DNA from: a virus
Reading direction: 5' to 3' (one strand)
Length of the DNA stretch: 45,793 bases
Virus record (IMG/VR): IMGVR_UViG_3300028769_000153
Span: 1 to 45,793 of that record
Of this stretch, positions 1-45,793 are shown in pieces. Below the pieces are notes generated by a model. It worked only from the letters and a program-made list of their open reading frames with translations. It made no database searches and was not told the origin of the DNA. Positions within the stretch are counted from its first letter, which is position 1. Each line of letters opens with the position of its first letter. Both the position numbers and the translations under genes were made by a program.

Positions 1-578
1 CTAAAAACAATTGATTTGTCTTCATTTTTTTTACTTTTTTGGTTAATATTTGAAATTATTTTCTCTTTGTATCTGTGAAGATAGTGTTTTATTGTCCCGA
101 TACTAAGGCCCAATCTATCTGCAATTTCTTGATATGTTAATTCTTCGGTAAATCTCATTTGGATTATCTCCTTTTGTCGACTTCCCATTTTACTGATAGT
201 TTTTGCTAGCATTTCAGATTCCTCTTTCTTTATCATTTCCTTTTCAGGATTTGAATAATCAGTATGGACAAATTCTTGCTCTAGTTCATCGTCTATATAT
301 AGATCTCCTTGACTCTTTTTTCCGCTACGAATAAAGTCTATTGAATGGTGATTTGCTATAGTTTTGAGCCACATCTCAAATGAAATGTCTTTTGTGAATT
401 TATCTATGCTTTTAAATGCCTTTAGGAACGTTTCTGACGTTAGATCGTCTGCTACGTCCTTATTCTTCACTATGTTATATACATTGCAGTAGACTGCTCT
501 ATAATGCGTATTATACAGCATTGTGAATGCCTTCTGTGAGCCAGCCTTGGCTAATTCAATTGCCTCTTTACTTGTCAT
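1..578 (-). CDS. ECF-like sigma-70 family RNA polymerase sigma factor (partial)
   Basis: I read this by hand on the minus strand from the ATG at 578; the frame stays open to the left edge, so about 192 residues are visible and the C-terminus is missing. The N-terminal part matches sigma-70 region 2 (acidic DVADDLTSETFLKAF, then WLKTIANHHSIDFIR), and residues about 130-180 match region 4, with a clear helix-turn-helix (LTYQEIADRLGLSIGTIKHY). There is no room for regions 1 or 3, which is the layout of extracytoplasmic-function sigma factors. The inferred role is redirecting host RNA polymerase to phage promoters. It is the last gene of the leftward block and follows a long structured non-coding stretch. 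The family call is secure; the promoter set it serves is unknown. Confidence 0.85.
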   Translation of the reverse strand, partial: MTSKEAIELAKAGSQKAFTMLYNTHYRAVYCNVYNIVKNKDVADDLTSETFLKAFKSIDKFTKDISFEMWLKTIANHHSIDFIRSGKKSQGDLYIDDELEQEFVHTDYSNPEKEMIKKEESEMLAKTISKMGSRQKEIIQMRFTEELTYQEIADRLGLSIGTIKHYLHRYKEKIISNINQKSKKNEDKSIVF

Positions 579-599
579 ATATATAAAAATTAAAAACTA

Positions 600-1307
600 C
601 AACCCCTCGTAGCAATTCATATCTTTTAGGGGACTCCGACTCTGTAACGACTTTGTCTGCGAGTGATATTTTATTAGCGCCCCATCCGAGAGTCGAACTC
701 CGATATGGTGTCAGGCCTTTTCCATCGAACCAACTTTCATAACTTCTTATTATATTCCTGCCGGTTTATAATCTTTCATTACTTCCGCCCATCTTGGGGC
801 TTATTAGTGGTTATCAAGCATTTCTGCTCAAATAACCTAATAGAAATACAAGATTCTAACTTGTCACGCCTACAGCGATTCTATTGTTTAGCACCCTCTT
901 GTCTTATCGTTGTAATACCGATTCAAGAGTAGGGTCTGGCTGAGAACTCATTTGTATTGTGTTAAAACGTTAAGTTTATTCTTTTTCAAATAAATGTACT
1001 GTTTAACCTTACAGCTTTCTTAAGTCTGCAATACATACAGGATTACTCCACCACTAGCGCTAGCCATGTGATTCTCGTTAATTCGAAGTTTATGTCATCT
1101 AATTTATTGATCGCTATCAATGTTTAGAGCGATATTTTGTAGGGATAAAGCGTTTCACTGCTAAGTCATATCCCTTTACTGTGTGTTAGTACCACCATTA
1201 CACAGCCTTCTGGTAATATTAGCTATTGAGTAGCTAAAGTGGTTTTTCCTTTTCATCATAACTTTAATTACTTTTTATTTAGAATTGGTTTATTTAATAT
1301 TAAAAAT
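600..1307 (-). ncRNA. Gene-free, hairpin-rich stretch: candidate large structured RNA
   Basis: About 700 nt without a credible gene, in the same orientation as the flanking tRNA-Arg and sigma gene. On the minus strand I see a T-arm-like hairpin with loop TTCGACT (676-705) followed by GGGGCGC. At 839-885 there is a three-way junction: AATAGAA pairs with TTCTATT and encloses a CGC/GCG hairpin and a perfect 5-bp T-arm-like hairpin with loop TTAGAAT. Other stems are ATCGCT/AGCGAT near 1110-1135, AGGGATA/TATCCCT near 1140-1177 and CCCCT/AGGGG at 603-632. None forms a canonical tRNA. Large ornate phage RNAs (GOLLD, ROOL) of this size are known beside phage tRNAs; I cannot assign a family by eye. 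Confidence 0.4.
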
Positions 1308-1440
1308 AATAACAAGGTCTTACTGAAGGATTTAGGAGATTAAGCACCCTGGTGCAAAAGCATATTTAAGAAGCATTCTTTATCTATGTCTATCCTATCC
1401 GGCTCTTCCGCTTTATTGTCAGTCAATGACGCTTGTTATT
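1308..1440 (-). ncRNA. Candidate 133-nt structured RNA closed by a perfect 9-bp stem
   Basis: The ends form a perfect inverted repeat, AATAACAAG and CTTGTTATT, enclosing about 115 nt with an inner hairpin GCACC-AGG-GTGC. It starts 5 nt after the 3' end of tRNA-Arg, so it is probably on the same precursor. It has no T-loop consensus and is not a tRNA. It may be an independent small RNA or the first domain of the larger structured stretch beyond it. Confidence 0.35.
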
Positions 1441-1445
1441 ATTAG

Positions 1446-1519
1446 TGATTCCTAAAGGATTCAAACCTTTAACCGCTGCCTTAGAAAGACAATGCTCTAT
1501 TCGGTTGAGCTAAGGAACC
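1446..1519 (-). tRNA. tRNA-Arg (anticodon TCT)
   Basis: A complete cloverleaf on the minus strand: acceptor GGTTCCT/AGGAATC (7 pairs, one G-U), D-stem GCTC/GAGC, anticodon stem TTGTC/GGCAG with loop TTTCTAA (anticodon TCT, reads AGA), 5-nt variable loop, and T-arm AAAGG-TTTGAAT-CCTTT. The discriminator is A and CCA is not encoded. AGA is the common arginine codon in most genes here, so this tRNA probably supplements the host pool. Confidence 0.92.
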
Positions 1520-1558
1520 ATTACCTGCGTTGAAGAGTCGCAGCCCTCTCGTTTCGGT

Positions 1559-1882
1559 TTAGGCGGCTTTTTCTTCTTTCTCAACAATATAAGCTTGATT
1601 TGACTTTGCGTTCGCTGATCTCAACTTTGCCAAATCTCTGTTGAGTTTTTTGTTTTTTCCTACTTTCGTTGCTGATAATTTAGCTTTCGCTATAATTGCC
1701 TTTTTAGTTGCTTTCAATAAAGCTACTGTTTCTTTGTCGATTGGGCGTATTCCTGCCTTTTTTACTCCTTTTTTTGCTGCTCGTTGAGCATGAGTTGAAC
1801 TAACCTGATGTTTATCGTTAGCTATCATTGTTACAATGTTTGCTACTCTTCTCATTGCCCTTTTGCATTTCACTTTTCCCAT
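1559..1882 (-). CDS. Small highly basic Lys/Ala-rich protein, nucleic-acid-binding candidate
   Basis: 107 residues, about a quarter Lys, with long alternating K/A stretches (KATKKAIIAKAKLSATKVGK) that resemble histone-H1-like or ribosomal-protein tails. It has no transmembrane segment or recognisable catalytic motif. It lies 14 nt downstream of the phosphoesterase gene and just upstream of tRNA-Arg in one leftward unit. Binding to DNA or RNA is inferred only from composition and charge; I do not recognise a family. Confidence 0.7.
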   Translation of the reverse strand: MGKVKCKRAMRRVANIVTMIANDKHQVSSTHAQRAAKKGVKKAGIRPIDKETVALLKATKKAIIAKAKLSATKVGKNKKLNRDLAKLRSANAKSNQAYIVEKEEKAA

Positions 1883-1896
1883 TTTGATAATTGGTT

Positions 1897-2460
1897 TTAT
1901 TTTTGTTTAATTAATAGTTCAATTTCTGCTCTTTGCTTCTCTCTTTTCTCAACTATTTGGTCCCATGATATTGGTATACCGTCTAATTGATCCCAACTAA
2001 CACATGTGTAGTTTAAGTCTGGATATTCTGTTGCAATATATCCACCTGGTTGATATCTCCAAGCTTTTATGGTCTCTAAGTGAGTATGCGCATGAATATT
2101 AAATGCAAACCTATGTACTTCCTGCGTATGCATTGGAAAGTGAGTTACCATTGCTCCATGATATTTCATTGCTCCAACAATAGATTCTACGTATTTAAGT
2201 AGTTCTGCTGAATGTTGTTTTAAATCATGATTTCCGCTTATGGATACCTTTCTCCCTAGTATTCTATCTAATAGATAATAATACTTTGAATTTTCCATAG
2301 TTGTGTCTCCTACTAGATATAATAATGAACGTTTATGTAATACTGAATTAAGTCTCCTTATTACTTCTTCGTTATATACATTTATATCATCAAATCCGCG
2401 TAATTTTGCAATTGCTGGATGTCCTAAGTGTAAGTCTCCAATGAATCCTACGTCAATCAT
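1897..2460 (-). CDS. Calcineurin-like metallophosphoesterase
   Basis: 187 residues carrying the dinuclear metallophosphoesterase signature in order: GDLHLGH (Asp9, His11), VGDTT (Asp52), GNHD (Asn77, His78), THFPMH (His107) and a terminal HAHTH (123-127). The family hydrolyses phosphomono- or diesters, and single-domain versions like this occur in many phages, where nucleotide or RNA-end substrates are suspected but rarely proven. The start overlaps the stop of the preceding 42-residue gene by 8 nt, suggesting translational coupling. The C-terminal tail (about 165-187) is charged and probably helical. All core metal ligands appear present, so activity is likely; the substrate is unknown. Confidence 0.9.
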   Translation of the reverse strand: MIDVGFIGDLHLGHPAIAKLRGFDDINVYNEEVIRRLNSVLHKRSLLYLVGDTTMENSKYYYLLDRILGRKVSISGNHDLKQHSAELLKYVESIVGAMKYHGAMVTHFPMHTQEVHRFAFNIHAHTHLETIKAWRYQPGGYIATEYPDLNYTCVSWDQLDGIPISWDQIVEKREKQRAEIELLIKQK

Positions 2461-2581
2461 TCCTGAAGAACCTCCATTTCACTTTTGCTTTTTGTTTCCA
2501 ATTGTGGAATATTATGTAATTTGGATCGTCTAGTATTGCTGTGGATGATTGTATCTTCCTTTCTATTACTTTCTTTGGCAT
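2453..2581 (-). CDS. 42-residue basic protein, unknown function
   Basis: A short frame from ATG at 2581 to TGA at 2453. It starts 1 nt after the stop of the upstream gene and its stop overlaps the start of the phosphoesterase by 8 nt; this tight packing is the main argument that it is real. The product is basic, with an aromatic C-terminal half (YIIFHNWKQKAKVKWRFF). It has no signal peptide or membrane helix. No family recognised. Confidence 0.6.
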   Translation of the reverse strand: MPKKVIERKIQSSTAILDDPNYIIFHNWKQKAKVKWRFFRND

Positions 2582-2582
2582 A

Positions 2583-3098
2583 CTAAAAAGGTAGATCAGA
2601 TTCTTGACTAATGCACAACTCTTGCCATTCACATTGCTTCATATCAATCAAATCAGAGCCTCTATCAATCATCAGATCAAATATCATTCGCTTTTCTTTT
2701 GGTTTTATTCCATTCAGCATATTGCTTGCTATTTTTGAGTATACTTTTAGATTTGCCGTTGATATTTTATTTGGCCTAACTTCAATTAATTTTCCTATAA
2801 ACCAATTATATGCCAGAATATGCTTGGAATCATATGCTAATGTTTTCATCCATAGCGTAATATATTCAAGATTTTCCATTGGCTTTATATCTCCATTGAA
2901 TCTATAAATATTTTTATTTCCGCTTAATGATATAGCTTGTTTGCCGCCCATTGAATTTATCCAATATTTTGAAACTGGTTGATTTGTTTCAAGTATTAGT
3001 GCATTTGCATACTCGTTGAATGACTTGAATAGGAATTCTATCTTTTTACCAAAGGCTGCTAATGTTATTATTGACCCTTTTTCTATTTTTTCATACAC
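2583..3098 (-). CDS. Conserved-looking phage protein, unknown function
   Basis: 171 residues, soluble, mixed alpha/beta composition, Lys-rich, no membrane segment. The C-terminal third (KPKEKRMIFDLMIDRGSDLIDM) looks helical. It is the first protein gene after the permuted tmRNA; the tmRNA terminator-like hairpin lies 30-90 nt upstream, and the leader carries the recurring TTAAAATCAAT element about 12 nt before the start codon. It heads a tight operon with the 42-residue protein, the phosphoesterase and the basic protein. I do not recognise the family. Confidence 0.75.
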   Translation of the reverse strand: MYEKIEKGSIITLAAFGKKIEFLFKSFNEYANALILETNQPVSKYWINSMGGKQAISLSGNKNIYRFNGDIKPMENLEYITLWMKTLAYDSKHILAYNWFIGKLIEVRPNKISTANLKVYSKIASNMLNGIKPKEKRMIFDLMIDRGSDLIDMKQCEWQELCISQESDLPF

Positions 3099-3127
3099 GA
3101 TTAAATTGATTTTAATTGTTAATGTTA

Positions 3128-3188
3128 TTTTAAAACCCTACCAGGGCTAATTGAATAGACGTGCGGCTCTCGCTCACGACCTGGTAGG
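3128..3188 (-). terminator. Stem-loop with T-run at the 3' end of the tmRNA coding piece
   Basis: On the minus strand a perfect 9-bp stem (CCTACCAGG with CCTGGTAGG, 3137-3188) holds a loop with a smaller CGTG/CACG hairpin and is followed by GTTTTAAAA. It begins about 12 nt after the tag stop codon. It could be an intrinsic terminator, a tmRNA helix or both. Confidence 0.6.
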
Positions 3189-3393
3189 TACGTTCTAAAT
3201 TATGCAGACATTAAGCCTACGTAATTGTTGATTTGGATTGTGTTGTTGCCAGTTAATTAGCGTGTGCAGTCCTATCTGGTTCATCTTATGCCGCTGTCAA
3301 ATCCAGGCAGCCCCTTATGGTTTTTTATAAGGAGTGGAGCTGGAGGGGATCGAACCCTCGTCCAAACGGCGAATCCGCAGCCTACGGGCCGTA
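3137..3393 (-). ncRNA. ssrA: Circularly permuted (two-piece) transfer-messenger RNA
   Basis: Read on the minus strand, the acceptor piece comes first (about 3393-3335): TTTGGACGAGGG, T-arm GAGGG-TTCGATC-CCCTC, then CAGCTCC and discriminator A. After a 20-nt AT-rich spacer (3334-3315) the coding piece starts at 3314 with GGGGCTGCCTGGATTTGACA, the classical tmRNA 5' end. GGGGCTG pairs with CAGCTCC over seven positions exactly as in bacterial tmRNA, so the halves belong together although their order is swapped. The tag frame lies at 3250-3200 and a stem-loop ends the piece. CCA is not encoded. Known permuted tmRNAs are processed into two RNAs held together by pairing; here the spacer would be removed. 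The acceptor piece starts right at the stop codon of the upstream gene, so co-transcription is likely. The exact outer ends are my estimate. Confidence 0.85.
3200..3250 (-). other. tmRNA proteolysis-tag reading frame
   Basis: A frame inside the tmRNA coding piece from the presumed resume codon GGC (3250) to TAA (3200) encodes GNNTIQINNYVGLMSA. The context TTAACT-GGC and a Gly resume codon resemble the Bacteroides tag (GENNYALAA-type, from memory). NNY is kept but the end is GLMSA instead of ALAA, and the tag is longer than usual. The resume codon is inferred by resemblance, not proven. Confidence 0.6.
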
Positions 3394-3876
3394 CTATTTT
3401 ACTATTTCTATGTAGAAATTAGCATTAATGTCTGTTGTTAGGAATCTATGCACTTGCAATGACGGTAATAATCTTACCTCCATTATTTTGTGCTCTAGTG
3501 AAAAACCTGTCAATTCAACACGTTTCCCCCATAGACTCTGTCTGCTTTCCATTGTTGGTCCGATTAGCATATCGTAAAGTTCCTTTTCAACACTTCCTCC
3601 TCGTCTTTTAGACAAATGAATATGTACTGACTTTACTCTGTTTAGCCTCTTTTCCAACAATATTAAGTTGATTCTTAATAATCTTTCTTGTTGAGATAAT
3701 CCTCTAAGAGAGACTCTGGTACCTGGATTGCATGAATCCCAGTTTGCATCTACGAAGCTACTTATCGTTTCTTCTTGTAAATGCAGCATTAGCGGCCTTA
3801 TAGCGGCTATTGCGTCTTGTTTGTTATCTGCTTCACCGATCAAAGTGATGGCGATCTGTTTTTGATCTTTTGTCAT
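3394..3876 (-). CDS. Unknown protein directly upstream of the tmRNA acceptor piece
   Basis: 160 residues, soluble and basic, predicted largely helical in the middle (LSQQERLLRINLILLEKRLNRVKSVHIHLSKRRGG). The C-terminal part looks beta-rich. I do not recognise the family. Its TAG stop abuts the first base of the conserved tmRNA acceptor piece, so mRNA and tmRNA would share a precursor. The start follows the recurring ATTAATCAAT-type leader and comes after the terminator-like hairpin at 3909-3955, so a promoter for this gene plus tmRNA should lie within about 35 nt upstream or transcription reads through. Confidence 0.72.
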   Translation of the reverse strand: MTKDQKQIAITLIGEADNKQDAIAAIRPLMLHLQEETISSFVDANWDSCNPGTRVSLRGLSQQERLLRINLILLEKRLNRVKSVHIHLSKRRGGSVEKELYDMLIGPTMESRQSLWGKRVELTGFSLEHKIMEVRLLPSLQVHRFLTTDINANFYIEIVK

Positions 3877-3908
3877 TTTTATTATTGATTAATAAATTGA
3901 TTTAACGT

Positions 3909-3955
3909 AAAAAAGGGATAGATGTCGCACGAATATCACGCTTTATATCTATCCC
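3909..3955 (-). terminator. Intrinsic terminator on the minus strand
   Basis: GGGATAGAT and ATCTATCCC form a perfect 9-bp stem (3915-3955), followed on the minus strand by six T. It lies downstream of the 37-residue gene and the tRNA cluster and upstream of the 160-residue gene, separating two transcription units. Confidence 0.75.
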
Positions 3956-3999
3956 CTTTAGGCTGCCTGGTTAGGCGGCTCCACCAACTGGCGAGTCGG

Positions 4000-4113
4000 T
4001 TATATTCTTTGTTTAGATTTGTTATACGGCTCCATTTTGCGTTTTGAACGCTCAATCACTTCTCCATTCATTTTGGCTTCTACTTTCCGTTGATCTTTTA
4101 ATGTTTTACTCAT
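4000..4113 (-). CDS. 37-residue very basic protein
   Basis: A short frame (ATG at 4113, TAA at 4000) for a Lys/Arg-rich peptide (MSKTLKDQRKVEAKMNGEVI, then a KRKMEPYNKSKQR tail). It is preceded by the A-rich leader typical of this block (TTTAAATTCATATCAA) and is the only frame between the tRNA-like element and the terminator at 3909. Nucleic-acid binding is possible from charge alone. No family recognised; short enough that it could be spurious. Confidence 0.45.
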   Translation of the reverse strand: MSKTLKDQRKVEAKMNGEVIERSKRKMEPYNKSKQRI

Positions 4114-4211
4114 TTGATATGAATTTAAAATTGTTAGACGTTTTGTTTTAAAAGAGTTAGCCTATATCCACTCTTAAAGGTATCTGATATATCCCTATCA
4201 GTTGAGCTAGT

Positions 4212-4292
4212 GCCGTTTTTGGGATTCGAACCCGTCAATCCATTGCTGGTTTCCAGAGCCTTAATAGGGCTATCATCCTATTAAGTAACGGC
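4212..4292 (-). ncRNA. tRNA-like cloverleaf lacking a recognisable D-arm
   Basis: On the minus strand GCCGTT (5') pairs with AACGGC (3') as an acceptor stem. Inside come a perfect 9-bp hairpin CTTAATAGG/CCTATTAAG with 7-nt loop ATGATAG, a short hairpin CTGG-AAA-CCAG, and a T-arm with loop TTCGAAT but only three strong pairs. If the long hairpin is the anticodon arm the triplet would be GAT (Ile), with no D-arm and an oversized variable region. It could be a decayed tRNA, a D-armless tRNA or a tRNA mimic. It is 81 nt long and CCA is not encoded. Confidence 0.4.
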
Positions 4293-4302
4293 TTATATTT
4301 AA

Positions 4303-4393
4303 AATGGTACTAACAGCTAGTTCGTTTCCTACTTAAGCTGCGTTCCCATTTATGGCTAGTAATTTTGAATGGCAAAATAATAATTAACTAGCC
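4303..4393 (-). ncRNA. Two adjacent stable hairpins between tRNA-Glu and the tRNA-like element
   Basis: The first (4354-4393) pairs GGCTAGT with ACTAGCC and continues past one mismatch with AATT/AATT. The second (4303-4350) nests CAGCT/AGCTG inside AATGG/CCATT. They lie in the precursor between two tRNA-sized elements. They could be processing signals or a small structured RNA; no tRNA fits. Confidence 0.3.
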
Positions 4394-4409
4394 GTTATAT
4401 TGTTAAAAG

Positions 4410-4480
4410 TAGCCCCGCGTGGAATCAAACCACATTTACCGCGCTGAAAGTGCGATGTCCTATCAGTAGACGACAGGGCC
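4410..4480 (-). tRNA. tRNA-Glu (anticodon TTC)
   Basis: The minus strand reads as a near-canonical tRNA-Glu: acceptor GGCCCTG/CGGGGCT, D-arm with GTCT/GGAC, anticodon loop CTTTCAG (anticodon TTC), CGCGGTAAA and T-arm GTGG-TTTGATT-CCAC. The TCGTCTA and GGACATCGC segments match bacterial tRNA-Glu. One mismatch closes the anticodon stem. CCA is not encoded. A perfect hairpin (GACTAT-AA-ATAGTC, 4485-4498) precedes the 5' end. The rest of 4481-4613 shows nothing else I can name. Confidence 0.85.
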
Positions 4481-4613
4481 ATTTGACTATAAATAGTCAT
4501 TGTTTAATTCAGGCAATAATAATCCTCTCGTTGTAGACTGGTCAGATTATAATAACTATGATAACATATCAGTCCATTATTAGTTCTCCTCTTGAGAGTG
4601 ACAGCCGTTTTTA

Positions 4614-4916
4614 TTATTTATTACCTGTAAATTTTTTTGAGATTTCATACCAGTACGGGTATCCATCTTTAGTTTCCTCCCAGCTAAATGATTTTACGAT
4701 AAATTCGTTCCAATCTTTTTGCTTGTTGAGTATTGCTGCCGAGTCAATGTTTCTATGAGTATTTCTATCTACCCCTTTTAGGTGTAGCTTTAATTCTCTT
4801 GGCAGTAATAATTTCCGCGAAACATAACTTTTCATTTCTTTTACGAACTTTGATTTGATTCTCAGCCTTTTAAGCTTAAGCTCAAACTCTGGTTTAAATT
4901 GTATTTCAATTCCCAT
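4614..4916 (-). CDS. Small paralogous-family protein (member 1 of 3)
   Basis: 100 residues. The N-terminus (IQFKPEFELKLKRLRIKSKFVKEMK) and C-terminus (SFSWEETKDGYPYWYEISKKF) recur in diverged form in the products at 8013-8264 and 8951-9385. The shared pattern is a basic N-terminal helix starting with KPE, an acidic or polar middle, and a terminal aromatic motif F-x-W then GY-x-YW-x-I. No known domain recognised and no membrane segment. Three diverged copies in one accessory block suggest a family under diversifying pressure, perhaps host-directed; that is inference. Confidence 0.75.
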   Translation of the reverse strand: MGIEIQFKPEFELKLKRLRIKSKFVKEMKSYVSRKLLLPRELKLHLKGVDRNTHRNIDSAAILNKQKDWNEFIVKSFSWEETKDGYPYWYEISKKFTGNK

Positions 4917-4920
4917 TTTG

Positions 4921-6238
4921 ATAATGATTTAATTGTTAATAATAGGTCCCAGCAACTCAATCAAGAGTTGGTCAGCGTTCATGCCTTGACTTCTGCTGGG
5001 CAGTAATCTGTTTAACTAGTATTTTTGGTATTGATCTTTGGTGTTCCTGACCTAAGTCCTTGTTATCCACGTGATTCAAATATCCTAACTATGCGAGATT
5101 ACTAATGTGCCCGGCTGTCTATAAAACCTTACCCGTCTAAAACGGTAATGGGAGTTATAACGGTAATGGCAGTGTCCTTCGGATACCATTGCGTGCATTT
5201 CACTTACAAATACTACTTCGTGGCCCTCTGGCTCACTCCACTTCTAAACCTCTATCCATATCTGTAATAGTCTTCGGGTTAATTCTTTCTATCTGCCGTC
5301 GCCTTAAGATAGCTATAATCTTCTTTCCAGCATTTCACTGAGCTTAGATTAGCGTTGTTTTCTCGGTTTTTATCTGAATTACACAGCATCCAATACTATC
5401 GTATTACCGAAAAGGGTTTACGCATTAATTCAATAATGTTACGTAACATAGATTCTTAATCAATCATCAGCTTACTGCACTTCATTTAGCTGCAACCATT
5501 CTATTCATTTCTCTTATTTGCATTCAATGCTTCTAAGTAGTTGAATAGGTTTTGGTGCCTTCACGCATATGCACCGCGCCTCAAAATTATTACGACTCCA
5601 TTTCTGGTCCACGTATTTGAGTGCGAATTTCGTTAATCTTTTCTAATCAACTAATTATTATATAATATCCGTCTACATAACCCAAGTTCGATAATTGACT
5701 TATTCCCTACGCTGTAGGTTCAACTCCTTTCTCTCCCTGTTCACTGGTTCGGTTTGCATCATACTTCCATAGATATTATAAATAACTAGTAATTAACATG
5801 AGAATTTCTTCTAAATCCTTATCAATCGATAATATATAATACTTACTCTTCGTCTCACGACGTCTGGCTGAAGTATAGTACCAGAATATATGTAAAACGT
5901 TTGCCCATCCATGTTCTGTTTTAAGTATTTTATCTTTTACTTACATTGGTTAAGACCACTCTCCGCCTTGCTAGCTCAGCTTACTGTTTTTATTCAGCAT
6001 CTGCCTCGACATTTTTCTATGGGTTTCTCGATTTGCATGCAGCTAGGTGTACATGCCTATTTTCATGATCCATGAATCACTTCTCCGATAACTTATTTTG
6101 GTCTGTGTAAAAAATACCTCTTAATCAGTCTGCCCTTTGGAAGCAGATGCGACATGTTAACAAAAGACACTAACTCACGCTTTCTCCTACTTGTGGTCTG
6201 GATACTAAACAATATGGTTAAATGCCTTTTTTATTTTA
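4921..6238 (-). ncRNA. 1.3-kb gene-free stretch, candidate large structured RNA(s)
   Basis: No frame longer than about 60 codons fits the block, and the sequence is less AT-rich and rich in short inverted repeats. Visible on the minus strand: CAGCCAGACGTCGTGAGACG near 5862 (its first ten bases, TCAGCCAGAC, recur in the 600-1307 stretch near 935), a GTGTCC/GGATAC hairpin (5173-5187), GTGC/GCAC near 5555-5575 and the perfect 14-bp palindrome ATGTTACGTAACAT (about 5437-5450). An 11-bp direct repeat AACGGTAATGG lies at 5141 and 5159 (plus). No tRNA fits. One large phage RNA or several small ones are both possible. It sits between two minus-strand genes. Confidence 0.4.
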
Positions 6239-6673
6239 TTATTTATGCTTTTCAATTTGATACACAAAGAACCACGTAATTCCTATTAATAGGAATATAT
6301 TGAAGCTTGGTGTAAAGTAGATAAAGAATAGTATTATTGATATCCATGTAGTATTACAATATGGGCATAATCCTAATGGCTTAGCTAATTTTGCAATTAG
6401 CTTAATATACCATTTGGCCGTTATTTCAACGTCGTACCATCCGGCTCCACATGAGTATTTTTCTATTGTTTTCACTACTTCCGACTTATCTACCATTTTT
6501 AGTAGCCATATTGCCCACCAGTTGAATATCTGCCCTGGTCCCATGAATGCTTGAAAGCATTGTCCAAGCCATGCTACTGCCAATCCAAATAGGAAAAGCA
6601 GTAGCATGGCTGAAATGTCAATCGACTGTAGCATATATGTATGAGGTGGCGTTGCTGAAACGATTTTCGGCAT
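6239..6673 (-). CDS. Membrane protein with a CPYC motif
   Basis: Up to 144 residues with three hydrophobic segments (about 23-45, 105-120 and 122-138) and a cytosolic or periplasmic loop carrying GLCPYCNTTW. CPYC is a redox or metal-binding type CxxC placed just before a membrane helix. The full frame overlaps the upstream gene by 56 nt; Met14 or Met23 would reduce the overlap and may be the true start, with Met23 placing the first membrane segment at the N-terminus. The inferred location is the host inner membrane. A small CxxC membrane protein in an early block suggests superinfection exclusion or host membrane alteration, but nothing here proves it. Confidence 0.7.
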   Translation of the reverse strand: MPKIVSATPPHTYMLQSIDISAMLLLFLFGLAVAWLGQCFQAFMGPGQIFNWWAIWLLKMVDKSEVVKTIEKYSCGAGWYDVEITAKWYIKLIAKLAKPLGLCPYCNTTWISIILFFIYFTPSFNIFLLIGITWFFVYQIEKHK

Positions 6674-7022
6674 ATTTTGCTTCTGCTTCAGTAAGGCTTC
6701 TTATGGCATTGTCTGATACCCAGACCGTGCAGCCTGAATTGCAGAAACGGATATTGTTTTTCCTGAAGCCTTTTCCATTTGTTTCCAGTAGCTTTGCAAT
6801 TGTTTTTGGATAAACGTAAGAACATCCGCAATCGGATACTTTTTCGTTCAACACAACAATATCGTCTTTTGCCATCTTTTTTGGTTCCGGCACGATTACT
6901 GCTAATTCTTTTTCTTTTGCTTCGATCTTTTCGATCATTTGAGCTAATGTCAATTTCATTGGTAATTCAATACCGATTAATTGTCCTTTTTCTACTAATT
7001 GCTTTTTTGTTACTTTTTTCAT
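6618..7022 (-). CDS. Cys-containing small protein, unknown function
   Basis: 134 residues. The N-terminal half is a Lys/Glu-rich helix (KKQLVEKGQLIGIELPMKLTLAQMIEKIEAKEKEL) resembling a SAP- or HeH-like helix-extension-helix. The C-terminal half contains CGCSY and CNSGCTVWVSD, four cysteines that could bind zinc. The leader (TTTAATCAATAAGGAAAA) includes a short AAGGAAA purine run. No family assigned; DNA binding is a weak inference from the SAP-like segment. Confidence 0.72.
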   Translation of the reverse strand: MKKVTKKQLVEKGQLIGIELPMKLTLAQMIEKIEAKEKELAVIVPEPKKMAKDDIVVLNEKVSDCGCSYVYPKTIAKLLETNGKGFRKNNIRFCNSGCTVWVSDNAIRSLTEAEAKYAENRFSNATSYIYATVD

Positions 7023-7060
7023 TTTTCCTTATTGATTAAAGAGTTTTTGAATTATTTGTT

Positions 7061-7300
7061 TTAACTTGTTCTAAATGGCAAATGCCATCTTTTTTTGGGT
7101 TTTTCTTTGTTCTCTAAACCCTTTCCAGGACTTTCGATTGGGCGCTCGTCAGCATAATAATGCACATTTGCTGTGAATTCATTTTTGCCGTCGTCTTCAA
7201 TTATGAAATCTATTCTACTTGGTAATTGTCTTGTGGCATAACACCAACCGCATATCTCGTATAATAAGATTATCAATGCTCTATTTTTAAACTGTTTCAC
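7061..7300 (-). CDS. 79-residue unknown protein (GTG start)
   Basis: The frame starts with GTG at 7300, and the GTGA overlaps the TGA stop of the upstream 47-residue membrane protein, a coupling arrangement that supports the unusual start. The N-terminus is hydrophobic (ALIILLYEICGWCYATR) and could be a membrane segment; the rest is charged and ends in a Lys/Arg tail. No family recognised. Confidence 0.6.
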   Translation of the reverse strand: MKQFKNRALIILLYEICGWCYATRQLPSRIDFIIEDDGKNEFTANVHYYADERPIESPGKGLENKEKPKKRWHLPFRTS

Positions 7301-7440
7301 GATTGAGTCGTTTCAGGTTCAAAATATACTTTTTCTGGTACTGGTTTATATATTAATAAATAATATAATAATCCAATGAACAATACTGCTATTGTTGCCC
7401 AGATCAATGCTGCTTTTAAGTAAAACTTTTTGTAGTCCAT
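7297..7440 (-). CDS. 47-residue single-span membrane protein
   Basis: Hand-read frame from ATG at 7440, whose start overlaps the stop of the beta-barrel-like gene (TAATG), to TGA at 7297. The product is MDYKKFYLK, then about 22 hydrophobic residues (AALIWATIAVLFIGLLYYLL), then an acidic tail. A Lys-rich N-terminus before the helix suggests the tail faces the periplasm. Overlaps at both ends make it very likely real. The function is unknown. Confidence 0.68.
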   Translation of the reverse strand: MDYKKFYLKAALIWATIAVLFIGLLYYLLIYKPVPEKVYFEPETTQS

Positions 7441-8012
7441 TATCGGTTGCATCTACAGTTATTAATTACTGGTATGTCGTAGCTTATTTTAAACTGCATA
7501 TACATGTCATTGTGTTTACTGGTTATTGGGTAATATCCATCCATATAGTTGGTGTTAGTATAAAATATACCAAATTCCAAGTTTACTAATGTATGATAAC
7601 CAATACCTACGTATTCAGAGAGGAATAGATTATGACTTGCTAGCTTATCAAATTGATTAGGCTTTAGTCTGAATTCAGAGGCTACTATGTTTCCATTGTA
7701 ATGAATGCCTACTACTCCATATAATCTTCCTGTGTTCATTATGTTTAAGCCCGTGCTTAACATAGCAGTACTATATGAGTACTGTCTTTCGCGTCTTCTT
7801 GGATTATCAATACCAGCCATCATTGTGAATGATAGTGTTGGTTGAAGTATGAAATAACCTGTATTATGGTTAAACATAGCTATTATTGAAGCTCCAGTTT
7901 CATTTCCGGTATCAGTCTTAGGTGCTACAATAGCTCCACCAAATGATAAATAGCCCTGTGCGTTACAAATGAATGATATGCACAATACTAATAATGTTAG
8001 ATATCTTTTCAT
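7440..8012 (-). CDS. Secreted outer-membrane beta-barrel-like protein
   Basis: 190 residues with a clear signal peptide (MKRYLTLLVLCISFICNAQG, cleavage after NAQ likely). The mature part alternates aromatic and polar residues in short strands (YFILQPTLSFTMMAG, LYGVVGIHYNGNIVASEF, LFLSEYVGIGYHTLVNLEFGIFY), as in small outer-membrane beta-barrels common in Bacteroidetes. It ends in a Cys-containing tail. The inferred location is the host outer membrane. Possible roles are receptor masking or acquisition from the host; neither is proven. It forms part of a chain of overlapping genes with the 47-residue membrane protein and a family-2 paralogue. Confidence 0.75.
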   Translation of the reverse strand: MKRYLTLLVLCISFICNAQGYLSFGGAIVAPKTDTGNETGASIIAMFNHNTGYFILQPTLSFTMMAGIDNPRRRERQYSYSTAMLSTGLNIMNTGRLYGVVGIHYNGNIVASEFRLKPNQFDKLASHNLFLSEYVGIGYHTLVNLEFGIFYTNTNYMDGYYPITSKHNDMYMQFKISYDIPVINNCRCNR

Positions 8013-8264
8013 TTATAATTGTTGATATATTTTATCCCAATACTCGTAGCCCTCACTTGTTGCGGCCCATCTAAATGCATGCGTTAACATCGTTGACGAG
8101 TTTTTTGCATTTTCTGCTAATTCTCTTTTATGTTCCTTATCTTTTCCTTTTAGCCCCATCCATTTTGGATTTTTACTGTTCTCTACGAATTTGGTTAGAC
8201 ATTTAAGTTTTTTGAGTTTCTCTTTGAATTCTGGTTTAATTCGTATTGCTTTCCTTTTTGACAT
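8013..8264 (-). CDS. Small paralogous-family protein (member 2 of 3)
   Basis: 83 residues. It shares with the 4614-4916 product the N-terminal IKPEFKEKLKKLKCLTKFVE and the C-terminal AFRWAATSEGYEYWDKIYQQ. The middle is shorter and Lys-rich. It abuts the beta-barrel gene and overlaps the upstream zinc-knuckle gene by 29 nt. No catalytic motif is visible. Function unknown; membership of the family is clear from the two terminal motifs. Confidence 0.75.
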   Translation of the reverse strand: MSKRKAIRIKPEFKEKLKKLKCLTKFVENSKNPKWMGLKGKDKEHKRELAENAKNSSTMLTHAFRWAATSEGYEYWDKIYQQL

Positions 8265-8541
8265 ATTTAATTGATTTAAAATACTTGTAAATTGAAAATA
8301 ATATTGCCAATCCTAATAGGATTATAGTTCCGTTACCAATAGGTACCGTATTGCATCCGCAATGCTTCCAATAGCCGTAGTCCCAGCCTTTGCCACATAC
8401 ATAACAGTGTGTTAATACTGGATTGCATTGTGTTGTTGCCTGAGTATTTGTTGGATTGTATTCTTCAATTGTAGTAATTGTTGATACTTGTTCTGGTTGT
8501 GATTGTAGTTCACTGAATGGTATATATTCTTTATCTGTCAT
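8236..8541 (-). CDS. Zinc-knuckle-like protein with one membrane helix
   Basis: 101 residues. A polar Thr/Gln-rich N-terminus is followed by CYVCGKGWDYGYWKHCGC, a four-Cys metal-binding pattern, and then a hydrophobic helix (GTIILLGLAILFSIYKYF) with a Lys-rich tail. It is probably a membrane-anchored zinc-binding protein with the N-terminus on one face and the basic tail in the cytoplasm. It is embedded in the same overlapping operon. No known family assigned. Confidence 0.7.
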   Translation of the reverse strand: MTDKEYIPFSELQSQPEQVSTITTIEEYNPTNTQATTQCNPVLTHCYVCGKGWDYGYWKHCGCNTVPIGNGTIILLGLAILFSIYKYFKSIKYVKKESNTN

Positions 8542-8544
8542 GAC

Positions 8545-8790
8545 TTACGGTTTTAGCCAGTTGTTTTGTATAATCCAGCAATGTTCTATCGTTTGAACCA
8601 CTTTACCTTTTCTTCCCCACGCATGCTCTATTGTTGCCTTGTCTTCCATTTGCTTCCAGTCATTCTCCATTTCTTGCGGTATGTCAATTTTTTTATTTCC
8701 TATCCATTCTGAGTCTTTTGATTTAATTCTTCCTATTTTGACTAAGTAGTCAAATGGAAGTAATTGTATTGTTTTCTTTTTCTTTGCCAT
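8545..8790 (-). CDS. 81-residue basic/Trp-rich protein
   Basis: A soluble small protein with a Lys-rich start (MAKKKKTIQLLPFDYLVKIGRIKSK) and a Trp-rich C-terminal half. The N-terminal pattern faintly resembles the three-member paralogous family (hydrophobic-PF, then IKSK), but the terminal YW motif is missing, so I do not include it. It lies 3 nt upstream of the zinc-knuckle gene. The 160 nt before it (8791-8950) hold one perfect hairpin CGATAG/CTATCG and no frame with an ATG longer than 19 codons. Confidence 0.65.
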   Translation of the reverse strand: MAKKKKTIQLLPFDYLVKIGRIKSKDSEWIGNKKIDIPQEMENDWKQMEDKATIEHAWGRKGKVVQTIEHCWIIQNNWLKP

Positions 8791-8950
8791 CTTTTGAATG
8801 TTATTGATTAATATTCTTAAATGATTACGTAATTACTAGTCGATAGCTCCAGACTATCGTACACTGTATGCAACATTCTTCTTATGAAAAACTTGAATAT
8901 CAACTGGTAATGTTTTGATTGTATTTATATAGTCGTTAGACTAATATAAC

Positions 8951-9385
8951 CTAATTTCGGCATTTTGTTGCTAATGATTGCCAATGTCTGAATCCAGTAT
9001 TTCCATTTAATGGATCTTTTGCGTTTTGCCATAAGAACGCCCTTTTTATTACTAAGCCTGTTGATTTATCTTTTAAAATCAATTCCAGTCTTGTGTCTAA
9101 AGCTCCTTGATGTTTCATTTCAGCTAATAATGCATGTTTAATACCAAGTCTTAGTAGCTCTTTCTCTACTTCTGGTTGGAATTTGACACATACTGATTTA
9201 ACCGGCTTAATTGTTATTATCTTTTCGTAGGTTGGACATAAATGACCATGATGAGCTCCCCATCCACGATTACAATTCATGCAGAGTTCTCCTGTTCCTG
9301 GATGTGGCCCATTGTTCTCTCTTTGATCTGGATACATTTTAAACAATGTAGCTCCCCTTGGTACTGTAATTACTTGTTTTGCCAT
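8951..9385 (-). CDS. Zinc-binding domain fused to the paralogous family (member 3 of 3)
   Basis: 144 residues in two parts. Residues about 28-55 hold CMNCNRGWGAHHGHLCP, a Cys/His cluster that looks like a zinc site. Residues about 65-144 repeat the family pattern: VKFQPEVEKELLRLGIKHALLAEMK and RAFLWQNAKD then GFRHWQSLA. It is thus a fusion relative to the two shorter paralogues. It is the first gene after the promoter-like element at 9481-9512 and carries the TTAAAATCAATTTATATG leader. The function is unknown. Confidence 0.75.
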   Translation of the reverse strand: MAKQVITVPRGATLFKMYPDQRENNGPHPGTGELCMNCNRGWGAHHGHLCPTYEKIITIKPVKSVCVKFQPEVEKELLRLGIKHALLAEMKHQGALDTRLELILKDKSTGLVIKRAFLWQNAKDPLNGNTGFRHWQSLATKCRN

Positions 9386-9477
9386 ATAAATTGATTTTAA
9401 GGCGTTAATATATAGAATTGATACAATGTATCGCTTGAAAGTATAAAGTGGCTTAGAATGGCTTAAAATAGCTATTA

Positions 9478-9512
9478 GGGCTATATTATACTCATTCTTT
9501 CTAAAGTGTGGT
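9478..9512 (-). promoter_or_regulatory. Promoter-like element for the leftward operon
   Basis: Minus strand CTTTAGAAAGAATGAG followed by TATAATATAG (9490-9481). The same ten bases TATAATATAG occur on the plus strand at 14435-14444 upstream of another operon. It lies about 95 nt before the first gene and downstream of the terminator at 9671-9702, where a promoter is expected. The start site is not determined. Confidence 0.4.
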
Positions 9513-9514
9513 AT

Positions 9515-9633
9515 GTGTGGGTAGTGTGATAATGGTCAATAAGAGATAGTCTAACAAATTCATCCACATTTCATCATAATTTGCATTGAAAATTCTCAAT
9601 CTTTTTCAATTTTCTCCCTAATATTACCCACAC
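9515..9633. repeat. Perfect 9-bp inverted repeat in the intergenic region
   Basis: GTGTGGGTA (9515-9523) and TACCCACAC (9625-9633) are 101 nt apart in the 330-nt gene-free stretch between two leftward units, just upstream of the promoter-like element. They could be paired operator half-sites or the base of a large stem. The interval is AT-rich and otherwise featureless. Confidence 0.35.
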
Positions 9634-9670
9634 TATATGTAAAAGTTTAAATAATCATCCCAGCAAAGGA

Positions 9671-9702
9671 ATTGAGTAGCTAGCCGAAGCCAACTACTCA
9701 AT
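9671..9702 (-). terminator. Tetraloop hairpin terminator
   Basis: A near-perfect stem ATTGAGTAG-CTAGC/GCCAA-CTACTCAAT around a CGAA (plus) or TTCG (minus) tetraloop starts 14 nt after the stop of the 9717-10220 gene. The downstream T-run is weak on the minus strand (CCTTTG) and slightly better on the plus strand (CTTTT). Most likely it terminates the single-gene unit. Confidence 0.65.
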
Positions 9703-9716
9703 CTTTTGCACTAATC

Positions 9717-10220
9717 TTACGGATTCAGAGCGTCAACTACCACTGCTGGTGCTACTACGGATTCTGTTACAGGAGGATTTGGTGCTGTGTACGTACTTGG
9801 CTCGTTGTTCACGGGAACAATGTACATCATTTGGTCAACAATGCGTTCTGCAATTGCACGACCTGATTCCAATGGCAGTTTTGTCTCATAGTCAGTTTTC
9901 ACTAACACGCGCATAGAGGTATGAATACCATCGCGAACCGTACCATCATCTGTCTTTGTTTTGTGAGGCTTCAATCCCTCAATGATTTGATACTCGGCTG
10001 AATATTCCAAAGGGAATTTAACCGAACCTGTACCTTCAATTACTGAGCGATAAAACTCAATTTCAAGTGGTTCAAGGAAGAATAATACTGTATGAGCTTG
10101 CGCACCACGTGGAATTGGCTCCCACATTTTCACTACTGCTTCTACATACTCTTCGCCAGCATTCTGTTTTGCATCTGCCTTAATCTTTTTGATTTGTGCA
10201 GAAATAATGTTAAATTTCAT
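9717..10220 (-). CDS. Single-gene unit, probably abundant phage protein of unknown function
   Basis: 167 residues. The body (1-130) is an alpha/beta protein with KMWEPIPRGAQAHTVLFFLEPLEIEFYRSVIEG, and residues 135-167 are a Pro/Ala/Val-rich disordered tail. Codon use is distinct from its neighbours (CGT/CGC for Arg, GAG and GGT common), as in the major capsid gene, which suggests high expression. It has its own upstream region (10221-10493) and terminator hairpins on both sides, so it is probably transcribed alone. I do not recognise the family; an abundant DNA-binding or anti-host protein are both possible. Confidence 0.75.
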   Translation of the reverse strand: MKFNIISAQIKKIKADAKQNAGEEYVEAVVKMWEPIPRGAQAHTVLFFLEPLEIEFYRSVIEGTGSVKFPLEYSAEYQIIEGLKPHKTKTDDGTVRDGIHTSMRVLVKTDYETKLPLESGRAIAERIVDQMMYIVPVNNEPSTYTAPNPPVTESVVAPAVVVDALNP

Positions 10221-10493
10221 AAAGCGTTTATTATTTTAAGGGTAAATAATTGATTTCTTGCCATTCTATTGCAACTCTTCTTAACGGGAGCCTGACGCTT
10301 CATAAAAAAAGTCTATAATCTCGCTCTACTGGTCGGCTATATGCTGCTCTATGGAGCTTTATTAGTCACATCTATGCAATATATCATCTACCAATAGATA
10401 GTAGCTTAGAGGCCATTTAAACTACATCTACACGCAATATAGAGTGCATGCACGAGAGAGGTACGATACTCGAGTGCATTGTTAGTAAAACAA
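10221..10493 (-). promoter_or_regulatory. Promoter/leader region of the single-gene unit
   Basis: A 270-nt gene-free stretch between a terminator and the start of the 9717-10220 gene. On the minus strand I see several short stems (CTCTAT/ATAGAG-type and GAGCTCTAC-like pairs), a run of seven T near 10300, and a final AT-rich leader TACCCTTAAAATAATAAACG before the start. It must hold the promoter; I cannot pick the exact boxes. Confidence 0.35.
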
Positions 10494-10525
10494 TAACCCT
10501 ACTTGGCATGTAGCCTTTCGGGTTA
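10494..10525 (-). terminator. Hairpin terminator after the 95-residue membrane protein
   Basis: TAACCC/GGGTTA (6 bp) encloses GGC-TACAT-GCC, begins 5 nt after the stop codon and is followed on the minus strand by TTGTTTT. Confidence 0.65.
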
Positions 10526-10529
10526 GTCG

Positions 10530-10817
10530 TCAATACTCTTTGACTATTACATGAGACTGTATTGCCACTGAGTCAACAATTACATCTTCATATAACTGAT
10601 TCTCAATTTCAAATATCTGGTCCTTAGCATCATCTAGTGATACAGCACTGATTTGTAGATGCTTATTCTCATCCTGTTCTACCATTTCACCTTTGTCGTT
10701 TTGTACATACGTATTGTATATTACATAATAACGTTCAGTCTTAGTTATTTGATACAGCCCGAACAATACTGCAAATCCTAATACTATAGATAGTATTAAT
10801 TCTTTCTTTTTAAACAT
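10530..10817 (-). CDS. 95-residue N-terminally anchored membrane protein
   Basis: The N-terminus MFKKKELILSIVLGFAVLFGLYQI is a Lys-rich start followed by one membrane helix or uncleaved signal anchor. The remainder (about 70 residues) is acidic and probably beta/alpha, facing the periplasm. The leader is the recurring ATTTAAAATCAATCTATATG. It lies 87 nt downstream of the lipoprotein gene; the gap has no frame with a start codon. The function is unknown; together with the lipoprotein it suggests an envelope-acting pair. Confidence 0.72.
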   Translation of the reverse strand: MFKKKELILSIVLGFAVLFGLYQITKTERYYVIYNTYVQNDKGEMVEQDENKHLQISAVSLDDAKDQIFEIENQLYEDVIVDSVAIQSHVIVKEY

Positions 10818-10904
10818 ATAGATTGATTTTAAATGATTAATTAGCTAAGCAGCAATAGCGTCTTTTACCAAATCAATGGCAATTGAGGCTACTGCTGCAT
10901 AACA

Positions 10905-11237
10905 TTATCTTCTATCCTCTACTGCATCAGTTACGATAATTACCGTATCCATGGTATACTTAACATAGACAGAATCTGGAATGTCTTTAGTCAATGTTCT
11001 TTCTGCATCATACCTATCTTTGGCGTAGGTATAACTCTCTACAGTTAAAGAGTCAGCAAAGGTCATAGAACATCTCCATAAAGGCTTATGCTCAACCCTT
11101 GTAGGTATCACATGATTCATTGCTTTAGCACGTTTGCCTGATTCGGACTGGCATGACGTAGCAACAAAGCAGAACAATAAGGCAAGTCCAGCAATAATAG
11201 CGAACTTAATAACATTAGAACGATTGAACAGTTTCAT
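10905..11237 (-). CDS. Predicted lipoprotein
   Basis: 110 residues. Basic N-terminus, hydrophobic stretch (FAIIAGLALLFCFVATSC) and a lipobox ending VATSC, so Cys29 would be lipidated; QSES follows. The mature part is about 80 residues, without a known motif. It is the first gene of the leftward block, 3' of the divergent region, and has the TTAAAATCAATCTATATG leader. Phage lipoproteins in other systems often block superinfection at the receptor; here that is inference only. Confidence 0.75.
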   Translation of the reverse strand: MKLFNRSNVIKFAIIAGLALLFCFVATSCQSESGKRAKAMNHVIPTRVEHKPLWRCSMTFADSLTVESYTYAKDRYDAERTLTKDIPDSVYVKYTMDTVIIVTDAVEDRR

Positions 11238-11259
11238 ATAGATTGATTTTAAATGAATA

Positions 11260-11760
11260 TTAATGGATAAAGCCTTTTGAGTCCATGCTTGGGGACTAGG
11301 TATACGAACCCTATTGACACGTCTTACGTTATACAGACGATATATTATGAGTCTATTACACAGCAGTCATATGCATTCGGCCTAAGCTCCATTCATTAAA
11401 TGATACACGCGTAATAGACTATTGTATGTTCTATTCTTGCAAATGGGAGCGTGATTGGCATTGCCTCTACTGCTACATAATATAAAGGTTGGCCTATATA
11501 CAATGTAGGAAGGTATCGTGGCTGCGTTCCAGTTATATCCATGTCTAAATGGATACCTAGGCTCTAGCTCTGCATAACGTACTTGTAGCCACAACGAAAA
11601 GAGGATAATATATCATCACGACATTAACGAGGAATATGGGTCAATCTGATTCGATTCTGCCCGACTGGGTGGGGGTATTCCATCCCGATTCTGACTACCG
11701 GGGGCTTGACGGAGACAGGTTAGCTCATGCATATATACGACCCATTTTAAAAATTTACTA
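11260..11760 (-). ncRNA. Hairpin-rich gene-free block upstream of the lipoprotein gene
   Basis: On the minus strand GTGGCT (near 11593) pairs with AGCCAC (near 11520) and encloses a perfect TATCCAT-TTAGAC-ATGGATA hairpin, giving a tRNA-sized (75 nt) fold without a T-loop. CTAGGTAT and ATACCTAG lie about 250 nt apart. Near 11298-11315 a T-arm-like hairpin has loop TTCGTAT with no matching 5' acceptor. The 11640-11710 segment is unusually G/C-rich. A 70-codon frame here looks accidental. It could be a long 5' leader or an independent RNA. Confidence 0.35.
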
Positions 11761-11846
11761 AAAAAATTTCCAAAAAACCCCCATAAACACTCACTTTCCT
11801 GAGATATTAGTTGTATTTTGCGTAAATATTTGCATTCTGACTAAAA

Positions 11847-11880
11847 CCTTTTCAATATATATACGTTATACACTATGATA
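11847..11880 (+). promoter_or_regulatory. Promoter-like element before the plus-strand candidate RNA
   Basis: CCTTTTCAATATATATACGT followed by TATACACTATGATA. It aligns with CCTTTTCCAATTATTTACGT followed by TTAGTATAATATAGG at 14411-14445, which lies between a terminator and a gene start. The shared blocks are CCTTTTC and TACGTT and a TATnATA-like box. It begins the rightward block. Confidence 0.45.
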
Positions 11881-12150
11881 CTGGGACATACCATATGACC
11901 AATCGCCCTCAAGTAACCAGTAGGGGTTAGACATCGGATTGTAGTTTCCTAAAGGAAATGAGTTTTCTCCGGTAGTATCGAAAGGGATCTAGTAAGAATT
12001 AAGTGCCGCGGGCTACTATCAATAATATGATGTGTAGATAAGAAGGAGAGAATGCGACCAGCGGGTGGGTGTAGGCGAAAGCTGACGTACAGACTTAATG
12101 ATGAGGGGTTTTGAAAACCATGCCGAAAGATGGTCCGGCTTTTTCAAGGG
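11881..12150 (+). ncRNA. Candidate 270-nt structured RNA with a 3' pseudoknot
   Basis: Starts right after the promoter-like element. Stems visible: ACTGG/CCAGT (about 11880-11921), TTTCCT-AA-AGGAAA (11945-11958) and GGTTTTGAAAACC (12107-12119). At 12116-12140 ACCAT-GCCG-AAAG-ATGGT-C-CGGC forms an H-type pseudoknot, followed by TTTTT. G-rich, unlike the AT-rich neighbours, and without a usable frame. It may be a free small RNA or a leader regulating the first rightward gene at 12190. Confidence 0.45.
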
Positions 12151-12189
12151 GAAAACTATGTTTAATTATTAAGGTATTAGATAGTATAT

Positions 12190-12531
12190 ATGTTATTAAA
12201 ATGTATTGACAATGAATCTTTATTTAACTCGAGGCTTAATAAAGCACCCGAACGTATGGATTTGTTTACTAAAAGAGGTATAAAACTATGTACTGGTATT
12301 AATAGGCTAGTGGAGTTAAATAAGCGTTTGTTCATAGAGACCCCTATAAAGAATGTGTATATGGAAAACATGCACAAGGATGGCACTAGGCTGACTCCTG
12401 AGGGCCTAGAAGTAGAGTCGAGGGATAGACAGATCAGGAATATTAAAGTGGTCTTAAAAGAGCTTAAAACAAGCCAGAGGATTATTGGCATGGTATACAT
12501 TAGGCTAAATGGTTTGTATATTATTGAGTAG
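12190..12531 (+). CDS. First rightward gene, unknown function
   Basis: 113 residues, basic, no membrane segment or known motif. The N-terminal region is polar and the C-terminus hydrophobic (IIGMVYIRLNGLYIIE). The start is uncertain: ATG 12190 or Met5 at 12202 (ttaaaATG) are both possible. It follows the pseudoknot/T-run of the candidate RNA by about 45 nt and is followed by a string of very small genes. Confidence 0.6.
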   Translation: MLLKCIDNESLFNSRLNKAPERMDLFTKRGIKLCTGINRLVELNKRLFIETPIKNVYMENMHKDGTRLTPEGLEVESRDRQIRNIKVVLKELKTSQRIIGMVYIRLNGLYIIE

Positions 12532-12570
12532 TAATGTAAACAAAGTTTAATATTATACGTTATAGTATAT

Positions 12571-12723
12571 ATGGTAGTCAAGTTTAATAAGAAGGATCAG
12601 AAGATTCCATTCAATAGAATAGAAAGGGATGAGAAGTTAGATATTCAATTTGAAGGAGGTTTAAAGAAACTAAAAGAGAAGGCTGCTACCAAAAGGATAT
12701 TAGAGCACACTAAGAGCTTTTAA
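12571..12723 (+). CDS. 50-residue basic protein
   Basis: A hand-read frame starting ATGGTAGTCAAG at 12571, ending in TAATG shared with the next start. Lys-rich, soluble (KFNKKDQKIPFNRIERDEK). It may have its own promoter, as TACGTTATAGTATATATGG lies immediately upstream. Unknown function. Confidence 0.6.
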   Translation: MVVKFNKKDQKIPFNRIERDEKLDIQFEGGLKKLKEKAATKRILEHTKSF

Positions 12724-12860
12724 TGAGTAACACAGATAGGTGCCCTTGTCACGACATTTACAAGACCAATAAGACTATCAAAAAGAAACCAATACCTTTC
12801 GAGGAGTATCACAGAGATAGGGTGACTAAGTTAAAGTTATTAAAGAATATATTATGTTAG
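12723..12860 (+). CDS. 45-residue protein with a CPCH motif
   Basis: A frame coupled to its neighbours by 1-nt (upstream) and 7-nt (downstream) overlaps. It begins MSNTDRCPCHDIYKTNK and is Lys-rich after that. CPCH may be half of a metal site. Unknown function; the overlaps are the main support. Confidence 0.55.
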   Translation: MSNTDRCPCHDIYKTNKTIKKKPIPFEEYHRDRVTKLKLLKNILC

Positions 12861-12988
12861 GAAGAGAAATTGATAACGATGCATTAGATGGATACTCGAC
12901 AATCGATAGCTGGCAAAATGCTAACGGACGAGGCTTTTGGGGAAATCCAACGACAGGCTTTATAGATGACTGTAATGCAAATGATTAA
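12854..12988 (+). CDS. 44-residue acidic protein
   Basis: Begins inside the previous gene (ATGTTAG) and overlaps the next by 14 nt. Composition is Asp/Asn/Gly-rich (DNDALDGYSTIDSWQNANGR, then GFWGNP). No motif recognised. Real by overlap logic only. Confidence 0.5.
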   Translation: MLGREIDNDALDGYSTIDSWQNANGRGFWGNPTTGFIDDCNAND

Positions 12989-13142
12989 CGAGTATGCGTA
13001 CTGTAGTGCGTGCAAGAAGATGCATTCTAAATATGATGATGATTGCATAGAATTAAAAAAGAATATTTCCAGAGAAGGATATAAGGCATGTGCCGAAAGC
13101 CTGACAATGGCATGTATATTACACAGAAATAAAAATAAATAA
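12975..13142 (+). CDS. 55-residue Cys-rich protein, probable zinc binder
   Basis: Contains CSACKKMH near residues 10-17 and further cysteines (DDDC, KACA, MACI), compatible with a small zinc-ribbon. Start at Met1 or Met3. It overlaps the preceding gene and ends 1 nt before the GroES-like gene. Function unknown. Confidence 0.55.
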   Translation: MQMINEYAYCSACKKMHSKYDDDCIELKKNISREGYKACAESLTMACILHRNKNK

Positions 13143-13143
13143 T

Positions 13144-13608
13144 ATGATTGAGAATAACGTTGAAGAAGTAGTAGTAGAAGAAGTAGCCCAAGAGCAATCA
13201 GTCAATGATACTGTTATTGAGAACATGGACAATCGAACATTGGCTAATGTAGTAGCTGATAAATTAGAATATGATTTTGCAACGCTAATATTAGTTAAAC
13301 CTATGCCAGTAGAGATGACATTTAAGACATTAACTGTTCCTGAGGATTCAGGAGAGAAAAGTGAAGATGGTGAAGCTATTATGCAAATGACTATTAAAGA
13401 AGTAGAAACGGAATCTTTATTTAGAAAAGGAGTGGTACTGTCAATACCCTTAAGCCTTCAGAAACTTAAAGAGAATGGAACATCAACTGGTATTGAATAT
13501 AACATAGGAGATACTATTGTTTATCCAAGTAAACGCTCTATGGATTTTGATTTATTTAAAGATTCTGCATTAGTTGCTCCGTTCGAAGTAATCGCCAAAC
13601 TTAAATAA
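13144..13608 (+). CDS. GroES-like co-chaperonin candidate
   Basis: 154 residues. After an acidic N-terminal tail (VEEVVVEEVAQEQ), residues 46-154 follow the chaperonin-10 layout: LILVKPMPVEMTF (like LVKP of GroES), an inserted acidic mobile-loop region, KGVVLSIP (strand with G-V-V-L), then YNIGDTIVYPSKRSMDFDLF and LVAPFEVIAKL, matching the GDxV and the terminal DILA-type strand. Known phage GroES analogues (for example T4 gp31) adapt host GroEL for capsid folding. Overall identity is low, so this is a fold-level guess; another small beta-barrel is possible. Confidence 0.5.
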   Translation: MIENNVEEVVVEEVAQEQSVNDTVIENMDNRTLANVVADKLEYDFATLILVKPMPVEMTFKTLTVPEDSGEKSEDGEAIMQMTIKEVETESLFRKGVVLSIPLSLQKLKENGTSTGIEYNIGDTIVYPSKRSMDFDLFKDSALVAPFEVIAKLK

Positions 13609-13609
13609 T

Positions 13610-13858
13610 ATGGAAAACGAAAAAGAGATTTTAATACTTCCATCTTATTATCAGATAGGAGACGAGGTAGCGTATATCGCTTTCGATTATAACGAAAGGA
13701 TTAATGATTCAACTGAAAAAAAGGAAATGTCAGGTGTAGTGACTAGAGTTATCTTTACAAAAGCAAAAGTGAGATATACTATTCTAGACGATGCTACTGG
13801 GTATACATTCGATGTAATTTCAGATGATATTATTTATCCAGAGGAATTGGTAGCATAA
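13610..13858 (+). CDS. 82-residue small beta-barrel-like protein
   Basis: A mostly beta composition with YYQIGDEVAYIAFDYNERI and MSGVVTRVIFTKAKVRYTILDDATGYTFDV, a pattern like SH3/Tudor-type domains found in small phage proteins. It starts 1 nt after the GroES-like stop and its TAATG overlaps the RNase H start. No family assigned. Confidence 0.62.
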   Translation: MENEKEILILPSYYQIGDEVAYIAFDYNERINDSTEKKEMSGVVTRVIFTKAKVRYTILDDATGYTFDVISDDIIYPEELVA

Positions 13859-14331
13859 TGGACAAAAGTGTAATACATATATATAGTGACGGAGCTTGCT
13901 CTGGAAATCCTGGTCCAGGAGGCTACGCTGCTGTAATATATATGAAATCTGGTAATATATGTGTATGTGGGTCAAGCGAAGATACCACTAACAATAGGAT
14001 GGAGCTCACAGGGTTCCTAAATGGAGTTGGAACTGCATTAATTAATAAATCAGAGGAGGAATATAAAATAGTCGTACATACAGACTCAAAGTATGTCGAG
14101 AATGCTATAAATTGCGGATGGTTAAACAAGTGGGCCAAAAAGAACTATGACAAAGTAAAGAACGTTGATCTATGGGAGATGGTATTTAAGATACTTGACT
14201 CTAGGAATACAAATATTGAAGTGGTCTGGTGTAAAGGGCACTCTGGAGTAATTCAGAACGAACTAGCAGATAAGTTTGCTGTAGTAGCAATGAATGAACG
14301 ATTAAAAGAAGGTACAATTATAGAGATTTAG
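13858..14331 (+). CDS. rnhA: Ribonuclease HI
   Basis: 157 residues, the normal length for RNase HI. Catalytic residues are in place: Asp11 (YSDGACSGNPG), Glu49 (NNRMELTG), Asp76 (HTDSKYV) and Asp138 (NELAD), with the flexible-loop His128 (KGHSG). It cleaves RNA in RNA-DNA hybrids, in phage replication removing Okazaki primers and helping degrade R-loops. It is the last gene before a strong terminator, so the 12190-14331 group forms one unit. No truncation or fusion. High confidence in fold and activity. Confidence 0.96.
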   Translation: MDKSVIHIYSDGACSGNPGPGGYAAVIYMKSGNICVCGSSEDTTNNRMELTGFLNGVGTALINKSEEEYKIVVHTDSKYVENAINCGWLNKWAKKNYDKVKNVDLWEMVFKILDSRNTNIEVVWCKGHSGVIQNELADKFAVVAMNERLKEGTIIEI

Positions 14332-14349
14332 TTATTTGTTTGTATTTAG

Positions 14350-14385
14350 ATAGGCTTGCTGTTAATTCAGTAGGCCTATTTTTTT
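14350..14385 (+). terminator. Intrinsic terminator after RNase H
   Basis: ATAGGC-TTGCTG pairs with CAGTAG-GCCTAT (12 bp with wobbles, loop TTAATT), then seven T. Textbook form; it closes the first rightward unit. Confidence 0.9.
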
Positions 14386-14410
14386 ATAAAATAATTACAT
14401 TAGCCTACAA

Positions 14411-14445
14411 CCTTTTCCAATTATTTACGTTTAGTATAATATAGG
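14411..14445 (+). promoter_or_regulatory. Promoter-like element after the RNase H terminator
   Basis: CCTTTTCCAATTATTTACGT then TTAGTATAATATAGG. Sequence blocks are shared with 11847-11880, and TATAATATAG also occurs at 9481-9490 on the minus strand. Placement right after a terminator and 35 nt before a start codon supports a promoter. Confidence 0.5.
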
Positions 14446-14479
14446 AAGTCATCCTGTAAATAATATTACATAGAAAATT

Positions 14480-14989
14480 ATGAATAACATTAAAACAGTA
14501 AAAGTAATAAGTCAATTAACTGGACTTGAGGTGGGAGATATTTTAACTAGAAAAGATAATCAATCTCCATTTGAGTTGTTAGTTGAAACATGTACTGAAA
14601 CTTACTCAGCTAAAAGATATATTGTCCTTTCAGAAGAGTTATTGAATCACGACGAGTTCAAGGCTATTGAATGGTTTGTTGAAAAACCTCTTACCAATAG
14701 ACAACGAATCGAAAAATTAGAAGGTCAATTGAAAGACGCTGAGGAAAAAATGGAACAAGGTCAGAAGAATTATACTGCGGTCCTAAACGAGAATGAAAAA
14801 TTACTTGCATTGCTTACTAAGATAGACAAGCGAATTCAATACAAGCGAGATGAGTTTTCAAAGAAAGTTCAAGAGTTAGACAAAGAATTGGCTGATAAAA
14901 TATTATGTGGAGAACGTATCGAGTGGGCTGACGAAGCACTTACAGTATATGTTAATATGTTAGAATTACTTGATAAAATAGTAGAGTAA
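14480..14989 (+). CDS. Coiled-coil protein, unknown function
   Basis: 169 residues. Residues 1-72 form a compact domain (VKVISQLTGLEVGDILTRKD, then SAKRYIVLSEELL), and 73-150 are a long charged coiled coil (NRQRIEKLEGQLKDAEEKME). Probably an oligomer. It opens the second rightward unit, next to a winged-helix-like gene. No family recognised. Confidence 0.75.
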   Translation: MNNIKTVKVISQLTGLEVGDILTRKDNQSPFELLVETCTETYSAKRYIVLSEELLNHDEFKAIEWFVEKPLTNRQRIEKLEGQLKDAEEKMEQGQKNYTAVLNENEKLLALLTKIDKRIQYKRDEFSKKVQELDKELADKILCGERIEWADEALTVYVNMLELLDKIVE

Positions 14990-14992
14990 TAT

Positions 14993-15379
14993 ATGAATAA
15001 ATTCATAAAGACGGTTCCACTAAGTAGCGTTAATTACGAATTCTTAAGAAGTCTAAATGGATTGCTTGGACTTACAGATAGGGAGATTGATCTTCTCTCT
15101 ATCTTCCTTGACCTAGAAAATAGAGACTCAAAAGCAAAAGGACAGCGTAAATCAATAGATGGAACTGCTAATAGAAAAGAGATAATGCGTATAACTACAA
15201 TTACAAAGGATAACCTTAGTAGATATATAAAGAGACTCAAGGCTAAGAGGATTATAGTCAGGGATTATAAAGAGGACATAAATGTACTGAACAAAGCAAT
15301 ACTTCCAGTTATAATAGGAAATAAAGTAGTTCAAATAACAATGATTTTAAAAGTAAAAGAAGATGAAATTCAAAACTAA
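14993..15379 (+). CDS. Winged-helix-like DNA-binding protein
   Basis: 128 residues. LTDREIDLLSIFLDLE followed by NRKEIMRITTITKDNLSRYIKRLKAKRIIVRD reads as a helix-turn-helix: the TKDNLSRYIKRLKAKRII part is a typical recognition helix plus wing, as in MarR-like or replication-initiator-like proteins. Small wHTH genes of this kind are common in crAss-like and other phages. It may be a regulator or replication accessory. It starts 3 nt after the coiled-coil gene and overlaps the next by 17 nt. Confidence 0.65.
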   Translation: MNKFIKTVPLSSVNYEFLRSLNGLLGLTDREIDLLSIFLDLENRDSKAKGQRKSIDGTANRKEIMRITTITKDNLSRYIKRLKAKRIIVRDYKEDINVLNKAILPVIIGNKVVQITMILKVKEDEIQN

Positions 15380-15611
15380 CGAGGGGCTAGAAAAAAGAAA
15401 CAATAATTTTATGCATAGATTATTTTATAGAACCCCAGAGTCTACATACGAACTGCATGGAGATTTAAAGAAATCAATAGGATATAATTTTGAGTATCCA
15501 GATGCATATACAAATAGAGATATAGAGATTTTTGAAACACCAGTACGTAGAATTACTGTATACACAAAACCTAGATGCTATCAAAGAACACTGATATATA
15601 TAATCGATTAG
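15363..15611 (+). CDS. 82-residue unknown protein
   Basis: Overlaps both neighbours (17 and 37 nt). Basic and aromatic, with PESTYELHGDLKKSIGYNFEY. No membrane segment. The start could be Met17 (MHRLFYRTPES), which would remove the upstream overlap. No function assigned. Confidence 0.55.
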   Translation: MKFKTNEGLEKRNNNFMHRLFYRTPESTYELHGDLKKSIGYNFEYPDAYTNRDIEIFETPVRRITVYTKPRCYQRTLIYIID

Positions 15612-15835
15612 CAGAAAAGTATGGCATACATAAAGCTGTAATATCAATGATATGTAATCATCCGTTTATATTTGCTTCCAGAAGGATAGCTAATCCAGAT
15701 GATGAAAAGTCATTTATGTGTGCATACTTATTTAAGATTAAATTAAAGAAAAGATTCCACAATAAAAAAAGAATGGTATATGACGAAAGAGAAACTAAAA
15801 AAAGTGACATTGAATCATGCGATAAAAGCATTTGA
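15575..15835 (+). CDS. 86-residue small phage protein of a common type
   Basis: IYNRLAEKYGIHKAVISMICNHPFIFASRRI is a helical pattern (IYxxLAxKY-x5-V-x11-F) that I recognise as frequent in small phage proteins, often near replication or structural genes, without known function. The C-terminal third is Lys/Arg-rich. It overlaps the previous gene by 37 nt and the next by 56 nt, so the exact start and the true end of translation matter. Confidence 0.6.
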   Translation: MLSKNTDIYNRLAEKYGIHKAVISMICNHPFIFASRRIANPDDEKSFMCAYLFKIKLKKRFHNKKRMVYDERETKKSDIESCDKSI

Positions 15836-15950
15836 TTACGCAGTCTGTAATGTAAATTGCAAAGGCAACGCAGCTAAGTCACATGAATGTATTACTAAGA
15901 AAGCGGAGTGTCAGACTAGAAAGAACTTTATTAAAAAGTTAGAAGTTTAA
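15780..15950 (+). CDS. 56-residue Cys-containing basic protein
   Basis: Hand-read frame from ATG at 15780 to TAA at 15950, sharing TAATG with the next gene. It contains CNVNCKGN and two further Cys (HECI, AECQ), which suggests a small zinc-binding fold. Lys-rich. It overlaps the preceding frame by 56 nt in another frame; one of the two ends may be misjudged. Confidence 0.55.
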   Translation: MTKEKLKKVTLNHAIKAFDYAVCNVNCKGNAAKSHECITKKAECQTRKNFIKKLEV

Positions 15951-16213
15951 TGGGTAAGGATATTTTAGCATATATAGATTTGGATGGATATCCAATTGAA
16001 ACTATATATGATCAGAATATAATAGACATTCCAAAACCTAATCAAATAAGTGAGGATGGTAAATTTAGATTCGTTAGCAGCAGAAAACAATATTTTGGAA
16101 TAGTATATATATGGAGAATAATAGAACAGAAGGAGACAAAAATTACTACTCCTCAGTTGCAGATAAGCACAGAGACTGCAGTGACGGATACTGTTGCCAC
16201 TTCGATTGCATAA
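15950..16213 (+). CDS. 87-residue unknown protein
   Basis: Starts by TAATG overlap. ILAYIDLDGYPIETIYDQNIID and FVSSRKQYFGIVYIWRI look like beta-strands. The C-terminal 30 residues are Thr/Val/Ala-rich low complexity and overlap out of frame with the Cys-rich frame at 16111-16266. No family assigned. Confidence 0.6.
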   Translation: MGKDILAYIDLDGYPIETIYDQNIIDIPKPNQISEDGKFRFVSSRKQYFGIVYIWRIIEQKETKITTPQLQISTETAVTDTVATSIA

Positions 16214-16266
16214 ACAAATTGCCTAACGGTCAATGTTATTTAAAACCAGGAAATGAAATTAATTAA
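16111..16266 (+). CDS. 51-residue Cys-rich protein overlapping two genes
   Basis: A hand-read frame with CSDGYCCHFDCINKLPNGQC (a CC core plus two flanking Cys), strongly suggestive of a metal-binding knuckle. It overlaps the upstream gene by 103 nt in a different frame and the ParB-like gene by 14 nt. Five ordered cysteines in 20 residues are unlikely by chance, but it has no independent support. Confidence 0.45.
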   Translation: MENNRTEGDKNYYSSVADKHRDCSDGYCCHFDCINKLPNGQCYLKPGNEIN

Positions 16267-16645
16267 TAATCCGCCAGGAGTAAAGATAGACAGGCTAAAT
16301 TTTAGCGAATCGGCCTATACAAAAGACGATAAACGATGGGACGCTGCAACTCTAGTAGAGTGGTGTAAAGAGAAAGGATATAAAGAGTTTGATCTGCCAT
16401 TAGCCGGAATAGCTTTAAATTACCTGCCATTTTGCGTAGAGACGTTTGAAGATTTTATATGGCAGATGGATAGATGTACTCACTCGGATTTAAAGTATCC
16501 AATTATACTAGACAATCTTGGAGTAATATGCGATGGATATCATAGAGTAGCAAAAGCTATACTAGAGAAGAAGTCATCAATAAAAGCAATTAGAATAGAA
16601 GAAATGCCTAACCCAAGCGGTTATAAAAAAGAAACAAAAGAATAA
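16253..16645 (+). CDS. ParB/sulfiredoxin-fold protein
   Basis: 130 residues. The core YPIILDNLGVICDGYHRVAK (82-101) followed by AIRI matches the ParB-N/Srx motif, in which DG-x-HR binds a nucleotide phosphate. Short stand-alone ParB-like proteins in phages act as nucleases, NTP-binding switches or regulators. The N-terminal 60 residues do not match anything I know. It is coupled to dUTPase by TAATG. Confidence 0.7.
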   Translation: MKLINNPPGVKIDRLNFSESAYTKDDKRWDAATLVEWCKEKGYKEFDLPLAGIALNYLPFCVETFEDFIWQMDRCTHSDLKYPIILDNLGVICDGYHRVAKAILEKKSSIKAIRIEEMPNPSGYKKETKE

Positions 16646-17178
16646 TGATTGACATAAAGATTAAAAAATTAGACCCGAAAGCAGTAATACCATTTGCAGC
16701 TACAGAACATTCAGCAGGATTAGATTTAACTGCAGTTAAGGTTGGCTTTAGCCACTCAGAGGATGGAGTTCCAGTATTGGTATATGATACGCAAATAGCA
16801 ATGAAAATTCCAGAAGGACATGTTGGGTTGTTGTTTCCTAGATCATCATTAGCGAATAAGTCTTTAAACATGACTAACTGTGTTGGGGTCGTAGATTGCG
16901 ATTATGTTGGCAGTATTTTACTGAAATTTAAAGTAAATACAAATACTACGCCTGTCATTTACGTAGAGGGAGATAGGGTTGGACAGATAATTATAATGCC
17001 ATACCCAAAAGTTAACTTTATAGAAGTGGATGAGTTGCCAGAAACCGAAAGAGGCGAAGGCGGTTATGGATCTACAGACAAAATTAAAGAGTCTGAAATC
17101 TTAAATGGAGAGATAGAAGAAACTAATGAAATTCCAGCTGATGCTGAAATACTAGAGAATGTTGAATTAATAAATTAA
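16645..17178 (+). CDS. dut: dUTP diphosphatase
   Basis: 177 residues. All five trimeric dUTPase motifs: SAGLDLTA (23-30), PRSSLANK (65-72), GVVDCDYVGS (81-90), EGDRVGQIII (108-117) and RGEGGYGST (136-144). It hydrolyses dUTP to dUMP, limiting uracil in phage DNA and feeding dTMP synthesis. The C-terminal 33 residues are a Glu-rich acidic extension not found in the basic enzyme. Motif 3 has Cys-Asp-Tyr-Val where Asp-Tyr-Arg is common. Activity is expected. Confidence 0.96.
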   Translation: MIDIKIKKLDPKAVIPFAATEHSAGLDLTAVKVGFSHSEDGVPVLVYDTQIAMKIPEGHVGLLFPRSSLANKSLNMTNCVGVVDCDYVGSILLKFKVNTNTTPVIYVEGDRVGQIIIMPYPKVNFIEVDELPETERGEGGYGSTDKIKESEILNGEIEETNEIPADAEILENVELIN

Positions 17179-17189
17179 TAATAAATATC

Positions 17190-17240
17190 ATGGCTAAGAA
17201 ACCTACTAAAAAACCAATGGGTGGTGGCAAAAAATGCTAA
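17190..17240 (+). CDS. 16-residue basic peptide (possible)
   Basis: ATG to TAA encodes MAKKPTKKPMGGGKKC, compositionally unlike random AT-rich sequence. It lies in a 140-nt gap that also holds a GGCCGT/ACGGCC hairpin near 17266-17297. Very short and unsupported otherwise. Confidence 0.25.
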   Translation: MAKKPTKKPMGGGKKC

Positions 17241-17319
17241 CATGTATTACTGAATAATTATATACTGTGTGTTGGCCGTGACTATGTTTACGGCCGATAT
17301 CACTAAAAAGAAAAAGTAA

Positions 17320-17862
17320 ATGAATTCAAAATTATTCGATATCCAAGCTGGAAAAGTTACCATACACGCAGACATGCTAGGTGTGCCTTCGTTTAAGGCA
17401 ATATGGAACTCTACAGAAGATAAGGACTATGCTACTAACTTAATCTCTTACATAGTCTTAAAACACCATTATAGCTCACCATATGTAGAGAATATAGGTG
17501 ATGAGAAGTATAGAGATGAGAAACTAAAGAAGGAATTATTTCCTGAAGGCTGGGTAGCATCAGAGGAAGTATTATATGCTGAAAGTACATTCTTAGAGTT
17601 TTCTAATACACTGCTAGTACAATTACTTGATTCATGCAGACATTCTGTATATATCATAAGTACATACTTAAGAGACATGACAGTTAGCTCTATGGATATG
17701 AGAACAGTTAAAGAAGCTATGGCAGCAATGTCTTCCCTTGATAAGGTAGTTAGGTCGTTAGACTCACTTACTAAACAAGTAAGAAGAGAGGATGTAGAAA
17801 CTTCGAGAGTACAAGGTGGATCTGAAATAGGTCACTTTGAAATACCTAAATCTAGACAATGA
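17320..17862 (+). CDS. Conserved-looking phage protein upstream of the nucleases
   Basis: 180 residues, soluble, mostly helical (EEVLYAESTFLEFSNTLLVQLLDSCRHSVYIISTYL, then coiled-coil-like KEAMAAMSSLDKVVRSLDSLTKQVRRED) with a polar C-terminal tail. Its position three genes before the large terminase makes a small-terminase or DNA-packaging accessory role conceivable, but no HTH is evident. It overlaps the next gene by 4 nt (ATGA). Confidence 0.7.
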   Translation: MNSKLFDIQAGKVTIHADMLGVPSFKAIWNSTEDKDYATNLISYIVLKHHYSSPYVENIGDEKYRDEKLKKELFPEGWVASEEVLYAESTFLEFSNTLLVQLLDSCRHSVYIISTYLRDMTVSSMDMRTVKEAMAAMSSLDKVVRSLDSLTKQVRREDVETSRVQGGSEIGHFEIPKSRQ

Positions 17863-18338
17863 TATCAAAGAACGTTAAAGTAAAGAATGCCAAGACTCAT
17901 GAGTATGACGGGCAGAAATTTAAGTCAGGGCTAGAGTTATTCTGCTACAAGCAACTAAAAGAGAATGGAATTGAGTTTACGTATCAGCCATCATCATACG
18001 TTCTTATAGCCAAGTTTAAGTCTCAGTTCAGATGCTATGAAGATACCGGAAAAATCACTAGAGACTCCAACAAGAAGATATTGTCATCTACAAAGAGGTT
18101 TGATTTAATAGAGAATGTTAGAGAAATAGCTTATACTCCAGACTTCCAAGCATTAGATGGTAGTTGGATTATAGAGACTAAAGGATTTGCTAATGATGCG
18201 TTTCCATTAAGGTGGAAGTTGTTCAAAGCAAAGTTAAATGAAATGAATTTCACTGGCATAGTAATGAAACCTGAAAGCCAGAAAGAAGTTCTACAATGCA
18301 TTGATATTATAAAAGAAGAGTCATGTTGCCATTCATAG
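17859..18338 (+). CDS. PD-(D/E)XK-type phage endonuclease
   Basis: 159 residues. Glu26 (SGLELFCYKQL), Asp95 (YTPDF) and IIETKG (Glu106, Lys108) form the PD-ExK active site, as in phage endonucleases of the DUF1064/T7-endonuclease-I-like group. Likely roles are Holliday-junction resolution before packaging or DNA trimming. It overlaps the next nuclease gene by 16 nt. The insertion at 50-85 is Lys/Ser-rich. Confidence 0.8.
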   Translation: MISKNVKVKNAKTHEYDGQKFKSGLELFCYKQLKENGIEFTYQPSSYVLIAKFKSQFRCYEDTGKITRDSNKKILSSTKRFDLIENVREIAYTPDFQALDGSWIIETKGFANDAFPLRWKLFKAKLNEMNFTGIVMKPESQKEVLQCIDIIKEESCCHS

Positions 18339-18712
18339 CGTTCCCAATTTGTCTGTGCTTGGCATCGATGTTTGCTTATATAGTATGGTCTCTAGACAAT
18401 ATAGCTTACAAGCGAGCACACATAAAGGACCTAGAAGAATCGTATTCTAAGCTACTGTCTCAAAAGAAATCGTCTGAAGTTAGACTTGGTCAGATATCAG
18501 AGAACTTAGCTCCATTTCTAAAGGAATTTAAATACGATCCAAAGAAATGTCACTTTCTTGGAAACCCTATAGATTACGTTATATTTGAGGAAGATAAGAT
18601 AGTATTTCTAGAAATCAAATCAGGGGAGTCTACTCTAAGTAGCACTCAAAGGAATATACGAGACCTCATAAAAGACGGTAAAGTATATTTCGATCAAATG
18701 AGAATTAAATAA
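18323..18712 (+). CDS. Membrane-anchored Holliday-junction-resolvase-like nuclease
   Basis: 129 residues. A hydrophobic N-terminus (1-27, LPFIAFPICLCLASMFAYIVW) is followed by a short coiled segment, then a nuclease core: FLGNPIDYVIFEEDKIVFLEIKSGES with Asp84, Glu97, Lys99 and a downstream QRNIRDLI (Gln109). This is the layout of the 'endonuclease related to archaeal Holliday junction resolvase' family, members of which often have an N-terminal helix. Two resolvase-like genes in a row are unusual. Membrane anchoring of DNA processing is inferred. Confidence 0.75.
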   Translation: MLPFIAFPICLCLASMFAYIVWSLDNIAYKRAHIKDLEESYSKLLSQKKSSEVRLGQISENLAPFLKEFKYDPKKCHFLGNPIDYVIFEEDKIVFLEIKSGESTLSSTQRNIRDLIKDGKVYFDQMRIK

Positions 18713-18720
18713 ATAATATC

Positions 18721-18879
18721 ATGTCAGACGTGTTCTTAGTACTATTAGGAATGGCAGCAGCTCAATTAATTATAACTCCATACGTGATATGGATGTCATA
18801 TGAAATTGGGAAATTACAGAAAGAAGTTAAACGTTTAGTTGTACTCGAAGGAATACAACATAAAACAACAATTAAATAA
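18721..18879 (+). CDS. 52-residue membrane protein
   Basis: A hand-read frame: MSDVFLVLLGMAAAQLIITP then YVIWMSYEIGKLQKEVKRLVVL. One hydrophobic helix (about 4-27) and a charged helical tail. It may be a small membrane partner of the anchored nuclease just upstream (8 nt gap). Function unknown. Confidence 0.6.
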   Translation: MSDVFLVLLGMAAAQLIITPYVIWMSYEIGKLQKEVKRLVVLEGIQHKTTIK

Positions 18880-18921
18880 ATACGTTTATAACTCAAACTA
18901 ATTAATTAGTATATTAGTAAA

Positions 18922-18952
18922 CCCTTTTTTAAACACTAAATATATAATAATA
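18922..18952 (+). promoter_or_regulatory. Promoter-like element before the packaging module
   Basis: CCCTTTTTTAAACACTAAAT then ATATAATAATAAG, resembling the CCTTTT ... TATAATA elements at 11847 and 14411. It lies in a 75-nt gap that also has TACGTTTATA (18881-18890), the third block of the shared motif. Confidence 0.38.
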
Positions 18953-18954
18953 AG

Positions 18955-19086
18955 ATGGAAAATCAAATGACAATCAACTCTATATCATGCCTATCGGCAT
19001 CAATAGATGCACTTAATAGGGCTGGAGAAGGAGCTGCAATTGCAGTGGTCGTTGCAAAACTCCTTGAGTTAATCAAAGAGTTATAG
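18955..19086 (+). CDS. 43-residue amphipathic protein
   Basis: A hand-read frame: MENQMTINSISCLSASIDAL then NRAGEGAAIAVVVAKLLELI. The Ala/Val/Leu C-terminal half could be a helix that associates with membranes or partners. It is the first gene after the promoter-like element. Unknown function. Confidence 0.55.
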   Translation: MENQMTINSISCLSASIDALNRAGEGAAIAVVVAKLLELIKEL

Positions 19087-19110
19087 ACATTTAAACACAT
19101 AAATTAAATT

Positions 19111-19377
19111 ATGAATAAGAATAAAAAGAACCAGGTGCCTGCAGTTGAAAAGCTAGTATTGACTCCTACAAAACAAGAAGTTGTTACTCCAGTTATAGAA
19201 GAGGTTAAAGCAGTAGCTAAACCAAAATATAAACACAAACGCAAAATCAACATTACAAACACTCCAGTTGCAGTACAAGTTATTGCTGAGCCAGTAGTAA
19301 TTAAAGTAGTATTAAAACCTAATTGGTTCAAAGCATTGATCGCTAAAATCAAAGCCTTTTTTACTAAGAAAAAATAA
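19111..19377 (+). CDS. 88-residue Lys/Val/Pro-rich protein
   Basis: Low-complexity, highly basic (KPKYKHKRKINITN, ending KIKAFFTKKK) with repeated VTP/VIEEV/VIAEPV segments. No domain. The C-terminal NWFKALIAKIKAFF is an amphipathic basic helix that could bind membranes or nucleic acid. It ends 18 nt before the terminase gene. Confidence 0.6.
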   Translation: MNKNKKNQVPAVEKLVLTPTKQEVVTPVIEEVKAVAKPKYKHKRKINITNTPVAVQVIAEPVVIKVVLKPNWFKALIAKIKAFFTKKK

Positions 19378-19395
19378 AAACTGTTTGTCATCCAA

Positions 19396-22300
19396 ATGAT
19401 TAATTTTAATAAAAAGATAATCAACCCAAACAAGTTTAGAACACCGTGCATGCATTTCCAGCAGCACGGTGTTTACTGTTTCTATCCACATGGTACTACA
19501 GAGTACTTGAATTTTTGGGAAAAGGAGTCAGACTATTGTATAAACGGGTTTACTTCAGCGGACGGAGATTGGATAAGTGGTTATAACTACTGGTATCTAA
19601 ACTACTGTCCTATTCTGCGTTTAGTGGAGTTCGAGTATAAAGATAAGCATGGTAATATAAAGAAACGTAGAGAGAAGACTAGAGAGTTTCCAGACTTCTA
19701 TGACTACGACTACTATTACTTTTTAGGCGTAGATGAAGCTGAAGAAGAAGGTAAGCATATGGTCGTTTTAAAGGCCCGTGGTAAAGGCTTCTCATTCAAG
19801 GGTTCTGCAATGCTAGTTAGGAATTTCTATCACGTACCAGAGTCTAAATCATACGCTATAGCCTCTGAATCAGAGTACTTAGTAAGGGATGGTATATTAT
19901 CTAAGGCTTGGGACCTAATGGACTTTGTAGATGAACATACTGCATGGGCTAAGAAGAGACAAGCAGTTAATACTAAGATCCATAAGAGAGCGTCTATACT
20001 TACTACTGATGCTATGGGCAATAAGATAGAGGTAGGGTATAAATCAGAGATAATAGGAGTTACGCTTAAGAATGATGCCAACAAGGCTCGTGGTAAACGT
20101 GGTAAATTAATACTATTTGAAGAAGCCGGTTCATTTAAAGATATTCTACAAGCATGGCAAATTGCTAGACCTTCTGTAGAGGAAGATGGTATTGCCTTTG
20201 GATTGATGATTGCATTTGGTACTGGTGGTGATGAAGCTAGTAGATTCGATGGACTAAAAGAACTATTCTATAATCCATCTGGCTACAATGTAAAAGCATT
20301 CCCTAATATATGGGATGATGGAGCATCTGGGAATACATGTGCATTCTTTGTTCCAGTATACGCGAATATGTCTGTACTTAGCCCTGACGGTAAACGTCTA
20401 TTCATGGATAAGTATGGTAATACTATTCGTGATAAAGCAATAGATTATTCGCTAGAACAAAGACAAAGAGTAATAGATGGATCGTCTGACTCTAGAGCGA
20501 TAGATAGATATATAGCAGAGAATCCTATAACGCCTCAGGAGGCTGTTTTAGAGCTCACAGGGAACATATTTCCCAAGAAAGAACTAATGATCCAGCTAGC
20601 ATCTTTGCGTACGAATAAGAAGCTCCAGAACTTTAAACAGGTGGGTGATTTAAACTTTATCAATGGCGAGTTGATGTGGACGCCTAAAAAGAATGGAGAT
20701 ATAACCAAATATCCATTAGGAAAGGATGATGCGCATACGGGATCTATAGTAATATGGGAACACCCAGTTAAAGATGCGCCACATGCATTATATATAGCAG
20801 GCTGTCTTACTCCAGGAGAAAAAGTGTTGACGGAAGAGGGATTGATGAATGTAGAGGACGTAAGTCGATCTAGGCTAGTAGATATAGATGGTAATTATGT
20901 AAATCCTAAAGCGTTGTTGAGATACGAAAAAGAAGATGAAGATATATATAAGATAAGGGTATCTAATACGTATAGGGCGACTACATTTACTAAAGAGCAC
21001 CCAATATACTCATCCAAACACATATTAAATAAACAGAATATGGTTGACGAGAGTTTATTTAATTTCGAGTTTAATAAGGCATCAAGTATAAATGTTGGCG
21101 ACTGGGTTAAGTACCCAAATCTGTATTATAATGGCGATGATAAGGCGAATTCTGATGATGTAAACAATCTGAGGTGGCTCACTGGATTATGGCTTGGAGA
21201 TGGCTGGACAAAAGGCAATCGCATATACATAGCATTTGATATTGCCAATGTGGCTCAAATAGATAGACTCAAGGACTATGTAATAAATGGATTAAAGTCT
21301 ACATTCAGCCAAAGGATAAGAAATAATTCTATTGAGTTCTCATTTTATCAAAAAACAGTAGCGTTCTATTTTAATTATTTCTATGGTAAATATGCTCATG
21401 GAAAAAAGATTACAGAGCTTTCTAAAAGATCTTTTAACAATGAAGAGAAGGCGAATTTAATTGCTGGCTATTTAGATTCTGATGGATGTGTTTGCATTGA
21501 TAAAAGGGGCTATTATTCAATGGAGTTCGTTAGCTGTAATTTAGATTTGATAGAATCATTTCACGATCTAGCGTTCTCTATTGGACTTGTCGGTAATGTA
21601 TCTAAATTAAGGAGTGCTGGAAAATACAATATAGATGGACGCTCTGGAGATCAAAAGGAAGCATATCATCTTAGATTTGGACATAACGACACTATCAAAT
21701 TTGCAGAGATGCTTAACTTTGATAGTAGGACTAAATTATCTGTTATAGATAGGACTAATATAAAGACCACTAGGAATAGGCCAAAATCAGGATGTTTTCT
21801 TAGTTCAGATATGAAATATATCTACTTTCAAATAAAAGATATTGATCATAGTAAATACACCGGTACTGTATATAATTTTGAAACAGATACCCACACATTC
21901 TGCTCCTATCATGTACCTACACATAACTGTGACCCATATGACCACGATAAGGCTGGCACTAACTCATTAGGGTCTACATTCATATACAAGCGATTTCAGA
22001 ACTTTGAATCGTATTATGATATGCTAGTTGCTGAATATACTGGTAGACCTGATACTGCAGAAGACTATTACGAGAATGTTCGCAAGCTTCTAATGTACTA
22101 TAATGCTAGGCTTCTATATGAAAATGAGCGTAAAGGCATATTCCCTTACTTTACTCAAAAGCATTGTGATTACTTACTAGCAGATCAGCCAGATATTATA
22201 AATGATATTATTGGCAAGTCTACGGTTCAACGCAGGAAGGGTATTCACATGAATGTCCAGATCAAGGATTACGGAGAAGGGCTTATAAAAGAATGGCTAA

Positions 22301-22599
22301 ATGAAGAGTTTGCTCCAGGAAAGAAGAACTTAACAAAGATAATGTCAGAAGCACTACTAGAAGAACTTATACAGTACAATACTAAAGGAAACTTCGATAG
22401 GGTAATAGCACTGATAATGGTAATGATATACAGGCTTCAAATGCATAATACATATGTAAAGAAGCGTGATTCAGAATCCAAAAAGATTAACTTATTTGAT
22501 AAGCCACTATTCTCTAAAGAATGGTATTCTGGTACAGAGTTATCAGATCTATCAGATATAGACCTAAATACAAATACTAAAGAAATAAAATGGTTTTAA
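19396..22599 (+). CDS. terL: Terminase large subunit, interrupted by an intein
   Basis: 1067 residues, of which 375 (470-844) are an intein; the spliced product would be 692 residues, normal for crAss-like TerL. The ATPase domain has a Walker A-like LKARGKGFSFKG (125-136) and a Walker B KLILFEEAG (237-245). The nuclease domain starts at YIAG/CDPYDHDKAG, where the intein sits one residue before the catalytic Asp. TerL cuts and pumps phage DNA into the prohead through the portal. The gene begins a run of virion genes with 1-4 nt spacing. The mature enzyme depends on splicing. Confidence 0.96.
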   Translation: MINFNKKIINPNKFRTPCMHFQQHGVYCFYPHGTTEYLNFWEKESDYCINGFTSADGDWISGYNYWYLNYCPILRLVEFEYKDKHGNIKKRREKTREFPDFYDYDYYYFLGVDEAEEEGKHMVVLKARGKGFSFKGSAMLVRNFYHVPESKSYAIASESEYLVRDGILSKAWDLMDFVDEHTAWAKKRQAVNTKIHKRASILTTDAMGNKIEVGYKSEIIGVTLKNDANKARGKRGKLILFEEAGSFKDILQAWQIARPSVEEDGIAFGLMIAFGTGGDEASRFDGLKELFYNPSGYNVKAFPNIWDDGASGNTCAFFVPVYANMSVLSPDGKRLFMDKYGNTIRDKAIDYSLEQRQRVIDGSSDSRAIDRYIAENPITPQEAVLELTGNIFPKKELMIQLASLRTNKKLQNFKQVGDLNFINGELMWTPKKNGDITKYPLGKDDAHTGSIVIWEHPVKDAPHALYIAGCLTPGEKVLTEEGLMNVEDVSRSRLVDIDGNYVNPKALLRYEKEDEDIYKIRVSNTYRATTFTKEHPIYSSKHILNKQNMVDESLFNFEFNKASSINVGDWVKYPNLYYNGDDKANSDDVNNLRWLTGLWLGDGWTKGNRIYIAFDIANVAQIDRLKDYVINGLKSTFSQRIRNNSIEFSFYQKTVAFYFNYFYGKYAHGKKITELSKRSFNNEEKANLIAGYLDSDGCVCIDKRGYYSMEFVSCNLDLIESFHDLAFSIGLVGNVSKLRSAGKYNIDGRSGDQKEAYHLRFGHNDTIKFAEMLNFDSRTKLSVIDRTNIKTTRNRPKSGCFLSSDMKYIYFQIKDIDHSKYTGTVYNFETDTHTFCSYHVPTHNCDPYDHDKAGTNSLGSTFIYKRFQNFESYYDMLVAEYTGRPDTAEDYYENVRKLLMYYNARLLYENERKGIFPYFTQKHCDYLLADQPDIINDIIGKSTVQRRKGIHMNVQIKDYGEGLIKEWLNEEFAPGKKNLTKIMSEALLEELIQYNTKGNFDRVIALIMVMIYRLQMHNTYVKKRDSESKKINLFDKPLFSKEWYSGTELSDLSDIDLNTNTKEIKWF
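20803..21927 (+). mobile_element. Intein with LAGLIDADG homing endonuclease in terL
   Basis: 375 codons, in frame. It begins with Cys (CLTPGEKVLTEEGLMNVEDV, block A), ends YHVPTHN followed by Cys of the C-extein (blocks F and G), and contains both LAGLIDADG helices: TGLWLGDGW (about 597-605) and IAGYLDSDG (about 688-696). TFTKEHPIY is block B with the Thr-x-x-His motif. All residues needed for standard class-1 splicing are present. The insertion site splits YIAG^CDPY, the metal-binding nuclease motif, where loss would be costly. Confidence 0.95.
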
Positions 22600-22600
22600 T

Positions 22601-23365
22601 ATGATACCTAAAACAATTAAGCCAATACTACCAAATCTAGACCTGACTGCCAATAAAATTCAGACTCCAGTAAAAGGAATGTTTACCGATATGAAATCAA
22701 TTGGAAGTGTTGATCTTTCAAATAGGACGTTATCTCCTAAAGAATTTACAGAGAAGTATATTCAATCGCCTATATATAAAAAGAGAATGGAGTTATCTGG
22801 ATATGAGGATTTAGAAAAAAATAGACAGACTAGGCTAAAAGCAGTACAGGAGTCTAATACTATTATACAGGAAAAGACCCCTTCTATAGCAAAGCAAATC
22901 TCAAATGAACTAAATGGAATTCCCTATAGTAATTCTGGAAGTAATGCCGTAACTCCTAAATATGTTATAGTAGATAAGTCCGAGGCTAAGAAATATAACG
23001 TTCCAGTAAGTAGCATAGAGACTCATGAATATAGTCACAAGGAGACCGGGATAGATAAGGATCTATTGAATAATAATGATATAATGCAGTTGCAAGATAG
23101 GCTTAGACCTACTATACGCGATGAGCATGATATAGACCCAACAGAGAATAAGGCCGATATGAATGCACTTCGATACGAATTATATAAAAGCGGAGTTGAT
23201 GTATTCAATGGGAAGATAGAGCAAAAACATTTAGACATGATAAGGAATTCTAAGTCATCTGGAGGTAAAAGGCTTTTAAAGAATTACGAAGACAAGGACG
23301 CATTATGGCTTTTGAATAATGTTGCTCAAAACAAACAAAATAACAACGAAATACTTAATGTTTAA
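22601..23365 (+). CDS. Predicted zinc metallopeptidase between terminase and portal
   Basis: 254 residues. HEYSH (142-146) fits the HExxH zinc motif, and ENKAD (182-186) lies 36 residues later, where a gluzincin third ligand would be. The N-terminal 100 residues are polar; the segment LPNLDLTANKI (10-20) recurs in the protein at 26997. A metalloprotease at this place could be a prohead maturation protease or act after injection. There is no signal peptide. The family assignment rests on the motif alone. Confidence 0.6.
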   Translation: MIPKTIKPILPNLDLTANKIQTPVKGMFTDMKSIGSVDLSNRTLSPKEFTEKYIQSPIYKKRMELSGYEDLEKNRQTRLKAVQESNTIIQEKTPSIAKQISNELNGIPYSNSGSNAVTPKYVIVDKSEAKKYNVPVSSIETHEYSHKETGIDKDLLNNNDIMQLQDRLRPTIRDEHDIDPTENKADMNALRYELYKSGVDVFNGKIEQKHLDMIRNSKSSGGKRLLKNYEDKDALWLLNNVAQNKQNNNEILNV

Positions 23366-23368
23366 ACA

Positions 23369-26300
23369 ATGAGAGATACAACTAGCATTTTCCCGGCACA
23401 GAAGCTTAGTCTAAAGAAAAAGAACGCTGAATGGGGAGAAACGTGCGTTGACTATATCATAGGAATGGGGGAGACTGTACCATCTGGTTCAGATAGAACT
23501 TCATTCGAAGAGATGGCTGCATATTACGACCTATACAATAGCATATTTGATCCAAAAGATTTAAAGCATGTTACTGACCCATTTAATCAAGAAGATGGAT
23601 TTCCTGCTAATCCTCAGAGTATTAATATCATAAAATCTAAAATAGATCTACTTCTTGGAGAAGAAGCTAAGCATCCATTTAGATTTAGAGTTATTAGAAC
23701 TAGCCAAGATGCAGCGTCTGACGTACAAGATAAGATGAAGCAAATGCTTATGGATTATACCATGGCTACTATTCTATCTGGAATGGATGAGAAATCTGCT
23801 CAAGAATACCAAGAGAAGCTACAGACCGGTGAATTAATGCCGCCTGAAAAAATAATGAACTATGTATCTAAAGGATATAAAGACATTGCAGAGAACTCAG
23901 CATATCATACACTTAACTATCTAAAAGAAAAGCTTAATCTACCTCACGAATACTCTAAAGGATGGAAAGATGCTTTAATTGCTGGTAAAGAGGTATACTA
24001 CACTGGAGTAGTTAACGGAGAGCCAAATATGGAACGCGTTAATCCACTATACTTCGGTCATGATCATTCACCTGATATGGAGTTCATAGAAGATGGTGAT
24101 TGGGCTGTTAGACGTATGAGAATGTCTTATACTGAGGTATACGATAGATTGTTTGATAAGATGACAGAGAAAGAGCTAGATAAGTTATTAGAACTTACTG
24201 GTCAGAATCCACAATCTGGTAGATATGGTAAAGATACTCCATCATCATTAGATTATGTCAACATGAACATGAAGACTGTAGCAGGTGGAGGTGATAGTAC
24301 TATTAATCAACCAAATCAAGTTAATCTATGGCATGCGGTATGGAAATCATACAAAAAGATTGGATTCGTAAAAGTACTTGGCGATAATGGAGAGCCTAAC
24401 GAGATCATAGTAAGTGAAGACTATATGGTTATCGGCAACGAACTTAGCATCGAATGGAAATGGGTTATCGAAGTATGGGAAGGCTATAGAATTGGAGAAG
24501 ATATCTATATTGGGATAGCTCCACTAGAATATCAACACGTTTCTGCAGATAACCTTAATTCACAGAAATTACCTTATAGTGGCGTTATATATAATAACAC
24601 TAATTCTACTCCTAAGTCATTAGTGGCTATAATGAAACCGCTTCAATACATGTACATAGTTATATGGTACAGACTTGAACTTGCGTTAGCTAGAGATAAA
24701 GGGAAGGTTATCAACATGGATATCACGCAGATACCTAAATCGATGAATATAGATCCAGCTAAATGGATGCATTATCTATCATCTGTAGGCGTTAACTTTA
24801 TTAATCCATACGAAGAAGGTTGGGATATACCAGGACGTGAAGGTGGTAAGTGTTTTGGTCGCGGAACAAAGATATTAATGTTTGACGGAAGTTTAAAAAA
24901 CATTGAAGATGTGTCTGTTGGGAATTTAGTAATGGGTCCAGACTTGTCTCCTAGACGAGTACTTAATACGCACAATGGAGTCGACAATATGTATAAGATA
25001 GTCCCTAGCTCTGGAGGAGATGTTCAAATAGTTAATAGCAGACACGATATATACTATGGTTTAAAAAATCATCATACGAACGAAGTATCTTTTATTACGT
25101 CCACCCCAGAAGAGCTGATGTTAAAGTTCAATAAAACCCCATCATGTAGAGATAGGCACTTTCTATATAGGAGAGGGGAGATAGATATGTGGCGAAGTGG
25201 GAATTATAGAGATCATTTAATAGATCCGTACACTCTTGGACTATGGATTGGCGATGGAAGCACAAACAAAGCTCAGTTCGAAAGTATGGATACGGAGATA
25301 ATAAACTATCTAGAGGAATTTGCTATTCTTCATGGAATGAATACTAGAATAACTGCGAACATAAATAGTCGATCTCTTACTGTAAATTTATCTGGAGGAA
25401 GTAGATCAAAATACAGGAACCTGCCTGGCAATTGGTTTTTGGATAGGCTTTCCGATCTGAACATAAGAGAGTATAAGGATATTCCAGAAGAGTATATATA
25501 CACATCAAAGGAAAATAGGCTTTCAATCCTTGCTGGCCTTATAGATACCGATGGATGGTACGATAAAACAAAAAATAGATTTGGATTCTGTCAAACAGAG
25601 TATAGAAAGCACATTGTTGATAAATTTGCATTTATTGCAAGAAGTTTAGGAATGAAGGTGTCTGTTAGAAAAAGAAAATGTACGCCATCGGAATTATGTA
25701 AAAACCATGCTGAATTTTGTTATGTTGCAAGTATACTAAGTGGATGCGAAAGAATTCCAACTAGAATAAAAAGAAAGCAAACTAATCAAGTAAAATTCTT
25801 CGCAAGAGATGCTAATAGATCAATGTTTAATGTCGAGTATCATGGAGTTGATGAATATTTTGGATTTGAGTTGGATCAAGATCATTTGTTCCTTCTTGGA
25901 GATTTGACAATAGCTCACAACTCAGCACAGTTCAATCAGATCACTGCTTTAGACTTAACTATGTCTAATGTTATTAACCAGTATATTGGATTAATGAATA
26001 AGATAGAGGATATGATGGCTGAGATATCGGGCGTATCTAGACAACGTCAAGGCGAGATTTCTCCAAGCGAATTAGTTGGTAATGTTAATGCAGCTGTAAG
26101 TAACTCTGCAAGCATCACAGAACCTCTCTACTGGACTCATAATCAATGTAAGCGTAATTCATTAAGAATGTTATTGAATACCGCTAAGGAGGTCTGGAAG
26201 GACTCTAAGCGTGTTAGCTTGCAATACATAATGGATGATTCTACAAGAACATTCCTTAAGTTGGCAGATAACTTCTTCTATGAGGACTACGATATATTTG

Positions 26301-26995
26301 TATCTGACTCAGTTAAGGATCTACAGGACTTGGAAGCTGTTAAATCACTTTATCAACCTGCCATGCAGAATGGTGCTACTATATTAGATATTGCTGAAAT
26401 CATGACACTTGATAGTGTTAGTGCAATTAAATCTAAATTAGCTGGTATTGAAAAAGCTAGAGGAGAGAAAGAGCAGGCTGCCGCCGAACAAGAAAATCAA
26501 CGTCAAATGCAATTGATTGATGCTCAAAATCAAGTTAAATCTCAAGCATTATCATTAGAGCAACAAAAACTCGAACTTGAAAAATATAAAATTGATACTG
26601 ACAACCAGACTAAGATATATGTTGCTGAGCTTAGTGCTTATAGAGGACAACAAGATCTTGATGCTGATCAGAACGGTATTCCAGATGTAATGGAAATTGC
26701 TGACATGTCATTGAAGCAAAGAGCTCAAGACTCTAACGAGATGGATAAAGCAATGCAGTTGTCTGTTAAACAGAAAGAAGCTGCTATGAAACATAATTTA
26801 GAAGTTAGAAAGATTCAGCAACAGAAAGCTACTGAAGACGGTAAGCTTGCTTTGGATCATGATAAGCTAGAGCTGGAGGATAAAAAGATTAAGGCTGTGA
26901 AAGAACTTCAGGCTATGAAGGATCGGAACGCTATGGATAGAGAGAGATTAAAAGCTAAGACTGCAATGAAGAATAAGGTAACAGGAGAAAGATAA
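23369..26995 (+). CDS. Portal protein, interrupted by an intein
   Basis: 1208 residues including a 357-residue intein (495-851), leaving 851. The call rests on position (after terL, before scaffold and capsid), size and portal-like segments: INIIKSKIDLLLGEEAKHPF near 88-107 and the aromatic WRVN/WIEVWEGYRIGED-type wing. The C-terminal 180 residues are a Gln/Lys/Glu-rich coiled coil (EQENQRQMQLIDAQNQVKSQ), the barrel/tail expected for P22-like portals. Twelve copies would form the DNA channel at one vertex. Splicing is required for a working ring. Confidence 0.9.
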   Translation: MRDTTSIFPAQKLSLKKKNAEWGETCVDYIIGMGETVPSGSDRTSFEEMAAYYDLYNSIFDPKDLKHVTDPFNQEDGFPANPQSINIIKSKIDLLLGEEAKHPFRFRVIRTSQDAASDVQDKMKQMLMDYTMATILSGMDEKSAQEYQEKLQTGELMPPEKIMNYVSKGYKDIAENSAYHTLNYLKEKLNLPHEYSKGWKDALIAGKEVYYTGVVNGEPNMERVNPLYFGHDHSPDMEFIEDGDWAVRRMRMSYTEVYDRLFDKMTEKELDKLLELTGQNPQSGRYGKDTPSSLDYVNMNMKTVAGGGDSTINQPNQVNLWHAVWKSYKKIGFVKVLGDNGEPNEIIVSEDYMVIGNELSIEWKWVIEVWEGYRIGEDIYIGIAPLEYQHVSADNLNSQKLPYSGVIYNNTNSTPKSLVAIMKPLQYMYIVIWYRLELALARDKGKVINMDITQIPKSMNIDPAKWMHYLSSVGVNFINPYEEGWDIPGREGGKCFGRGTKILMFDGSLKNIEDVSVGNLVMGPDLSPRRVLNTHNGVDNMYKIVPSSGGDVQIVNSRHDIYYGLKNHHTNEVSFITSTPEELMLKFNKTPSCRDRHFLYRRGEIDMWRSGNYRDHLIDPYTLGLWIGDGSTNKAQFESMDTEIINYLEEFAILHGMNTRITANINSRSLTVNLSGGSRSKYRNLPGNWFLDRLSDLNIREYKDIPEEYIYTSKENRLSILAGLIDTDGWYDKTKNRFGFCQTEYRKHIVDKFAFIARSLGMKVSVRKRKCTPSELCKNHAEFCYVASILSGCERIPTRIKRKQTNQVKFFARDANRSMFNVEYHGVDEYFGFELDQDHLFLLGDLTIAHNSAQFNQITALDLTMSNVINQYIGLMNKIEDMMAEISGVSRQRQGEISPSELVGNVNAAVSNSASITEPLYWTHNQCKRNSLRMLLNTAKEVWKDSKRVSLQYIMDDSTRTFLKLADNFFYEDYDIFVSDSVKDLQDLEAVKSLYQPAMQNGATILDIAEIMTLDSVSAIKSKLAGIEKARGEKEQAAAEQENQRQMQLIDAQNQVKSQALSLEQQKLELEKYKIDTDNQTKIYVAELSAYRGQQDLDADQNGIPDVMEIADMSLKQRAQDSNEMDKAMQLSVKQKEAAMKHNLEVRKIQQQKATEDGKLALDHDKLELEDKKIKAVKELQAMKDRNAMDRERLKAKTAMKNKVTGER
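24851..25921 (+). mobile_element. Intein with LAGLIDADG homing endonuclease in the portal gene
   Basis: 357 codons in frame from Cys495 (CFGRGTKILMFDGSLKNIED) to Asn851 (block G FLLGDLTIAHN), followed by Ser as the +1 residue. Homing endonuclease helices are LGLWIGDGS (about 623-631) and LAGLIDTDG (about 718-726). It is unlike the terL intein in sequence and uses Ser rather than Cys at +1, so the two are not recent copies. It splits the extein at GREGGK^SAQFNQ. Confidence 0.95.
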
Positions 26996-26996
26996 T

Positions 26997-27311
26997 ATGA
27001 AATTAAAAGAAAGATTAGTAGATCTACCAGATCTAAATGTTACTGCTAAAAGAATTAAGAGCAAACTTCCTATAAATGAACCGGCTAAATTAGTTAAGCC
27101 GGTATATGATACTCAGTATACACATACTACTGATTTAAACTTCTATAATAGCGGTCAATTATCCGATACAGAGAAGGCTTTGTATGATCCAAAAACTCTT
27201 ACTAGAACATTAACTAAGGATGAGTATGAAGCAGCTATGAAGAATAATGACGAATCGGCCACAGATAATGGGCCTGGATATAGAAAGATTAAAGTTCTAG
27301 TAACTAAATAA
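26997..27311 (+). CDS. 104-residue protein sharing an N-terminal motif with the metallopeptidase
   Basis: LPDLNVTAKRIKSKLPI at residues 9-25 resembles LPNLDLTANKIQTP of the metallopeptidase (P-D/N-L-N/D-V/L-TA-x-x-I). The rest is polar, probably flexible (TQYTHTTDLNFYNSGQLSD), with GPGYRKIKVLV at the end. It lies directly after the portal (1 nt gap) and before the scaffold-like gene. It is probably a minor head component. Function unknown. Confidence 0.65.
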   Translation: MKLKERLVDLPDLNVTAKRIKSKLPINEPAKLVKPVYDTQYTHTTDLNFYNSGQLSDTEKALYDPKTLTRTLTKDEYEAAMKNNDESATDNGPGYRKIKVLVTK

Positions 27312-27333
27312 AATACAATTATACTAAATAATT

Positions 27334-28458
27334 ATGAAAAAGAATAATAATGAGATACTGGGTGGGTTCAGCGCTATGTTTGATACGCTAACACCTAATG
27401 AAGACATTAAAATTAAAGGGGTAGAAGTAGTTGAAGACCCAAACGATCCTACGAATGATACAAATGCTTTTGACTTAGAAGACGAAGATGAGTTTGAAGA
27501 AACTCCAGCTCTAGATATAGAAGACGAAGATGAAGTAGAAGAAGCTAAAGAGACCAAAGAGCCCAAAGCTAAAGAAGAAAAAGAAGTAGAGCCATCTGCT
27601 GAAGACACTGCTGAAGCTGAAACGGTTGGAGCTCTATTTGATTCTATCGCTGAATCAGTTGGATGGACTGATATAGAAGAAGATGACAAACCTAAGTCTG
27701 TAGAAGGTCTTATAGACTACATGAAAGCCGCTGTAGAGGCATCAAGTGTCCCAGAGTATGCAAATGACGATATAGCTAGCTTAGACGCCTACGTAAAGGC
27801 TGGTGGATCTATAGAGGACTATCTTAATGTTGCCAAAGCTGGAACTGATTATGATGCCTTAGATATAGAGGACACTACTACTCAGAAACAATTGATTAGA
27901 GAGTATCTATCTGAAAAGGGATTTAGCGATACTCAGATCAAAAGAAAGCTTGAAAAGTATGAAGATGCTGACCTTTTAGAGGATGAGGCTACCGATGCAC
28001 TCGAATTTCTTAAAGAATCTAAGGAGCAAAATAAGAAAGCGCTATTAGAGAGCCAAAATCTTGCTAACCAGGCTGCTATCGAAAGCCAACAAACATTCTA
28101 CAACTCCGTTGTTGATGAAATAGAGTCACTTAATGATGTAAGAGGTATCCAAATACCGAAGACCGATAAGAAGGCATTAATGGAATATATATTCAAAGTT
28201 GAGGCTGATGGTAAAACAAAATACCAAAAAGAATATGCCAAATCTACTAAGAATCTGATCGAATCTGCATACTTCACTATGAAGGGCGATGCATTGATTA
28301 GTCAAGCTAAACGATCTGGAGAGACATCTGCCGTATCGAGACTTAAACAAACTTTAAGTTCTAACAAAATAAGTGGTTCAAAACAAACAATAAATAACGG
28401 GTCGGCAGTACCATTGTGGTCATTAGCGTCACAACAACTTTTGCGAAAGCCCCAATAA
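27334..28458 (+). CDS. Scaffold-like acidic protein upstream of the capsid gene
   Basis: 374 residues. The N-terminal 110 residues are extremely acidic (EDEDEFEETPALDIEDEDEVEE), the middle and C-terminal parts helical and charged, ending with a Lys/Arg-rich C-terminus. Acidic, helical proteins immediately before the major capsid gene are typical scaffolding proteins. No protease signature is visible. A scaffold role is inferred from position and composition. Confidence 0.7.
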   Translation: MKKNNNEILGGFSAMFDTLTPNEDIKIKGVEVVEDPNDPTNDTNAFDLEDEDEFEETPALDIEDEDEVEEAKETKEPKAKEEKEVEPSAEDTAEAETVGALFDSIAESVGWTDIEEDDKPKSVEGLIDYMKAAVEASSVPEYANDDIASLDAYVKAGGSIEDYLNVAKAGTDYDALDIEDTTTQKQLIREYLSEKGFSDTQIKRKLEKYEDADLLEDEATDALEFLKESKEQNKKALLESQNLANQAAIESQQTFYNSVVDEIESLNDVRGIQIPKTDKKALMEYIFKVEADGKTKYQKEYAKSTKNLIESAYFTMKGDALISQAKRSGETSAVSRLKQTLSSNKISGSKQTINNGSAVPLWSLASQQLLRKPQ

Positions 28459-28487
28459 CAAAAAAATAATAAAACTTAGTTTTATAT

Positions 28488-29963
28488 ATGGAAAACGGAA
28501 TTTTAAACGATCTGCAACTTTACAAAGGCAAATGGTTTTCTGACTTAGTTGATGAAAACAAATTGTCTAATGCTTTACTTATTAAACCTCATGAAGTATC
28601 TAGCGTAATCTCTTACGTATTTGGTACTAAAGATAGTGGCTATAACTCATCTCTTGACTTCCTTACTGGTGGTTTAGGTAAGACTATGGTTATCGATCAA
28701 CGTGAATTCAGATGGTCAGTTATGATCGATTCTGATCGTGCGGTTACTATTCGTTCTGCTAAATGGAATGGCTCAGCAGTGACTACTGGCGTAACAGCTG
28801 GTTTAGGAAATACTCCAATCATGTTGTCTCTAGAAGATAAATGGTTCGGACCTGGCTCAATCATCGAATTGGACGATAAAGAATATCAATTACGTGTAGC
28901 TGGCGCTCCTTACCAAGATGGTAATGAATGGGTTTATACCTGTTTCATCGCTGACGGTCAAGCAACTTCTTATGTTCCTGCTGAATATTTAACAGCTGGA
29001 TCTCAAGTTTCTCGTTTAGGTTCTGCCTATGAAGAGTATTCAGAAGAAGCTGATATCATCAACTATAGCACTCATATCAAATTGCATAATCACCTTACTA
29101 CTGTTCGTTTGTCTTATGACATCACCGGTTCTGCTTATAGCACCGTTCTTGCAGTAGCTTTAAAAGATCCTAAAACTGGTAAGACTTCTTACTTGTGGTC
29201 AGACTTCCAAGAGTGGAAAGCAATGCGTGAGTGGTACAAACGTCTAGAACGCCAATTAGTTTACTCTAAATACAATGCAGCTGCTGATGGCACTACTGAA
29301 TTGATGGGTACTAATGGTCGTCCAGTATATATCGGAGCTGGTCTATTGCAACAAATTGCACCTGCTAACCGTAGATATTATACTCAATTGACAGCAGAAT
29401 TGCTAGAAGACTTCTTGTTTGATATGTCTTATAACATGATTGGAACTAACGATCGTAAATTCGTTGCCTTTACTGGCGAAATGGGTATGCGTGAGTTTGA
29501 CAAAGTATTGAAACAAAAAGTTGCTGCATTTACTTTAGTAGATAGCAAATTCATTACTGGTTCTGGTCAAGAGCTTACATTAGGTGGTCAATTCACTACT
29601 TATCGTATGACTAACGGTATTGAACTTACTGTTAAACATATGCCTTTGTATGATGACTTGATTCATAATCGTAAATTGCATCCAATCACTGGAAAGCCAA
29701 CTGAATCATATCGTTTCACTTTCCTTGACTTCGGTGTAAGAGATGGTGAAGCTAATATCGTTAAGGTAGCTAGAAAAGAAAGAGAGTTGAGTATCTGGCA
29801 TAATGCTGGTTCTGTAGCTCCTGGTGCAGGTTATGCTAAGTCAACTAACACTTTGCGTTCAAATGCAAAAGATGGTTACTCTGTACACTTCTTAGGTGAA
29901 GTTGGTATCATGGTTCGCGACCCACGTGCTTGTGGAGAGCTCATACTCGACGTTATTGATTAA
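28488..29963 (+). CDS. Major capsid protein
   Basis: 491 residues, the usual length of the crAss-like HK97-fold major capsid protein, after portal and scaffold-like genes. Codon use differs from most of the window (CGT, GGT, GCT and TTC favoured), a sign of high expression. KWFSDLVDENKLSNALLIKPHEVSSVIS at the start and MREFDKVLKQKVAAFTLVDSKFITGSGQELTLGGQFTTYRM fit the family. A 30-nt spacer and hairpin follow. I identify it from order, length, expression-like codon use and partial sequence familiarity. Confidence 0.88.
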   Translation: MENGILNDLQLYKGKWFSDLVDENKLSNALLIKPHEVSSVISYVFGTKDSGYNSSLDFLTGGLGKTMVIDQREFRWSVMIDSDRAVTIRSAKWNGSAVTTGVTAGLGNTPIMLSLEDKWFGPGSIIELDDKEYQLRVAGAPYQDGNEWVYTCFIADGQATSYVPAEYLTAGSQVSRLGSAYEEYSEEADIINYSTHIKLHNHLTTVRLSYDITGSAYSTVLAVALKDPKTGKTSYLWSDFQEWKAMREWYKRLERQLVYSKYNAAADGTTELMGTNGRPVYIGAGLLQQIAPANRRYYTQLTAELLEDFLFDMSYNMIGTNDRKFVAFTGEMGMREFDKVLKQKVAAFTLVDSKFITGSGQELTLGGQFTTYRMTNGIELTVKHMPLYDDLIHNRKLHPITGKPTESYRFTFLDFGVRDGEANIVKVARKERELSIWHNAGSVAPGAGYAKSTNTLRSNAKDGYSVHFLGEVGIMVRDPRACGELILDVID

Positions 29964-30002
29964 CAACATCAAAGATTAATTCTTTTTCATGAATTAAAAA
30001 AA

Positions 30003-30030
30003 GTATGCCTCTATTGGTTTAGAGGCATAC
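30003..30030 (+). terminator. Perfect 11-bp hairpin after the capsid gene
   Basis: GTATGCCTCTA-TTGGTT-TAGAGGCATAC. It is preceded by seven A and not followed by a T-run on the plus strand, so on the minus strand it would be a textbook terminator; for the capsid transcript it is more likely a 3'-end stabiliser or weak terminator. Confidence 0.6.
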
Positions 30031-30181
30031 AACTAAATAAAGCAAAAAATCAAATTTTGTCAATAATGTCAAATAGTAAGGCTTAAAGATATTTTGAATT
30101 AGTTTACTAACTCATAGGGAATAATTGATCCTATAGCGTTGGATTAATTATATTTAATATTAATTTAAATCTTATAAAATT

Positions 30182-30910
30182 ATGGCACTTACATTAGATG
30201 GAACTACCACATTGCCTGCAATGGGTGGCTCAGGATTAGGTTCAGGAGTTGGCTTAGGAGCAGTTGGTGGTGGTATCGCCGGTTTGCTTATAGGTGGATT
30301 ACTTGGAAACAATGGTGGTGGACTATTCGGAGGAAACGGAAATAATAATGACGTTCAATTCGATGCTGTTCAAGGACAAATAAACAATCTATCCGGACAA
30401 ATTAGCAATGAGGCTTTATCTTCAGAGATAAGATCAGATGCTATCAGTCTAGCTGGAAGTATTGCTGGAGTGGGAACTCAGATTGGTCAATTAGCTACAG
30501 CTCAAGCTTCTGCTAATTTTACTACTCTAGACTCTATCAATGGCTTAGGAAGAGACATTACTGCACAATCAAATCAAAATGCTTTGCAGCAATTGAATAG
30601 CTTCAATAATCTATCTACTACCACATTGCAAGGATTCAATAGTCAGGCAATGCAAATGCAAAATGCTACAAATCAAATTATAGCACAAGGTACTGCAAAT
30701 GCAATGGCTATGGCCAACTGCTGTTGTGAAATAAAGAGTACTATCCTTGCCGACGGCAATTCTACTAGAGCATTGATAAATGACCTTAATGTTCAAAACT
30801 TAAGAGATCAATTAGCTGCGGCTAATAATAAAGTTTCCAACAATGAACAAAATCAGTACTTACTTAGTACTTTGATTGCTCATTTGAAACCAGCCGATGT
30901 TATTATCTAA
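30182..30910 (+). CDS. Gly-zipper/Gln-Asn-rich virion-like protein
   Basis: 242 residues. Residues 15-52 are Gly-rich (GGSGLGSGVGLGAVGGGIAGLLIGGLLG), resembling a glycine-zipper membrane segment; then a long Gln/Asn/Ser helix and a CCCEIKSTI motif near 180. Proteins of this kind follow the capsid gene in many phages and may be ejected or minor head proteins. The 150-nt leader (30031-30181) is AT-rich with an ATAGG/CCTAT hairpin and no frame. Function inferred. Confidence 0.65.
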   Translation: MALTLDGTTTLPAMGGSGLGSGVGLGAVGGGIAGLLIGGLLGNNGGGLFGGNGNNNDVQFDAVQGQINNLSGQISNEALSSEIRSDAISLAGSIAGVGTQIGQLATAQASANFTTLDSINGLGRDITAQSNQNALQQLNSFNNLSTTTLQGFNSQAMQMQNATNQIIAQGTANAMAMANCCCEIKSTILADGNSTRALINDLNVQNLRDQLAAANNKVSNNEQNQYLLSTLIAHLKPADVII

Positions 30911-30959
30911 TTAAAAATTATACAGGGAGTTTCGGCTCCTTGTATACATCTTATAAAAC

Positions 30960-31253
30960 ATGGCTAGCCCATTAAACATAGGCGTATCGGCTGTAGCAGT
31001 CGCACCTATAAATAAGAAAAGAAATTCAATTAGATTTCAAAATGCAGGGACAACTCAGATATACTTGAAAAGGATTCCTTTAGAAGGAGCTTATTCTTTA
31101 GTATCTGCTACTGACTATGAAGCAGTCTTATTTCCAGCATCATCATCTCAAGAAGGTGGAGAGGCTTTTGAAACAGATTCAATATTATCATTCATGGCTA
31201 TATCTCCTGGAACTCCAGGGCTTCTAGCTATATACGAAACTAAAAAAGTTTAA
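30960..31253 (+). CDS. 97-residue small virion-like protein
   Basis: ASPLNIGVSAVAVAPINKKRNSIRFQNAGTTQIYLKRIPL and a YEAVLFPASSS segment read as an all-beta protein such as a capsid decoration or head-tail connector. RNSIRFQNAGTTQIYL is similar to small beta proteins seen near phage capsid genes. No firm family. Preceded by a 50-nt spacer. Confidence 0.6.
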   Translation: MASPLNIGVSAVAVAPINKKRNSIRFQNAGTTQIYLKRIPLEGAYSLVSATDYEAVLFPASSSQEGGEAFETDSILSFMAISPGTPGLLAIYETKKV

Positions 31254-31257
31254 TATA

Positions 31258-31431
31258 ATGGAAGAGGAATATTTTAAAATAAGTATGGAAAAGGTTTTTG
31301 AACTAAGGAGTAGTGAAATTATTCAAGACATAAGAAGATTCTATCTAGATAAACTTGGTAAGGCTACTGCTGATATGCTAGATGCATACGAACCTAAACC
31401 TTCTGAGATATTGAAACTATTCACTCGCTAA
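31258..31431 (+). CDS. 57-residue acidic helical protein
   Basis: Hand-read frame, 4 nt after the previous stop. MEEEYFKISMEKVFELRSSE then DIRRFYLDKLGKATADML, mostly helical, followed 10 nt later by the next gene. Unknown function, possibly a head-completion factor. Confidence 0.6.
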   Translation: MEEEYFKISMEKVFELRSSEIIQDIRRFYLDKLGKATADMLDAYEPKPSEILKLFTR

Positions 31432-31441
31432 ATAAACTAAT

Positions 31442-31702
31442 ATGGAAGAGATAAAATTACCTACAGTCGTTAGTGATTCTCCTATAGAACCAAAAAAAGT
31501 TTATCCACTAGTAGAGGAAATGACATTCAAAGCTCCAGTTAAGAGTGAGGAAGAAGGATACAGATTGCTAATGGCTATACAGGTATTAGTTAATGAATTG
31601 GGATCAGAACAAATTTTATCAACGTATGACTATCTTATAAAGAATCCGTCAATGATTCAAAAAGCTAAGAAATATCTTCCGTATATAAAAATGTTAACAT
31701 GA
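31442..31702 (+). CDS. 86-residue unknown protein
   Basis: Polar N-terminus, then EEMTFKAPVKSEEEGYRLLMAIQVLVNELGSEQIL and a Lys-rich end. Its TGA overlaps the next ATG (ATGA). It lies within the head-gene segment. Unknown function. Confidence 0.6.
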   Translation: MEEIKLPTVVSDSPIEPKKVYPLVEEMTFKAPVKSEEEGYRLLMAIQVLVNELGSEQILSTYDYLIKNPSMIQKAKKYLPYIKMLT

Positions 31703-32172
31703 CCAAATTTATAGAATTAATAGAGAAAGTATACCCATCTAAGAGTCAATCTAAACCAATGTCTGAAATATTCGAAGTTCTAGACGATCACCTAGAAGCT
31801 ATATGCATTAAAGACTTTACTACATATTCTGATGTTATAGAAGAGATGTGTATTATAGTGCATGGTCCATACTTCAATGTAGATACTGCCACAAAAGCAG
31901 TCGCTGCGATGAAGAACGAAGATGGTACATTTGGACAAAAAGTTTCAATGGATGAAAGCAATATAGCTGCATCTGAACTTGGGATCACATTTGATAAATT
32001 CACGGTATACGATTGGTACTATGTAATGAATATGATATATTCTGACTTTTGCGTAGTACTTGGACCTGATAATAAAGAAGTATATAAACAATTAGCTAAG
32101 GCTTTTATAATGGATGCAGACGCCCCAGTTGGTAAAGCATTTCTTTATTACAAAGCAATGACTGATTTGTAG
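31699..32172 (+). CDS. 157-residue conserved phage protein, unknown function
   Basis: Helical, acidic, with EICIKDFTTYSDVIEEMCIIVHGPYF-like and TVYDWYYVMNMIYSDFCVVLGPDNKEVYKQLAKAF segments. DUF-like small proteins with this DWYYVMNMIYSD pattern occur in Bacteroidetes phages as far as I recall; the role is unknown. It closes the unit with a strong hairpin 8 nt later. Confidence 0.65.
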   Translation: MTKFIELIEKVYPSKSQSKPMSEIFEVLDDHLEAICIKDFTTYSDVIEEMCIIVHGPYFNVDTATKAVAAMKNEDGTFGQKVSMDESNIAASELGITFDKFTVYDWYYVMNMIYSDFCVVLGPDNKEVYKQLAKAFIMDADAPVGKAFLYYKAMTDL

Positions 32173-32179
32173 ATCACAT

Positions 32180-32214
32180 ATATAAGGCTAGCCCCTCAAT
32201 CACTAGCCTTATAT
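32180..32214 (+). terminator. Perfect 12-bp hairpin, probable terminator
   Basis: ATATAAGGCTAG-CCCCTCAATCA-CTAGCCTTATAT, directly after the 157-residue gene; the T-run is poor (TGTACATAT). The following 90 nt hold TACGTTATCG (32273) and an unusual Shine-Dalgarno-like AAAGGAG 21 nt before the next start. Confidence 0.65.
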
Positions 32215-32306
32215 TGTACATATAGATTAGCTTCTATTTGTATAGCAAAACATTAAAACAATTAATTGCACTTACGTTATCGTAAAGGAGAATTATACAT
32301 ACCCAT

Positions 32307-33059
32307 ATGGAAATATTACTAAAACATAAAAGAGTAGACCCTTGGTCCGGCGTTACTAAATATAAAAGCTGTTCTGATTATATCGCACCATCATTAACTA
32401 GATCTGGTAATCATCACACTGGCTTAACTCCAGAAGATGAATCGAGATTAGAAAAGGCGCTAGGCCTTGGAGAAAAAACACTAGCACAATATAGTTCGTA
32501 CTGGAATACATTCACTGTTAAAATTACAAACAGAGAATTAGTACTTGATACAGATCGTCCTTGGGATGAACTTCAATATCTATTCCTTAAAAATCACCAC
32601 AGAGTTTCAAATGGCATTAACGATATGAAACCAAAAGCTGATTATGTACTTATAAATAAAGACTCGGAAGCACAAGAATCCAACAGACTTAACAAACGTA
32701 AGAGAGACGCTATTAAAGAATTTGACAAGATGTCATTAGAGGATATGCGTAAATGCTTACGATTATTCGGATATAAAGCAGATACCATGTCTGCCGAATT
32801 GGTTGAGAGTAAATTATTTGAACTAGTTGAGAAAGACCCTGAAAAATTCTTCTTGAAGTGGGTTAATAACAAGACAAAAAATACTGAGTTTACAATACAG
32901 GCTGCTATAGCTAAAAATATTATGCGTAAGAATAAAAATGCATATTATTACGGTACTGAGATAATTGGCACTTCTATAGATGACGCTGTTGCGTTCTTAG
33001 ATAATAAAAACAATCAAGATTTGAAGATGACTATCCTCAATGAGCTTGAAGTAAAATAA
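32307..33059 (+). CDS. 250-residue phage protein, probably structural
   Basis: A central helical part (EFDKMSLEDMRKCLRLFGYKADTMSAELVESKLFELVE) follows a polar N-terminus with HHTGLTPEDESRLEKALGL and a Trp-rich DTDRPWDELQYLFLKNHHRVS. The C-terminus ends with EIIGTSIDDAVAFLDNKNNQDLKMTILNELE. It opens a new unit 90 nt after a terminator and has an AAAGGAG element upstream, unlike other genes here. No family recognised. Confidence 0.65.
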   Translation: MEILLKHKRVDPWSGVTKYKSCSDYIAPSLTRSGNHHTGLTPEDESRLEKALGLGEKTLAQYSSYWNTFTVKITNRELVLDTDRPWDELQYLFLKNHHRVSNGINDMKPKADYVLINKDSEAQESNRLNKRKRDAIKEFDKMSLEDMRKCLRLFGYKADTMSAELVESKLFELVEKDPEKFFLKWVNNKTKNTEFTIQAAIAKNIMRKNKNAYYYGTEIIGTSIDDAVAFLDNKNNQDLKMTILNELEVK

Positions 33060-33062
33060 TAT

Positions 33063-34016
33063 ATGACATTAAAAGAGTTACATAGAATTTGGGATATAGA
33101 GCTAGACAAACTAAACGTGTCTAGCTATCCTTCATTTCTTCCAGAAGAAAAGGATTATTGGATTAACGCCTCTACACAAAGATTCATCAAAACTAGGTAC
33201 TCTGGACTAAATTCACATAGAGCTGGATTCCAGCAAAATCAAAAAAGGAGCGACGACTTAAGAACTGTTATTAAGACAGTGGAATATGACGTAACTCCAT
33301 TTAATTATTCGAAAACGTATTTCATGGGAGATACTGTAGTTAGTAGAGGATTTTATTATAAATGCAAAATAGATGATATCTCTGGGGATATATTTGAGTC
33401 TCAATGGGATTCTATATCTACATCAGAAAATTCTGTCTATTTTCCATACCCTTTAGACTACATGATAACTGTTGGAGAGTTTGCAAAAGTTGGTACATTT
33501 GTTGCCACCGAACTTCCCGATAATAGATTCACTCCTGACAATATATTAATCCGCAGAAGAAATGATATTACTGAGGCTACTATAGAGAACTTGGATTCTA
33601 AGTTAAATAATTCAATAGCTCCTCATTTATTTCATAATAATACTGCTAAGCCATTGAGGGCATTTACTGACGACTCTATATCATTGTATACCGACAGTAA
33701 CTATTATGTATCTAAATACGGGTTGACTTACATATTTCTACCTGAGAAGATAGATACATATAAGTATCCTACATTCAACCAGAGTCTTTCTTATGTAATT
33801 GGAGATAAGGTTCTATATAATGGACAACATTATGTATGTACACAGGACAGGCCAGGTGGAGCATTTAATATGGATTACTTCGAAGAAATTAAAATTATAA
33901 CAATGCCAGAACATACTTGGGATGAAATACTAGTAGGAGCTGTTCGATTAGCATTGGAAAATATCTCTGAGTCAAGGTATCAAACCTATGCAGCAGAGTC
34001 TCAGGCAACTGAGTAA
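33063..34016 (+). CDS. Virion ring/neck-like protein with two CBM5/12-like repeats
   Basis: 317 residues. The N-terminal part (LKELHRIWDIELDKLNVSSY then YWINASTQRFIKTRY) resembles crAss-like ring/neck proteins. Two copies of a motif follow: YFMGDTVVSRGFYYKCK (about 87-103) and YVIGDKVLYNGQHYVCTQD (about 243-261), each of the G-D-x-V-x4-x-Y-x-C kind seen in carbohydrate-binding modules 5/12. Between them lie strands. Binding of host glycans or peptidoglycan is possible, or the repeats are only structural. Confidence 0.6.
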   Translation: MTLKELHRIWDIELDKLNVSSYPSFLPEEKDYWINASTQRFIKTRYSGLNSHRAGFQQNQKRSDDLRTVIKTVEYDVTPFNYSKTYFMGDTVVSRGFYYKCKIDDISGDIFESQWDSISTSENSVYFPYPLDYMITVGEFAKVGTFVATELPDNRFTPDNILIRRRNDITEATIENLDSKLNNSIAPHLFHNNTAKPLRAFTDDSISLYTDSNYYVSKYGLTYIFLPEKIDTYKYPTFNQSLSYVIGDKVLYNGQHYVCTQDRPGGAFNMDYFEEIKIITMPEHTWDEILVGAVRLALENISESRYQTYAAESQATE

Positions 34017-34020
34017 AGTT

Positions 34021-34090
34021 CTCAGTCTTAGTTTAACGTGGAACCCTTTAACGGTAGTAGAGCGACTAGACTATAGTTAAGCTGAGTTTT
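34021..34090 (+). promoter_or_regulatory. Structured leader hairpin before an abundant virion gene
   Basis: CTCAG-T-CTTA pairs with TAAG-CTGAG over a 55-nt apical region, then TTTTAAAG. It may terminate the previous gene or control translation of the next, 32 nt downstream. The apical region holds further short stems. Confidence 0.45.
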
Positions 34091-34122
34091 AAAGAACAAT
34101 TAACTATAAAAATTAAAATATT

Positions 34123-35094
34123 ATGATGCAAAAACCAAATACCGTATTTGTCGGTAAACAAACTTACGTAACACAAAAAGCACCTGGTGCTGCCAATGCT
34201 TTAACTGTTGGTGATATTGTTGTTATCAACCCAGCAAACGGTAATGTTTGTGCAATCGCAGATCTTACTTCTGCAGTAGAATCTATCCAATTAGGATATG
34301 TAAAGGCTGTAGGAACTTTGACTCAAGATGCTACAATAATTAAAACATCGCCAATCAGCAGAAAGAAAATTACCAGTATCACTCCAGACGGAACTTGCGC
34401 TTATGTTGCAAAAACTGAAGCTTCCTCTGTAGTTGAATTCTCTGGTGTAACTCCTACTGTTGGAAATCGTTACGTTCTTCGTATTGTATACAAAGATCTT
34501 TACGAACATCCAGGTCAATTTACTCACTCTTATGAAGTTATCGCTACTAGCGTAAATCCTGCAGTCCTGTCTGCCGCTTTTGCTGCTCGTATTAATGCTC
34601 ATGTTGGAGCCAGAGTAACTGCAACAGATGATGGTACTTCTACTTTGACTATTACTGCTAAAGTAATCACAGGAATGGGAACTGATGGCGTTAATGCTAT
34701 TACTCCTTATTCTCAAGTTGCTATGGAGGTATTTGCTTATGTAACTAACCCTACTGCTGCATTTAGCTCACAAGACGCTGTTACTGGTCTAACCATTACT
34801 ACCGTTCAAAGCAAACCTGGTCGTGGAAATTGGAAAATAGTTAGAGATCGTGAACGTGAAGCTCTTGGATATAAAGGTATTACTTACCGTACTGAATTCC
34901 CAGTTATTCAACCTGACTTAAACGTTGATTCAACTAAAACTTATGATACGCTTACATTAGAGTTTTCTAAAGCATATCAAAGCCCTGACAATCAATATAT
35001 AAAATCTACTGACCTAGCATCTGAGATTTATATCGTTGCTGGTAATGGAGCAGAAGCGTTGAGAGACGGAATCGCTGCATGGATGATTGCCTAA
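34123..35094 (+). CDS. Abundant virion protein, auxiliary-capsid or head-fibre candidate
   Basis: 323 residues, Thr/Ala/Val-rich and mostly beta (KAPGAANALTVGDIVVINPANG; SVVEFSGVTPTVGNRYVLRIV), with codon use as biased as the capsid gene (CGT, GGT, TTC), hence high copy number. No known fold recognised by eye. Flanked by a leader hairpin and a textbook terminator, so it is transcribed as a single-gene unit. A capsid decoration, head fibre or tail sheath-like protein are all possible. Confidence 0.65.
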   Translation: MMQKPNTVFVGKQTYVTQKAPGAANALTVGDIVVINPANGNVCAIADLTSAVESIQLGYVKAVGTLTQDATIIKTSPISRKKITSITPDGTCAYVAKTEASSVVEFSGVTPTVGNRYVLRIVYKDLYEHPGQFTHSYEVIATSVNPAVLSAAFAARINAHVGARVTATDDGTSTLTITAKVITGMGTDGVNAITPYSQVAMEVFAYVTNPTAAFSSQDAVTGLTITTVQSKPGRGNWKIVRDREREALGYKGITYRTEFPVIQPDLNVDSTKTYDTLTLEFSKAYQSPDNQYIKSTDLASEIYIVAGNGAEALRDGIAAWMIA

Positions 35095-35110
35095 TCAAAA
35101 TAAATAATGG

Positions 35111-35136
35111 AGGCGGCTGTAATGGTCGCCTTTTTT
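35111..35136 (+). terminator. Intrinsic terminator
   Basis: AGGCGGC-TGTAATG-GTCGCCT (7 bp, one G-U) followed by TTTTT. Ends the abundant virion gene unit. Confidence 0.9.
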
Positions 35137-35193
35137 ATTACCAAAAAATACGGGTTGCTACCTAAATAGCTGAATAAACTTAATAAAAAACTT

Positions 35194-36675
35194 ATGATAA
35201 ATAGAGCATTTACTAAAACGTACGCAAGTACTATAGCCCCATCTCCATCAATGAATTGTCTTTGGATGGACCTATCCGCTGATCCTTATGGCTCAGTAAT
35301 AAAATATTTTAATGGCAGCTCATGGGCTTCTGACGCTAGCGATACATTAGTATCTCCTAGTTTATCTGGTATACCTACTGCCCCTACCGCTACAGTTGGT
35401 ACTAATACTACTCAATTAGCCACTACCGGGTTTGTTTCTACAGCTGCTGCTTTGAAGGCCGATAAGGAAAATCCAACGTTTACTGGCGTTATATCTAGAT
35501 CTGGTACAGGGACTCCTGCAGCTTTATCTGGGTTAAGTTATCAATCATGGGATACTGTATCTGGAGTATTTCAAAATAATATACAGAATTTATCTAATTC
35601 CGCTACAGCGTCAACTGACTTAGTCGCTACAGCTGATTCTGGCAATGATACTACTAATTACGTAGACTTTGGTATAAATGGATCTGGATATTCAGTTGGA
35701 ACATGGACCATAAACGGGGCTCTTGATGGATATTTATATTCTCAATCAAGCAATATTGCAGTTGGTACTGCCACTTCTGGAAAGAATTTAGTTCTATTTA
35801 CTGGAGGCACTTTGGCGGCTAATGCTAGATTAACTCTTAGTGATTCAATGTCAACGTTCTCTGGGTTGGTTTCATCCCCTAATGTCATAGAAGGGTATGC
35901 AACAGTAGCTACAGCTGGAGCAACTACTACATTTGTAGCAACTAGCCCATATCAACAATACTTTACTGGTACTTTAGCGCAAACAGTTGTTATGCCAGTT
36001 GTTACTACTCTCACTAATGGTCAGCAATGGTTAATCACAAATAACTCTACAGGATTAGTAACTGTTAATACTTCTGGTGCTAATGCATTGATAGTCCTTG
36101 TTAGTGGTACTTCTGCTTCAATTACATGTATAAATACTGCTGGAGGAACTGGAGTTGCTTCGTGGAATGTACAATATTCTGGCGCAAATTCAGCCACTGG
36201 TAAAAAATTAATATCTAACAACACATTGACTTTGGCTGGTACTGATGCTACCACAATGACCTTCCCTTCTACTTCTGCTACCATAGCCAGGGCTGACGCT
36301 ACTGGTAATGCTGGTGCTTTATTACACTCTGGCTCAGCTGGTATAGGTTATACTACTGGTGCTGGCGGTACAGTTACTCAATTAACATCCAAGGCTACTG
36401 CTTTTACATTAAGCAAATTGTGTGGAACAATAATAACCGCCGCTGATGCATTAGCTTCTCAAACTACAGTTACTTCTACATGGACCAATACTACTATAGC
36501 TGCAAATGATATAATCATAGCTACTCATATTAGTGGAGGTACTCTTGGAGCATATAATATATGTGTTGCTGCTGGCGCTGGTACAGCTACAGTCTCAATA
36601 AGAAATGTTGCTGCTGTTTCACTGTCAGAAGCTATCACTATTAGATATACAGTACTTAAAGGAGTAGTTGCTTAA
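35194..36675 (+). CDS. Tail- or head-fibre-like protein
   Basis: 493 residues, Thr/Ser/Ala/Gly-rich, repetitive beta structure. It contains a phage-fibre motif at about 55-95 (LSGIPTAPTATVGTNTTQLA, then TTGFVSTAAALKADKENPTF). The sequence is rich in small-residue repeats that form trimeric stalks. The C-terminal 100 residues are Ala/Thr-rich with a VLKGVVA end. Host-facing attachment is likely. No chaperone domain seen. Confidence 0.72.
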   Translation: MINRAFTKTYASTIAPSPSMNCLWMDLSADPYGSVIKYFNGSSWASDASDTLVSPSLSGIPTAPTATVGTNTTQLATTGFVSTAAALKADKENPTFTGVISRSGTGTPAALSGLSYQSWDTVSGVFQNNIQNLSNSATASTDLVATADSGNDTTNYVDFGINGSGYSVGTWTINGALDGYLYSQSSNIAVGTATSGKNLVLFTGGTLAANARLTLSDSMSTFSGLVSSPNVIEGYATVATAGATTTFVATSPYQQYFTGTLAQTVVMPVVTTLTNGQQWLITNNSTGLVTVNTSGANALIVLVSGTSASITCINTAGGTGVASWNVQYSGANSATGKKLISNNTLTLAGTDATTMTFPSTSATIARADATGNAGALLHSGSAGIGYTTGAGGTVTQLTSKATAFTLSKLCGTIITAADALASQTTVTSTWTNTTIAANDIIIATHISGGTLGAYNICVAAGAGTATVSIRNVAAVSLSEAITIRYTVLKGVVA

Positions 36676-36677
36676 TA

Positions 36678-37076
36678 TTGTTATATATGAAAAAATACCA
36701 AGGAGAAGATATATACTTTTCATTAAACTTCAGCAATTCTAGTAATGTAAATATATCTAGCTTTGATGATTTGGAAAATGTAATAGTATACGCGTACACA
36801 GGTGAAAATGACATAGTTAAATTCTCTAGGGATCTCAAAGAAGGGTATGAGCCATTGACTTCATTCAGCTCAACTAATTTAAAAGGGGTTATTAGGAGTG
36901 AATTTACTAAACTAATGACCGGTCAGATAATGCTAGATATAATGTGCATAGCCACTTCTATAGATGGAGATAAGGCTGACAATATTATACAAAGAGCAAT
37001 GTCTGGAATATATATATTGCCAAGCATAATTAAAGATGAGGCGGTAAATGAAATACCAGTAATAATTCCGGAATAA
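36678..37076 (+). CDS. 132-residue beta-rich protein between two fibre genes
   Basis: KKYQGEDIYFSLNFSNSSNV then FDDLENVIVYAYTGENDIVKFS resembles the N-terminal domain found in phage baseplate-upper-protein-like adaptors (BppU-N type). It may link the fibre to the virion. It starts 2 nt after the upstream gene. Evidence is pattern only. Confidence 0.5.
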   Translation: MLYMKKYQGEDIYFSLNFSNSSNVNISSFDDLENVIVYAYTGENDIVKFSRDLKEGYEPLTSFSSTNLKGVIRSEFTKLMTGQIMLDIMCIATSIDGDKADNIIQRAMSGIYILPSIIKDEAVNEIPVIIPE

Positions 37077-37086
37077 ATACTAATCA

Positions 37087-39882
37087 ATGACATTAGAATT
37101 CAATCAGGCAGAAGAATCTGTAATATCAATAGACAATGTTATTGGAAATATTGATTTATCATTAAGCATAGAATCACCGTCAGTTGAGGCTATTCCTGTA
37201 GATGTCGTTTTAAGCGCTTCTAATGAACTTAATATTGAAGTAGTATTAGATAACCAAGAGGTACCTTTAAGTGTCACTATAGAGCCGCAAATGGCCTTAA
37301 ACGTCGATATAACTACTAATGATTCCATAGACTTTACTATAGACGTAAATACAGATATAAATAAGGGGGATAAAGGAGATCAAGGCTCTGATGGCCAGCC
37401 TGGTCCAAAAGGCGATAAGGGAGACAAAGGTGATAGAGGAGATACTGGAGCTACTGGACAAACAGGCAATACTGGCTCTACCGGTTCTATTGGACCTAAA
37501 GGAGATAAAGGCGATAAGGGAGACTTAGGCCTTACTGGCGCTAAAGGCGATAAAGGAGATCAAGGGAATCAAGGTTTTAAAGGAGATAAGGGTGATACTG
37601 GACTTTCCGGAGACAAAGGTGATCAAGGAATGCCTGGAGCTGAAGGGCCACAAGGGATACAGGGTGCACCTGGACAAGACGGGTTAACTACCTCAGTAAA
37701 TGGAGTAACTCAAATAAATGGCAACGTTACATTAACTAAAGCTGATATAGGTCTTGTTAATGTAGATAATACTAGTGATCTAAATAAGCCAATATCTACT
37801 GCAACTCAAAGCGCATTAGATTTAAAGCTTGGTCTTAACACTCCAATAACTGCTGGATCTAATTCCAAGATAACATACGACTCTCATGGACTCGTTGTAA
37901 GCTCATCTAAGGCTGATATAAGCGACATAAATAATTTAACTAGTGCTTTATCAAATAAACTAGAAACGTCGCTTAAAGGTGCTATAAATGGCCTTGCCGA
38001 ACTTGATTCAAGTGGATTTGTAAAGAACTCCCAATTGCCGTCATATGTAGATGATGTTTTGGAGTACTCATCAATAACCCTATTCCCAGCTACTGGAGAA
38101 TCCGGTAAGATCTATATAGACACCACTACTAATCTTACATATAGATGGAGTGGCAGTATATATGCTCTTATTAGCCAATCATTGGCATTAGGAGAAACTT
38201 CTTCTACGGCGTATAGAGGAGATAGGGGAAAGACTGCATATGACCACTCTCAGATAATAACTGGAAATCCTCATAATACATCTAAGACCGATATAGGTTT
38301 ATCTAATGTCCCAAATCTTTCATTTTCTGGATCTAATACTGGTGATGAGACAATTACAACTATTAAAACTAAGTTAGGTGTAACTACGTTAAGTGGTAGT
38401 AACACTGGAGATCAAACTTTATCTGGCCTTGGCGGTCAACCACAATTAAACGGGACTGGATTTGTTAAGTCTAGTGGAACTACGGTTAGTTACGATAATT
38501 CATCATACTACTTAGCGTCAAATCCTAATAGTTATATTAGCGGAATAACTAAAGCTAATGTTGAATCAGTTCTTACTGGCTTAATAACTACTCACACGCA
38601 CAACTACCTATCTAGTTTTACTGAAACAGACCCTATATTTACTGCATGGAATAAATCTACTGGTATAAGCATTACTAAGTCGCAGGTTAGTAATTTTCCA
38701 ACTAACCTAAGTCAATTTACAAATAATCTTGGTAACTATGGTGGTTGGATAACAGGTATAAATAGTGGAATGGTGACTACTGCTTTAGGCTACACCCCAT
38801 GGAACACTAGTAGTCACCCTACTACAATTAGTGGATATGGAATAACAGATATACCTACTTATAGTGGAAGTAATTTCATACTAAACCAAAATGCTTCTGC
38901 TCAATCTGCAAATATGTGGATTAGTGGGGTTGCTCGCGCTAATTCACATATTAGAACAGGAGTTGATGCAACTATGTTTCTTGGAGTTGGTGGTGATATA
39001 TCGGGGGGTTATTCATCAACAGATTTTATATTGTTTAATACTGGTGGTGATGCTTATTTACTTGGTACTGGTGCTCAAGGATTAAAAATATCTGCAACGA
39101 CAGGAGCAGCAACTTTTGCTTCTATTGTAAATGCTACTCAACTTCAATCAACAGTAGCAACTGGAACTTCTCCACTTACTGTAAATTCTACTACAATAGT
39201 TAGTAACTTGAATGCAGAATATCTTGGTAATAAATCAGAATCTAGTTATTTTGTAGGAGAACTTGGAAACGCAACAGGTCAAAATGCCAATGATTTAACA
39301 AGACATGCTGGTTATAATGTATTTGGCATGCCTTCATCATTAAACTATCCTATAGATGGTGGATATGGTTCCGTTTTAAATTTTAATACTTACTATGGAA
39401 CTCAATTATATTTTAATTACGATGGCTCTAGTATGTATTTTAGAAGTACTAGACAGGTAGTAAGTCCATGGAATAAGGTATATCACTCAGGCAATCTAAC
39501 AAATACTTTATCAACTAACTACCTTCCTAAATGGAATGGTAGTAGTATGGTAAATAGTTTGATTAGCGAAAGCGGAAGTTCTATTTCTGTAAGCGGAACC
39601 GTTACTGCCAGTAACTTTATTCTATCATCAGATAGAACCTTAAAAACCAATATTCAACCAATTATTAAAGACTATAGCAGACTTAATTTAGTATCATTTA
39701 ATTTTAAAAATAACTTAGATGAACTTAGATTTGGTACTATTGCTCAAGATTTACTTAGTAATGGATTTGATGAATTTGTAACTGGAGACAAAGAGGGTGA
39801 ATACAAAGTAAAATATATTGATTTATTGGTAGCTAAAATAGCATACTTAGAAGTTGAGATAAATAAACTAAAGAATAAATAG
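37087..39882 (+). CDS. Collagen-like tail fibre with S74 intramolecular chaperone
   Basis: 931 residues. About 94-199 are uninterrupted Gly-x-y triplets (GDKGDKGDRGDTGATGQTG), a collagen-like stalk. Beta-rich repeats follow with fibre-type motifs (AYDHSQIITGNPHNTSKTDI). The C-terminal 85 residues are a peptidase-S74 chaperone: SDRTLKTNI (848-856; Ser and Lys of the dyad), FGTIAQDL and VKYIDLLVAKIAYLEVEI. S74 folds trimeric fibres and cleaves itself off. The protein likely contacts the host surface. Confidence 0.88.
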   Translation: MTLEFNQAEESVISIDNVIGNIDLSLSIESPSVEAIPVDVVLSASNELNIEVVLDNQEVPLSVTIEPQMALNVDITTNDSIDFTIDVNTDINKGDKGDQGSDGQPGPKGDKGDKGDRGDTGATGQTGNTGSTGSIGPKGDKGDKGDLGLTGAKGDKGDQGNQGFKGDKGDTGLSGDKGDQGMPGAEGPQGIQGAPGQDGLTTSVNGVTQINGNVTLTKADIGLVNVDNTSDLNKPISTATQSALDLKLGLNTPITAGSNSKITYDSHGLVVSSSKADISDINNLTSALSNKLETSLKGAINGLAELDSSGFVKNSQLPSYVDDVLEYSSITLFPATGESGKIYIDTTTNLTYRWSGSIYALISQSLALGETSSTAYRGDRGKTAYDHSQIITGNPHNTSKTDIGLSNVPNLSFSGSNTGDETITTIKTKLGVTTLSGSNTGDQTLSGLGGQPQLNGTGFVKSSGTTVSYDNSSYYLASNPNSYISGITKANVESVLTGLITTHTHNYLSSFTETDPIFTAWNKSTGISITKSQVSNFPTNLSQFTNNLGNYGGWITGINSGMVTTALGYTPWNTSSHPTTISGYGITDIPTYSGSNFILNQNASAQSANMWISGVARANSHIRTGVDATMFLGVGGDISGGYSSTDFILFNTGGDAYLLGTGAQGLKISATTGAATFASIVNATQLQSTVATGTSPLTVNSTTIVSNLNAEYLGNKSESSYFVGELGNATGQNANDLTRHAGYNVFGMPSSLNYPIDGGYGSVLNFNTYYGTQLYFNYDGSSMYFRSTRQVVSPWNKVYHSGNLTNTLSTNYLPKWNGSSMVNSLISESGSSISVSGTVTASNFILSSDRTLKTNIQPIIKDYSRLNLVSFNFKNNLDELRFGTIAQDLLSNGFDEFVTGDKEGEYKVKYIDLLVAKIAYLEVEINKLKNK

Positions 39883-40992
39883 ATGGCTGTACCGAATACT
39901 GATTCATTTAATCAGCGCGATGTAGTAACTGAAATATATGGTGATAGCAGTGATATGACTCTAACTGAACTATTTTCTGCGGCAGTAGGCACTTTTGATT
40001 CTAGCTACGTTGGCTCAAAAAATAGCTTGTATAATTTTAGAAATTATCAACATATTATTCCTAATGGTGGATATGGTAGATTATATAATAACTATGCAAT
40101 ACACGATAGCAGAAATATAGCCCCAAGCGGATGGCATGTTCCAACTGCTGCAGAACTATCAACTCTTATTTCTACAGTCGGAGGAAGTTCGGTTGCTGGT
40201 GGAAATTTAAAGGAAGTGGGAACTACTCATTGGCTTACTCCAAATACTAGTGCGACTGATTCTTATGGTTTTTCTGGAGTCGGAAGTGGATATAGATTAT
40301 ATAATGGAGTATTTAATTATATAAGATCGTATGGTTTATACGGAACTACTACTTATTATGGATTGGAGTTATATTACAATCTAGCTAGCATAGGATCAGG
40401 TGACGGAGGAAATGGAAATACCGGTTTATCAGTAAGACTTATTAAAGATAATTCTACTAACGACGGAATAATGACTGACAATAGTGGATATACATATAAA
40501 ACTGTAAAGATTGGCAGTCAAGTGTGGATGGCATCGAATTTAAGAGGAACCAAATATAGAAACGGTAATGATATACCAGTAGTAACAGACAATTCGACCT
40601 GGGCTAGTCTTAGCACTGGAGCTTGCTGCAGTTATAGCAATAACGATGCATGGGCTTATGCTGATAATTATGTGATCAATGATACATATGTCGAAATATA
40701 TGTTGATACTACGTATGATGGAACCAATTGGAAAATGTATGCATATTCTGTATATGCTGGATCTCCTAGTGCTGTTACCGTAAACACTAATGTCACTATA
40801 ACATTTAACTACAGCTACTATGATGCTTCCGCAGGAAGGTCATTTAATGTTTCTGGAGCTAATTTGATAATAGCATCTGGACAGTCTCAGTCATCAAGTA
40901 CTATCATAGGAGGATACTTTACTGCTTTAGCATTACTTTCAGTAAGCCCTACAAACAATGGAACGTACCACTATACAAAAGGTGGATTATAA
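39883..40992 (+). CDS. FISUMP-domain receptor-binding candidate
   Basis: 369 residues. Two FISUMP-like segments: GRLYNNYAIHDSRNIAPSGW-HVPTAAELSTL (64-97) with a C-terminal GNGNTGLSVRLI, and DNSGYTYKTVKIGSQVWMASNLRGTKY (203-229) with TWASLSTGACCSY. FISUMP domains are C-type-lectin-like folds common in Bacteroidetes surface proteins and fibres. The C-terminal 120 residues are beta/Ser-rich. It starts immediately after the fibre stop, so it may be the tip of the same fibre. Confidence 0.8.
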   Translation: MAVPNTDSFNQRDVVTEIYGDSSDMTLTELFSAAVGTFDSSYVGSKNSLYNFRNYQHIIPNGGYGRLYNNYAIHDSRNIAPSGWHVPTAAELSTLISTVGGSSVAGGNLKEVGTTHWLTPNTSATDSYGFSGVGSGYRLYNGVFNYIRSYGLYGTTTYYGLELYYNLASIGSGDGGNGNTGLSVRLIKDNSTNDGIMTDNSGYTYKTVKIGSQVWMASNLRGTKYRNGNDIPVVTDNSTWASLSTGACCSYSNNDAWAYADNYVINDTYVEIYVDTTYDGTNWKMYAYSVYAGSPSAVTVNTNVTITFNYSYYDASAGRSFNVSGANLIIASGQSQSSSTIIGGYFTALALLSVSPTNNGTYHYTKGGL

Positions 40993-41010
40993 AAAAATAA
41001 ATAAATAATT

Positions 41011-41352
41011 ATGGCACTACAGCAATCAATAGATTTTAAGAACGGGGTGGTATCCAAAAGTGCATACCTAGAAGTAACTAGCATAAACTTAGACTTTGAA
41101 AGAAAATCAGCTAATTTCACTTTAAAGACTTATCTAAATAAAGAGTCTAAAGAAGCAGGATTAAACACAATAATCCAACCTGAAAATATATATGTATCTG
41201 ATGATATTATGTTGCCTACCACTGGAATTGTAGAGAGTACATCTAATAAAGATAGCTTCACTAAATATTTTAGCACTGGAGATTCATTGTCAAATGCATA
41301 CTCTTATATAAAAACACTCCCTAATCACTTAGACGCAATAGAAATAAAATAA
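41011..41352 (+). CDS. 113-residue unknown tail-region protein
   Basis: VSKSAYLEVTSINLDFERKSANFTLKTYLNKES and the C-terminal half read as a small beta protein. It lies between the FISUMP protein and the lysis genes, 18 nt after the former. It could be a fibre accessory. No family recognised. Confidence 0.55.
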   Translation: MALQQSIDFKNGVVSKSAYLEVTSINLDFERKSANFTLKTYLNKESKEAGLNTIIQPENIYVSDDIMLPTTGIVESTSNKDSFTKYFSTGDSLSNAYSYIKTLPNHLDAIEIK

Positions 41353-41357
41353 ATCAC

Positions 41358-41516
41358 ATGAACTTAACTGAACTAACTGTAGACCAACTAAAAGTAATTG
41401 CATTCGATCAAATTCAATTACTAGAGCAAAGTAAAAATAACCTATCATTAATATACGCTGAACTTTCAAAAAGAAATGAAAGCCAAACTAAAGATGAAGT
41501 AGCTAATGACAAATAA
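41358..41516 (+). CDS. 52-residue helical protein
   Basis: Hand-read frame overlapping the next gene by 11 nt. LTELTVDQLKVIAFDQIQLL then EQSKNNLSLIYAELSKRN: two predicted helices, the type of small coiled-coil protein often seen before phage holins. Function unknown. Confidence 0.6.
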   Translation: MNLTELTVDQLKVIAFDQIQLLEQSKNNLSLIYAELSKRNESQTKDEVANDK

Positions 41517-41790
41517 GACAGAAGTGAGTAAATTTTCATATGCAGAAGCCATGAGTAATTCAAATGGCAAGACAAGTGGCTCTAAGCTGAATGGAGATAA
41601 AATAGTAACAATAGGATGTATCTCATTCTTGCTTTGTACATCTGCATTATTTTTAGATATAAGGGATGCTTTAGCATTCGGAGCATTATCTGCTGGGGTT
41701 ATAGCCACTGGAGCAGGGTTGCTTGGGTACTCAAAAAAGCACGCAACACAGGACACAACAAATTCAATAGACATCGACAAACAAGAATAA
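41506..41790 (+). CDS. Holin-like membrane protein
   Basis: 94 residues with two hydrophobic helices (about 33-52 and 54-74) separated by a short DIRD turn, polar N-terminus and charged C-terminus. It lies directly before XhlA-like, spanin-like and DUF5675-like genes, a lysis cassette. Two-helix holins form the inner-membrane lesion that times lysis. The assignment is by topology and context. Confidence 0.6.
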   Translation: MTNKTEVSKFSYAEAMSNSNGKTSGSKLNGDKIVTIGCISFLLCTSALFLDIRDALAFGALSAGVIATGAGLLGYSKKHATQDTTNSIDIDKQE

Positions 41791-41794
41791 TTAA

Positions 41795-42115
41795 ATGAGT
41801 ACTTCGGAAATCATAATGATAGTCGGTATAGCCTTAGTCAATATAGGCGGACTACTAACTGTCTTTACTAACCTCAATGTGAAGATAACAGAAACTGCTA
41901 AGGATATTCTATCACTTAGAGACGATATGGAAGAGCACAAGAATAAAAATAGGGACGATATTCGTGAAATAAAGGAGATCGTTTACAGAGATCGTAATGA
42001 GAATAGAGAAGATCATAACTCCTTGATGAGAGAGATTGGATGTATATCTAAGAGCATTTCTGACCTAAAAACAGATTTAAAAGATGATTTAATTCAAATC
42101 ATGAAACGAAAATAA
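41795..42115 (+). CDS. XhlA-like small membrane coiled-coil protein
   Basis: 106 residues. N-terminal helix (IIMIVGIALVNIGGLLTVF) followed by a charged coiled coil (EEHKNKNRDDIREIKEIVYR). XhlA-type proteins pair a single membrane segment with a coiled coil and accompany holins. The order is opposite to classical XhlA (tail-anchored), so the name is a resemblance only. Lysis role inferred from position. Confidence 0.55.
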   Translation: MSTSEIIMIVGIALVNIGGLLTVFTNLNVKITETAKDILSLRDDMEEHKNKNRDDIREIKEIVYRDRNENREDHNSLMREIGCISKSISDLKTDLKDDLIQIMKRK

Positions 42116-42116
42116 C

Positions 42117-42743
42117 ATGAACATAAAATTAAGTATTTTAAAAATAGCCATTACTTCCGTACTGGCTATTTGTTCTTTAGGGGGTATAATAACCGGAATA
42201 AAGAACTATTACTCGCTGAAAGAACAATTAACTAACGAAACTAGCAATAGGAAGGCATATGAGAATATGAATTCAGCATTAAAGAATGATAAGCGTGTCC
42301 TAAGGCTATCTGTATCCGATTTAAGAGACTCAAATGATAAATACATACATTCTATGGATTCATTAAGAAAGTCGCTTAAATTGCCTAAGAAGAAGTCTGG
42401 TGACGTTTCTACGGGCATAAGTACTACTATTCACGACACTGCGTACGTAGAACTACCAAAACCAGCTGAATGCGACATAGATACCACCATAATTCATAAC
42501 GAATTTACAAATACCAGAGTTATTTTACACGAAAATCAACTAAAAGCAATACTTGATGTAAACAATACTGAGTATTTATACGTTTACTCATCGAGGGAGT
42601 TCGTAAATAGTAGGAAGGGATGGCTGGATAGGTTATTACATTTAGACTATAGGAAAGAAGATATAGAACGATATGAGATAGTTAATACCAATGATTTAAT
42701 TAAGGTAGGAGATGTTCGTATAATTAAAACAGTAGATAAATAA
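42117..42743 (+). CDS. Rz-like inner-membrane spanin candidate
   Basis: 208 residues. One N-terminal membrane helix (ILKIAITSVLAICSLGGIITG), then a long charged coiled coil (NYYSLKEQLTNETSNRKAYENMNSAL ...) and a C-terminal beta region. This matches inner-membrane spanins and the DUF6549-like proteins seen in Bacteroidetes phages. Spanins fuse inner and outer membranes in the last lysis step. No separate outer-membrane lipoprotein partner is visible inside it. Confidence 0.6.
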   Translation: MNIKLSILKIAITSVLAICSLGGIITGIKNYYSLKEQLTNETSNRKAYENMNSALKNDKRVLRLSVSDLRDSNDKYIHSMDSLRKSLKLPKKKSGDVSTGISTTIHDTAYVELPKPAECDIDTTIIHNEFTNTRVILHENQLKAILDVNNTEYLYVYSSREFVNSRKGWLDRLLHLDYRKEDIERYEIVNTNDLIKVGDVRIIKTVDK

Positions 42744-43174
42744 TGAAACTAGAATTAAAAAGGAAAGCATTAATGGATACCTATACCATAGGTGATCTGT
42801 TTTTAAATGACGTATTCTTCTGTAATGTACTTGAAGATACAGTCAGAGATTTGAACAAAGATGGCGATCTTGACGAAAAAGGGGAGGAGAAGGTTTATGG
42901 GCAAACTGCAATTCCTTATGGTACCTATACTATAGATCTTACTCATTCTAATAGATTTAAAAAAATACTTCCATTACTTGAAAATGTGAAAGGATTTGAA
43001 GGAATTAGAATTCATCCAGGCAATACCGCAGTAGATACTCATGGGTGTCTATTAGTTGGGAACAATACTGAAAAAGGAATGGTTACTGATTCTAGGAAGG
43101 TTTTTGAAAAACTAATGATTAGATTAGTAGACGCTCACGAAATGAAAGAAACAATTACAATTAAAATATCATAA
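42743..43174 (+). CDS. DUF5675-like lysis protein candidate
   Basis: 143 residues. The conserved LEDTVRDLNKDGDLDE and AIPYGTYTIDL, then GIRIHPGNTAVDTHGCLLVG resemble DUF5675. The HPGN ... THGC pair recalls L,D-transpeptidase-type active sites (His, then HGC with Cys). A peptidoglycan-acting endolysin is therefore plausible, also from its position after holin- and spanin-like genes. Its first ATG overlaps the previous stop by 1 nt (TAATG). Confidence 0.65.
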   Translation: MKLELKRKALMDTYTIGDLFLNDVFFCNVLEDTVRDLNKDGDLDEKGEEKVYGQTAIPYGTYTIDLTHSNRFKKILPLLENVKGFEGIRIHPGNTAVDTHGCLLVGNNTEKGMVTDSRKVFEKLMIRLVDAHEMKETITIKIS

Positions 43175-43836
43175 TGGTAAGACTGAATACACTCAACACT
43201 CTTATAGATGACATACTAAACGAGGCAAGGAATAGCAATATATCTGAGTCTGAGTCGTTGAGTAGGATTCAGATAGAGCAATGGATAGTTCAATATAGAG
43301 CAATCCTGATAAAACAAGATATAGATAAAGGTAGAGATATCAATCCAGACTATGTACAAGAAATGGAGCTGGTTAAGCTAGTTGAGGCTGGTAATAGCCC
43401 TTCGTATATAGACAATAGAAGGTGGACCGCTAAAACAGATATAGTCATACCCAAAACTATAGACTTTCATTTTGGTACCGGAATAACTGCAATAACAGAC
43501 CTAATGGGAAATAAGATACAATTAGCCACTGAGTATATTGCAAACATGCAAAGTAATAGACGTTACACTAGCAATGACTATATAGCGTACAAGAAGGGTG
43601 ATAGACTGATGATATCTGGTCCTAATGAATTAGGAGCTGTTAATATAAGAGGAGTTTTTGAGAATCCATCAGAAGCCTCAGTTAATTTTAGTGCAGATGA
43701 CTTATATCCTATACCGGTAAATATGTTGCCAGTTATAAAGGAAATGATATTTGCAAAGGAACTTAAGTTGCAGTTTCCTTCTGACACTACTAATAATTCT
43801 ACAAACGATATTCAGCAAGTAAATAATGCCAGATAG
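43174..43836 (+). CDS. Conserved crAss-type structural protein
   Basis: 220 residues. IDFHFGTGITAITDLMGNKI and RRYTSNDYIAYKKGDRLMIS, followed by IRGVFENPSEASVNF and DDLYPIPVNMLPVIKEMI, form a pattern I recognise from crAss-like virion proteins adjoining the IHF-like and ring genes. Probably a neck or tail-stub component. The overlap with the next gene is 11 nt. Confidence 0.7.
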   Translation: MVRLNTLNTLIDDILNEARNSNISESESLSRIQIEQWIVQYRAILIKQDIDKGRDINPDYVQEMELVKLVEAGNSPSYIDNRRWTAKTDIVIPKTIDFHFGTGITAITDLMGNKIQLATEYIANMQSNRRYTSNDYIAYKKGDRLMISGPNELGAVNIRGVFENPSEASVNFSADDLYPIPVNMLPVIKEMIFAKELKLQFPSDTTNNSTNDIQQVNNAR

Positions 43837-44272
43837 AAATTCATATACTATAGAAGATTACTATCTATCATATAAAGAGTACGTATCAGACAATAGATTA
43901 TATCAGGTTTCAAAAGCTAAGTTTAGGGAGATATTAAATGATTACTTCAAATACTTAGCTACTGAGCTGATAGACAACTCAAAGGAGATACGACTACCAG
44001 CTAGAATGGGTACGCTATGCGTAATAAAGAAGAAGCCTAAACGCTACGACTTCACCTATCTTAGAGTAGATTTTCACGAGACTAAAGCTTGTGAGAAAAC
44101 AGTACTTCATTTGAATGAGCATTCCGATGGATATAATTATCAGTTCTTTTGGTCTAAGCACGATATGCTTATAAGATGCAAAAGTATGTACGAATTGGTA
44201 ATGTCTAGAGCCAATAAAAGAAGACTAGCAAAAGAAATAAAAGAAAATAAACAAGATTACATAGAGAAATAA
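43826..44272 (+). CDS. IHF/HU-like DNA-binding protein
   Basis: 148 residues. VSKAKFREILNDYFKYLATELIDNSKEIRLPARMGTLCVIKKK matches the HU/IHF helix-helix-strand core (helices, then I-x-LP-x-x-G-x-L-x-V). In crAss-like phages IHF-like genes sit among tail genes as here; they may be virion-associated DNA benders. The C-terminal half is basic (NKRRLAKEIKENK). The arm with Pro in HU is not evident. Confidence 0.7.
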   Translation: MPDRNSYTIEDYYLSYKEYVSDNRLYQVSKAKFREILNDYFKYLATELIDNSKEIRLPARMGTLCVIKKKPKRYDFTYLRVDFHETKACEKTVLHLNEHSDGYNYQFFWSKHDMLIRCKSMYELVMSRANKRRLAKEIKENKQDYIEK

Positions 44273-45171
44273 TGATCTATAAATACATATCGAGCAAGCA
44301 GGTCGTATCAAAGATACTGTCTGATCTTGACATTAGAGAAGAGGATGTTAGAATATCTAGTATTCTTGAATGGATTGGAGAGGCTGTTGAAAAGATAGGT
44401 TCTGTTACTCAGCTAGATAGAAAGATATCTGGAGTAGATGGGGAACCTATTATTCCTATTATTGGAAATCAAGCTCAACTTCCAGCATCACTGCATAGGC
44501 TTAACCAAGTTACATATTCGCCAAATTTAAACGGACCATGGATTCCAATGAGCGCTTCAACGAGTTCGTTTAACGTATGGAAATCAACAGATAAAGTTTC
44601 AGGCGAAGTGTCTGATCCGATACCTTCTCAAGAGCTTATAATAAACATCGTTAGATCATTATACAATGTTGGATCTGAGGAAGCGCTTAAGCTTATAAAT
44701 GAGAATGCGAATATAAGGCCAATGATTGTTAGTCTGTTGTCCATAGCTGGACAAGGGATTACAGTTCCTAATGGTGGAATAAAGTATTCAATTAAACCTG
44801 GATATATAGTGACTAATATACCTACTGGATACCTAAGAATAAGCTACGACTCAGTTAAGGTTGATTCGAATGGATATATGCTTATACCCGACTTAATGTC
44901 ATATATAGAAGCTGTGTACTGGTACGTAGTAATGAAACTAAAATACCCAGAATACATGTCAGGCCGAATGAATAGAGAGATCTATTACGATATGAGAAGG
45001 TCTTGGAATTTCTACTGTAAGCAAGCATATGCTGAATCACTTATGCCAAACGAAGATGGAATGGAAGCTATAAAGAATGTATGGGTTAAATTGATTCCAA
45101 ACATGAACGCTCATTCATCAATGTTTGAAGATATAACACTCTCTGAAGGGTATAAAGACCAATCTAGATAA
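44272..45171 (+). CDS. Tail-accessory (P22 gp4-like) ring protein
   Basis: 299 residues. MIYKYISSKQVVSKILSDLD then ILEWIGEAVEKIGSVTQLD at the N-terminus and LMSYIEAVYWYVVMKLKYPEY later are typical of crAss-like ring or tail-tubular-A proteins (P22 gp4 family), which seal the portal and connect it to the tail. TAATG coupling with the IHF-like gene. Identification rests on order and partial pattern recognition. Confidence 0.75.
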   Translation: MIYKYISSKQVVSKILSDLDIREEDVRISSILEWIGEAVEKIGSVTQLDRKISGVDGEPIIPIIGNQAQLPASLHRLNQVTYSPNLNGPWIPMSASTSSFNVWKSTDKVSGEVSDPIPSQELIINIVRSLYNVGSEEALKLINENANIRPMIVSLLSIAGQGITVPNGGIKYSIKPGYIVTNIPTGYLRISYDSVKVDSNGYMLIPDLMSYIEAVYWYVVMKLKYPEYMSGRMNREIYYDMRRSWNFYCKQAYAESLMPNEDGMEAIKNVWVKLIPNMNAHSSMFEDITLSEGYKDQSR

Positions 45172-45172
45172 T

Positions 45173-45793
45173 ATGAATCCAAGAACAGGTAAAAAAGTAG
45201 CAAATACTTTTGGAAAGGGGATGAATCTTGATCTAGATAAATCCTTATTGAATAAAGATCAGTACAGATATGCGGAGAATATAAGATGCGTTGCTAATAA
45301 CAATGCGACTTCTGGAGCAATAACAAATATACAAAGCTCAAAATTAGTCGACCTTTCGTTCGGTGCGAATGAAAAGATAATAGGTACTACAGCAATTAGA
45401 AATATTGGTGTAGTTTTTACGTTTGATACAGTCACTAATAAGAATAGACTATACAGAATAGATTTCTCAAATCCTCTAATCCCAGTAAAGAAAAATGTTT
45501 TGCCTGGCAATCCAGGGAGAGTAGTAGGACTTGACGTTGGAGTAGATATGGGAATAAACGAATCTAGCGTACTAAGTATAGTTGGTAGGTTTGAGGATTT
45601 CGATAATATTAAAGTATATTGGGCTGATGGATTATCATACATGAGATCTGTTAATATAGCTGCATCTAACGACATTAAGAATGAAATCATAGATAATGTA
45701 TCAACGCTAGATATACTTCCCTCTACGGCCTTTAAAAGGCCATCTATCTATGGTATTGACTCTGGTTTGTTGAACTCTGGTCTGATACAGTAT
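45173..45793 (+). CDS. Large tail stabilisation/hub protein (partial, 5' part)
   Basis: The frame starts at 45173, 1 nt after the ring gene, and stays open for all 207 codons to the right edge. KKVANTFGKGMNLDLDKSLL then NKDQYRYAENIRCVANNNA matches the start of crAss-like 'stabilisation' (P22 gp10-like) proteins forming the tail hub. The visible part is beta-rich. Most of the gene lies outside the window. Confidence 0.75.
   Translation, partial: MNPRTGKKVANTFGKGMNLDLDKSLLNKDQYRYAENIRCVANNNATSGAITNIQSSKLVDLSFGANEKIIGTTAIRNIGVVFTFDTVTNKNRLYRIDFSNPLIPVKKNVLPGNPGRVVGLDVGVDMGINESSVLSIVGRFEDFDNIKVYWADGLSYMRSVNIAASNDIKNEIIDNVSTLDILPSTAFKRPSIYGIDSGLLNSGLIQY

Follow-up and report, generated by a model that had tools for sequence, protein, structure and literature searches.

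The minus strand of a 45,793-nt stretch of viral DNA (hereafter "the window") carries, from position 3394 to 3136, a circularly permuted tmRNA gene in which an acceptor piece comes first and is followed by a 20-nt spacer and a coding piece. The locus is confirmed as a real permuted tmRNA, and its kind had been read correctly in the first-pass annotation, which claimed a phage-encoded two-piece tmRNA from the letters alone. We consider it likely (probability of about 0.8) that the gene yields a working tmRNA, which host enzymes would cut in two and charge with alanine and which would use host SmpB to rescue stalled ribosomes and add a 16-residue tag. The anatomy of the gene, the permuted order, compensatory pairing, a tag conserved in one close relative (L501) and the spread of the gene among related phages were observed directly.

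On the minus strand, a 160-aa ORF is followed by the acceptor piece, the spacer, the coding piece and a 171-aa ORF starting at 3098 (Table 1). The last base of the upstream ORF is 3394, which fits the outer end at 3393 that had been proposed for the gene. The T-arm TTCGATC, the acceptor strand CAGCTCC-A and the canonical tmRNA 5' end (GGGGCTGCCTGGATTTGACAG, beginning at 3314) all lie on the minus strand as claimed, and the two halves are indeed separated by 20 nt (3334-3315) and pair perfectly over the 7-bp acceptor stem (GGGGCTG/CAGCTCC, 7/7 pairs), which includes the G3-U70 wobble of alanine identity. The discriminator A at 3335 is followed by CTCC, and thus CCA is not encoded in the window. 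The acceptor-piece motif TACGGCCCGT is common to the window and its relatives L501 and L176. Helix P2, which joins the two pieces, might also form in an alternative register seen by eye, with GCCGTTTG (3370-3363) pairing with CAGCGGC (3296-3290). Following the general description of permuted tmRNA in the accessible part of PMC11915505, the spacer would be removed by tRNA-processing enzymes. The tRNA genes said to lie nearby were confirmed by ARAGORN, tRNA-Arg about 1.6 kb and tRNA-Glu about 1 kb from the tmRNA gene.

Table 1. Features of the permuted tmRNA locus in the window (positions are those of the window).
Feature	Position	Strand	Basis or remark
ORF, 160 aa, directly upstream	3394..3876	minus	without PHROGs family
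Acceptor piece: 3' half of tRNA-like domain, placed first	3335..3393 (5' end approximate)	minus	sequence, ARAGORN, RF04321, motif TACGGCCCGT
Helix P2, 3' side, joins the two pieces	3363..3372	minus	ARAGORN: TCGC.GTT (3372-3365) pairs with GAC.GCGG
T-arm GAGGG-TTCGATC-CCCTC	3343..3359	minus	sequence, ARAGORN
Acceptor stem, 3' strand CAGCTCC	3336..3342	minus	sequence; pair counts over loci
Intervening sequence (spacer), 20 nt	3315..3334	minus	sequence
Coding piece: 5' half of tRNA-like domain, resume site, tag frame, 3' structure	3136..3314 (3' end approximate)	minus	sequence, ARAGORN, RF04321, cofolds
Acceptor stem, 5' strand GGGGCTG	3308..3314	minus	sequence; G3-U70 wobble
Helix P2, 5' side	3290..3298	minus	ARAGORN: GAC.GCGG (3298-3291)
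Tag frame GNNTIQINNYVGLMSA with stop TAA; resume codon GGC	3200..3250	minus	ARAGORN; GEKTIQINNYVGLMSA in relative L501
3'-end structure	3138..3187	minus	single-sequence folds: outer stem CTACCAGG (3187-3180) / CCTGGTAG (3145-3138)
ORF, 171 aa, directly downstream	2583..3098	minus	without PHROGs family
tRNA-Arg(TCT)	1445..1519	minus	ARAGORN, Rfam
tRNA-Glu(TTC)	4409..4480	minus	ARAGORN, Rfam

ARAGORN calls a permuted tmRNA at 3109-3426 with the tag GNNTIQINNYVGLMSA, the outer ends of this call not being evidence of RNA ends. The covariance-model check proposed with the first-pass annotation came out in favor of the permuted form: Rfam model RF04321 (tmRNA_permuted) matches 3200-3382 with 55.7 bits (gathering score 47; E 2.8e-8 in the 45.8-kb window), and the standard tmRNA model RF00023 gives a partial match of 33.0 bits, below its cut-off of 47 (431-base scan), which rules out a one-piece gene misread as permuted. 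Chance is ruled out by the RF04321 score together with covariation of the acceptor stem. Across 22 loci this stem is paired in 154 of 154 cells, a percentage that is biased because the tools or scan behind most of the loci search for this very pairing. The covariation is less biased: there are eight different stems, in which pairs 4 to 7 vary on both strands, and the G-U at pair 3 is kept in all 22 loci. When 5' and 3' strands were swapped between loci with different stems, full pairing was found in 40 of 398 combinations. Single-sequence cofolds of the two halves recovered the acceptor stem in 5/5 cases and a canonical T-arm in 1/5; with the shortest pair, an equally good fold was reached by 18 of 500 shuffles.

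The outer stem of the 3'-end structure encloses an arm and a T-loop-like TTCAATT (3155-3149). In single-sequence folds of the window and three relatives, this stem is different in the relatives yet paired in all three. The structure may be a worn-down tRNA-like element; judging from the folds, a degenerate tRNA-like element, a pseudoknot or part of a terminator are all possible. Our scan for tRNA-like elements did not pick it up.

The window phage is classified as crAss-like from its gene content: PHROGs matches include a terminase (phrog_6681) and a major head protein (phrog_11589), and a stretch of the terminase gene (1-2% of a 25-kb query) matches four records at 73-75%, including cr1_1 and cr115_1, both Crassvirales of the Suoliviridae. 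According to the consulted portion of a review (PMC10136315), crAss-like phages (Crassvirales) infect Bacteroidetes. One record, G001 (IMGVR_UViG_3300030002_000003; 93,235 bases), has a 100% match for the head protein and for the 160-aa neighbor and encodes the same tag (L173); G001 probably represents the same virus, and our counts of relatives include it. The search with the 160-aa neighbor returned one near-identical record only. In the close relative L501 (genome G006), the last 13 residues of the tag GEKTIQINNYVGLMSA are identical to those of the window tag, the codons for Tyr and Val differing synonymously between the two. By eye, the upstream gene ends alike in L501, so the genomic place seems to be shared.

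The window gene belongs to a family that is wider and more unusual than the window alone shows. A head-protein search of IMG/VR returned 122 relatives, from which 80 loci were kept, and the records of 47 of the 80 were searched, those omitted being mostly short. At E up to 0.001, RF04321 found matches in 10 of these records (five above the cut-off), leaving nine permuted genes by this model after one match, L179 (G007, 20.8 bits), was discounted as chance: it has no ARAGORN tmRNA and no fitting pair of pieces, its one pair being 687 nt apart and without the D-loop motif. RF00023 gave 12 partial matches at E up to 0.001 in the 47 records and none above the cut-off (0/47). A second, profile-based scan listed 80 loci, of which the 18 unseen ones were searched; these further records yielded one weak RF04321 match, L430 (G463, 18.6 bits), which was also judged chance, having neither an ARAGORN tmRNA nor a fitting pair.

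Ten of the 47 records (G006, G010, G017, G023, G024, G026, G034, G035, G037, and G044) were read in slices for structure, a procedure that can overlook a gene spanning a slice border; G023, G034, G037, and G044 were read without their last 3.0, 1.7, 1.1, and 1.8 kb, respectively, and the final 0.25 kb of G035 followed at a later stage. Only through these slices did five further records of the 47 prove positive. Permuted tmRNAs in G006, G026, G034, and G035, all missed by RF04321, were found by the structural scan, and the one in G023 by ARAGORN. None was detected by covariance model and structural scan in G010, G017, G024, G037, or G044 (for G037 and G044 the scan stopped 1.1 and 1.8 kb short of the end). 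The structural scan gave 2 and 4 matches in shuffled sequence (200 x 20 kb, one strand) and missed L177, a gene that ARAGORN finds; one of its matches, L500 (tag EKVIRLVEEAM), was dropped as probable chance. Overall, among the 65 records, 11 of the 16 that are at least 85 kb long carry the gene (G001, G006, G020, G022, G023, G025, G026, G034, G035, G042, and G046). The five in which none was found are G017, G037, G044, G453, and G462, the last two searched with the RF04321 covariance model alone. Most other negative records are short fragments.

The permuted order also occurs outside IMG/VR. A distant blastn search of the GenBank phage collection gave 17 records including duplicates, of which 10 were fetched; with cr115_1, examined in addition, eight GenBank phage records have a permuted gene. 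Six of these already carry a tmRNA annotation that does not mention permutation, and ARAGORN reads all six as permuted: cr50_1, cr10_1, cr125_1 (RF04321 46.3 bits, just under the cut-off), cr114_1, cr115_1, and Chryseobacterium phage MA9V-3 (PV245944.1). Thus, the window gene is not the first in a Bacteroidetes phage, and the statement in the first-pass annotation that none was known does not stand. In cr53_1 and a Bohxovirus, RF04321 matches with 50.3 and 70.6 bits at places with neither a tmRNA annotation nor an ARAGORN call. The cr115_1 annotation (42525-42886) coincides with the ARAGORN call in G022, so the two are taken to be the same virus. MA9V-3 is not called crAss-like, since it has no match to the head-protein alignment. 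The six annotated genes have the same tag style as the window, whereas their spacers are longer (60 to 214 nt versus 20 nt), and the five from Crassvirales have a tRNA-like element after the tag, unlike the window. A Staphylococcus-labeled GenBank record turned out to contain a tRNA array rather than a tmRNA. Cellulophaga phages phi38:1 and Calle_1 have a one-piece tmRNA instead (ARAGORN, RF00023); it shares with the one-piece tmRNAs of Bacteroidota the T-arm GGACGAGGGTTCGANYCCCTC and TTTTGACAG, found also in the window gene, and many of these one-piece genes have a Gly resume codon as well, but none of them is permuted.

Phage-encoded two-piece tmRNAs as such are already known. The accessible text of PMC9004378 describes 53 two-piece forms among 133 unique phage tmRNA structures, 50 of them from marine or aquatic samples; one example is Methylophilales phage Melnitz, whose tmRNA, like that of the window, is phage-encoded and called two-piece by ARAGORN. 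A tree in that text places the marine phage two-piece tmRNAs with Alphaproteobacteria, Gammaproteobacteria or Cyanobacteria. No glutamine riboswitch was found above the Rfam cut-offs in the window, which differs in this respect from the Melnitz-type marine phage system. Bacterial permuted tmRNAs (RF04321, which merges the alphaproteobacterial, betaproteobacterial and cyanobacterial models) have the same order of acceptor piece, spacer and coding piece, and the window scores above the cut-off of this model; in contrast to them, its 5' half has TTTGACAG and a Gly resume codon. The portion of PMC11915505 at hand lists 79 bacteriophage tmRNA sequences, and crAss-like entries may be among them because its viruses came from RefSeq. 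The consulted parts of PMC4131195 and PMC4383926 name earlier phage tmRNAs or none, and the word tmRNA was absent from the available text of PMC7886860 and, by term search, from that of the Crassvirales review PMC10136315. The Pharokka paper (PMC9805569) ran a pipeline with Aragorn on 673 crAss-like genomes, and its accessible part gives no tmRNA count. In the open-access literature, we found no paper on tmRNA in crAss-like phages (subscription papers were outside the search).

What is new here is, in part, the architecture of the relatives, in which tRNA genes, an ORF or a group I intron lie inside the gene and in which 16 of 22 loci have a tRNA-like element past the tag. For example, in G034 (L549, G034:C1:47500-50200, 1001-1776) a group I intron match (RF00028, 76.8 bits) begins in the T-loop; joining the flanks restores the T-arm GAGGG-TTCGACT-CCCTC and gives an intron of 766 nt, whose opposite strand carries an ORF for an HNH endonuclease (PF01844, 38.4 bits). 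By eye, the intron sits directly after base seven of the T-loop, which, according to the part of PMC11915505 available, is where introns of one-piece tmRNA are most often known to lie; the combination of permutation and group I intron is absent from the forms tabulated in the seen part of this 2025 tmRNA database paper. In G035 (L548, G035:C1:99000-100253), where the T-arm is interrupted, a second RF00028 match (54.6 bits) precedes that arm on its upstream side and is truncated by the end of the contig. Spacer cargo includes a tRNA-His in cr114_1 (L195, 2543-2614; RF00005 63.1 bits), a tRNA-Tyr in L176 (1558-1627; RF00005 46.3 bits) and an 84-aa ORF in L508 (minus strand, about 19213-18960) whose frame extends into the coding piece. 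A tRNA within the spacer is described, in the accessible sections of PMC11915505, as a unique feature of one nominally archaeal gene. Pfam gave no match for the ORF beside the G035 intron or for the L508 spacer ORF.

A tRNA or a minimal acceptor-plus-T-arm element lies within 150 nt past the tag stop in the 16 loci (L171, L174, L194, L195, L531, and others), compared with a background of 386 in 12,716 scanned segments (tRNA genes included) and 80 in 4,400 shuffles; among the 16, the T-arm of L508 is poor and the listed 5' strand of L170 is not the nearest. By the scan rule, the window is one of the six loci without such an element. A possible role of the element is that of a 3' processing signal. 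Three genomes have odd T-loops: TAGCATCAT in L176, TAGCATAT in L501 and CTCGAAA in L508. In all three the D-loop GG reads AG (by eye), and its loss together with that of the canonical T-loop points to an altered elbow in the tRNA-like domain. Pairing of the T-stem is nevertheless kept in L176 and L501. These T-loops indicate that the gene can drift. Both intron-bearing genes and two of the three odd-T-loop genes were missed by RF04321 and ARAGORN, and the RF04321 match of L176 is below the cut-off. As a separate observation, RAGATH-9, -20, and -22 RNAs and hatchet ribozymes occur above Rfam cut-offs in tmRNA stretches of Crassvirales-type genomes (L192-L196, L174, L175, L178, L525, and L531).

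Our survey of bacteria sampled the phylum to which G048, a Paraprevotella genome, belongs. RF00023 scored above the cut-off in 60 of 61 phylum genomes, and RF04321 did so in 1 of 395 (L317), in a survey with stricter filters and five candidates scored per genome, in which weak permuted genes might escape notice. RF04321 matched 32 of the 395 genomes at E up to 0.001; the best 12 of these 32 comprise one permuted and 11 standard tmRNAs by ARAGORN. A host-borne permuted tmRNA was rejected, as the single genome of the 395 above the cut-off has its gene among phage genes: a head protein of the crAss-like family lies about 70 kb away (E 5.7e-77), and genes for phage-type DNA polymerase A, a DnaB-like protein, RIIA and an exonuclease are close by, so we read L317 as part of a crAss-like prophage. 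This apparent prophage (L317, L347-L349, and L555; G289:C1, about 915-1010 kb) lies on a bacterial contig of 1.6 Mb and includes the permuted tmRNA along with two tRNAs. The phage-type T-arm pattern occurs in at least 117 stretches of bacterial genomes, and ARAGORN called 95 of the 117 matches listed as standard only and 3 as both standard and permuted, with no call for 19. Permuted calls at L202, L244, and L299 overlap a standard tmRNA at the same place and were set aside as artifacts. By name, 75 of the 80 titles among the matches listed presumably belong to Bacteroidota or Chlorobiota.

To place the phage genes, we compared the tRNA-like domains of 16 of them (14 taken from ARAGORN and two cut by hand; L176 and later-found genes were left out) with all 60 one-piece tmRNAs of the phylum above the cut-off and with 77 permuted tmRNAs from 87 viral contigs. 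The second new result is that the whole domain is nearer to one-piece Bacteroidota tmRNA than to the permuted tmRNAs of other phages in 15 of 16 genes, with one tie. The 5' half is nearest to one-piece tmRNA in 16/16; the 3' half does not decide (seven nearest to one-piece tmRNA, seven ties and two nearest to other phages' permuted genes). A Gly resume codon is present in 15 of the 16 phage genes, in 20 of the 60 one-piece genes and in 6 of the 77 permuted genes of other phages. An earlier comparison with the 30 best-scoring phylum tmRNAs had put the 3' half mostly nearer to other phages' permuted genes and given a mixed result for the 5' half; it was replaced by the set of all 60 because those 30 were not typical of the phylum.

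These comparisons suggest, without amounting to proof, that tmRNA was permuted independently in these phages, whose gene may have been remade from a one-piece tmRNA of their Bacteroidetes hosts. Tentatively, and at slightly less than even odds, we propose that Crassvirales and their kin hold a separate, fourth permuted lineage of tmRNA, which arose within phages from Bacteroidota one-piece tmRNA, and that the gene has become a nest: in relatives, a group I intron with an endonuclease gene interrupts the T-loop of an already permuted tmRNA, the spacer houses whole tRNA genes or an ORF, and immediately past the coding piece stands a tRNA or minimal tRNA-like element by which its 3' end would be defined, so that tRNA enzymes would cut one transcript at several places. 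The chief competitor, which is compatible with a working tmRNA and which we regard as rather unlikely, is that a permuted tmRNA came from Alphaproteobacteria, Betaproteobacteria or Cyanobacteria, whether directly or by way of another phage, and was then adapted to Bacteroidota. The nearness of the whole domain and the 5' half to one-piece tmRNA and the rarity of the Gly resume codon among other phages' permuted genes argue against acquisition, whereas the undecided 3' half leaves room for it.

Tree tests bear on both origins and are trusted little, because trees of one and the same split differed by 15 log units between runs. They use 55 columns, with phage sequences standing in for the alphaproteobacterial and cyanobacterial genes and none for the betaproteobacterial ones; the cyanobacterial type is one we assign on the assumption that a tag motif marks it. 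In favor of acquisition, a single clade of all permuted tmRNAs is only weakly rejected with all rows included (p-AU 0.041), and omission of four odd rows (L003, L017, L037, and L077) changes the outcome (p-AU 0.177 and 0.070 for the same split from either side). The search is not settled, as the log-likelihood loss for this split was 16.6 in one test and 1.1 in the other. Grouping of these phages with cyanobacterial-type permuted genes is not rejected either (p-AU 0.118), and a clade of these phages with only the Gly-tag one-piece tmRNAs is rejected (p-AU 0.003), so that no simple place inside that group was found. On the other side, a clade of these phages with non-cyanobacterial-type permuted genes is rejected (p-AU 0.010), though the latter alone are not rejected as a clade (p-AU 0.263), and grouping of these phages with one-piece tmRNAs against the other permuted genes is not rejected (p-AU 0.479). 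These phages alone as a clade have p-AU 0.55 and 0.41. L037 and L077, two of the odd rows, are viral contigs whose permuted tmRNAs belong to a further type (tags GEQVEMAMAA and EQVELAMAA, TTTGACAGG). If the lineage is separate, tmRNA permutation arose again, this time in viruses, which raises the question of why phages keep a permuted rescue RNA with its own longer tag where the hosts have a one-piece form.

For the working tmRNA that we favor, a role in trans-translation is the natural reading of the sequence, from which we infer expression, processing, charging, tagging and a benefit to the phage. Within one folded transcript, a tRNA-Ala-like domain would be built from the acceptor piece together with the 5' end of the coding piece. 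The 20-nt spacer would be cut out by RNase P and 3' tRNA-processing enzymes of the host, the host would add CCA, and its alanyl-tRNA synthetase would charge the RNA via G3-U70. The charged RNA, with host SmpB and EF-Tu, would enter stalled ribosomes, add the tag GNNTIQINNYVGLMSA and release the ribosomes. Most likely, this would keep ribosomes circulating during infection with a tag under phage control. No phage-encoded SmpB was detected in 28 phage records including the window (0/28; control genomes 10/14), and we therefore assume that host SmpB is needed. Patchy presence in relatives, the odd T-loops, the weak cofolds and the CCA that is not encoded speak against a working tmRNA. MA9V-3, with its named Chryseobacterium host, makes the system testable.

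The lack of SmpB genes in these records would suit a decoy or inhibitor, an RNA that binds SmpB or AlaRS and mainly competes with host tmRNA rather than tagging. A precedent is given in the available part of PMC11915505, where a tag-less form from phage DS6A inhibited endogenous tmRNA in E. coli. The window gene, however, keeps a resume site, an open tag frame and a stop, and the tag peptide is conserved in L501 whereas a decoy needs no tag, which makes this explanation improbable. We consider it very unlikely that the gene is a degenerate, functionless passenger captured from a host tmRNA by recombination: patchy presence and the T-loops of L176, L501, and L508 would fit, as would the use of tmRNA genes as integration sites (noted in the text at hand of PMC11915505), but there are eight distinct, fully paired acceptor stems and a conserved tag in L501, and a captured copy would not be permuted, because the tmRNAs of the host phylum are one-piece.

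The tags themselves differ from those of the hosts. They are 12-18 aa long in 21 phage permuted genes (L501 excluded) compared with 9-10 aa in 59 of the 60 one-piece phylum tmRNAs, and they end in AA in 12/21 versus 58/60. Being longer and less often ending in AA, the phage tags may be handled differently by host proteases. Two further observations concern coding in the related phages. Anticodon-CTA tRNAs (reported by ARAGORN as tRNA-Pyl) occur at L185 and L533 (same genome), L521, and L524 and are possibly TAG suppressors. Some head-protein rows of related phages contain an in-frame stop.
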